A DNA stretch of 40,367 bases, taken from contig JAAUSY010000016.1 in assembly GCA_012032475.1 (NCBI GenBank), positions 1-40,367 on the forward strand, written 5' to 3'. This document shows, in pieces, positions 1 to 40,367 of the stretch. The notes under the pieces are model-generated. The model searched no databases. It had not been told where the DNA came from and worked only from the letters and a program-made list of their open reading frames with translations. The translations under genes were made by a program, and so were the position numbers. Source of the DNA: Chloroflexaceae bacterium (GTDB lineage: Bacteria; Chloroflexota; Chloroflexia; Chloroflexales; Chloroflexaceae). The stretch's first letter is position 1; each line of letters begins with the position of its first letter.

Positions 1-1460
1 AGAGGGCACAACCTTTTCTGGATGGTGAACTGGTTCCAGGAATCGCTCGACGGGACATATTGCATCGCCATTTGCTGATGGGGAGCAAAAACCACCACGA
101 TGTTGTTGGCAAGACCGACCACCGCCGGGTTGGCAACCCCCATCGGGAGGGGAGAGAGGCTTTCCCACCGCTGTTCGTGGGGACGTGTCGGATCGTAGCG
201 TTCGTGAAGGGACAGTGCGCCCTGTTCGTTCTCGCCACCAATCACATGGATGCGGCTCTCAACTACCGCGGCTCCAGCATTTAAGCGGGGGACGGACAAC
301 GTATCGCCGGGTTCCCAGGTGTTGCTGGCAGGGTCATAGAGAAACACCTCCGACCGGGATTGGTGCCCATCCCATCCGCCAAACAGGTAGAGCTTTCCCT
401 CGAAACTGGCAAGCGCGTAGCGACTGCGCGGCACCGGCATCGTCGCAAGGGTACTCCACTGCTGGCTACGGGGGTCGTAGGATTCCAGGATATTGAGGAC
501 CGTTCCATCGGAGCGTTCCCCTCCAGGCACATAGATCATCCCACCGATAGTAACTGCCTGCACATGACCGACCGCGGTTGGTTTAGGATGGAGCGATGCC
601 CACGTGTCGCTAAATGGATCGTAGCGACTCACGGCCGCGCTTGCACCATTCACGTCGGAACCACCAATAACGTATATCCCGGTATCATATTCGTAGGCCA
701 CCACTGCAAAGTGGTCTCGAAAAACCGGCATGGATGTGCAGGTTTTCCAGCGGTCGCTAATCGTTTCGGTGGAGGTTGCCGCTGTAGACGATGGGGGTAA
801 CACACCGCTTTCTTCCGTTCCCCCTACTCTCTCCCGCTGGCCCATCTGCACGAAAATCAGGCCAATTGTGAACACCTGAACAACTCCCAGGAGCACCAGG
901 AAGAAAATCACTGAACGCGGGGAGATGGCAAAAGAATGGGACACGCTTCTAGGGGGAGGATTTGGTAGGGACTGGCGGGTTGTGGGGCGAGCCAGGGGTG
1001 CGTCAGAGGTCGTCAAGGAAAAGGAATCTGTCCCCTGTTCCCGTTCAGGTTTCTCTGTTCGTTCCTCCATCGCCGGGCGAGGAGTCGGGGCCGTCAGAAC
1101 GTTCTCGTTTCTTCTGGTTGCTCCGTTCGACCATCCACCCACCGACGATGGTTCCTCTGGAACAGGCGATTCTGGGATTCTCACGGCCTCTCCGTCCCCA
1201 GACAACTCCGCCGTGTCATTCGGCTCAGGCGGCTCATTTGCTGGTTGTCCGACCGTGACCAGGTGTCGTTCAATGGCATATGTCATCAACTGCACCCGCG
1301 ATGATACACTTGCCTTGCCAAACATATTTCGCAAATGCACTTTGACCGTGTGGATACTGATGTTGAGGCGCTGCGCTATTTCTTTATTCGAAGCCCCCCG
1401 AACGACCAGTTCCAGCACCTCTCGTTCGCGGTCACTGATGGGAACCACTTCGTCAGTCAT
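1..1460 (-). CDS. membrane-anchored LuxR-type regulator with Kelch repeats (C-terminus off the left edge)
   Basis: The minus-strand frame is open from an ATG at 1460 to the window edge (486 codons, no stop). Residues 5-65 form a LuxR/GerE helix-turn-helix: SDREREVLELV, then a GASNKEIAQRL turn and a SIHTVKVHLRN recognition helix. Residues 70-180 are a Pro/Glu/Ser-rich linker. Residues 183-204 are one hydrophobic membrane segment. From about 235 onward come Kelch-type blades (YVIGGSD, YVPGGER, YLFGGWDG, HVIGGENE), each followed by a Y-D-P and W element. The family logic is a one-component membrane regulator with a cytoplasmic DNA-binding head and an extracytoplasmic propeller; the ligand is unknown. 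There is no receiver domain. The start rests on where the HTH homology begins, because the Shine-Dalgarno sequence is weak. The gene that follows on the minus strand lies outside the window. Confidence 0.85.
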   Translation of the reverse strand, partial: MTDEVVPISDREREVLELVVRGASNKEIAQRLNISIHTVKVHLRNMFGKASVSSRVQLMTYAIERHLVTVGQPANEPPEPNDTAELSGDGEAVRIPESPVPEEPSSVGGWSNGATRRNENVLTAPTPRPAMEERTEKPEREQGTDSFSLTTSDAPLARPTTRQSLPNPPPRSVSHSFAISPRSVIFFLVLLGVVQVFTIGLIFVQMGQRERVGGTEESGVLPPSSTAATSTETISDRWKTCTSMPVFRDHFAVVAYEYDTGIYVIGGSDVNGASAAVSRYDPFSDTWASLHPKPTAVGHVQAVTIGGMIYVPGGERSDGTVLNILESYDPRSQQWSTLATMPVPRSRYALASFEGKLYLFGGWDGHQSRSEVFLYDPASNTWEPGDTLSVPRLNAGAAVVESRIHVIGGENEQGALSLHERYDPTRPHEQRWESLSPLPMGVANPAVVGLANNIVVVFAPHQQMAMQYVPSSDSWNQFTIQKRLCP

Positions 1461-1576
1461 CTGGTATCCGGTATCTTTGCGTTTTGCCCTGTGCGTTCTG
1501 CCGTTTGTGTTTTATTGAGGATGCTCCCGACCGTGATTCCCAGGGACAGGGAGTATTGGGAAAAACACCGGGAACG

Positions 1577-3664
1577 TTACTCATCCTGATCATACCATAC
1601 CTGATGATGAACGGCAAAGATGGTGCTGCCATCCTGGTCCGTATAGACCTGCTCGTAGCGCAGGGGGTCATCAAACAGCGCCGGTGAAAGCGGGTGGGAG
1701 TCCGGGCCGAGGTAAATATGGGTTATCCGCTCATCCTCAATCAACCGGTGAATATCCTGTTCCTGCCCTTCTTGAAACGATGCCACCACCCCGCTCACCC
1801 GCCGCACCTCGCGTACGTAGTCTGGCGGGCCATAGGTAAACACGGCCGGTGGTGTGGTCGTCCAGCGTCCGGTCAGTGGCAGCAACCAGTATCCCCCATC
1901 GGTGCCGCGGTCGGTGTCGCCGGGATACCACGGAACCGCATTGATGAGGAACCGTGCGTCGGGGGGGGTGTGTTCGGCAACCCACGCCATCGCCGCCGTG
2001 TCGGCAGGCGTTGCCAGCACCGTGACGGGATTGATCACGTCGCGCAGGTCCTTCGCGCCCCAGAGGGCAAACGCCGCCAGGAGTACCCCGAAGCCACCCC
2101 GCGCCAGCACCCTCCAGAACGGTGGAGATGGTGGAGATGCTGGAACCGTGCGCTTCAGCCAGGCCAACCACGCTTGCGCCCCTCCGCCAATTAGCACACT
2201 TAGTGGAATGAACAGGCAGACCACCATGATATCGTTGGTCATAATCCAGGAATGAGGCACCGGAATCAGCCATGGATTGATGAGCAGCAAGGCCAACCCC
2301 CCAGGGGCAACCCCGAAGCGCCGCTGCGGAACTGACCAGAGCACCAGCAGCCCACCTGCCACCGGCAGAATATACCCGACCATCCACGGATTTGCCAGAA
2401 CCACCATCCCGCTCACCCACCCGGCCAGACCTACGGCGGCCTTTGCGCGGTGCCACGTCCCCCAGAGGAGCGCCACCAGCGCCAGCGATATCAGCAGCAG
2501 GTTCTTCTGGGGTTCCCAGAGCAACCCGGCATGGAGCTGGACATAGTCGCCTCCGCTCACCAGTGCGTGGGGGTTCTCAACGGCGGGGAGCAGAATCTTG
2601 AGGCTGAGCACCCACAACCAGGGAGCCGCAAGCACCAGCGCCCCCCCCACCAGCCACGTTGCCTGCCAGAGCCGCGAACGCACGAGTGCCCACGAGGTGT
2701 CGAGCGCCCAGGTTCCCCCCATCACCGCGAGCAAGCACCCGGCCAGCACCAGCACCAGTGCATGAATGATGCTCAGGCCGGCCAGCAGCAGCGCTGTTGC
2801 CAGTAACCACCCCCGCGAGGCGGTGCGGAGCCAGAGATGCCAGGAGATTGCCAGAGGGGGCAGCACCAGCAGCCCCGTCAGGAGCGTGTAGCGCCCCCAA
2901 CTCACGTAGTAGGAAGGCATAATAGAGACAAGGCCGACGACGATGCCCGCCACCACCCCGGCCAGCGGACGCCGCCACAGGCAGGTCGCCAGAGACGCAC
3001 AGGTGAGCACATGCAGCGCATTGAGCACCTGCCCTTCCCACAGCATCACCCTGGGGAGTTCCAGGCCAGAAAGGTGCATCACCGCCGCAGTGAAGACATG
3101 GTAACCCCAGTGGTAGGACAGGTGGTCCACCGGAAGGTAAGGGCGCAGCGAATAGGGAGCCTGCCCCTGCTCTGCCGCCACGCGGATGATCAGCGCATGG
3201 TGGACTGAATCAACCCAGGCGGGCAGCACCAGGTCGCGAATCTGAACCAGGCGCACCCCAAGCGACAGGAGAAAAACCAGCAGCAGCGGCAGCCACGTTT
3301 TCCCGATAGTCCGGGCATCGGCTATGCGGAGGGACCGGGTGTGCCCCGGCTGCCAGGCCGCACCCACCACGCCCACTGCGCACGAGAGCGCCAGCCCGTG
3401 CAAGACCGCGGAAGAGAGCACCAACCCCACCACGGTGGCCCATTCGTACAGCAGCGCAACGCTGCACAGGCTCAGGCCAAGCCAGAGCGACGGGCGCAGG
3501 AACGGAACCGCAGGAAACTTCAGCCTCAGCACGCGGTCAAGGAGATAGCCCGGCCCGAACAACAGCAGCGGTAGGACCACCAGCAAGCGTCCGGTCGGGC
3601 CAGCGACCCAGGCAACGATGAGGCACGGCAGCAATGTGATGAATAACTTTCGAAACCAGGTCAT
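1577..3664 (-). CDS. polytopic membrane protein, GT-C glycosyltransferase-like
   Basis: 695 aa from ATG 3664. An in-frame start at 3850 is possible, but its first 62 residues are low-complexity and cross an intergenic repeat. The N-terminus (MTWFRKLFITLLPCLIVAW) opens into about a dozen hydrophobic helices spread over the first 550 residues. A loop after the early helices carries the acidic/His signature WVDSVHHALI followed by HLSYHWGYHVF, which resembles the catalytic first loop of GT-C (lipid-linked sugar) transferases. A soluble C-terminal domain of about 140 residues follows (WVAEHTPPDARFLIN, then ITHIYLGPDSHPLSP). The probable role is transfer of a sugar from a polyprenyl-phosphate donor on the outer face of the membrane; this is inferred from architecture only. 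It stands alone, divergent from the fur operon and separated from the Kelch regulator by 116 nt. Confidence 0.7.
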   Translation of the reverse strand: MTWFRKLFITLLPCLIVAWVAGPTGRLLVVLPLLLFGPGYLLDRVLRLKFPAVPFLRPSLWLGLSLCSVALLYEWATVVGLVLSSAVLHGLALSCAVGVVGAAWQPGHTRSLRIADARTIGKTWLPLLLVFLLSLGVRLVQIRDLVLPAWVDSVHHALIIRVAAEQGQAPYSLRPYLPVDHLSYHWGYHVFTAAVMHLSGLELPRVMLWEGQVLNALHVLTCASLATCLWRRPLAGVVAGIVVGLVSIMPSYYVSWGRYTLLTGLLVLPPLAISWHLWLRTASRGWLLATALLLAGLSIIHALVLVLAGCLLAVMGGTWALDTSWALVRSRLWQATWLVGGALVLAAPWLWVLSLKILLPAVENPHALVSGGDYVQLHAGLLWEPQKNLLLISLALVALLWGTWHRAKAAVGLAGWVSGMVVLANPWMVGYILPVAGGLLVLWSVPQRRFGVAPGGLALLLINPWLIPVPHSWIMTNDIMVVCLFIPLSVLIGGGAQAWLAWLKRTVPASPPSPPFWRVLARGGFGVLLAAFALWGAKDLRDVINPVTVLATPADTAAMAWVAEHTPPDARFLINAVPWYPGDTDRGTDGGYWLLPLTGRWTTTPPAVFTYGPPDYVREVRRVSGVVASFQEGQEQDIHRLIEDERITHIYLGPDSHPLSPALFDDPLRYEQVYTDQDGSTIFAVHHQVWYDQDE

Positions 3665-3671
3665 ATCTGTA

Positions 3672-3716
3672 CCACAATGATGAGAGATGAGAGATGAGTG
3701 ATGAATGACAGTAGAG
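3672..3716. repeat. intergenic short tandem repeat (GATGAGA-type)
   Basis: An imperfect tandem array of 7-8 bp units of the GATGAGA type lies just upstream of the glycosyltransferase-like gene, so the leader of that gene would read as CTCATC-type pyrimidine-rich repeats. A similar CATC-rich stretch lies at 17690-17727. Function unknown. Confidence 0.6.
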
Positions 3717-3824
3717 TAGTCTATGGAAACCTTCCTGTCAAGCGGAGACCTGCCCCCACCTCCGCTCTCCACCCCACCCCGCAGCGCCACAACGGGCGCA
3801 ACCCATTCATGCACCACGCATTGG

Positions 3825-3853
3825 TTGACAGAACGCCGCTTATGCGGCATAAT
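3825..3853 (+). promoter_or_regulatory. fur-operon promoter with overlapping operator
   Basis: A perfect -35 TTGACA (3825-3830), a 17-nt spacer and a -10 CATAAT (3848-3853) are visible. A near-perfect palindrome, TTATGC-G-GCATAA (3840-3852), overlaps the spacer and the -10. Its position would block polymerase if bound, which fits autoregulation by the Fur-family protein encoded directly downstream. Transcription would start near 3860, which argues against the upstream ATG at 3859 as the fur start. Confidence 0.75.
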
Positions 3854-3897
3854 CGCTGTTGAAAAGGTTTTTCAGCGGGGGCAGGGATATCATCACT

Positions 3898-4335
3898 ATG
3901 GTCACTGAGACGGAGTGGGAACAGCGCTTTGCAGACGAAGGCTACCGCATGACCGCTCCCCGGCGGGCCATCATTGAGGTGCTGTCCCACACCACCACGC
4001 CGCTCTCGCCCCAGGAAGTCCTGGAACGGGCGCAAGCCATCCATCGGAACCTCGGTCTGGTCACGGTCTACCGGCTGCTCAACCTGCTCGTGGCGATGCG
4101 GTTGGTGCGCCGCGTCCATTTTGAACATGGCTGCCATGGCTACCTGCCGGCCTCGCCCGGCCACCACCATACCATTGTTTGCGAGAACTGCGGACAGGCC
4201 GCCGAATTTCCCGGCGACCGCGATATGGAGCAACTGACGGCCCGGGTTGAGCGGTGGACGGGCTACCACGTTCAGGACCACCTGCTCCAGTTCTATGGGA
4301 AATGCCCGGCCTGCTCGACCCGTGACGAGGAATGA
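3898..4335 (+). CDS. Fur-family metal-responsive repressor
   Basis: 145 aa. The N-terminal winged helix includes the MTAPRRAIIEVL helix and the LGLVTVYRLLNLLV recognition region. The C-terminal dimerisation domain carries the HHH cluster (89-91), the paired zinc cysteines C95/C98 (CENC) and C136/C139 (CPAC), and HxxxH-like ligands. Length and motifs are typical for Fur/Zur/PerR. ATG 3898 is preferred over ATG 3859 because the promoter -10 ends at 3853, so 3859 would fall at the transcript start. It is the first gene of an operon with a PCu(A)C lipoprotein and an ABC-3 importer, so it probably senses the imported metal (zinc, manganese or possibly copper). The metal cannot be read from the sequence, so no subfamily symbol is given. 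Confidence 0.9.
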   Translation: MVTETEWEQRFADEGYRMTAPRRAIIEVLSHTTTPLSPQEVLERAQAIHRNLGLVTVYRLLNLLVAMRLVRRVHFEHGCHGYLPASPGHHHTIVCENCGQAAEFPGDRDMEQLTARVERWTGYHVQDHLLQFYGKCPACSTRDEE

Positions 4336-4387
4336 GGGATGAGTTGCTCCGAAGCAGAACGATGCAGGAGGAGACGAGGAGGAATAG

Positions 4388-5146
4388 ATGATGAGGATGT
4401 CAGGGATGCGGGTGGGCCGGAGGGTGCTTGTGCTGGCACTCCTGGCGGCTCTGGTTGGAGCCATCGTTGCCTGTGAGGTATCACCAGAGACGACCGAGAC
4501 CACTGAATCCACAGCACCAGATGAAACGGTGCCCGGTGCTCCGCCTCTGGAGCCGGCCCCGGACCATCAACCACCACCTCGCGGTGGGAGCAACAGCGCC
4601 GCCTATATGACCCTGGTGAATGCCAGCGGGGTGCCCGACGCGCTCATTGGCGCGTCTACCGACGCCGCGGAAACGGTGGAACTCCACACCGTGGTCAATG
4701 AAGAAGGGGTCATGAAGATGCGCCCGGTGGGGCAAATCGCAATACCCGCTAGCGGTGAGCAGGAACTTCGGCCAGGTGGGTTTCATGTGATGCTGCTCAG
4801 CCTCACGCGGGACTTGCACGAGGGCGACACCGTCACGCTCACCCTGACACTGGAGCACGCCGGGTCGCTGACGATTGCCGCCCCGGTGCGGATGATGACG
4901 ATGGCTCCCCACCCCCAGGACGGGCCGGGTGAGGCGCAGACGACCATAACCGCCGGGGCTATCACCGTGCGAGACCCCTGGGTGCGGGCAGCGCTCATAA
5001 CCCCGATGCAACCGATGGAGCCGATGGAGTCAATCGAACCGATGCCGCCGATGCAGCCGATGGAGCCGATGGAGTCAATCGAACCGATGCCGCCAACGCA
5101 GCCAACGCAACCAGGGGAATCAGGGCAGCCGGAGACGGTCCGTTGA
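4388..5146 (+). CDS. PCu(A)C-type copper-binding lipoprotein with Met-rich tail
   Basis: 252 aa. A strong GAGGAGG site (4376-4382) lies 5 nt before ATG 4388. The signal peptide ends in a lipobox with Cys29 (IVAC), so the mature protein is lipid-anchored. A Thr/Pro-rich linker leads to a PCu(A)C domain (about 66-168). Its ligands H100, M109/M111, H133 and M135 fit the family consensus H-X10-M-X21-H-X-M exactly. Known relatives deliver Cu(I) to cytochrome oxidase or store it in the periplasm. Two oddities stand out. The first beta-strand of the family, usually N-terminal, appears at the C-terminus (ITVRDPWVRAA, about 192-202). A tail of two 15-residue Met/Pro/Glu repeats follows it. The gene occupies the slot normally held by the solute-binding protein of a Zn/Mn importer, and its stop codon overlaps the ATPase start. 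Confidence 0.85.
   Translation: MMRMSGMRVGRRVLVLALLAALVGAIVACEVSPETTETTESTAPDETVPGAPPLEPAPDHQPPPRGGSNSAAYMTLVNASGVPDALIGASTDAAETVELHTVVNEEGVMKMRPVGQIAIPASGEQELRPGGFHVMLLSLTRDLHEGDTVTLTLTLEHAGSLTIAAPVRMMTMAPHPQDGPGEAQTTITAGAITVRDPWVRAALITPMQPMEPMESIEPMPPMQPMEPMESIEPMPPTQPTQPGESGQPETVR
5006..5095 (+). repeat. two 45-bp in-frame tandem repeats in the lipoprotein tail
   Basis: Unit 1 (5006-5050) and unit 2 (5051-5095) both encode MQPMEPMESIEPMPP and differ at only two bases. Each repeat adds four Met, so the tail could bind soft metals. Confidence 0.95.
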
Positions 5147-5958
5147 ACCAGTATTTTTCATCCCTCTTTGCGCCCGGCGTGTCCCACCGCGAAGGGGCAT
5201 CCGTCCTAGAGGTGAGCAACCTTACGGTTATCTATGGGGGCAAAACCGCGCTCGAAGGCGTCTCCTTTCATCTGGCTCAGGGCGAACGTATGGCCGTGGT
5301 CGGGCCGAACGGGGCCGGCAAGAGCACGCTGCTCAAGGTCATTGCCGGGCTTCTGCCGCCCTCGTCGGGTGAGGTGAAGGTCTATGGACATGCACCGGGG
5401 GGGCATATCTGCATTGCCTATGTGCCGCAGCGCAGCCAGGTAGACTGGAGCTTCCCGGTCAGCGTCTCCGATGTGGTCATGATGGGGCGGACCCGCAAAA
5501 TCGGCCTGTTTCGCTGGCCGCGCCGAAAGGACCGCGAACACGTGCGCCAGTGTCTCGACCTGGTCGGGATGAGTGACCTGGCCGGGCAGCAAATCGGTGA
5601 ACTCTCTGGCGGGCAGCAGCAGCGCGTCTTCATTGCCCAGGCACTGGCACAAGAAGCCCATCTCATCCTCATGGACGAACCACTGACGGGGTTGGATGTC
5701 CCGGCCCAGGAGGACCTGTTCCGCATCCTGGACGAATTGCGCCAGCACCGCGTGACCATGATGATTTCGACCCACGACCTGAACCAGGCGAGCGGGCGGT
5801 TTGACCGCGTGATGTTGCTCAACCGCCGGTTGCTCAGCCTTGGCGCGGCCCGCGAAGCGCTGACGCTGGAAAACCTGGCAACGGCCTATGGGAGCCACCT
5901 GCCGTTCCTGGTTCCGGGTAACGGAATCGTCCCCCACCCTCCCCCCAGACCTCTATGA
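5143..5958 (+). CDS. metal ABC transporter ATP-binding protein (ZnuC/MntA-like)
   Basis: 271 aa from TTG 5143, overlapping the lipoprotein stop (TTGA), which suggests translational coupling. No ATG start precedes the conserved start VLEVSNLTV, so TTG is the best choice although the first 20 residues are weakly conserved. Walker A is GPNGAGKST (about 54-62), the Q-loop region is AYVPQRSQVDWSFPV, the ABC signature is LSGGQQQR, Walker B is LILMDEP, and the H-loop is STHDL. The QRSQVDWSFPVSVSDVVMMG segment is typical of ATPases that pair with ABC-3 family permeases for Zn, Mn or Fe. The partner permease is the next gene. Confidence 0.9.
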   Translation: MNQYFSSLFAPGVSHREGASVLEVSNLTVIYGGKTALEGVSFHLAQGERMAVVGPNGAGKSTLLKVIAGLLPPSSGEVKVYGHAPGGHICIAYVPQRSQVDWSFPVSVSDVVMMGRTRKIGLFRWPRRKDREHVRQCLDLVGMSDLAGQQIGELSGGQQQRVFIAQALAQEAHLILMDEPLTGLDVPAQEDLFRILDELRQHRVTMMISTHDLNQASGRFDRVMLLNRRLLSLGAAREALTLENLATAYGSHLPFLVPGNGIVPHPPPRPL

Positions 5959-5983
5959 ATATGAACATGATGCGGCAAGAGCG

Positions 5984-6850
5984 ATGAACCTGGTGCCCCT
6001 CTTTTCCGAACCGCTGCACTACGCCTTCATGGTGCGCGGGATGATGGCCGCGGCGATGGTCGGGGTGGTGTGTGCAGTGGTAGGCAGCTACGTGATGCTG
6101 CGGGGGATGGCGTTTTTTGGCGATGCCCTGGCGCATGCCATCCTGCCCGGTGTCGCGCTTGGCTACCTGGTGAGTGGGGGGGCGCGGGGAGACGTCTTCT
6201 GGTGGGCATTGGGAACGGCGATGGTCGCCTCCGTGGTCATCGGGGCGGTGAGCCAGGGGTCCCAGGTCAGAGAGGATACCGCGATCAGCATTGTCTTTGC
6301 GGCCATGTTTGCCCTGGGTATCGGGATGATTTCAACCATGCGTGGCTACGCGGTAGACCTGGCGCACTTTCTCTTTGGCAACGTGCTTGGCGTGACGACC
6401 AGTGACCTCTGGCACATGGCGCTGCTGGGTGGGTTGGTGCTGCTGGTGACCCTTGCGCTCTACAAGGAATTTCTGGTGCTCTCCTTCGACCCGGTGCTGG
6501 CCGCCACGCTGCGCCTGCCCGTGACCCTGCTGAACTACGTGCTGCTCATTCTGATAGCGATCACCATTGTGGTTTCGCTCCAGACGGTGGGCATTGCGCT
6601 CACGCTGGCGATGCTGATTACCCCGGCGGCCACGGCTTCGCTGCTCACCCGGCGGCTACCGGTGATGATGTTCCTGGGCGCTGCGGTCGGGGCGTTCTCC
6701 GGGGTTACCGGGCTATATCTCTCCTACTACCTGAATGTGGCGTCCGGGCCGTCCATTGTGCTGGTCTGCACGGTGGGGTTTGTGGCGGCGTTGCTGGTTG
6801 CCCCGCGGCGCGGGTGGGTGTGGAAGCGGTTGCGGCTCAGGAAAGGGTGA
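5984..6850 (+). CDS. metal ABC transporter permease, ABC-3 family (ZnuB/MntB-like)
   Basis: 288 aa from ATG 5984. An upstream in-frame ATG at 5888 lies inside the ATPase gene and would add an uncharacteristic Pro-rich stretch. About eight to nine membrane helices are visible. Family features are the early GSYVMLRGMAFFGDALAHAILPGVALGY segment (given in pieces: VMLRGMAFFGDAL, then HAILPGVALGYL) and LQTVGIALTLAMLITPAATA near the end. With the upstream ATPase it forms an importer of a transition metal. No cluster A-I (ZnuA/MntC) binding protein is encoded nearby. The histidine kinase starts 9 nt downstream, so it is probably in the same transcript. Confidence 0.9.
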   Translation: MNLVPLFSEPLHYAFMVRGMMAAAMVGVVCAVVGSYVMLRGMAFFGDALAHAILPGVALGYLVSGGARGDVFWWALGTAMVASVVIGAVSQGSQVREDTAISIVFAAMFALGIGMISTMRGYAVDLAHFLFGNVLGVTTSDLWHMALLGGLVLLVTLALYKEFLVLSFDPVLAATLRLPVTLLNYVLLILIAITIVVSLQTVGIALTLAMLITPAATASLLTRRLPVMMFLGAAVGAFSGVTGLYLSYYLNVASGPSIVLVCTVGFVAALLVAPRRGWVWKRLRLRKG

Positions 6851-6859
6851 GGGAGCACG

Positions 6860-9800
6860 ATGAAGGACCTTCACCGTTCCCTTGCCTTCCCTATTATCCT
6901 GCTCTACGTCGGGCTTTCTGGCCTATGGTTCGTGCTCACTCATAGCCTCGCCAGCCAGCTCTGGAGCCGCTCGCCGGAGGCGCTGGTTCCTGCCCTCGTG
7001 AGCGATGGGGTCTTTTTGCTGACCAGTGCGCTGCTGCTCTATGGAGCTTTCAAGATAACCCGACGCTGGCACACCCGCACCGAAGCAGAACTGCGCCGGG
7101 TACACCGGGCCTTGAAGACACTCAGCGCGTGCAACCAGATACTCGTGCGTGCCACCGACGAAGCCACCCTCTTGCAGGAGCTATGCCAGAGCCTGGTGCA
7201 GACCGGGGGCTACCGCCTGGCGTGGGTTGGGTTTGCCGAGCAAAGTGGGGGCGAAAAGCGGGTGCGCCCGGCGGCGCAGGCCGGGTACGACGACGGCTAC
7301 CTCGAATCGGTGCGTATTACCTGGGACGAGAGCGAATGGGGGCGCAGCCCGGTCGGCACTGCCATCCGCACCGGGCAGGTTGCCATTGCCCGGAACATTC
7401 GCACCGACCCCGACTTTGCCCCCTGGTGCGACGACGCCCTCCGCCGCGGCTATGCCTCATCCATTGCGCTGCCGCTGGCGCTGCCCGGCCAGAGCAGCGA
7501 GCACCCGGCCCGTGAACCTGCGCTACGGGGGATGCTGGCTATCTATGCCCAGGAGCCGGACGCCTTCGATGAGGCGGAAATAGACCTGCTCAAGGAGCTT
7601 GCTAGCGACCTGACCTACGGCATCGTGGCACTGCGCACCCGCGACGAACACCGCCGCATCGAATCGCGCCTGGCGAACATCCTGGAGATCGCCGTCAATG
7701 CGATGATTGCGGTTGATGCCCACCACCGCGTGCTGCTGTTCAACCCGGCGGCGGAACTGACTTTTGGCTACCATCGCCACGAAATGGACGGCAAGCCCTT
7801 TGATATGCTGCTCATGCCGTCGTCGGTGGACACCTACTATGCCTATGCGCAGGAGGTTGTGGGGTTGACCAGGGCCCAGCGCAGTGGGGCCTATTGCGAA
7901 GTGCTGGCCTGCCGTCGCGGAGGCCGGCCCTTCCCGGCAGAACTTTCCCTGGCGGCATCGCAGCAGAACGAAGATCCGACCTTCACCATCATTCTCCGGG
8001 ATATTACCGACCGCAAGCAGGCAGAGGACGAACTCATCGCCTCGCGTGACCGCATTCAGACGGTCCTGGAGCGCATTACCGATGCCTTCTTTTCGCTGGA
8101 TACGGCGTGGCGCTTTGTGTATGCTAATCGGGAGGCCGAGCGGTTGCTCCGGAAGAGCCGCGACGAACTGCTGGGGCAGAATGTCTGGGAGGTGTTCCCC
8201 GAAGCCGTCGAAACCGATTTCTACCGCCAGTATCACCGGGCGATGGAGCAGCAGGTTTCGACCACGGCCGAAGACTACTACAAGCCGATGGCAACCTGGT
8301 TCGAGGCCCATGCCTACCCTTCCCCAGACGGGTTGTCGGTCTATTTCCGCGATATTACCGAGCGAAAGCAGGCCGAACAGGAACTTCGGCGCGTCAACCG
8401 GGCGCTCAGAACCCTGAGCGAATGTAACCAGGTGCTTGTGCGGGCCACCGATGAGGCCAGTCTCTTGCACCAGATATGCCAGGGCATTGTGCAGACGGGG
8501 GGCTACCTCCTGGCGTGGGTCGGGTTTGCCGAACCAGATAGCGAACGGCGGGTGCGCCCGGTGGCACAGGCGGGCGACCCGAACGGCTATGTCGAATCGC
8601 TCTTCATCACCTGGTCGGACACAGAGTGGGGCCAGGGACCGACGGGCAAAGCGGTTCGGACCGGGCAGACCCAGGTGGTCCGGCACATTCAGACCGACCC
8701 GAACTACCACCTCTGGCGCGAAAATGCGCTCCGGCGCGGCTTTGTTTCGTCCATTGCGCTGCCGCTGGTCTGTCCCGACCGCGAGGGTTCGGACCGGGGG
8801 GGCGACCAGGACCAGGACCGGGAAGACACCGGAGATATCTCCGTCCTGGGCGCGCTGAATATCTATGCTCACGAGCCGGATGCCTTCGATGAGGCGGAAA
8901 TAGACCTGCTCAAGGAGCTTGCCAGCGACCTGGTGTATGGCATCGTGGCGCTGCGCGTGCGAGACGAACACCGCCGCGCCGAGGCGCAGTTGCGCTATCA
9001 AAAGACGCTGCTGGAGTGTCAGAACGAGGCGGCCATTGATGGTATCCTGGTGACGTCAAGCGCCCGCGAGTGGCTTTCGTTCAACCGTCGCTTTGTGGAG
9101 ATGTGGGGATTGTCGGACGAGGTGGTGGCGATGCGAAACCTCCAGGCGGCGCTGGAGTCGGTGCTCAGCAATGTCACCGATGCAGACGCCTTTCAGGAGA
9201 AGATTCGCATGCTCTATGAAAACCCCCATCAGACCAGTTGGGACGAGATTGTTTTGCGCGATGGGCGCGTTTTTGAGCGGTATACGGCACCGGTGGCCGA
9301 TGCGGGGGGGAAGTATTACGGGCGGGTGTGGTTCCATCGGGATGTGAGCGAGAGCCGGCGATTGTTGCAGGAGGTCCGCGTTGCCCACGAGCGCTTGCAG
9401 TCGCTTTCGCGCCGTCTGGTCGAGGTGCAGGAGGCCGAACGCCGCCATATTGCTCGCGAACTCCACGACGAAATCGGGCAGTCGCTCACTGGCTTGCACC
9501 TGCTCCTGGAGATGACCAGCCGCCTGCCGACGCCTGAGACGGTGGGCAAGAACGTGCAAGAGGCGCGGACACTGGTCAATGAGTTGATAGCTCAGGTGCG
9601 CGAGATGTCGCTCAACCTCCGCCCGGCGATGCTGGACGACCTGGGGTTGCTGCCCACACTGCGCTGGTTTTTCCAGCGATACACCACCCAGACGGATATT
9701 CGGGTGCATTTCAGGCACACCGGTATGGAGCAGCGGTTTGCGTCGGAGGTTGAGACGGTGGTCTACCGCCTGGTGCAGGAGGCTCTGACCAACGTGGCCC

Positions 9801-10036
9801 GCTATGCTGGGGTGGACGAAGTCACGGTGCGGCTCTGGAGCGACCAGGATACCATCGGGCTTCAGGTTGAGGACGAGGGAAAGGGGTTCGACCCGGAGAT
9901 GGCCTTTGCCCAGGCGACGTCCAGCGGTCTGGCCGGCATGCGCGAACGGGTGATGCTGCTTGGGGGCGACCTGGTGATCGAATCGTCACCCGGAAGCGGG
10001 ACATGCGTAGCTGCTGAGCTTCCGCTCGGTGGGTAG
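6860..10036 (+). CDS. membrane sensor histidine kinase, GAF-PAS-PAS-GAF-PAS-HisKA_3
   Basis: 1058 aa with a good GAGGGAG site before ATG 6860. Two membrane helices (about 7-27 and 47-70) are followed by GAF1 (about 90-260), PAS (270-385), PAS (390-505), GAF2 (515-700), a PAS-like domain (710-835), a HisKA_3 dimerisation domain and a HATPase_c domain. The phospho-acceptor is H869 in ARELHDEIGQ. The ATPase motifs are EALTNVARYAG and DEGKGF, then GLAGMRERV. The two GAF domains are close duplicates even at DNA level (about 7555-7655 versus 8872-8972). HisKA_3 kinases normally pair with NarL/LuxR-type regulators, but none is adjacent on this strand. Co-transcription with the metal importer suggests that it senses envelope or metal state; that is inference. 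Confidence 0.9.
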   Translation: MKDLHRSLAFPIILLYVGLSGLWFVLTHSLASQLWSRSPEALVPALVSDGVFLLTSALLLYGAFKITRRWHTRTEAELRRVHRALKTLSACNQILVRATDEATLLQELCQSLVQTGGYRLAWVGFAEQSGGEKRVRPAAQAGYDDGYLESVRITWDESEWGRSPVGTAIRTGQVAIARNIRTDPDFAPWCDDALRRGYASSIALPLALPGQSSEHPAREPALRGMLAIYAQEPDAFDEAEIDLLKELASDLTYGIVALRTRDEHRRIESRLANILEIAVNAMIAVDAHHRVLLFNPAAELTFGYHRHEMDGKPFDMLLMPSSVDTYYAYAQEVVGLTRAQRSGAYCEVLACRRGGRPFPAELSLAASQQNEDPTFTIILRDITDRKQAEDELIASRDRIQTVLERITDAFFSLDTAWRFVYANREAERLLRKSRDELLGQNVWEVFPEAVETDFYRQYHRAMEQQVSTTAEDYYKPMATWFEAHAYPSPDGLSVYFRDITERKQAEQELRRVNRALRTLSECNQVLVRATDEASLLHQICQGIVQTGGYLLAWVGFAEPDSERRVRPVAQAGDPNGYVESLFITWSDTEWGQGPTGKAVRTGQTQVVRHIQTDPNYHLWRENALRRGFVSSIALPLVCPDREGSDRGGDQDQDREDTGDISVLGALNIYAHEPDAFDEAEIDLLKELASDLVYGIVALRVRDEHRRAEAQLRYQKTLLECQNEAAIDGILVTSSAREWLSFNRRFVEMWGLSDEVVAMRNLQAALESVLSNVTDADAFQEKIRMLYENPHQTSWDEIVLRDGRVFERYTAPVADAGGKYYGRVWFHRDVSESRRLLQEVRVAHERLQSLSRRLVEVQEAERRHIARELHDEIGQSLTGLHLLLEMTSRLPTPETVGKNVQEARTLVNELIAQVREMSLNLRPAMLDDLGLLPTLRWFFQRYTTQTDIRVHFRHTGMEQRFASEVETVVYRLVQEALTNVARYAGVDEVTVRLWSDQDTIGLQVEDEGKGFDPEMAFAQATSSGLAGMRERVMLLGGDLVIESSPGSGTCVAAELPLGG

Positions 10037-10414
10037 GGCCTGCGAGATGGCCCGTTCGAGCTGATAGGCCGCATCCTGACGGAAGAAATCTCGCTTGAAG
10101 AGGTAGTCGTTGGCGCCCAGTTCTCGCGCCCGCTGCACCTCGTGGTCGCAGTCGCATTCGCTCAGGATGAGCACCGGGATATCCGCGGTGGAGTGGTTCC
10201 GCTTGAGGCGTTCCAATACTTGAAATCCGTTCATTGAGGGCAGGTTAAGGTCCAGCAGGATGAGGTGGGGTATCCTGGTGCAGGCTTCTTGCCACCCTTT
10301 CTTGCCATCGTCGGCAAGGTGGACCTGGTAACCCAGACAACTGAGGAGGAGCCAGAAACGGAGCGCCTGACTGCGGCTGTCTTCAATCAACAAGATGAAA
10401 ATGTCCTGTCCCAT
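9986..10414 (-). CDS. single-domain response regulator (CheY-like receiver)
   Basis: 142 aa. The acidic pair E11-D12 (LLIEDSR), phospho-acceptor D55 (LILLDLNLPSMNGF), the Ser in LILSECD and the Lys in DYLFKRDFF complete a receiver; there is no output domain. ATG 10414 is chosen because a GAGG site lies 8 nt upstream; in-frame starts at 10435 and 10483 lack one. The gene converges on the histidine kinase and their 3' ends overlap by 51 nt, so the C-terminal 16 or so codons are read on both strands. It may act as a phosphate sink or protein-interaction regulator; the cognate kinase is unproven. Confidence 0.88.
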   Translation of the reverse strand: MGQDIFILLIEDSRSQALRFWLLLSCLGYQVHLADDGKKGWQEACTRIPHLILLDLNLPSMNGFQVLERLKRNHSTADIPVLILSECDCDHEVQRARELGANDYLFKRDFFRQDAAYQLERAISQALPTERKLSSYACPASG

Positions 10415-10707
10415 AGCATAGACCTCACTGTCCATGATGTTTGACCAGAGATGCGTCAGAGATGCCTTAGAGATGCTCAACAAGCAGGGGAGATAAAAGG
10501 CCTTTCCAGAGGACCTGTGCCAGGTGCTATATCAGGGGAGGATGCTTGTGCGGCTTCTGGATAAGGCCTTCAGGTATTATGTATCTCGGACGCATGAACG
10601 AGATTTGTTGAGGTTCAGTATACCGCGGCGTGGTTGGCGGGGCTATGCGTAGCTCTACGTAAAACCATGTCGGAGAACTACGTAATTCTATGTTCCGAAA
10701 AGGAGCA
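10415..10707. other. intergenic region upstream of the receiver gene
   Basis: 293 nt lie between the secA stop and the receiver start (both minus strand). They contain the paired CTACGTAA repeats listed separately, a TATACT hexamer on the minus strand (10617-10622) without a convincing -35, and no open frame that looks coding. Confidence 0.6.
10655..10696. promoter_or_regulatory. direct repeat pair with CTACGTAA core, possible operator
   Basis: CTACGTAA occurs at 10655-10662 and again at 10678-10685, 23 bp apart. Each is followed by a similar ATGT and C-G-A element, and a preceding GCGTAG makes a partial third half-site. The 23-bp phase (about two helix turns) is typical for tandem regulator sites. 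It lies about 240 nt upstream of the receiver gene start. Confidence 0.4.
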
Positions 10708-13700
10708 TTAGCGCCGGGCCTTCTTCCGTCGCTTCTTCGGGGCGGTCTCGCCGTCGGTTGGATTGGGCGCGGGTGGCGGGCTGGCTGGCGGCGCGGTTCG
10801 TCCCCGCGCCACCGGCGGCTGATGGGTGGGTTTCCCGCGTGGTGCCCCGGCTCCATTCCCACTTCCACTGCTGACAGCCACAACCGCCTCGTCCTGATCG
10901 TCCTGGTCTTCGTCGTCATGGCTGCGCCCTCGCTGCACCTGTTTTCTGGTTTCGGGGGTGCTCCGACCGTGGCAATACTTGTATTTCTTGCCGCTCCCGC
11001 ACGGGCAGGGGTCGTTCGGGCCGACTTTGGGCATCTCGCGGCGGATGGTGTGCCCGGTGGGCTTGCGCTGGTCATTTGCCCGCTTCGTGCTCACCAGTTC
11101 GTAGCCAGAGCGGGCGGCCTGTTCACGCAAGGCCATCTCCCGCCGGTATTGCTCTACGTAGTTCCAGAATTCGGGGAGTTGCTGGAAGAACTTGCGCACC
11201 ACCGTCTGGTCAATGCTGGTCAGCAGTTCGTTGAACATGCGGTAGCCCTGGGTCTGATATTGGACCAGGGGGTCGCGCTGTCCGATAGCCTGTAACCCGA
11301 TACCCTGGCGCAGGTGTTCCATCGCGGTCAGATATTCCTGCCATTCGCGGTCTATCGTCTGGAGCATCAGCGAGCGCTGGAACTGGTTCAACTGCTCGTC
11401 GCCAATGGCCCTGCGCCACTGGTTGAAGGTCTGGCTCAGCACTTCAGCGAGCATGGCGCGGATGGCGTCCGGGTCGAGTTGGTCCAGCACATCGCCCACC
11501 AGCGCCATTCCGTAGCTCAAGATGGAACTGATGATGGTGTTTCGTTCGTTGGCCGATAGGTTGGACGACGCGGCTGAGGAAGCTGGACCGGAGACGGGTT
11601 GTAGTTCCTGGTAGAGCGTCGTGATGGCGTCTTGCTGGATAGCCTGTTGTTCTTCTTCTGCCAACTCCGCGGTGATGTGCCGCAGCCTTTCGCGGTAGAG
11701 GGCGATATAGTGTTCGCGCTGGTGTTCCCGCTCGGTCTGGGGCTGGTTGGGGCGCAGGACTTCGTGGGGGAGCGGCAGGATAGGCAGCAGCGAGAAGAGT
11801 TCCCGCGTGAGCAGGTCAATATGGTGCCCGGCTTCGCGGTTGGGGGGGATGTATGCCTCCAGGGCGCGCTGGAGCCGGTCCGACGACAACCCCGCCAGGC
11901 GGGCAAGGTCGGAGTTGTGGTCGGGTCCCTCGTCGTGGTCGTTGTCGGGGTCCGGGTCCGGGGTCCGGGGTTGGATTTCGGGCAGGATGGTTTGCAGGCG
12001 GCGCTGAACCAGGGAGAGGTTGACTTCGTCGGTGGCCGGGTTGGTGGCCTCGGCGATGGCTTCGCTGATTTGCCCCTGGAGCCACGTTTCGTAGCCAGTC
12101 AGGTATTGTTCCAGGAGGCGGTCTATCTCTTTGCCAAACAGCTCTTTGATGCGGTCTTCCAGGTCGCCACCGCGCTGCTCGCGCCAGAGTTCGTGGATAT
12201 ATTGCCGGGCCTCGTCGTAGTCGGCCTGGCTCAGGGTTGCTTCGGCGTCGTCGGGCATATCCAGCACATCGCACAGTTCATCTACGAAGACCGGAATGGC
12301 GTGGTGCTGCTGGTCTTTGATGAGCGGCAGCAGCAGCGTGGGAAGTTCCTGGTCGCCGGCATCTCGCAGCCGGGCGATGTCAAACGATACATCGGGGAGC
12401 AGCCGCGCTACGCGCCCCCGCACCACCTCCTCGTCCAGCGCGGCGGTGGCGTGCAGTTCGTCGCGGATTTCGGAGAACAGGACGTCGGGGTGAAAGTAGC
12501 GGGCCAGCAGTTCTTCGATGCGGTGCTGGTCTCTGGCTTCTTCGAGGATGCGGCGGCGGCGGGTGTAGATCACCTCGCGCTGCCGGTTCATCACGTCGTC
12601 GTATTCGACGGTGTGCTTGCGGATATCGAAGTTGTAGCCTTCGACGCGGGTCTGGGCCCCTTCGATGCTCTTGCTGATGAGCCGATGCTCGATGGCGATA
12701 TCGTCTTCGACCCCAAGCCGTTCCATCACGCCGCGGATGGCATCCATCCGGCCAAACCGTTTCATCAGTTCGTCTTCCAGCGAGAGGTAGAAACGGGACG
12801 AGCCGGGGTCGCCCTGCCGTCCGGAGCGCCCCCGGAGCTGGTTGTCTATGCGGCGGGCTTCGTGGCGTTCGGTGCCGATGACGTGGAGACCACCGGCGGT
12901 TTTAATCCGCTCGTGGTTTTCGCGGCACTCGCGCTGGATACGGGCGATGTCGTCCAGGTAGTCGAGCTTCAGGCCGGGCGTGTCCCGAACGAGGGTGTGG
13001 GATTCGTCCATCTCCCCGTGCAGCACCAGTTGCACCAGCCGGGCGCGGGCGGTGTAGATGCGGTCGAAGAGCTTGCCCGCCAGGAAGTTGGGGCGGTCGC
13101 GGCGGTGTTCGCGGTAGACCTTGCAGTCGGTGCGCAGGTGTTGTATTTCGACGATGTTTTCCTCACTCAGTTCGTCGTAGTCGCGCACGATGCGGCGAGC
13201 GCGGGTCAGGTTGCCCTGCAAGACCGACCGCACCAGTTCGCGCTTCTGTTCGTAGAGCACCTGGGGCACGTGAGACAGAACGGTGTTGACGAGGAAGAGG
13301 TGTTCTCCTTCCTGCTCAATCTGTTCGATGGCCTGTTCGTACCAGGCGTGCAGGCGGTTCAGTTCGTCCACGAGGTCGCTGGTAAGCATCCCGCGGCTGC
13401 GCTCAATGAGCGTCTGGGGGGGCATCTTCTGGGTTTTGTGTTCTCCGAAGAGGCTCTGGGCCAGTTCTTCGATCTGTTTGCGGTCCACGCCGGTGTCGCG
13501 CAGGTGGCGGGCCGCCAGGGCTTCGGGGTTGCCGCCAAGCAGAATGTCCGTCCCACGACCGGCCATGTTGGTGGCAATAGTCACGGTGCCGGGCTGCCCC
13601 GCCTGGGCGATAATGGCGGCTTCGTCGGCGTTCTGCTTGGCGTTGAGGACGTGCAGTCGGACCTGGTCGCTCCGTATCAGGTCGCCCAGGTCGCGCCGGA

Positions 13701-15171
13701 TCATGGCACTGAGCCGTTCCGAGGTTTCGACGGCGGTTGTGCCCACGAGAATGGGCTGCCCCTGCAAGGCTCGACTGCGGAGTTCGCCGGTCACCGCGTG
13801 GAACTTGGCGTCTTCCGTGCGGTAAATCTGGTCGGTCATGTCTTCGCGGATGCAGGGCTTGTTGGTGGGGATGACGGTCACTTCGAGGTTGTAGATTTTG
13901 GCAAACTCTTCGCTCTCGGTGGCGGCGGTTCCGGTCATCCCCGACAGCTTCTCATACATGCGGAAGTAGTTCTGGAAGGTGATGGTTGCATAGGTGACGG
14001 TCTCGCGCCGCACGCTGACGCCCTCTTTGGCCTCGACGGCCTGGTGCAGGCCATCGCTCCAGCGGCGGCCCGGCATCAGGCGTCCGGTGAATTCATCTAC
14101 GATGATGACTTCGCCATCCTGGATGACATAATCTTTGTCGCGGTGGTAGAGGAAGCGGGCTTTGAGCGCGTTTTCCAGGTAGTGGGTCAGTCCGCTGTGC
14201 TGCGGGTCGTAGACGCTTTCGCCGGGGCCAAGCTCTTCCAGTTGCGTTTCAACCTTCGCCAGTCCTTCTTCGGTGATGACGACGCTGCGGCTCTTCAAGT
14301 CTATCATGACGTCGCCATCGGGCTGGGACCCTTTCTTCACTTCGTCCGGGGTGACGCGCCCGGCCCGCAGGGGGCGCACGAGCTGGGCAAAGCGGGCATA
14401 TTCCGGGCTGGACTGGCTGGATGGCCCGCTGATGATCAGGGGGGTGCGAGCTTCGTCAATGAGGATGTTGTCTACTTCGTCCACGATGGCGAAGTGATGC
14501 CCGCGCTGGACCACCTGCTCGAAGCGGTGGACCATGTTGTCTCGCAGGTAGTCGAAGCCGAATTCGTTGTTGGTGCCGTAGGTGATATCGGCTTCGTAGG
14601 CTTCGCGGCGGGTGCAGGGCCGCCAATGCACCAGGCGTTCGTCATCGAGCGAGGTGGAGGGATCCACGAAGTCGGGGTCGAACAGGGCGGAGAAGTCGTG
14701 CCCGACAAAGCCCACACTCATGCCCAGGAGGTGGTAGATCGGCCCCATCCAGCCGGCGTCGCGGCGGGCGAGGTAGTCGTTCACGGTGACCAGGTGGGTC
14801 CCTTCGCCCTCCAGAGCGTTCAGGTAGAGGGGCAGGGTCGCTACGAGGGTTTTGCCCTCGCCGGTTTTCATCTCGGCAATGCGGCCCTGGTGGAGCACCA
14901 TCCCGCCTATCAACTGGACATCGTAGTGGCGCATGCCGACGGTGCGCCACGATGCCTCGCGCACGGTGGCGAAGGCTTCGGGCAGCAGGTCGTCCAGCGT
15001 TTCGCCCTCGCTCAGGCGCTGGCGAAAGGCGCTCGTCTTTTCGCGCAGGTCGGCGTCGGAAAGCTGCTGGTAGTCTGGCCCCAGGGCATTGACCCGGTCA
15101 ACCAGCGGTTGGTATCGCTGCCGGACCTTCTTTTCGTTCTCGCCAAACAGTTTTTTCAGCCAGTGTAGCAT
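10708..15171 (-). CDS. secA: preprotein translocase ATPase SecA, extended form
   Basis: 1487 aa, against about 840-1000 in most bacteria. SecA drives Sec-dependent export by ATP hydrolysis at the SecYEG channel. Visible features are Walker A MKTGEGKT (101-108), the DEVD box (231-234), [19 protein letters not shown] (360-378), [10 protein letters not shown] (534-543), and the [20 protein letters not shown] block (765-784). A roughly 200-residue helical insert (about 551-755) separates [10 protein letters not shown] from [13 protein letters not shown]. The scaffold/wing region after [10 protein letters not shown] (about 857-866) is also expanded by several hundred residues. The zinc motif [14 protein letters not shown] (about 1389-1402) is not terminal; an acidic, then Pro-rich, then basic tail (ending KKRRKKARR) adds 85 residues. 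No frame disruption is seen. Confidence 0.97.
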
Positions 15172-15498
15172 CAGGTCGTTCGTTCCTTTCTCTTGCGCCG
15201 GGCTGCGGGCTTATCGCCAGCAAACCCTGTCGTTGAGCATTATACCATGGGGCTTGCTGGGGCTTGCGGCCTGCTCCTCCGTGCGTTTCCCTCCTGCTTC
15301 CCTCCCTCTTCACCGGGGGATTTCCCGCTATGTTTCTGAAGTGTGCTATACTGAAACCTGACACCTGGACGAGCAAGAAAAGAAGCCCGGTTTTTGCTGG
15401 AAAGCAACCGGAATGCCAGCGGAGGGGAGATGATTCCCTTGCCGCCCGGTGATGGCTATGGATGAGATCTGGAATATGGACTGGATAGGGACAACGAA
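15172..15498. other. divergent intergenic region between secA and the PAS-STAS gene
   Basis: 327 nt without a coding frame. A TATAAT on the minus strand (15239-15244) preceded by TGG is a good extended -10 for secA, giving a leader of about 60 nt. On the plus strand TATACT (15347-15352) is a candidate -10 for the PAS-STAS gene, with a poor -35. Two GGCTTGC copies (15251-15257 and 15261-15267) lie upstream of the secA -10. Confidence 0.6.
15239..15247 (-). promoter_or_regulatory. secA extended -10 promoter element
   Basis: Read on the minus strand this is TGG-TATAAT. No clear -35 is present, in keeping with an extended -10 promoter. It lies 68 nt upstream of the secA start codon. Confidence 0.6.
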
Positions 15499-17583
15499 AT
15501 GCAACCATCTGAACTGACCGTTTTGCGCCGGCGTGTGGCCGAACTGGAGCAGCAGCAGGCGCAGCAAGCCCTGATTGAGGCAACTCTCCGCGAAGAGTTC
15601 CGTCGCCTGAATGATCTGCTGGAGTTCAGCACCGACTGGATATGGGAAATGGATGCCAACACCCGATTCACCTTCGTGAACCCGAAATCCCGTGACCTTC
15701 TGGGCTACGAACCGGCTGACCTGGTGGGCAAAACCCCCGCGGATATCTCACCCCCGGAGGAGCGGCAACGCATGGCGACGGTCATTGTTCCCATTATCCG
15801 TGCTCAACAACCCTTCCGAGGGGTCGAAACGACCAATATCCACCGGGACGGTCAGACGGTGCTGGTGGAAATCAGCGGCATTCCCCTCTTCGACCAGCAC
15901 GGCACCTGGTGTGGCTATCGCGGTGTCACGAGGGACATCACCGAGCGCCGGCAGATGGAAGCTGCCTTGCGCCAGCGCGAAGCCAGCCTGAACGAGGCGC
16001 AGCGGTTGGCGCATCTGGGCAACTGGGAATGGGATATCGCCACCGGGATTCTCACCTGGTCCGATGAGGTGTATCGCATTTTCGGCCACCAACCCCGGTC
16101 GTTCGTTCCGACCTTTGATGCCTTTACCCAGGCTATTCACCCCGATGACTACGCCCTCGTTCAGGAAGCCATTCAACGGTCTCTGACGGATGATGTTCCC
16201 TATGCCGTCCAGTACCGCATTATGCAACCAGACGGCACGGAGCGCAGTGTGTATGCGGAGGGCGAGCAGACCCGCACGGAGGATGGAACCCCGGTGCGGA
16301 TGTTTGGGATTATTCTGGATGTGACCGAACGGGTGCGGGCCGAGGAGGTCGTGCGGCAGCTCAATGCCGAACTGGAGCAGCGGGTCGAGACCCGCACGAG
16401 GGAGCTGCTTCAGAACCAGCAGATGCTTCAGACGGTGATGGATGCGCTGTCGCTGGCGATTTTCTGGAAGGATCGGGACTTTGTGTATCGCGGCTCTAAC
16501 CAGACCTTTGCAACGTTGGCGGGTTTTGGTTCGTCGGCGGATCTCATGGGTAAGACGGACTATGACCTGCCCTGGAAACCCGAAGAAGCGGAGTTCTTCC
16601 GCCTGGTAGACCGCCGCGTGATGGAAACCGACACGCCTGAACTGGATATTGAAGAGCCGATTTTGACGGCCCAGGGAACACCGCGCTGGCTCCGGACGAA
16701 CAAGCTGCCGCTGCACGACCCTGACGGTGCGGTGGTGGGGATTCTGGGGGCATTTGAGGATATCACCGAGCGCAAGGAGGCAGAAGAGCACCTGCTCGTC
16801 TTTCGGGCGATGGCCGAGAGTTCGCCAGATGGCATCGGGTTGGCAGCGCCCGATGGAACCGTGACCTATGCCAATCCGGCCTTTCGGGAGCTGTTCGGGT
16901 ATGGTGAGGCGACCATCGGGATGATCAATGTGTCGCTGTTTACCGAAGAGGACCAGCGCGACCGCATTCCCGCTTTGCTCGAAAAGGTGTTCACCAGGGG
17001 GGCTGCGAGTGGCGTGCTCACCGGCCAGCGCAAGGATGGAAGCACCTTCCCGGCGCTGGTTTCTCCGTCGGTCATTCGGGATAAGGACGGCCAGGTGCGG
17101 GCTATCCCTGCCATCGTGCGCGATATGAGTGAACAGTATCGTCAGGAAGCTGAACGGGCCGCGCTCCAGCAGCAAATTATTGCGGCGCAACGGGCTGCCC
17201 TGCGGGAGCTTTCTTCGCCGCTCATCCCGATTGCGGACCATGTGGTGATGCTGCCGCTCATCGGGGCGGTTGATAGTATGCGGGCGCAACAGGTGATGGA
17301 AACGCTGCTTGAGGGGGTTGCGCAGCATCGGGCGGAGGTCGCGCTCGTGGATATTACGGGGGTGGCGGTGGTGGATACGCAGGTGGCGCATATCCTCGTC
17401 CAGGCGGCGCAGGCCGTGCGTCTGCTCGGAGCGGAGGTGGTGCTGACTGGTATTGGCGCGGCAATGGCGCAAACCCTGGTACATCTTGGCGCAGAATTGA
17501 GCGGCATTGTGACGCGAGGAAGTTTGCAAAGCGGCATTGTCTATGCGTTGGGGCGCAAGCGGTCCTACCAGTTCGGTTCGTAA
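15499..17583 (+). CDS. multi-PAS protein with C-terminal STAS domain (RsbR-like)
   Basis: 694 aa; AGGGA precedes ATG 15499 by 8 nt. A short N-terminal coiled coil leads to PAS1 (about 35-150, DWIWEMDANTRFTFVNPKS), PAS2 (155-275), a helical spacer, PAS3 (310-425) and PAS4 (430-550), most ending in the DITER-type PAC motif. The last 120 residues are a STAS domain with the two Thr-containing motifs of RsbR proteins (LVDITGVAVVDT and VVLTGIG), which are the usual phosphorylation sites of an RsbT-type kinase. There is no transmembrane segment and no kinase domain. It is likely a signal-sensing scaffold of a stressosome or partner-switching system. A fitting RsbT-like kinase is encoded about 16 kb away at 33299; the link is inference. 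No heme- or flavin-binding residue could be assigned. Confidence 0.88.
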   Translation: MQPSELTVLRRRVAELEQQQAQQALIEATLREEFRRLNDLLEFSTDWIWEMDANTRFTFVNPKSRDLLGYEPADLVGKTPADISPPEERQRMATVIVPIIRAQQPFRGVETTNIHRDGQTVLVEISGIPLFDQHGTWCGYRGVTRDITERRQMEAALRQREASLNEAQRLAHLGNWEWDIATGILTWSDEVYRIFGHQPRSFVPTFDAFTQAIHPDDYALVQEAIQRSLTDDVPYAVQYRIMQPDGTERSVYAEGEQTRTEDGTPVRMFGIILDVTERVRAEEVVRQLNAELEQRVETRTRELLQNQQMLQTVMDALSLAIFWKDRDFVYRGSNQTFATLAGFGSSADLMGKTDYDLPWKPEEAEFFRLVDRRVMETDTPELDIEEPILTAQGTPRWLRTNKLPLHDPDGAVVGILGAFEDITERKEAEEHLLVFRAMAESSPDGIGLAAPDGTVTYANPAFRELFGYGEATIGMINVSLFTEEDQRDRIPALLEKVFTRGAASGVLTGQRKDGSTFPALVSPSVIRDKDGQVRAIPAIVRDMSEQYRQEAERAALQQQIIAAQRAALRELSSPLIPIADHVVMLPLIGAVDSMRAQQVMETLLEGVAQHRAEVALVDITGVAVVDTQVAHILVQAAQAVRLLGAEVVLTGIGAAMAQTLVHLGAELSGIVTRGSLQSGIVYALGRKRSYQFGS

Positions 17584-17620
17584 CGTTACTTCCCCTTCCA
17601 GGGTGGTGGGGCGTGGTCGG

Positions 17621-17652
17621 TTTCGGGCCGCACCCGGAGCGCGTGCCCGAAA
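17621..17652. terminator. stem-loop after the PAS-STAS gene
   Basis: TTTCGGGC (17621-17628) pairs with GCCCGAAA (17645-17652), extended by CGC/GCG with one bulge. It lies 38 nt after the stop. No T-run follows on the plus strand, so termination is possible but unproven. Confidence 0.4.
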
Positions 17653-17689
17653 AACTATCAGCCTCCGTTGATCTTATCAGGTTATACTG

Positions 17690-17727
17690 GCATCACTATC
17701 ACCTATCACCTATCATCCATCATCACC
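17690..17727. repeat. intergenic CATCAC/TATCAC short repeats
   Basis: A low-complexity run of 7-8 bp CTATCAC/CATC units lies upstream of the cyclase gene. It resembles the reverse complement of the array at 3672-3716. Confidence 0.6.
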
Positions 17728-17756
17728 CAGGGTTGTGGTGATGGTTCGTATATCGC

Positions 17757-17765
17757 TGGTATAAT
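17757..17765 (+). promoter_or_regulatory. cyclase gene extended -10 element
   Basis: TGG-TATAAT, 51 nt upstream of the cyclase start, without a convincing -35 at 16-18 bp. Confidence 0.55.
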
Positions 17766-17815
17766 AATAATGGTATGGTCGTCAACTGGAAAAGCAAGAG
17801 GGGGGAACCAGACCA

Positions 17816-18934
17816 ATGTTTCGTCTCTTCAAGCGGCGTCCTGACCTCCGCGATGTAGCCGCCAGCCTGGAACCGCACGCCATCGCCGCGGACCTGGACC
17901 TGATCAAACGGTTGGTCGCATTTCTCGAAACCGCCGAGGATTACGAGGTATTTCATTGTAACCCGCGCTACCTGGCCGAACGCCTGGAACAACCGGACCG
18001 AACGGTGCTGAAGCTGCTCATGGCTGCCCTCTACGAAGGCATTATCACCCTGCACTGGGAGGTACGCTGCCCGGCCTGTGGCGGCATAGACGGTCAGCAT
18101 GGTTCCCTGCATGATCTCCACCATGATACGGACTGCCCGGCCTGTGGCAACCACTTTTCGCCCCACCTCGATGACGAAGTCCACATCACCTTCAGCATCC
18201 ACCGCCGGCTGCGAAACCTGCCCGCCCGGGCCGACGATCCGGCGTTTCGGGCGACGATTGATGCCCGCCTGGGACCAACCCACGGCCTGTCGCTGCTCAC
18301 CCTACCCGACTTCCAGCGCCTCTTCCCCCAACAACGACTGCTCCCCAACGAAAGCCTGGATGTCACACGGGTGTCGCTCATCTTCACCGACCTGGCAGGT
18401 TCTACCGCGATGTATGCCCGTCGTGGTGACCCCCGTGCCTACTACCTGGTCCGGCTCCATTTCGATGAACTGTTCCGAGTGGCCGATGTTCATGGCGGGA
18501 CGGTCGTCAAAACCATTGGCGATGCCATTCTTGGTGTCTTCCAGACCCCCCTTGAAGCCATGCAAGCCGCTCTGGAGATGCAGCACGCGATTGACACGCT
18601 GAACCAGCGCTACTTTCTGGTTGATGAAGAGCGCCTCATTCTCAAGGTCGGTGTTCACAGCGGGCCATGCCTCAGCGTCACCCTCAATGACCGCCCCGAC
18701 TATTTTGGTACCACCGTCAACACCGCGGCACGGGTGCAGGGGCTTTCGGTCGGGAGCGACCTGGTCTTCACCGAACCGGTGCGGACCAACCACCAGGTTC
18801 AGGCGTTCTTGCAACGCCACCTCAACGCTCATCCCCTGGAAAGCCGCTCGGTTCTGCTCAAAGGCATGATCGAGGAACAGCAGGTCCACCGCCTGGTTCT
18901 GCCACACGGTGCCATGGCGGAATCCCAGGCATAG
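17816..18934 (+). CDS. class III nucleotide cyclase with N-terminal zinc-ribbon region
   Basis: 372 aa; a GGGGG-rich site lies about 10 nt before ATG 17816. The first 90 residues are helical and resemble a winged-helix fold (RYLAERLEQPDRTVLKLLMA). Paired CPACGG and CPACGN motifs (about residues 84-110) then look like a zinc ribbon. The catalytic domain occupies about 180-345. Its metal-binding aspartates are D192 (IFTDLAGST) and D236 (KTIGDAILG), with a Lys in GGTVVKTIGD at the base-recognition position and the NTAARV motif supplying Asn/Arg for transition-state binding. All catalytic residues appear present, so it should be active as a homodimer. cAMP is the likely product but cGMP is not excluded. 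Soluble; no neighbour fixes its input. Confidence 0.88.
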   Translation: MFRLFKRRPDLRDVAASLEPHAIAADLDLIKRLVAFLETAEDYEVFHCNPRYLAERLEQPDRTVLKLLMAALYEGIITLHWEVRCPACGGIDGQHGSLHDLHHDTDCPACGNHFSPHLDDEVHITFSIHRRLRNLPARADDPAFRATIDARLGPTHGLSLLTLPDFQRLFPQQRLLPNESLDVTRVSLIFTDLAGSTAMYARRGDPRAYYLVRLHFDELFRVADVHGGTVVKTIGDAILGVFQTPLEAMQAALEMQHAIDTLNQRYFLVDEERLILKVGVHSGPCLSVTLNDRPDYFGTTVNTAARVQGLSVGSDLVFTEPVRTNHQVQAFLQRHLNAHPLESRSVLLKGMIEEQQVHRLVLPHGAMAESQA

Positions 18935-19007
18935 CCACCGGCGACGCGGGATAGCTCAGCACCGTAGGGAGTAAATGGCCGGCAGAGGGAGCAGAGCCAC
19001 CCGGCGC

Positions 19008-19301
19008 TCAGGCCGCGGCGCGGTCGGGGGTGGGGGGTAGGGGGGTGAGGCGGGGGAGGGGCGCTTGCTCTTCCGTCCCTGGAAGCGAGAGATGCGCCCA
19101 TTCGGGACGGTCGGAACATGCCTGCACCAGGCACAGCGCTTCGCACCACGCCCTGGTGGTGGCTTCGAGAGCCTCCAGGAGCGTATCCGTATAATCCAGC
19201 AAGTCAAGGGTCCCCTTCGCCAGCACCTCCTGGTTGGGGTCAGCGGTTTCCACCATCTCCTGGGCCAGTTGACGCAGCTGACTCTGTCGAGTTTCCTTCA
19301 T
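19008..19301 (-). CDS. small helical protein of unknown function
   Basis: 97 aa from ATG 19301. In-frame upstream starts at 19325, 19388 and 19493 are possible and none has a strong ribosome site. The core (ETRQSQLRQLAQEMVETAD, then TLDLLDYTDTLLEALEATT) is strongly helical; the C-terminus is Pro-rich and ends in Ala. No catalytic motif, signal peptide or membrane segment is visible and I do not recognise the family. It is convergent with the cyclase gene and divergent from glnA. Codon use resembles neighbouring genes, which supports it being real. Confidence 0.55.
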   Translation of the reverse strand: MKETRQSQLRQLAQEMVETADPNQEVLAKGTLDLLDYTDTLLEALEATTRAWCEALCLVQACSDRPEWAHLSLPGTEEQAPLPRLTPLPPTPDRAAA

Positions 19302-19443
19302 GCCTGAACCGTTTCTTTGTCGCATATCATCACGATAACGAGCAGAACCATTCCCTTCAGGATAGCCGAAATCAGCGACTCGCGCCATCGGGGAAAACCT
19401 GAAAAACCCCCGCAGACGCCCCTGATACCCGGTGCGGGTCGTG

Positions 19444-19450
19444 TATAATA
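19444..19450 (+). promoter_or_regulatory. glnA candidate -10, possibly bidirectional
   Basis: TATAAT at 19444-19449 on the plus strand, 147 nt before glnA. The opposite strand reads TATTAT at 19445-19450, which could serve the small divergent gene. No good -35 on either strand. Confidence 0.4.
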
Positions 19451-19596
19451 GGAACGATATCTGAATATCTCTCAATGCCTTTGTCGGCAGCACAGGGTTG
19501 ATGGGTGTCGGGTGGACGGTTGGTCATTGAATAGGATAGTTATAGGATAGATGAACGGACGGTGCGAGTCTGGCAGGGTAGGGGAAGAGCAGCACT

Positions 19597-20933
19597 ATGA
19601 GTGAAGACAGGCAAACGGAAATCGTCAAGCAGGCATTTGCGGAACAGGTTGAGTTCATCAATCTGCAATTTATTGACATCCTTGGGACGGTCAAAACGGT
19701 CACCATCCCGATGCAACGCCTGGAAGATGCCATCGAACACGGGGTGTGGTTCGATGGGTCGTCCATCGAAGGGTTTGCGCGGGTGGCCGAAAGTGACATG
19801 TATCTCGTGCCAGACCTGGCAACCTACCGGAAGGTCCCCTGGGACCGCGGATATGGAGGAACAACCGCCAGCCTGATATGTAACGTGTATACCCCCGACG
19901 GTCGCCCCTTTGCGGGGGACCCGCGCTACGTGCTCACGCGGGCGCTCCAGCAGGCCACCGAGATGGGGTATATTTATGAGGTCGGGCCAGAGTTGGAATT
20001 CTTTCTCTTCCGTCAGGGTCCCGACCGGATGGTCCACCCGGTCCCCCATGACCAGGCGGGCTATTTCGATTCGTCGCCCGACCGGGCGACCCACGTGCTG
20101 AACCAGATTGTCCGGGCGCTCCAGGAGGTGGGCATCGAGGTTGAGGCCAGCCACCACGAGGTTTCGGCCGGGCAATATGAAATAGACCTGCGCTACCACG
20201 GAGCGCTTCAGGCCGCCGATAGTGGCATCATCTCGCGGATCGCGGTCAAGGCCATTGCCCAACTCAACGACCTCTACGCAACGTTCATGCCCAAGCCACT
20301 GGTTGGCATCAATGGGAATGGGATGCACGTGCATCAGAATCTGGCCGATAGTGTGACCCGAAAGAACGTCTTCTTCGACCCCGATGACCCCTACAATCTC
20401 TCGAAGCTGGCGCGGCAGTTCATTGCGGGGTTGCTGGATCATGCCGCTGGCATGATTGCCATCCTGGCCCCGCTGGTCAATTCCTACAAGCGCCTGGTGC
20501 CCGGCTACGAGGCCCCGGTCTACCTGAGCTGGGGACGAACCAATCGTTCGGCCTGGTGCGGGTTCCATGCACCAGTGTCGGTCGGGCGCAATCCATGCGC
20601 GTGGAACTTCGCTGCCCGGACCCCTCGTGCAACCCCTACCTGGCGTTCGCGGTGATGCTGGCCGCCGGGTTGGATGGGATTGCCCGGCAGCTTCCCCTGG
20701 GCGAGGCCGCCGAAGAAGACCTGTTTCAGGTAGACCCCCGTGCGCTTGGCCTGGAAGTGCTGCCGGGGTCGCTCGGCGCAGCGTTGGAAGCGTTACAGGA
20801 GGATAAGGTCGTTCAGGCAGCGCTTGGACCCCATGTGTATGAGCGGTTTCTCGATGCGAAAATCCAGGAGTGGGACGACTACCGCACCTATGTGTCGCAG
20901 TGGGAGGTTGACCGCTACCTCCCGGTCTTCTGA
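19597..20933 (+). CDS. glnA: glutamine synthetase type I, interrupted by a one-base frameshift
   Basis: ATP-dependent ligation of ammonia to glutamate. ATG 19597 opens a frame with the GSI signatures WFDGSSIEGFARV, GPELEFFLF, SAGQYEIDLRY, NGNGMHVHQN and NSYKRLVPGYEAPVYLSWG. After TNRSA (about 20551) the product continues only in another frame: VRVPCTSVGRAQSMRVELRC (in pieces, VRVPCTS and SMRVELRCPDPSCNPYLAF) to a stop at 20933. One missing C at 20552-20553 (GCCTGG in place of GCCCTGG) restores a 445-aa protein, the normal GSI length. The Arg after DGSSIEGF matches the feedback-sensitive GSI-alpha type, and no adenylylation region is obvious. An intact remainder with normal codon use suggests a sequencing error more than a pseudogene. 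Confidence 0.93.
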
Positions 20934-20959
20934 ACGCTGAACGGGGATTATCTTGAATC

Positions 20960-21595
20960 CTATCCGGGGCGTGACTGGAGTTTGTAGTAGAGGCTGGTGG
21001 CCTCGGTGCGGTTGTTGACGTTGAGCTTCTGGTAGATGTTCTGGAGATGAAACTTGACGGTGTTCTCGCTCACGCTCAACTGCTGGGCAATCTGGACATT
21101 GGTCAGCCCCTGCGCCACGAGCGCCAGCACCTCTGCCTCACGCTCCGAGAGGTCGGTCAGGGAAATTTCGGGGCGCTGGCGCTGCGTGCGCAACCAGCGA
21201 CGGGCCGCCTGGGGAAACACTAGGTGCCCGCGATAGACCTGACGAATGCTATCAATGGTTTGCTGGGGCGGCTCCGTCTTGAGCGCAAAACCATCGGCCT
21301 CTTTCTCCAGTGCCGCCTGAATGGAGTCGCCATCGTTGAAGGCCGAGAGGACCAGTACCTTGCCCGGCAGCCCTTCGGCCCGCAAGCGCTCCAGGCAGGT
21401 CAACCCATCCATAGTCGGCATCCGCACATCCAGGACGATGACATCGGGCTTCAGGGTGCGCACAGCTTCTAACACCTGCGTTCCATCATTGACCGTGCCG
21501 ACCACCTCAATATCGGCTTCGGACTCCAGGAGCGACCGCAGCCCCTCAAGCACCAGGGCGTGGTCGTCGGCCAGCACTATTCGGATGGGAGCCAT
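20960..21595 (-). CDS. NarL/LuxR-family response regulator
   Basis: 211 aa. The receiver domain (1-120) has the acidic pair D10-D11, phospho-acceptor D56 (VIVLDVRMP), Ser/Thr in VLVLSAF and Lys in FALKTEPP. The output HTH (about 146-205) reads LSEREAEVLALVAQGLTN and VSENTVKFHLQNIYQKL. Encoded 24 nt after the histidine kinase at 21620, its probable partner in one operon. Convergent with glnA with only 26 nt between the stops, which could mean shared termination; no clear terminator is visible. The sequence does not reveal its regulon. Confidence 0.93.
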   Translation of the reverse strand: MAPIRIVLADDHALVLEGLRSLLESEADIEVVGTVNDGTQVLEAVRTLKPDVIVLDVRMPTMDGLTCLERLRAEGLPGKVLVLSAFNDGDSIQAALEKEADGFALKTEPPQQTIDSIRQVYRGHLVFPQAARRWLRTQRQRPEISLTDLSEREAEVLALVAQGLTNVQIAQQLSVSENTVKFHLQNIYQKLNVNNRTEATSLYYKLQSRPG

Positions 21596-21619
21596 GGTCT
21601 CATCCTCTCCGGGGCCGGG

Positions 21620-22348
21620 TCATCGGTATGGAACGACGACGCGCACCCAGGTCCCAACCCCGACGGTACTTTCAATTTCAAACGTCCCTCCAAGAATTTC
21701 GACTCGTTCCCGCATGCCGGTCAAGCCGAAGCGAATGCCCTCTTGCTGTTCGAGCACCCTCGTCACATCGAACCCACACCCGCGGTCGGCAACCTCCATC
21801 GTGATGGTCTGGGCATCGCTGTGGAGGGTGACCAGGTGCTCCTTCACGCTGGCATGGCGCGAGGAGTTTGAGAGCGCTTGCTGGAGCACCCGGTAGAGTG
21901 CAATCTTCACCGGGAGGGGCACATCGGGCAGCGACCCCTGAAGGTCAATCGTCACGGCGTGGCCGGTCAGTTCCTCGTGCTGGATAACCAGGCCATCCAG
22001 CACGGCGAGCAGCGTCCGCCGTTCGAACTCCGGAGGGCGGAACATCCCCATAAACGTTCGAATTTCATTGAGCGCGTGTTCGAGCAGCCCGATAGATTTT
22101 CGCAGCCGCTCAAGGTTCTGCGCGCTCTCCTCCCCATCCTCTTCGCCCTGCTGCTCTCGTTGCCGCAGGTGCCGCTGAACGATATTCAGCTGCGAGAGCG
22201 CTGCAAAGATATGCTGGACCGGACCGTCGTGGATATCGAGGATAATGCGGCCAATCTCGTGCTCTGCGATTTGCAGCAACTGCCCCGGTAGTTCGTAGTT
22301 GTGGTTGTGCTCCTCGCTGCGGTCGGGGGACATCGGGGTTTCGGTCAT
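21620..22348 (-). CDS. cytoplasmic histidine kinase, HisKA_3 type
   Basis: 242 aa. No sensor or membrane segment. The H-box has H40 (ILDIHDGPVQHIF), followed by a dimerisation helix interrupted by a Gln/Glu-rich stretch (QREQQGEEDGEE). The HATPase domain follows with QQALSNSSRHA (N-box), DRGCGFD (G1) and FGLTGMRERVEILGG (G2), ending in GTWVRVVVPYR. NarL-type kinases this short usually receive their signal from another protein. The regulator at 20960 follows by 24 nt, making a complete two-component pair. A GGTATAAT element on the minus strand (22389-22396) may be its promoter. Confidence 0.9.
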   Translation of the reverse strand: MTETPMSPDRSEEHNHNYELPGQLLQIAEHEIGRIILDIHDGPVQHIFAALSQLNIVQRHLRQREQQGEEDGEESAQNLERLRKSIGLLEHALNEIRTFMGMFRPPEFERRTLLAVLDGLVIQHEELTGHAVTIDLQGSLPDVPLPVKIALYRVLQQALSNSSRHASVKEHLVTLHSDAQTITMEVADRGCGFDVTRVLEQQEGIRFGLTGMRERVEILGGTFEIESTVGVGTWVRVVVPYR

Positions 22349-22424
22349 CGGGTCAACTTCCGCTCGCCTGTGATATGGTATTCCTATGATTATACCGCAT
22401 GTTGCGACTATCGAGAAATGAGAA

Positions 22425-22454
22425 TCGACAATCGTTCGTGAACCATGCTATAAT
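22425..22454 (+). promoter_or_regulatory. tig promoter
   Basis: -35 TCGACA (22425-22430), an 18-nt spacer and -10 TATAAT (22449-22454) with an upstream TGC. It gives a leader of about 120 nt before the preferred tig start. Confidence 0.6.
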
Positions 22455-22578
22455 GGGGCGCAGAGGAGCAAGAAACATTGGGATGCATTGGAAAAAAGAT
22501 GGGAAAGAAGAAAGGAGGGCGCGGGTTCTTCCACGGTCGTTGAAATGAGACGGCGTGGCTTTCCACCGCGCAGGGCTG

Positions 22579-23913
22579 GTGAAGGTTACCAAAGAAAAGT
22601 TGCCCCGGAGTGTGGTCGCATTCGACATAGAATTGGATCATGACCAGGTTGAGAAAGAGTTGGACCGCGTTGCCCGTCGGTTGTCGCAAAAACACACCAT
22701 CCGAGGGTTTCGCAAGGGGAAGGCCCCCCGTTCGGTCATCGAAAGCCACTTTGGGCGTGAAACTCTTTTTGAAGAAGCCTCCAACGAATTGATTGAGCAG
22801 TCTATTCAGGAAGTCTTGAAGCAAGAACACCTGACTCCCATTGGTCAAGTTCAGATAGAATCCGTTCAGCTTGCCGAAACCTTGCGCTTCCGGTTCACCG
22901 TGCCCGTTGCCACGGCCATGGTCTTGCCAGACTATTACCAGGTTCGTATTCCGCTCGAAGTTGCGATGGTCACCGATGAGATGGTGCAGCGGGCGATGAG
23001 CAATCTTCGGGAGAAGCATGTGGCGCTGCTGGAGGTCGAAGAGCCGCGCCCGGCTCGTCAGGGCGACCAGCTCATGGTGCGGATGGCAATGTTTGACGGG
23101 GACCGACCCCTGAACCAGCCGGAAGAAGGCCAGGAATTGCCCCAGACGACGCTCCTGCTGGAGCCGGACCGTCTGGTGGACGAGGTGTATGCGTGTCTGG
23201 TGGGGGGCCGGGCGGGGGAAACGGTTGAAACCACGGCGCGGATGCGAGATGACTATACCAATGAAAAGCTGCGCGGGAAGGATGTTACCTTCAAGATAGA
23301 GATTGTCGGGCTGCATGAGCGGTTTCTCCCCTCCTGGGAGGAGTTGCCCGACCTGGAGGGCGTGGAAGAAGGCCTGGAAGGGCTGCAAAAACATGTTCGT
23401 GAGAATCTGGAGAACGCCGCTCATCAAGCCGCGGTGCAGCGCGTGGTTGACCAGTTCGTCGCCTACCTGGTGGAGCAGACCGATTATGACGTTGCGGAGG
23501 TGATGGCTGCCAGGGTTGCCGAGCAGTTGCTCCACGAAGAAGAACAGGATCTGGCGCGGGTTGGTCTGACGATGGAACAGGTGCTTGAGCGCCAGGGTCA
23601 GACGCGTGAGCAGGCCATTCAGCGGTTGATACCTCTGGCAGAAAAGCAGTATCGGACCACCATGGTGCTCTCGAAGTTCATTGAACAGGAGCGACTGTCG
23701 GTGAGCAACAGCGAAGTCCGAGAAGAAATCAAGGAAATTCTGCGCGGGCACCGCGAAGAAGAACGCAACTATATCCGGAAGCAGCTCTCAGGACCCCACC
23801 GCGAAATGGTGGCTCAGGCGTTGCTCGACCGAAAGCTGCGGGAGCGGATTGTGGAAATTGTGGCGGCGGAAACGGATGTAACTGGGGAAGCCGGGGGAAG
23901 CCGGGGCAGTTGA
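22579..23913 (+). CDS. tig: trigger factor
   Basis: 444 aa from GTG 22579. Ribosome-associated chaperone and prolyl isomerase that meets nascent chains at the exit tunnel. The frame opens only after an in-frame TGA at 22546. GTG 22555 would add MAFHRAGL, whereas family members begin at VKVTKEKLP, so GTG 22579 (with AGGG nearby) is preferred. The ribosome-binding domain has the GFRKGKAPRSVIESHFG signature loop. The PPIase-like central domain (about 150-240) and the helical C-terminal arms follow (FIEQERLSVSNSEVREEI). Odd point: a perfect AAGGAGG (22512-22518) lies too far upstream to serve either start. First gene of the classic tig-clpP-clpX order. Confidence 0.94.
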   Translation: MKVTKEKLPRSVVAFDIELDHDQVEKELDRVARRLSQKHTIRGFRKGKAPRSVIESHFGRETLFEEASNELIEQSIQEVLKQEHLTPIGQVQIESVQLAETLRFRFTVPVATAMVLPDYYQVRIPLEVAMVTDEMVQRAMSNLREKHVALLEVEEPRPARQGDQLMVRMAMFDGDRPLNQPEEGQELPQTTLLLEPDRLVDEVYACLVGGRAGETVETTARMRDDYTNEKLRGKDVTFKIEIVGLHERFLPSWEELPDLEGVEEGLEGLQKHVRENLENAAHQAAVQRVVDQFVAYLVEQTDYDVAEVMAARVAEQLLHEEEQDLARVGLTMEQVLERQGQTREQAIQRLIPLAEKQYRTTMVLSKFIEQERLSVSNSEVREEIKEILRGHREEERNYIRKQLSGPHREMVAQALLDRKLRERIVEIVAAETDVTGEAGGSRGS

Positions 23914-23938
23914 ATTGACCCGGAGATAGCGGTATACT
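23910..23938 (+). promoter_or_regulatory. clpP promoter overlapping the tig stop codon
   Basis: -35 TTGAAT (23910-23915), a 17-nt spacer and -10 TATACT (23933-23938). It allows clpP-clpX to be transcribed apart from tig. Confidence 0.65.
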
Positions 23939-23975
23939 GTGGAGTAAGGAACGGCATAGATATGGGAGGATGTGC

Positions 23976-24677
23976 ATGAACTGGATCTCTTCTTACACTG
24001 CGGAGTGGAGGTCGCCAGGAAACAGCAACGAGGATGGGAATGGGAGGGTGGCCTCTCCATCTCTGCTGATTCCGATGGTTGTCGAAAATACCAATCGGGG
24101 TGAACGGGCGTTCGATATCTTTTCGCGCCTGCTCAAAGAGCGGATTATTTTGCTCGGAACCCCCATTGATGACCAGATAGCCAACCTGATTGTTGCCCAA
24201 CTGTTGTACCTGGACCATGAGGACCCCGAACGGGATGTTTCGCTCTACATCAACAGTCCTGGTGGCTCCATCACGGCGGGGTTGGCAATCTACGACACGA
24301 TGCGCTCAATACGGGCGGATGTCGCGACCTTCTGTCTGGGGATGGCCGGGAGTATGGCAACCCCCCTGCTGGCCGGCGGAGCCAGGGGCAAGCGCTACAG
24401 CCTGCCCCATTCGACCATCCACATGCACCCCGCCGGGGGCGGGGCCCGCGGCTATGCGCCGGATGTGGAGATTATGGCCCGCGAGTTGCTGCGGGAGCAA
24501 CGCATCATTCGCGAGTTGCTCGCCCGCGATACCGGGCAGAGTATCGAACGTATCTCGCGGGATTTTGACCGCGACCTCTTTATGAACCCCCAGGAAGCAG
24601 TCGAATACGGTATCATTGATGATATTATCAACCGCGATGACATGGCGGCGGGCCGCGGAACCAGGGTGGACTTGTAG
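23976..24677 (+). CDS. clpP: ATP-dependent Clp protease proteolytic subunit
   Basis: 233 aa. ATG 23976 is chosen over ATG 23970 because GGGAGG (23964-23969) ends 6 nt before it. Catalytic triad: S126 ([10 protein letters not shown]), H151 (IHMHPAGGG) and D200 (FDRDLFM). [16 protein letters not shown] is the oxyanion/handle region. ClpP forms a barrel of two heptamers fed by ClpX, encoded next. The active-site surroundings are somewhat divergent (GMAGSM where GQAASM is usual, and HPAG where HQP is common), but all catalytic residues are kept. An N-terminal extension of about 30 residues precedes the conserved start [16 protein letters not shown] and may be a processed propeptide. Confidence 0.95.
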
Positions 24678-24691
24678 TGGGAGAATTCGGC

Positions 24692-26105
24692 ATGAATCGT
24701 TCTCGAAACAGTGGTCGAGGAGCGTATATCTGTTCTTTTTGTGGTCGGGGACAGGACGAGGTGCGGCGATTGATTGCCGGGCCGGGCACGGTCTTTATCT
24801 GCGATGAGTGCGTGTCTCTGTGCAGCGCCATCATTGCCGAGGAAGCGGAACAGCAAGCGGCTGCCTCGCGCCACAGCAAGATAACCGGACCCTCCCGTCT
24901 CCCCACCCCGCGACGGTTGCGGGAGAAGCTGGACCAGCACGTGATTGGGCAGGAACGCGCCAAGGTGGTGCTTTCGGTTGCGGTCTACAATCACTACAAG
25001 CGGGTCCGCGCCGGGATGAAAGTGGACGATGTGGAGCTGGGCAAGAGCAACATTCTGCTGATGGGGCCGACTGGCTCTGGGAAGACGCTGCTCGCCCAGA
25101 CGCTGGCGCGTATTCTCGATGTGCCCTTTGCGATTGCCGATGCGACCGCGCTCACCGAGGCCGGGTATGTCGGGGAGGATGTGGAGAATATCTTGCTGCG
25201 GCTCATCCAGGCGGCTGAGGGCAATATCGAGCGGGCGCAGAGCGGCATTATCTATATTGACGAGATTGACAAGCTCGCCCGCAAGGGTGACAACCCTTCG
25301 ATTACCCGCGATGTGTCGGGCGAGGGGGTGCAGCAGGCGTTGTTGAAAATCCTCGAAGGGGGGGGTGGCCCATGTGCCGCCGATGCCGGGGCGCAAGCAC
25401 CCGCAGCAGGAATACATCCCCTTCGATACGACGAACGTGCTGTTTATCTGCGGAGGCGCGTTCGAGGGGCTTGACCATATGGTCATGCGCCGGACCAACC
25501 GTGGCAAGACCATCGGCTTTCGCAACGGTCACCCGGTCAATGGGCACCCGGCCAATGGGCACCCGGTCAATGGGCACCCGGCCAACGGTCACCAATTCGG
25601 TAAGACCCCGGCGAATGGAACCAGCGGCAAGGCGGACCTGCTCGCCAATGAGAATGAGTTGACCGATTATCAGGCGCTCGCCCAGATTATCCCCGATGAC
25701 CTGCTGCACTATGGCTTTATCCCTGAATTCATCGGGCGACTGCCGGTGATGGTTGCGCTGGAGCCGCTGGACAAATCCGCAATGATGCGTATTCTCACCG
25801 AGCCGCGGAATGCGCTGGTCAAGCAGTATCAGAAGATGCTGGCGCTGGACCATGTGGAGCTGGAGATTACCGCCGATGCCCTGGAAGCGATTGTGGACCG
25901 CTCGATGGAAATTCGCACCGGCGCCCGGGCGCTCCGGACGATTGTGGAGGATGTGTTGCTGGATGTGATGTACGAAGTGCCATCGCAAGAGCATATCGGA
26001 CGGTGCATCATCAATGCCGAGGTCGTCCACAAGCGCGGGCATCCCATCCTGGTCCCGCGGACGGAACGACCCGATTATCGAACCTACCTGGAAGAAGCCG
26101 TCTAG
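24692..26105 (+). CDS. clpX: ClpX unfoldase, interrupted by a one-base frameshift
   Basis: AAA+ unfoldase that delivers substrates to ClpP. ATG 24692 has GGGAG upstream; GTG 24677 overlaps the clpP stop and is less likely. The N-terminal zinc domain has C14/C17 and C37/C40. Walker A is GPTGSGKT, the pore loop GYVGEDVE, Walker [10 protein letters not shown], and [16 protein letters not shown] and [12 protein letters not shown] follow near the end. After LLKILEG the reading frame changes within a run of eight G (25358-25365); seven G would join [20 protein letters not shown] into a normal protein of about 470 aa. An insertion of [10 protein letters not shown] repeats (25524-25583) follows GKTIGF. 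The stop is at 26105. A homopolymer sequencing error is the simplest explanation, since ClpX is otherwise complete. Confidence 0.94.
25524..25583 (+). repeat. four 15-bp in-frame repeats in clpX ([10 protein letters not shown])
   Basis: Units 25524-25538, 25539-25553, 25554-25568 and 25569-25583 alternate V and A as last residue (a 30-bp super-period). A partial fifth (NGH) follows. Confidence 0.95.
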
Positions 26106-26115
26106 GTCGTGAGCT

Positions 26116-26853
26116 ATGCCCCACCCATACAAAACCACCTCTTCACGGTCAGCCGAAGAACCGCAGCGGCGGCGTATCCTCATTGCGGATGATGACCCGA
26201 ATATTGCCCGGTTCATCCAGATTACCCTGGAGAACCCGCAATATGAAGTCGTCGCAGTTGAAAATGGGCTGGAGGCCATCAAGACGTTCGAAGAAGGCGA
26301 GTTCGATGTGGTCATCCTGGATGTGATGATGCCCTACGTGGATGGTTTCCAGGCGTGCGAACGTATCCGTGAACACAGCGATGTCCCGATTATCATTCTG
26401 ACGTCGCGGGATGGGACCGACGATGTGGTGCATGGGTTCGAACTGGGAGCGGATGACTATATCACCAAGCCGTTCAAGATTGCCGAGTTGATGGCTCGCC
26501 TGGAATCTATCTTGCGCCGCGTGGCGACCCGCAATGTGCGCAAGGCTCCGCCGGTGGTGCGGGTGGGCGAGCTTGAGATTGATGAACCCCGCCACCGCGT
26601 CACGGTGCGGGGAAACGAGGTGGCGCTCACCCCGATGGAGTTTGAGTTGCTCTACTTCCTGGCGGCCAATGCCGGACGTGTCTTCGACCGCGAAACGCTC
26701 TTCCGCGAGGTATGGGGCTATGAGTATGTCGGAGAAACGAACCTGGTTGATGTGTGTGTGCGTCGCCTGCGCGAAAAGGTCGAAGTCAAGCCGTCCCATC
26801 CGCGGATTATTCTCACCGTGCGGGGGGTGGGCTATAAACTAGCGGATACTTGA
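26116..26853 (+). CDS. OmpR/PhoB-family response regulator
   Basis: 245 aa. A disordered 18-residue N-terminus precedes the receiver (RRRILIADDDPNI), with phospho-acceptor D69 (VVILDVMMPYVDGF), Thr in IILTSRDG and Lys in YITKPFKI. The C-terminal winged helix (about 140-245) has LTPMEFELLYFLAANAGRV, ETLFREVWGYEYVGETNLVDV (as pieces LFREVWGYEYVG and NLVDVCVRRLREKVE) and ILTVRGVGYKL. No kinase is adjacent; it lies 10 nt after clpX and is immediately followed by upp, so it is part of the same run of plus-strand genes. Target genes unknown. Confidence 0.94.
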   Translation: MPHPYKTTSSRSAEEPQRRRILIADDDPNIARFIQITLENPQYEVVAVENGLEAIKTFEEGEFDVVILDVMMPYVDGFQACERIREHSDVPIIILTSRDGTDDVVHGFELGADDYITKPFKIAELMARLESILRRVATRNVRKAPPVVRVGELEIDEPRHRVTVRGNEVALTPMEFELLYFLAANAGRVFDRETLFREVWGYEYVGETNLVDVCVRRLREKVEVKPSHPRIILTVRGVGYKLADT

Positions 26854-27507
26854 TTGAACGAACACGGTCCTTTTTCCATTCCAGAGAACGTTTATGTTTC
26901 TCAGCATCCCCTGGTGCAGCACAAGCTGGCGCTCATGCGGAGCCACTTTACCGAGTCCCGCAAGTTTCGGATGCTGCTGCGGGAAATATCCCTGTTGTTG
27001 TTCTATGAGGCCAGCCAGGATATCCCGGTGGCCCCACTGACGGTTCAGACCCCCATTGACCGCTGTCCGGGCTTTGAGATTTCGGTGCGGGTGGGGCTGA
27101 TGGCCGTGCTGCGGGCCGGTATTGGGATGGCCGAGGCTATTCTCGATATCCTCCCGGCGGTGCCGGTCTGGCACATCGGCATCTACCGGGACCATGAAAC
27201 GCTGGAGCCGGTGACGTATTATGATAACCCTCCTTCGCAGGAAGACATTGACCTGACATTTGTGCTCGACCCGATGCTGGCAACGGGAGGGACCGCCGTT
27301 GAGGCGATAGATATTTTGAAGGAATATTGGGGAGCCAGCCGTATCAAGTTTCTGGGGATTATCGCGGCTCCCCAGGGCATTCGCACGCTGCTGAAGGCGC
27401 ACCCCGATGTGTCCATCCATCTGGCGGCCATTGACAGCCATCTCAATGACCAGGGCTATATCGTTCCGGGGTTGGGCGATGCTGGAGATCGTCAGTTTGA
27501 CACATGA
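26854..27507 (+). CDS. upp: uracil phosphoribosyltransferase
   Basis: 217 aa. Salvages uracil with PRPP to UMP. Begins with TTG 26854, directly abutting the preceding TGA; no ATG precedes the conserved VYVSQHPLVQHKLALMR start. PRPP-binding loop: VLDPMLATGGTAVEAID. Uracil-binding segment near the end: YIVPGLGDAGDR. The protein ends at QFDT, slightly shorter than the common RIFGTK ending, but the active-site residues are present. The stop overlaps the start of the WecA-like gene (ATGA). Confidence 0.93.
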   Translation: MNEHGPFSIPENVYVSQHPLVQHKLALMRSHFTESRKFRMLLREISLLLFYEASQDIPVAPLTVQTPIDRCPGFEISVRVGLMAVLRAGIGMAEAILDILPAVPVWHIGIYRDHETLEPVTYYDNPPSQEDIDLTFVLDPMLATGGTAVEAIDILKEYWGASRIKFLGIIAAPQGIRTLLKAHPDVSIHLAAIDSHLNDQGYIVPGLGDAGDRQFDT

Positions 27508-28679
27508 TGAATATGATGATGGCTGCCCTGGTTCTGGTTGTGACCGGCGGGGGGGCCGCATTTCTGACGGCATTGCTGGTTCCTCCGGTCACGCGCCTGA
27601 GCACCCGTAAGGGGTGGTTGGCCCACCCCGGCCCGCGCCACATCCACCAGTCCCCCACGCCAACGGTCGGGGGACTGGCTATTCTGGGGGGGGTGGTGGG
27701 GGCGCTTGTCCTGTCGCTCGTGCTCGAATCGCTCTCTCCCTTGCTCCAACGCTCCCCCTACGAGCATCTCCGGTTGGGGTTGCTGCTGGCCGGGGCCGCC
27801 ATGGTTGCGGGGGTCAGCTTCCTGGACGATGTGCGCCCGCTTGCGGCCAGTTTGCGCCTGGGGGTTCATATCGGGGCGGCGCTGGTCGTGGTCGGTCCCT
27901 ACCTGTGGGACCAGACCCTGTACCCTGATGCGAATGGATACCTGACCGAGGCCCGCGGTATCATTCTGACCGCGTTTAACTTCCCCTTCATTGACCAGGT
28001 CCATCTGCATGCCCTCAGTCCGTGGCTGGCGGTCGGGGCAACCATTGTCTGGGTCGTCGGGCTGCAAAATATGCTCAACTGGGTGGATGGGCTGGACGGC
28101 CTGGCCGCCGGGGTGACGCTCATTGCGGCGCTGGTGCTGACGCTGCATTCGCTGCATCTGGGGCAGTGGACGGTGGCGCTGCTGCCGCTGGCGCTGGCGG
28201 GGGCCTGTGCCGGGTTCCTGCCGTTCAACGTCCATCCGGCGCAGACGTTTATGGGCGATGTGGGGGCGATGACCCTGGGCTATGTGCTGGCCGCCAGTGC
28301 TATCATTGGCGGGGCCAAGCTCGCCACGGCGCTGCTGGTGCTGGCAGTTCCGCTCGTAGATATGGCCTGGCTCATTCTCTGGCGGCTGCGGCACGGGCGG
28401 TCGGCGGCGTCGCCAGGGCGCGACCATTTGCACCACCGCCTGGTAGACCTGGGGTTTTCGCAGCGCCAGGTGGCGGGTTTCTACTACGTCTTGAGCGCGG
28501 CTTCCGGGAGTATCGCGCTGCTCGATTGGATAACGCCTGCGGCCAAGCTGGTGGCCCTGGCGGCGATGGGGATGCTGGTCATGACGATCATCTGGTCGGT
28601 GTCACGGCGGCCCGCGCCTGTGGTGCGCAACCAGCCAGTACCAGAGGGAAATACTGATGATGAGCAAAGGGGTTCATAA
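27504..28679 (+). CDS. undecaprenyl-phosphate sugar-1-phosphate transferase (WecA/TagO-like)
   Basis: 391 aa with ATG overlapping the upp stop. Polytopic membrane enzyme that transfers a GlcNAc-1-P-type group to undecaprenyl phosphate, starting cell-wall or surface polysaccharide assembly. Family motifs: [24 protein letters not shown] (Mg-binding Asp pair), [33 protein letters not shown], and the HHR-type cytoplasmic loop [15 protein letters not shown]. About ten to eleven helices. The C-terminus is a short charged tail. WecA and TagO subtypes cannot be separated here. Neighbours do not identify the polymer made. Confidence 0.9.
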
Positions 28680-28681
28680 CC

Positions 28682-29146
28682 ATGACGACCACCCATCTTT
28701 TTGTGACTTCGATGAGCCTGCCACTCCCGCGTGAGCAGGTGTTCCCGTTCTTTTCCGATGCCGCCAACCTGGAGCGTATCACCCCCCCGGAGTTACAGTT
28801 TCGTATCCTGACCCCCCAACCCATCTCCATCGCTGAGGGGACGTTGATAGACTATCAGATATCCCTGTTCGGGGTGCCGATGCTCTGGCAGACGCGCATT
28901 GCTCGCTGGCAACCGCCCGAAGCGTTTGTTGATGAGCAGGTGCGTGGCCCCTATGCGTTCTGGCAACATACCCACCACTTTGACGAGCGCCAGGGGGCCG
29001 CAGGGCGGGAGACGGTGATGGAGGACCGCGTGCGCTATCGGTTGCCGCTGGACCCGCTGAGCGCTCTCGTTCACCCGCTCATCCGACTGCAACTGCACCG
29101 CATCTTCCGCTATCGCCAGGCTATGGTGAGGCAGTGGTTCGGGTAG
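28682..29146 (+). CDS. SRPBCC-family (START-like) protein
   Basis: 154 aa, starting 2 nt after the WecA-like stop. The pattern [49 protein letters not shown] and [12 protein letters not shown] is that of SRPBCC ligand-binding proteins found beside membrane or cell-wall genes and often named cyclase/dehydrase-like. A deep hydrophobic cavity is expected; the ligand is unknown. Probably the last gene of the upp-wecA run. Confidence 0.85.
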
Positions 29147-29217
29147 CGCCCGCTAGGTACCGGGCGCAGGCGCAGGTCAGGTCCATGGCCGAATCTGTCT
29201 GAATGACCGGCAAAGTC

Positions 29218-29226
29218 TGGTACAAT
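29218..29226 (+). promoter_or_regulatory. extended -10 for the coiled-coil gene
   Basis: TGG-TACAAT, 57 nt before the ATG at 29284; no good -35. Confidence 0.5.
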
Positions 29227-29283
29227 AGGGTAGGAAGGAAAGATTGAGGGCGTCCTGGTTCACGACAGGAGGGTTTGATATCC

Positions 29284-30099
29284 ATGGCAACGGCTCCACT
29301 CGGCCCGCGCGTCAGGCGATTGGAAGATCTGGTGGCTGAAATGACGAGCAGCATCATGACTATGTCTCGCAGGGTTGACCGCCTCACCGAGAACATTGAC
29401 CGGCTGTCCTACGAAATGCGCCAGGAGATGCGCGAATTCAGACAGGAGATGCGCGAATCGCACGAACATTTCTCGCAGGAGATGCGCGAATCGCACGAAC
29501 ATTTCTCGCAGGAGATGCGCGAATCGCATGAGCGCTTCGAAGCGAGAATGGAAGCCTCGCACGAGCGCTTCAAGGCAGAGATGCGCGAATCGCACGAACA
29601 TCTCTCGCAGGAGATGCGCACGTTCAAGGACAACGCCGAACGCGAGGACCGGAAATTGCGCCAGCATCTTGCCGAAGTATCCGACCGGATGGGAACCCTC
29701 GCCGAAGACCTGATCGCCCCCAGTATTCCGGGCATCCTGAAGCAGGTGGTCAACTGTTCGGACACCCCTACCATGTCCGGCGTCCGCATCCAGCGTCGGA
29801 GCGGTGATCGTTTCCAGGAGTATGACGTCCTGGTGGTCTGTCGAGAATATGCCTTGATCAACGAAACCAAGAGTCGCATGCGAACGACCGATATTCCGGC
29901 CTTCGCTGAGGTGCTGCGCAATGCGCGTGAGTTCTTGCCAGAATACGCCGACAAACAGATCATCGGGGCCCTGGCCGGCCTCTACCTGGACCAGTCTATG
30001 GTGACCTACGGGGAGCGCCAGGGTCTCATCATGCTCGGCATCGTGGGCGGGTTGGTCGAGGTGCTCAATCGTCCGGGCTTTGTTCCGCTGGTGTTCTGA
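29284..30099 (+). CDS. hendecad coiled-coil protein with PD-(D/E)XK-like C-terminal domain
   Basis: 271 aa. ATG 29284 has AGGAGGG 10 nt upstream; TTG 29275 lies too close to it. Residues about 10-130 are a long coiled coil built of 11-residue units (QEMRESHEHFS and variants). The C-terminal domain (about 155-271) shows the nuclease-fold signature: an Asp strand (EYDVLVVCREYALI) followed by NETKSRM, i.e. D-...-E-x-K. It resembles the DUF3782-like group common in Chloroflexota and cyanobacteria, where activity is unproven. No signal or membrane segment. A single gene with its own promoter. It could act in DNA repair near radA, or as a toxin or defence factor; the context does not decide. Confidence 0.8.
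   Translation: MATAPLGPRVRRLEDLVAEMTSSIMTMSRRVDRLTENIDRLSYEMRQEMREFRQEMRESHEHFSQEMRESHEHFSQEMRESHERFEARMEASHERFKAEMRESHEHLSQEMRTFKDNAEREDRKLRQHLAEVSDRMGTLAEDLIAPSIPGILKQVVNCSDTPTMSGVRIQRRSGDRFQEYDVLVVCREYALINETKSRMRTTDIPAFAEVLRNAREFLPEYADKQIIGALAGLYLDQSMVTYGERQGLIMLGIVGGLVEVLNRPGFVPLVF
29443..29541 (+). repeat. 33-bp tandem repeats encoding 11-residue coiled-coil units
   Basis: The units at 29443-29475 and 29476-29508 are identical; the third (29509-29541) diverges after RESHE. Confidence 0.95.
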
Positions 30100-30172
30100 C
30101 GGCTTCCGTCTTCGGGTTGCTGCTCTGCTGTGGCCGAATTGCCCCCTCTGGTGTTTCTCCTTCGCTCTGCCG

Positions 30173-30181
30173 TGGTATAAT
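30173..30181 (+). promoter_or_regulatory. radA extended -10 element
   Basis: TGG-TATAAT, 46 nt before radA; the -35 is weak. Confidence 0.6.
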
Positions 30182-30227
30182 GCAGAAAACATATTCAATT
30201 TCAATGATCGGCTGATGGGCTAAAACC

Positions 30228-31616
30228 ATGGCAAAGACCCATACCTCGTTTGTTTGTCAGCAGTGTGGCGCACGATATACCCGCTGGATGGGCAAGTGTC
30301 CCGACTGTGACACCTGGGACAGCCTGGTTGAACAGGTCGAAAGCCGCGGTGCTTCGTCTCCAACCCGGTCCCCCCACCACGCCAGCGTTCGCCCGGTGCT
30401 CCTGCAAGAAATTGATACCAACGATGGTGAACGCCTGCCGGTGCTCGGTCACGAGTTTGCCCAGGTGCTTGGAGGTGGCCTTGTCCCTGGCTCCGTGGTG
30501 CTGATCGGGGGAGACCCCGGCATTGGCAAGACTACCCTGCTCTCGCAGGTGGGGGGGCATTTTGCCAGCCAGGTCGGGACCGTGCTCTACGTCAGCGCCG
30601 AAGAATCGGCGTTGCAAATCAAACTCCGGACCGAACGCCTCGGTCTCCACCCCGAACGGCTCTATGTCTCCTCGGAGACCTGCTTGAATGCCATTTTGAA
30701 CCACATCCGGGAACTGAGTCCGCGCCTGGTCATTGTCGACTCCATTCAGACGGTCTACCTGGAGGAGCTTTCATCGGCGGCCGGGAGTGTGAGCCAGGTC
30801 CGCGAGTGTGCGCTCCAATTGCTCCACCTCGCCAAAGAACAGCATATCCCCATGTTCCTCGTCGGTCATGTGACGAAGGAAGGGACGATTGCCGGGCCGC
30901 GGGTGCTGGAGCACATTGTAGATACCGTGCTCTACCTCGAAGGGGAGCGCTTCCACCAGTATCGCCTGCTGCGCGGGGTGAAAAACCGCTTTGGGAGCAC
31001 CAACGAGGTGGGAGTGTTTGAGATGACGCAGCACGGGATGGTAGAGGTGCCCAACCCCTCGCAGGTCTTTCTGGCCGAACGCAACGCCGGGGCCCCTGGT
31101 TCAACGATTGCCGTCACGCTGGAAGGAACCCGTCCGCTGCTGGTCGAGGTCCAGGCGCTCACCTCGCACACGGGCAACGCCCAACCGCGCCGCACCGCCA
31201 ATGGATTTGACGTCAACCGTCTCGTGATGCTCATTGCGGTGCTGACCAAACGGGTCGGATTGCCGCTGTTCAATCAGGATATCTACGTGAACATTGTTGG
31301 GGGGTTGCGCATCAGCGAACCAGCCGCAGACCTTGCGGTTGCCATCGCCATCGCCTCGTCCTATCGGAACCAGCGCATTGACCCGAACCTGGCCCTGGTG
31401 GGCGAAATCGGGCTTTCGGGCGAACTGCGCAGTGTCAGCCAGCTGGATCGGCGGGTGAGCGAGGCCGCCCGTCTTGGCTTTCGGCGGGTTGTGACCCCGG
31501 TGGTCGGACCATCCCAGGAGGCTCCCCCGGCTCCGGCAACCGAAGGCCTGTCAATCCACGCGGTCCGTTCGCTTGCCGAAGTCGTGATGATGGTGCTCCC
31601 CAAAGACGAGGGATGA
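30228..31616 (+). CDS. radA: DNA repair protein RadA/Sms
   Basis: 462 aa. Branch-migration ATPase of homologous recombination. N-terminal zinc finger (CQQCGARYTRWMGKCPDC), Walker A GGDPGIGKTTLL, Walker B LVIVDSIQTV, the RadA-specific KNRFGSTNEVGVFEM motif and a C-terminal Lon-like domain (NIVGGLRISEPAADLAVA). Full length with all signatures. The start is ATG 30228; a weak ribosome site. The stop overlaps an upstream ATG of the PIN gene, suggesting co-transcription. Confidence 0.96.
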   Translation: MAKTHTSFVCQQCGARYTRWMGKCPDCDTWDSLVEQVESRGASSPTRSPHHASVRPVLLQEIDTNDGERLPVLGHEFAQVLGGGLVPGSVVLIGGDPGIGKTTLLSQVGGHFASQVGTVLYVSAEESALQIKLRTERLGLHPERLYVSSETCLNAILNHIRELSPRLVIVDSIQTVYLEELSSAAGSVSQVRECALQLLHLAKEQHIPMFLVGHVTKEGTIAGPRVLEHIVDTVLYLEGERFHQYRLLRGVKNRFGSTNEVGVFEMTQHGMVEVPNPSQVFLAERNAGAPGSTIAVTLEGTRPLLVEVQALTSHTGNAQPRRTANGFDVNRLVMLIAVLTKRVGLPLFNQDIYVNIVGGLRISEPAADLAVAIAIASSYRNQRIDPNLALVGEIGLSGELRSVSQLDRRVSEAARLGFRRVVTPVVGPSQEAPPAPATEGLSIHAVRSLAEVVMMVLPKDEG

Positions 31617-31633
31617 AAGAAGGGTCGTATCCC

Positions 31634-32724
31634 ATGCGCGTGAGTCTGAACTTTCTGGTCCGCATCACCGGCATGCTCGTGCTGGCCTACCTCGGAGCCG
31701 ATATCGGCATCTCCCTTTCTGGCCCCACCCCCGATGCGACCGAACTGCTTGCCACCCAGTTGTTGATGCTGGCCGGGGCGGGGTTGGGGTTGCTGGCAAC
31801 TCCGCGCCTGACCATCGAACCCATCCGCGATTTGCTCATCCACACCCGCACGGTCCCCCTGGTCGAAATCCTCTTTATCGCCAGCGGCGGGCTGATCGGA
31901 CTGCTCTTCGGGGTGCTGCTGACCTTCCCCCTGAGCCTGCTCCCTTCTCCCCTGGGGCAATACCTCCCCATTGCGCTGTCGCTCGTCTTCACCTATGTCG
32001 GAACGATGATTTTTGTGCTGCACCAGCGCGGGGTGCATGACCTCATCCGGGTCTTTCGGCGTGCTTCTCCTTCCTCTGCCGGCGGTCTCTCGCTGCTCCC
32101 GCGCTCTCACAACGCTACCTGCTCGACACCAGCGCCATCATTGACGGGCGCATTGCCGCCATGGGCAAGACGGGCTTCTTGCAGGGCACCCTGGTGGTGC
32201 CGCAGTTTGTCCTGAACGAAATCCAGACCCTCGCGGATTCGAGCGACGAACTGCGCCGCAGCAAAGGGCGTCGCGGGCTAGAATTGCTCGGCCAGATGCA
32301 GAAAGACCCCTCGCTCACCATAGATTTCGCCGAGGTGGATATCAGCGACATGACCCGGGTGGATGACAAGCTCGTGGTGGTTGCCCGCCAGTATCAGTGC
32401 CCGATTATCACCAACGACTTCAATCTCAACCGCGTGGCCGAATTGCAGGGCGTGAAGGTGCTCAACCTGAACCGCCTGAGCGACGCCCTCCGGCCGCCGG
32501 TCATCCAGGACCAGCGGTTGGAAGTGCTCATTCGCAACGAGGGGAATGCCCGGCAGCAGGGTGTAGGCTACCTGGACGACGGCACCCCGGTGATTGTCGA
32601 AGATGCCCGCAAGCTCATCGGCCACCGCGTCGAAGTCACGGTGACGCGGCTCCACCAGACCCACACCGGGCGGCTCGTCTTTGCCAACCTCATCAATGGC
32701 CGAAGGGATGAACCGTCATCATAA
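31634..32724 (+). CDS. PIN-TRAM domain membrane protein (YacL-like), interrupted by a one-base frameshift
   Basis: ATG 31634 has AAGAAGGG upstream; ATG 31613 overlaps the radA end. The first part has four membrane helices ([21 protein letters not shown] (in part), [30 protein letters not shown]). Near 32098-32100 the frame changes. Adding one C to the CCC run would join LSLL to the PIN domain start [15 protein letters not shown], where the conserved Asp sits. The remainder has [35 protein letters not shown] and a C-terminal TRAM domain ([18 protein letters not shown]). Together this matches the usual YacL-type arrangement of about 360 aa. RNase activity is expected from the PIN fold but unproven for this family. 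A third homopolymer break of the same kind as in glnA and clpX. Confidence 0.88.
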
Positions 32725-32725
32725 A

Positions 32726-32749
32726 AAACGGGTCCCAAGCAACCCGTTT
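32726..32749. terminator. hairpin between the PIN gene and dtd, T-run on the minus strand
   Basis: AAACGGGT (32726-32733) pairs with ACCCGTTT (32742-32749) around an 8-nt loop. On the minus strand it is followed by six T, a good intrinsic terminator shape; on the plus strand only three T follow. It may end plus-strand transcripts weakly and stop antisense transcription more effectively. Confidence 0.5.
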
Positions 32750-32786
32750 CGCGCCACTCGCGACTGATAGATAGGACGAGGATATA

Positions 32787-32795
32787 TGGTATCAT
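32787..32795 (+). promoter_or_regulatory. dtd extended -10 element
   Basis: TGG-TATCAT, 15 nt before dtd; it would give a very short leader or serve upstream initiation only. Confidence 0.35.
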
Positions 32796-32810
32796 GAGGA
32801 AAGGGGCAGT

Positions 32811-33281
32811 ATGCGGGCCATTCTCCAGCGGGTTTCATCGGCGTCGGTCACGGTAGACCAGGCCGTGGTCGGAGCTATCGGGTCCGGGTTGCTGGCACTG
32901 GTCGGGGTGACATCGGGCGATGGCGAAGCCGAAGCAACCTTGCTGGCCGAGAAAACCGTGACCCTCCGCATCTTTGCTGATGAGGAGGGTCGTTTCAACC
33001 ATTCGGTGCTCGACATTGGGGGGGCCATCCTGGTGGTCTCTCAGTTTACGCTGTATGCAGACGTTCGCAAGGGGCGGCGACCGAGCTTTCTGGATGCGGC
33101 CCCCCCGGAGATTGCGGTTCCCCTGGTGGAAACCTATGCCGCGGCGCTCCGGGCATCCGGAGCCAGCATCGAAATGGGCCGCTTCGGGGCGATGATGCAG
33201 GTGGCCCTGGTCAACGACGGGCCGGTGACCATTGTGCTCGATAGTGAGGTATTCAAACAACCACGGCGCTCCGGGAGGTAA
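32811..33281 (+). CDS. dtd: D-aminoacyl-tRNA deacylase
   Basis: 156 aa. Removes D-amino acids (and Gly from tRNA-Ala) mischarged onto tRNA. Signature motifs [17 protein letters not shown] (catalytic SQxT) and VNDGPVTI (the GP motif) are present. Starts ATG 32811 with AAGGGG upstream. The rsbT-like gene begins 17 nt after its stop, so dtd may lead the rsbT-rsbX-kinase transcript. Confidence 0.96.
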
Positions 33282-33298
33282 GGGAAAACCGAGAGACT

Positions 33299-33718
33299 AT
33301 GCAGCCATTCATGTGTTCTATTCGACGCGATGTCGATGTCTATATTGCTATCGTGCGTGGGCGGGAAATGGCGGATGCCCTGGGGTTCGACGCGATTGAT
33401 CGCACGCGGATTGAGATAGTCATTCTGGAATTGACCCGCAATCTGCTGGTCCATGCTGGTGGTGGTCAGATACGGCTGGAGCCGGTGTCTCAGTATGACC
33501 GATGCGGGTTAGCGGTCGAGGCGATAGACCAGGGGCCGGGGATACCCGACATTGCCCTGGCGATGCAGGACGGGTATAGCACGGCGCACACCCTTGGAGC
33601 CGGGCTTCCGGGGGTGAAGCGCCTGATGGATGATTTTCATATTGCTTCAACCGTGGGAGTTGGGACTCACGTTCGAGCCACCAAATGGGTCCCGCAGCGA
33701 AGCAGGAGCAGGAGATGA
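33299..33718 (+). CDS. RsbT-like serine/threonine kinase (anti-sigma type ATPase)
   Basis: 139 aa. A GHKL-fold ATPase with the N-box ELTRNLLVHA, G1 AIDQGPGIPDI, then DGYSTAHTLGAGLPGVKRLMDDF and the end motif VGTHVRATKW. These match RsbT switch kinases, which phosphorylate STAS proteins RsbR/RsbS in stressosomes and then activate a downstream phosphatase. No STAS gene is adjacent; the nearest is the RsbR-like protein at 15499. The stop overlaps the next gene start (ATGA). The target is inferred, not shown. Confidence 0.9.
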   Translation: MQPFMCSIRRDVDVYIAIVRGREMADALGFDAIDRTRIEIVILELTRNLLVHAGGGQIRLEPVSQYDRCGLAVEAIDQGPGIPDIALAMQDGYSTAHTLGAGLPGVKRLMDDFHIASTVGVGTHVRATKWVPQRSRSRR

Positions 33719-34290
33719 GGATGACGTGGGGAGCCGTGAATCGCCCGAAGCAGGGGCAGTCCATCAGTGGAGATACCTTTGTGGCTCAAGAATGGGACAA
33801 TGGTCAGGCGCTCTTCGCAGTGATAGACGGGTTGGGCGGCGGAGAAGAGGCGTCTTTTGCGGCCCGAAGTGCGGCCAGCGTGCTGGAAGAGCACCCGGAC
33901 TATCCCCTCGAACAGCTCATTCGTCAGTCACACCATGCCCTTCGGAGTACCCGCGGGGCGGTGATTGCCCTGCTGCGCATGGATGGAACGAACAAGAAAG
34001 CCAGCTTCATCGGGGTGGGGAATATCGGGATACAGGTCTATAGCAACCAGCCCATCAAGCCGATTTCGAAGAACGGCATTCTGGGCTATCGTATGCCCAC
34101 GCTGCTGGAGCTTCACTATTCCTATAATTCTGGGGATACGTTCGTTTTATATAGTGATGGAATTTCAGGCCGCTTCAATCTGGACGGAAAAATTGATATC
34201 GCGCTGCCGCCCCAGTCCCTGGCAGCGGCGATTCTGGATCGGTATGGCAAAACCAACGATGATGCCACGGTCGTGGTAATCCGCGATTGA
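33715..34290 (+). CDS. RsbX-like PP2C-family phosphatase
   Basis: 191 aa. ATG 33715 overlaps the rsbT-like stop, with AGGAG just upstream; ATG 33685 would lie inside the previous gene. PP2C/SpoIIE core motifs: FAVIDGLGGGEEASFAA (metal Asp-Gly), FIGVGNIGIQVY, DTFVLYSDGISGRF and DDATVVVIRD. It is short like RsbX, the feedback phosphatase that resets phosphorylated STAS proteins after RsbT has acted. The RsbT-RsbX pair is thus complete; only the STAS substrate is missing locally. Confidence 0.88.
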   Translation: MRMTWGAVNRPKQGQSISGDTFVAQEWDNGQALFAVIDGLGGGEEASFAARSAASVLEEHPDYPLEQLIRQSHHALRSTRGAVIALLRMDGTNKKASFIGVGNIGIQVYSNQPIKPISKNGILGYRMPTLLELHYSYNSGDTFVLYSDGISGRFNLDGKIDIALPPQSLAAAILDRYGKTNDDATVVVIRD

Positions 34291-34303
34291 TAGCAGGATA
34301 AGC

Positions 34304-37144
34304 ATGAGTGTTGATCTGGGTCACTGGCTAACGGAACAACGAAACCTGGTGCTACCGCGCTGGATTTCCACCTCGCTCCCCCCCCTGGTCGCCTCGTCCG
34401 CGCCCCAACCCCAGGATGGGCAGGCCGTAGTGGGGCACGGGGGAGACCCCTACGGGGATGGGGTGGTCATTTCAGGTGGTAACGAAACGACGAGAGCGAC
34501 GGGAGCGACGGAAGCCACCGAAACGGTGGAAATCTTTGCGCACCTGTATGAGGGGTTGGTGCAAGCCGCCTATGGCGACCTGGGGCTTCTGGATGAGCAC
34601 CTGGGGTCCCTGCTGCCCATCCGGCAGGGCAGCAAACTTCACGACTTGCTGGCAATGACGGGGCACCTCCGGCGCGTGGCCTGGGATATCCTCCAGAACG
34701 ACTCCGCGAACCCGGCCCGCACTTTTGCCCTGATGCGGGAACTGGAACGCTTGCTCGAATACACCGGCGAGTCCATCACCCGTTCGTGGGAGCAGAAGGC
34801 CGAAGCTGAGATACGCGAACGCATCAGTCAGGCCGAGTTTATTGCCGAAAGCATGGCCGCGGCTATTGAGCAGGCCGACCGTACCGCGCTGCAACTTTCT
34901 TCGCTGAACGACGCCTCCCATCGGCTGGCGTCGAGCCTGGAAGACCCGCAGCAGGTGGTTGAGCAGGTTGGCGAAACCCTGCTGGAGTTGATGAGACCTG
35001 CCCACATTGCTATCTGGTTGCCCGATGCCCCGTTGTGTCAACAGGCCACCGGGGTGGATGGACGGCAGTGCGACCTGTATGCGGCCTGTTCGTGGGGAGA
35101 AGAACGCAAGCCGGTCACGAACATGCGGCTGGACGGCTCCAATCCCCACGATATTGTCATTCGAGCCTATTCTCACACCACCTTCATGTTCCAGCCACGT
35201 CCCACCGGTGCCATCCAGGGCGATTGGTATCAGCCGGGGTGCGGGGTGATAGCGCTGCCGCTGCTGGTGAAGGAGCAGGCTATCGGGGTGGTGGTGATGC
35301 AGGACCCGGTCCCCGAAGAGCGGTTTTCGCGTTCGCAGCAAAACCTGGCCCTCGCGGTGGTCAACCAGGGAGCCATTGCCCTGGAGAATGCGCGGCTCTA
35401 TGCCAGAATACGCAACTTCAACGCCGAGTTGGAGCAACTGGTCGAAGAACGTACGGGGGAGTTGCAGGCCGAGAAAGAACGGTTGGCGACTATCCACGAG
35501 ATTTCCAAAGAAATCAGCAGCACCCTGGACCTGGATATGCTGCTGCAAACGTCGTTGGAAACGCTGGCGCGGATTACGAACGTTGAATATGGCTCTATTA
35601 TGCTGGTTGAGGCCGAAACAGGCAACCTGGTGAACCGCTCGGTCCTAGGGCAGAAAAGTGTCAATACCTTCACGCGGTTCCCGGTGGGGATGGGGGTGGC
35701 CGGGTGGGTAGCCCACCACCGGCAGCCGGCCCTGATTCCGGACGTTTCCAGGGACGAACGGTGGGTGCCGCTCCCGACCGACGAGGTGACTCCGGGCAAG
35801 AAGCACAAGGGGTCTATGCTGGCGGTGCCCCTGGTGGCCCACAACGAGATTCTGGGCGTGCTCATTCTGTCGCATTCGAAGCCGGGCTACTTCCACGAGG
35901 GGCATTTGCGGTTGCTCACGGCGAGCGCCGGGGCCATTGCCATTGGCATCAACAACGCCAACATGTATACGACCATCTTTGAGGAGATGGAACGCAACAG
36001 TGTGCTGCTCCAGCGCCAGAGCATGGAAACCTCCAAGATGGAAGCTATCCTGCAAAGCCTCTCGGATGGGGTACTGGTCTGCGATACCTACGGCGAGATT
36101 CTTTCGGCCAACCCTGCGGCGGGGCGTATCTTGCAGCGCGATATCACCGAACTCCTGTTCACCGGCACCACGCTTCAGAGTATCCTGGATAGCTTGCTGG
36201 TGCAGCACCAGGGCAAGCTGTCGCTGGATGATTTGCTGGCGATGCCCCTGGGGAGCAGCGGAGAACCGCGTGTGCTGGAAAGCACCGTCAAAGTCGGCGT
36301 GCGTGTCATCAGCCTCTCGCTTGGCCCGGTGCTCAAAGAGGATGGCGAGCTTATCGGGGCGCTGCTGCTGATGCACGATGTGAGCCGGGAAGTCGAGTCC
36401 GACCGCCTGAAGACCGAGTTTATCGGCACGATGTCGCACGAACTGCGCACCCCCATGACCGCTATCAAGGGGTTTACCCAACTGCTGGCAATGGGAGGCC
36501 TGGGCCCCGTGAACGACACCCAGCGCGAGTTTCTCCAGACCATCCAGAATAATTCCGAGCGGATGATATCCATCATCAACGACGTGCTGGATATCACCAA
36601 GATTGAAACCGGCAGCATTGACCTGGAGTTGCGCCCCATCCACCTGGCCGAGTCGTTGAGCGGGGTCGTCTCCGACCTCCAGAATGCCATCAAGACCCGC
36701 AGCCATACGCTCACCATAGATATCCCCACCGGGTTGCCGCTGGTCTGGGCCGATGCGTCGCGGCTCCACCAGATACTCTATAACCTGCTCTCGAACGCCG
36801 TGAAATATACGCCAGCTGGCGGCCAGATTACCGTTCAGGCCCACGAAGCCGTCTATGACCGGCTGCCCGAATCGGTGCGCAGCAAGATTGTCAAGAAAAA
36901 GCGCTATGTGCAGATGGATATCCGCGATACGGGGGTTGGCATTGCCGATCACGAATTTGACCTCGTGTTCGAGCGGTTCTATCGGACCGAAAACCCGCTG
37001 AAAATCGAGGCCGGAGGAACGGGATTGGGGCTGTCGCTGGTCAAATCGCTGGTGGAGCTATTGGGCGGCGTCATCTGGATTGAGAGTGTGCTCAACCAGG
37101 GGAGCACCTTCCGCTTTATCCTGCCCTGCCCATCCGACGGGTAG
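34304..37144 (+). CDS. histidine kinase with RsbU/RsbR-type helical N-terminus, two GAF and a PAS domain
   Basis: 946 aa, 13 nt after the phosphatase. Residues 1-170 are helical (LGHWLTEQRNLVLPRWISTS, then LMRELERLLEYTGESITRSWEQ in part) and look like the N-terminal helical domains of RsbRD/RsbU proteins, which bind RsbT in other systems. A Thr/Ala-rich 9-bp repeat interrupts it. GAF1 (about 210-370) and GAF2 (about 410-565) follow, separated by a coiled coil; a PAS-like domain (575-700) precedes HisKA with H712 (MSHELRTPMTA) and HATPase (LLSNAVKYTP, RDTGVGI, GGTGLGLSLVKSL). No membrane segment, no receiver. The 3' end overlaps csm5 by 29 nt, tail to tail. Proposed flow: RsbT to kinase; inference. 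Confidence 0.9.
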   Translation: MSVDLGHWLTEQRNLVLPRWISTSLPPLVASSAPQPQDGQAVVGHGGDPYGDGVVISGGNETTRATGATEATETVEIFAHLYEGLVQAAYGDLGLLDEHLGSLLPIRQGSKLHDLLAMTGHLRRVAWDILQNDSANPARTFALMRELERLLEYTGESITRSWEQKAEAEIRERISQAEFIAESMAAAIEQADRTALQLSSLNDASHRLASSLEDPQQVVEQVGETLLELMRPAHIAIWLPDAPLCQQATGVDGRQCDLYAACSWGEERKPVTNMRLDGSNPHDIVIRAYSHTTFMFQPRPTGAIQGDWYQPGCGVIALPLLVKEQAIGVVVMQDPVPEERFSRSQQNLALAVVNQGAIALENARLYARIRNFNAELEQLVEERTGELQAEKERLATIHEISKEISSTLDLDMLLQTSLETLARITNVEYGSIMLVEAETGNLVNRSVLGQKSVNTFTRFPVGMGVAGWVAHHRQPALIPDVSRDERWVPLPTDEVTPGKKHKGSMLAVPLVAHNEILGVLILSHSKPGYFHEGHLRLLTASAGAIAIGINNANMYTTIFEEMERNSVLLQRQSMETSKMEAILQSLSDGVLVCDTYGEILSANPAAGRILQRDITELLFTGTTLQSILDSLLVQHQGKLSLDDLLAMPLGSSGEPRVLESTVKVGVRVISLSLGPVLKEDGELIGALLLMHDVSREVESDRLKTEFIGTMSHELRTPMTAIKGFTQLLAMGGLGPVNDTQREFLQTIQNNSERMISIINDVLDITKIETGSIDLELRPIHLAESLSGVVSDLQNAIKTRSHTLTIDIPTGLPLVWADASRLHQILYNLLSNAVKYTPAGGQITVQAHEAVYDRLPESVRSKIVKKKRYVQMDIRDTGVGIADHEFDLVFERFYRTENPLKIEAGGTGLGLSLVKSLVELLGGVIWIESVLNQGSTFRFILPCPSDG
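34490..34516 (+). repeat. three 9-bp repeats (Thr-x-Ala) in the kinase gene
   Basis: The codon pattern ACG-NNN-GCG/GCC occurs three times in a row, in a linker between helical segments of the N-terminal domain. Confidence 0.8.
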
Positions 37145-38255
37145 CCGGTCGTTCGGCTACCTCCACATCAATCCGCACCCACCCCAACGGACCCACCGGC
37201 TGCTGCTGCTCCACCATCAGGTGGCGGGTGGTCGGAAAGTCGCGCTCGTGGGCGGGTGTTCTTCCCCGGTTGAGCCGATAGTGCTTGATGATATCACTGA
37301 GCGCTCCTTCCGTAGCGCGGATGGTGCGTTCGAGGGTTTTGCTCTTCCAGCCCGTTCCCCACCCCAGGCTCAGCAGAAAGCTCCCCGGCCCGCACCGCGC
37401 TAACTGGTCGGCCAGGCCACCATAGAAGTAGCGCAGCATTGGCACCTCCTGCCGCGCAAAGAAGGCCTGCTCCTGTTCCAGGTGCGCCTGCGCGTGGGCG
37501 CGGCAGGTCCGTGCGAAGTTTTCAATCAGGTGGCGGCGCTGCCCGAACCCCAGTTTGCGGGACTGCTTCCCAAATAGGTAGTCGTCTATGGTCAGAGTCG
37601 TGCGGAAGGTGCTTCCGGCCCGAATCGTCTCGATATTGAGGGGCAGGGCTTGCCGGTCGCGCTCGCTTTCTGGATAGACCGCGACCGCGCTCAGGCTCAG
37701 ATGCTCCGGGGAGATGGGGGCACTATCGGCAAGGTGGAGGGAGCGGAACAGGTCGTAGTTGGAGATAAGCCAGGATTTTTCGCCCTGCCCCACCACGGCC
37801 CGCTCCAGGTGTTGCCCGGCAAACCGGGCCTGGTTGCCCAGTTGGCGCACCTCAACGGGGCGGTTCTGGGCCAGGAGCGATTCATCAATGATGGCAGTGC
37901 GAAGCGCCCCTTTCAGCGAAGAACCGGGGATATAGGGCCGGCCGGAGATATCTTTGAGGTGCGGGATCAGTTCAACGACGCTTGACGTTCCGTGCAGGCA
38001 GTAGTGGACCAGGTGCGGGTGGGTGTGGAACGTCTCCTCGCTCAGAAACGTGGTCAGGTTTTGTGCCTTCATCACCTGGTCTATGAGTGCCGTGTCAAAT
38101 TGGGGACCGGCCAGGTGGTCGAGCACCTGCGTGGTGTCGAAGACATAGAGCGTCTTGCCGTAGACCACGAAATCCACGCCCCGCGCCAGAGGCGGGCCGC
38201 CTGAGCCGATGTGGAGCGGTGAGAGGGTGGTCACCGTCAGGGAGTAGGTTGTCAT
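37116..38255 (-). CDS. csm5: type III-A CRISPR effector RAMP protein Csm5
   Basis: 379 aa from ATG 38255. The open frame extends further upstream, but that part lies inside csm4. RAMP features: N-terminal LTVTTLSPLHIGSGG, then PYIPGSSLKGALRTAIID, and the C-terminal Gly-rich loop LLSLGWGTGWKSKTLER. Csm5 caps the crRNA 3' side of the Csm complex and recruits maturation nucleases. Third of three csm genes here (csm3-csm4-csm5), 19 nt after csm4. It converges on the histidine kinase with a 29-nt overlap. No csm6 follows. Confidence 0.9.
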   Translation of the reverse strand: MTTYSLTVTTLSPLHIGSGGPPLARGVDFVVYGKTLYVFDTTQVLDHLAGPQFDTALIDQVMKAQNLTTFLSEETFHTHPHLVHYCLHGTSSVVELIPHLKDISGRPYIPGSSLKGALRTAIIDESLLAQNRPVEVRQLGNQARFAGQHLERAVVGQGEKSWLISNYDLFRSLHLADSAPISPEHLSLSAVAVYPESERDRQALPLNIETIRAGSTFRTTLTIDDYLFGKQSRKLGFGQRRHLIENFARTCRAHAQAHLEQEQAFFARQEVPMLRYFYGGLADQLARCGPGSFLLSLGWGTGWKSKTLERTIRATEGALSDIIKHYRLNRGRTPAHERDFPTTRHLMVEQQQPVGPLGWVRIDVEVAERPATRRMGRAG

Positions 38256-38274
38256 AATATCAGGCTCCTGCTCA

Positions 38275-39411
38275 TCAGTCCCCGACCCCCACGCCAAGGG
38301 CCAGGCCATAGCGCCAGACCGGGTGGGTCGGGCTGTTGCCGATATCACTGGTATCACTGGCATCGCTGGCCGGGTTGGGAGCGAGGTTGCAGATGGTGCC
38401 AATCGGCGGGCGACCGTCGGGGAGCGCCCGCACCACGGACCCTTCGCCGAGCAGGCAGACGGTTTGCCGCTGCTGTGGCGCGGTATCCGGGTCGAGGCTC
38501 TGGAAGTAGCCCCCCACCGAGACGGTGTGGTAGCGAGCGCCCGGCCCAAGCACGTTGGCGGCAAGCTCGGTGGTCGAAGGGCGGTAGCGGCTGAGCAGGA
38601 CGAGCCGGGTTGGCCGGGGAGATTCGGGGAGTTCGATGAACGATGGGCCGTCCACGTCGAACTGCCCGGCCCCGGCGGCCCGTTTGCCGCCCAGGCCACT
38701 GTCGCCAAGCCGTTGCAGCAATGCTTTCAGCCCTTCGGCCCCGCCCGGCTTCCGCTCCTCGCACAGCACCGAGAGACCACAGCCCGGAGCGAATGAAACC
38801 TGGGCCGTATGGAACAGGTGGGAAGCTGGCCGGACGCGGTCAACCCTCAGATAGGGGGTGTGGTGGATGCTCCAGAAAAGTTCCTGCCCATCCGGCGGGG
38901 TCCCATCGGCGTGGGCTATCCAGACCCGGCCATCCATTGCCAGGGTCCCCTGGGAGGGTCCGCCGGAGCTGGGCAGGTAGGCGTCGAGCGGTGTCTCGTG
39001 CGGCTGCGGCGGTTGCTGCTGCGACTGCTTGAGGATGTGGACAAAGATGGTGGGGGAAACATAGGCAACTCGCGCCAGCCGGCGGGCCTGTTCCTGGTTG
39101 CGGAGCAGCGGGCGCAGCGGCAGAAGCGGGCGCGGGAGCAGGAGCACCGTTCCAGCGTAGGGATAGGCTGAAGAGAGCAGGAAGGGCGGGTCGGGGGGCG
39201 CATCGTCGTTGCCGGCCCTTTCGTCCTCACCCGGCCCCGGTCCGGTCGGGGGAAACAGGAAATCGCACCCGCCGAGCAGTGCCTCGGTCGCCAGCGCGGC
39301 GTAGAGCGTGTCCGAAGGGCAGTGCTCAGAGGTTTTTTCGGCGTCTATCCCCGACTTCCCGAACCGAAAAGCCCCTCTGGGGCGCAGCCAGTAGACGTGC
39401 AGACGAGCCAT
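38275..39411 (-). CDS. csm4: type III-A CRISPR effector protein Csm4
   Basis: 378 aa. ATG 39411 has GAGGTG 9 nt upstream; GTG 39423 is an alternative. RAMP-fold signs: VYWLRPRGAFRFG at the N-terminus, SDTLYAALATEAL, and the Gly-rich loop GLGGKRAAGAGQF. Csm4 binds the crRNA 5' tag and Cas10. Pro-rich inserts occur (PPTGPGPGEDERAGND and SQQQPPQPHETP) and three 9-bp repeats near the 3' end. Starts 34 nt after the csm3 stop. Confidence 0.88.
   Translation of the reverse strand: MARLHVYWLRPRGAFRFGKSGIDAEKTSEHCPSDTLYAALATEALLGGCDFLFPPTGPGPGEDERAGNDDAPPDPPFLLSSAYPYAGTVLLLPRPLLPLRPLLRNQEQARRLARVAYVSPTIFVHILKQSQQQPPQPHETPLDAYLPSSGGPSQGTLAMDGRVWIAHADGTPPDGQELFWSIHHTPYLRVDRVRPASHLFHTAQVSFAPGCGLSVLCEERKPGGAEGLKALLQRLGDSGLGGKRAAGAGQFDVDGPSFIELPESPRPTRLVLLSRYRPSTTELAANVLGPGARYHTVSVGGYFQSLDPDTAPQQRQTVCLLGEGSVVRALPDGRPPIGTICNLAPNPASDASDTSDIGNSPTHPVWRYGLALGVGVGD
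38344..38370 (-). repeat. three 9-bp repeats in csm4 (x-Ser-Asp)
   Basis: ATCACTGGT, ATCACTGGC and ATCGCTGGC follow one another, coding (A/T)-S-D on the minus strand in a C-terminal loop. Confidence 0.8.
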
Positions 39412-39445
39412 GGGGTACTTCACCTCGTTATAGCTCCTCGGCTAG

Positions 39446-40255
39446 CTAGGTTTCCAGGAGCCTGCCGAGCAGGTCGGCCCAGGACTTCTGGAGTTCGTGG
39501 AGGGTTTCGGCGCGGAGAAACTCGTCCGGTTCTCCGTAGCGTTTGTTCTGTTTGAGCGTCAGAGTCAGGTGATTGAATGACACCTTGCCGCTACCGCGGG
39601 AGCCAAGCCCGCCCAGGTAGTCTTCCTGGACCAGTTCCAGCCCTTCCAGAACGGTGGTGAAGAGCGCCAGTTCGCTCAAATCCCGCTCGCGCTGGTGCTG
39701 GTTGAAGCTGTAGAGGCTGAAGACCAGGCTGCCGCAAAACTCGGCTCCGGCTGGCACGCGCTCCTGCTGGCGCGGGGTGGCAACCGATGTGACGCGGTCT
39801 ATGGCCGCTTCCCATTTAATTTCCGTGAAGGGCATATCGGTGCGGAGGCGCGAAAGTTCTTCGGCGCTCTGCGGCGAAAGCGGCGCATCGCGCACGAGCA
39901 GGCGCGAAGGCCGGGCATAGCGGTAGCGTTCGCCGCCGGGGATGCCGAAAACCTGACACAGCGCGCTCTGCTGATATTCCTCCTCGCTGCGGCACATGTG
40001 AATCCGGACCTGCCCAATCTCGTGGTTCTGAGCCAATCCGTGGTGCTTTTCGAGCTGGGCCCGCATCTTGCCCCGGAGCGATGAGCCGGGGATATAGGGC
40101 TGGCTGTTCATCGGGTTGCGGACCACCGGGTTGTCTACATTGCCAATCGAGAGGATACCGGGCGACCCTCCGATATGGATGCCCGTTTCGGCCCGGAGCG
40201 TAAAATCCAGGAAGAGCCTTCCTTGAAGCTGAATCATTCTGGTGTTAAAAACCAT
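39446..40255 (-). CDS. csm3: type III-A CRISPR effector RAMP protein Csm3
   Basis: 269 aa from ATG 40255 (GGAG 7 nt upstream); ATG 40237 and further upstream starts to the window edge at 40366 are also open. RAMP signs: LRAETGIHIGGSPG, GNVDNPVVRNP containing the target-RNA cleaving Asp (D41), PYIPGSSLRGKMRAQLE, a Cys/His zinc region (HMC then ALCQVFG) and the Gly-rich GGLGSRGSGKVSF. Csm3 forms the backbone and cuts target RNA every 6 nt in known systems. The next gene upstream (probably csm2 or cas10) is cut off by the window edge. Confidence 0.92.
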   Translation of the reverse strand: MVFNTRMIQLQGRLFLDFTLRAETGIHIGGSPGILSIGNVDNPVVRNPMNSQPYIPGSSLRGKMRAQLEKHHGLAQNHEIGQVRIHMCRSEEEYQQSALCQVFGIPGGERYRYARPSRLLVRDAPLSPQSAEELSRLRTDMPFTEIKWEAAIDRVTSVATPRQQERVPAGAEFCGSLVFSLYSFNQHQRERDLSELALFTTVLEGLELVQEDYLGGLGSRGSGKVSFNHLTLTLKQNKRYGEPDEFLRAETLHELQKSWADLLGRLLET

Positions 40256-40367
40256 TCCCCCACTCCATAGCGAACCATTGACAAACATCGGTTTTTCTGG
40301 TACCCTTGTGCCAATCACCCAGACCAGCAAACGTTTTGCGATGCTGGGTGCCATGATCTGGCTCACC
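40256..40367. other. right-edge stretch upstream of csm3
   Basis: 112 nt. The csm3 frame stays open to the edge, and a second minus-strand frame reads to a TAA just inside the csm3 start (ending MEWGNGF). It could be the end of an upstream csm gene, but it does not look like a typical Csm2 tail. No promoter is certain. Confidence 0.3.

Follow-up and report, generated by a model that had tools for sequence, protein, structure and literature searches.

A Fur-family regulator gene of a Chloroflexaceae bacterium probably controls its own predicted zinc-uptake operon through a Zur-type box adjoining the promoter

The promoter of a Fur-family gene in the window (the whole 40,367-nucleotide stretch of Chloroflexaceae DNA analysed here, located on contig C68 of the 4.6-Mb genome G000) is overlapped by one inverted repeat and followed by another, which raises the question of where the regulator binds and which metal it senses. 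The analysis argues strongly for the promoter of an autoregulated zinc-uptake operon (zur-PCuAC-znuC-znuB), at which Zur is predicted to bind TGAAAAGGTTTTTCA (Table 1). The promoter, the box, conservation, gene content and a second locus with boxes were all obtained by computation and are described below.

Table 1. Positions of the features discussed, as coordinates of the window
Feature	Position	Strand	Basis
-35 element TTGACA, promoter of the predicted zur operon	3825-3830	+	Exact letters; TTGACN in 32/35 box-bearing orthologue upstream regions
-10 element CATAAT	3848-3853	+	Exact letters; equally spaced CATACT in L021, an orthologue at 61% identity
Inverted repeat TTATGC-G-GCATAA	3840-3852	+	Present, not conserved, probably chance
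Predicted Zur operator TGAAAAGGTTTTTCA	3860-3874	+	7-1-7, 6 of 7 pairs; 0 mismatches to TGAAAANNNTTTTCA
Fur-family regulator, predicted Zur, 145 aa	3898-4335	+	PF01475, E 1.5e-23; alignment A1
PCu(A)C copper-chaperone domain lipoprotein	4388-5146	+	PF04314, E 1.9e-34; occupies the znuA slot of orthologues
ABC transporter ATPase, ZnuC/MntA-like, start codon uncertain	5143-5958	+	PF00005, E 6.4e-30
ABC-3 family metal permease, ZnuB-like, start codon uncertain	5888-6850	+	PF00950, E 1.6e-74

A preliminary description of the locus had placed a near-consensus TTGACA-17 nt-CATAAT promoter at 3825-3853, ahead of the Fur-family gene, and both statements were borne out: the letters are exact, the promoter is conserved in orthologues, and the PF01475 gene that follows has its likely ATG at 3898. 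The two elements, with their 17-nt spacer, match the consensus at 11 of 12 positions and represent the sole sigma-70-like match within 2500-5500, where 0.4 would be expected from shuffles. Both the form of a sigma-70 promoter (TTGACA-16/18-TATAAT) and its conservation were thus found in the window, and sequence comparison among orthologues indicates that this promoter is real, beyond chance.

For the comparison, orthologues were gathered by protein alone and the box was sought within 180 bases upstream. The resulting set of 36 comprises the window, L021, L072-L076 and 29 further loci, the best that alignment A1 retrieved from 400 genomes of the phylum (a limit of 30 loci put the E cut at 1.4e-42). 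Loci L072-L076 came from named genomes, in a search that yielded nine loci; L077-L080 (three from Rubrivivax and one from Bacillota, at 28-38% identity) were excluded. The 29 phylum loci fall into ten families, and because 13 of them share a single family (f16), the 36 rows are not independent.

The predicted operator begins 6 nt past the -10 element. Its pattern, TGAAAANNNTTTTCA, was detected without mismatch upstream of 17 of the 36 orthologues, with at most one mismatch in 34 and with at most two in 35, compared with means of 0.04 (at most one mismatch) and 0.78 (at most two) in mononucleotide shuffles; at the latter threshold, L136 is the sole orthologue without a box in the 180 bases upstream. 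The majority form among orthologues is approximately ATTGAAAATGATTTTCAAT, and L021 retains TTGAAAGTATTTTTCAG, matching TTGAAAAGGTTTTTCAG at window positions 3859-3875. TTGACN is present in 32 of the 35 box-bearing orthologues (exceptions L076, L108 and L130), and in 32 of 35 the start of the box is offset by -1 to +13 nt relative to the end of the -10 element, counts to be read with the fact that promoters were sought only within 40 bases of the box, a restriction that favours a box-near-promoter outcome; in the other three (L073, L074 and L108) the box lies inside the promoter spacer. Since the usual distance from the -10 element puts the transcript start near 3860, the predicted operator would span about +1 to +15. 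In some relatives a second, similar palindrome was observed just past zur and before the next gene (L021, 1452-1466; L073, 6430-6444; also G379:C60:11244 and G199:C1:427936), which may be a second operator; no such palindrome is present at this place in the window.

The preliminary description had also considered a lineage-specific site. The operator at 3860-3874 is, on the contrary, a known kind of site, being close to the 7-1-7 repeat TGAAAATGATTTTCA published as bound by Streptomyces coelicolor Zur (PMC2823685, in excerpt). Zur/FurB of Corynebacterium glutamicum and Mycobacterium tuberculosis recognise a related 10-1-10 repeat (same source, in excerpt), and the window box is without most of the matching flanks of that 10-1-10 consensus.

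The genes behind the promoter were compared with those of the orthologous loci, among which L108-L136 extend only about 1.5 kb past the regulator. A ZnuA-type gene was identified in 34 of 35 loci (the ZnuA match of L132 is not adjacent to the regulator), an ABC ATPase gene in 33 of 35 and a PCu(A)C gene in none of the 35. The linkage to znuABC that is characteristic of Zur was therefore observed across these loci, and in the window through the ATPase and the permease. As the usual order is zur-znuA-znuC-znuB (L072-L076), the genome of the window has PCu(A)C in the slot of znuA, and znuA elsewhere. This substitution is the only unusual feature of an otherwise ordinary system, and a PCuAC gene joined to a Zur operon was not encountered in the titles and abstract beginnings listed by a literature search. 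When the translation was read against what we take to be the PCu(A)C copper motif, H-x10-M-x21-H-x-M, the motif was complete; the C-terminus of this lipoprotein (4388-5146) carries a Met/Pro-rich repeat, MQPMEPMESIEPMPP. Further along the window, on the minus strand (10708-15171), lies a SecA-like reading frame of 1487 aa, which exceeds the usual length of SecA.

In its own genome, the perfect box was found at three places, compared with none for the reversed control: window 3860-3874, C190:6698 and C190:6746. Both C190 boxes precede a ZnuA-type lipoprotein gene (PF01297, first 98 positions, E 4.6e-29) inside which the contig ends, and TTGACA-17-TATCCT was seen by eye upstream of it. Boxes thus stand before zur and, as a pair, before the organism's own ZnuA gene, as expected of a Zur regulon with its zinc-import genes. 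In this C190 gene (L156, 2199-3065), a repeat-rich stretch separates a signal peptide and a mature part that do not share a frame, reflecting either an assembly error or a true lesion. The box was not found upstream of the three other Fur paralogues of the genome (best 4-5 mismatches), nor were other zinc-regulon markers found under a box, for example a gene for a zinc-free ribosomal protein. Seven near-matches in the genome were viewed; six are in open frames, one of these, on C224, being at a likely start codon. The seventh, TGAAACCGTTTTTCA (G000:C13:18127-18141), lies directly after a TATAAT-like element, close to the end of its contig, and overlaps a start codon; it is possibly a further target, or possibly chance.

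In relatives that for the most part have no close orthologue, perfect Zur-type boxes were also detected, in 23 of 100 genomes; with the present genome counted in, 37 forward places compare with 19 for the control. Of 22 such loci viewed in relatives (L085-L106), 12 are inside frames of at least 150 aa and none was seen, by eye from translations, to have a metal-transport gene beside it. They were accordingly taken as chance and not as regulon sites.

The protein encoded by the first gene clearly belongs to the Fur superfamily (PF01475, 83.6 bits against a cut-off of 23.1). It did not reach the NCBIfam Zur equivalog NF008646 (30.1 bits, cut-off 167), which we take to be an E. coli-type Zur model, so that this result says little for other phyla; every NCBIfam Fur and PerR equivalog model was likewise under its cut-off. 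A structural zinc site of two CxxC pairs (C95, C98, C136 and C139) is retained in all 36 orthologues. Putative regulatory-site residues are H91 (36/36), H89 (35/36) and C79 (31/36), in columns that differ from those of FurB. H74 is kept in 33/36, and the three paralogues of the same genome have R, K and D in the C79 column. Alignment with M. tuberculosis FurB (2o03) places the Cys of YRRCSEHHHHH at A85, not at C79, and because the Cys/His candidates miss the FurB columns, the residues do not prove zinc. Site B of E. coli Zur consists of H77, C88, H96 and E111, and of the B-site residues it is the Cys that shows the highest conservation across Zur proteins (PMC4219657, in excerpt). C88 of E. 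coli Zur lies 15 residues before C103, and C79 of the present regulator 16 before C95; a Zur-like Cys/His site in a somewhat shifted place is plausible. The system would be classed as Zur on the strength of its box, its target genes and the family of the regulator, with a predicted role for zinc.

Part of this evidence bears on a different metal. With the operator at 3860-3874 correct, the regulator could sense manganese (Mur/MntR-like) and the ABC system import it, a possible though quite unlikely reading suggested by the best NCBIfam match of the ATPase, MntA (246.5 bits, cut-off 400); AztA was the other leading hit, and both were under cut-off. The permease, however, is nearest to the zinc permease AztB, also under cut-off, and the regulator gene is trailed by ZnuA-type genes. 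His-rich HEHEHEHE stretches, which are typical of zinc-binding ZnuA, occur both in the organism's own ZnuA and in L072. C. glutamicum Zur shifts DNA with Mn too in vitro, but the box equals the actinobacterial Zur boxes (both PMC2823685, in excerpt).

A different site, in turn, was proposed in the preliminary description, in which TTATGC-G-GCATAA over the -10 element serves the regulator as a lineage-specific autoregulatory operator. The letters were given correctly, the repeat (3840-3852) is a perfect 6-1-6 that extends to 8 of 9 pairs, and its location fits a repressor. Palindromes of this size are nonetheless at chance level: perfect 6-1-6 palindromes number 13 in the window, where first-order Markov sequences give 14.0 (range 6-22), and those pairing at 8 of 9 positions or more number five, compared with 7.0. 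Of the 29-mers in the window, 3.2% contain an inverted repeat with arms of at least six, as do 736 of 20000 spacer shuffles (3.7%). Across the whole genome, TTATGCNGCATAA with at most two mismatches has 66 forward places and 67 in the reversed control; a one-mismatch copy lies at C4:999. Conservation upstream of Chloroflexota orthologues, the absence of which had been named beforehand as counting against the proposal, was not observed: with at most two mismatches the repeat is present in one of 36 upstream regions, that of the window itself, and with at most three in four, compared with 3.06 in shuffles. The nearest orthologue found (L021 in G007, 61% identity) keeps TTGACA-17-CATACT and is devoid of TTATGC/GCATAA, and the repeat is absent upstream of the three Fur paralogues (best 5-6 mismatches). 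The repeat was therefore rejected as operator; such binding is very unlikely, and the overlap with the promoter is probably due to chance. What stands of the proposal is autoregulation, as the Fur-family gene is very probably controlled through a conserved palindrome at its own promoter, with TGAAAAGGTTTTTCA as the site in place of the one first indicated. This corrects the site to be tested, since a gel shift on TTATGC-G-GCATAA would probably probe the wrong bases. Hardly credible is the reading of TGAAAAGGTTTTTCAG, an inverted repeat in the inferred 5' leader, as an RNA hairpin (attenuator) and not a protein-binding site, given that it is short and A/T-rich and that in three of 35 orthologues the box is in the promoter spacer, upstream of that promoter's transcript.

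Under the favoured zinc-uptake reading, RNA polymerase would use the TTGACA-17-CATAAT promoter, and a zinc-loaded dimer of the Zur encoded by the first gene would bind TGAAAAGGTTTTTCA at 3860-3874. Adjoining the -10 element and covering the inferred transcription start, Zur on the box would block initiation. A drop in zinc would release Zur and switch on the importer genes, as well as the separately encoded ZnuA lipoprotein behind its two box copies. Binding by the regulator, zinc as the metal and repression itself are predictions drawn from sequence. Zur boxes frequently overlap the promoter, repressing through a block of RNA polymerase (PMC6103462, in excerpt).

A more far-reaching reading, which we regard as doubtful, is that of a Chloroflexota Zur subfamily with a moved sensing site (C79-x9-H89-x-H91) and, in this lineage, with PCu(A)C under zinc control in place of znuA. 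The candidate Cys lies six columns before that of FurB. If this were true, PCu(A)C under Zur would link zinc starvation to copper delivery, with znuA elsewhere behind two boxes. More generally, the actinobacterial-type Zur box is extended here over a wide set of Chloroflexota regulators, so that a ready motif is provided for zinc-regulon prediction in this phylum. RegPrecise 3.0 includes a Chloroflexi collection of five genomes, and its Zur entries extend over more than 25 taxonomic groups (PMC3840689, in excerpt), so that Zur of Chloroflexi may already be catalogued there; a literature search for Anaerolineae and zinc uptake regulator returned nothing.

Among known systems, E. coli Zur/znuABC shares the logic of a zinc-uptake repressor and has a site B with a conserved Cys (PMC4219657, in excerpt), for which C79 is a candidate counterpart, but its box differs, sequence similarity is weak (4mtd, E 5.4e-5) and EcZur occupies znuABC as two dimers (PMC6103462, in excerpt). 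Fur and PerR belong to the same Pfam family, and the top structure matches by sequence are the Fur proteins 6d57 and 4ets; unlike in Fur/PerR, the genes that follow the box are zinc-type ABC importers and the equivalog models were missed. The closest likeness is to Streptomyces Zur, also a Fur-family protein, with the box TGAAAATGATTTTCA compared with TGAAAAGGTTTTTCA here and with znuACB targets (PMC2823685, in excerpt). Two boxes ahead of znuA are known in S. coelicolor, just as two precede the organism's own znuA-type gene (PMC6103462, in excerpt), and listed sites of M. paratuberculosis resemble the present box (PMC4298942, in excerpt). The system differs from M. tuberculosis FurB in the columns of its putative ligands, and from actinobacterial Zur in its Chloroflexota host, in a box mostly just past the -10 element, in a regulator encoded at the head of the operon under its own predicted control and, in the window only, in PCuAC occupying the slot of znuA.
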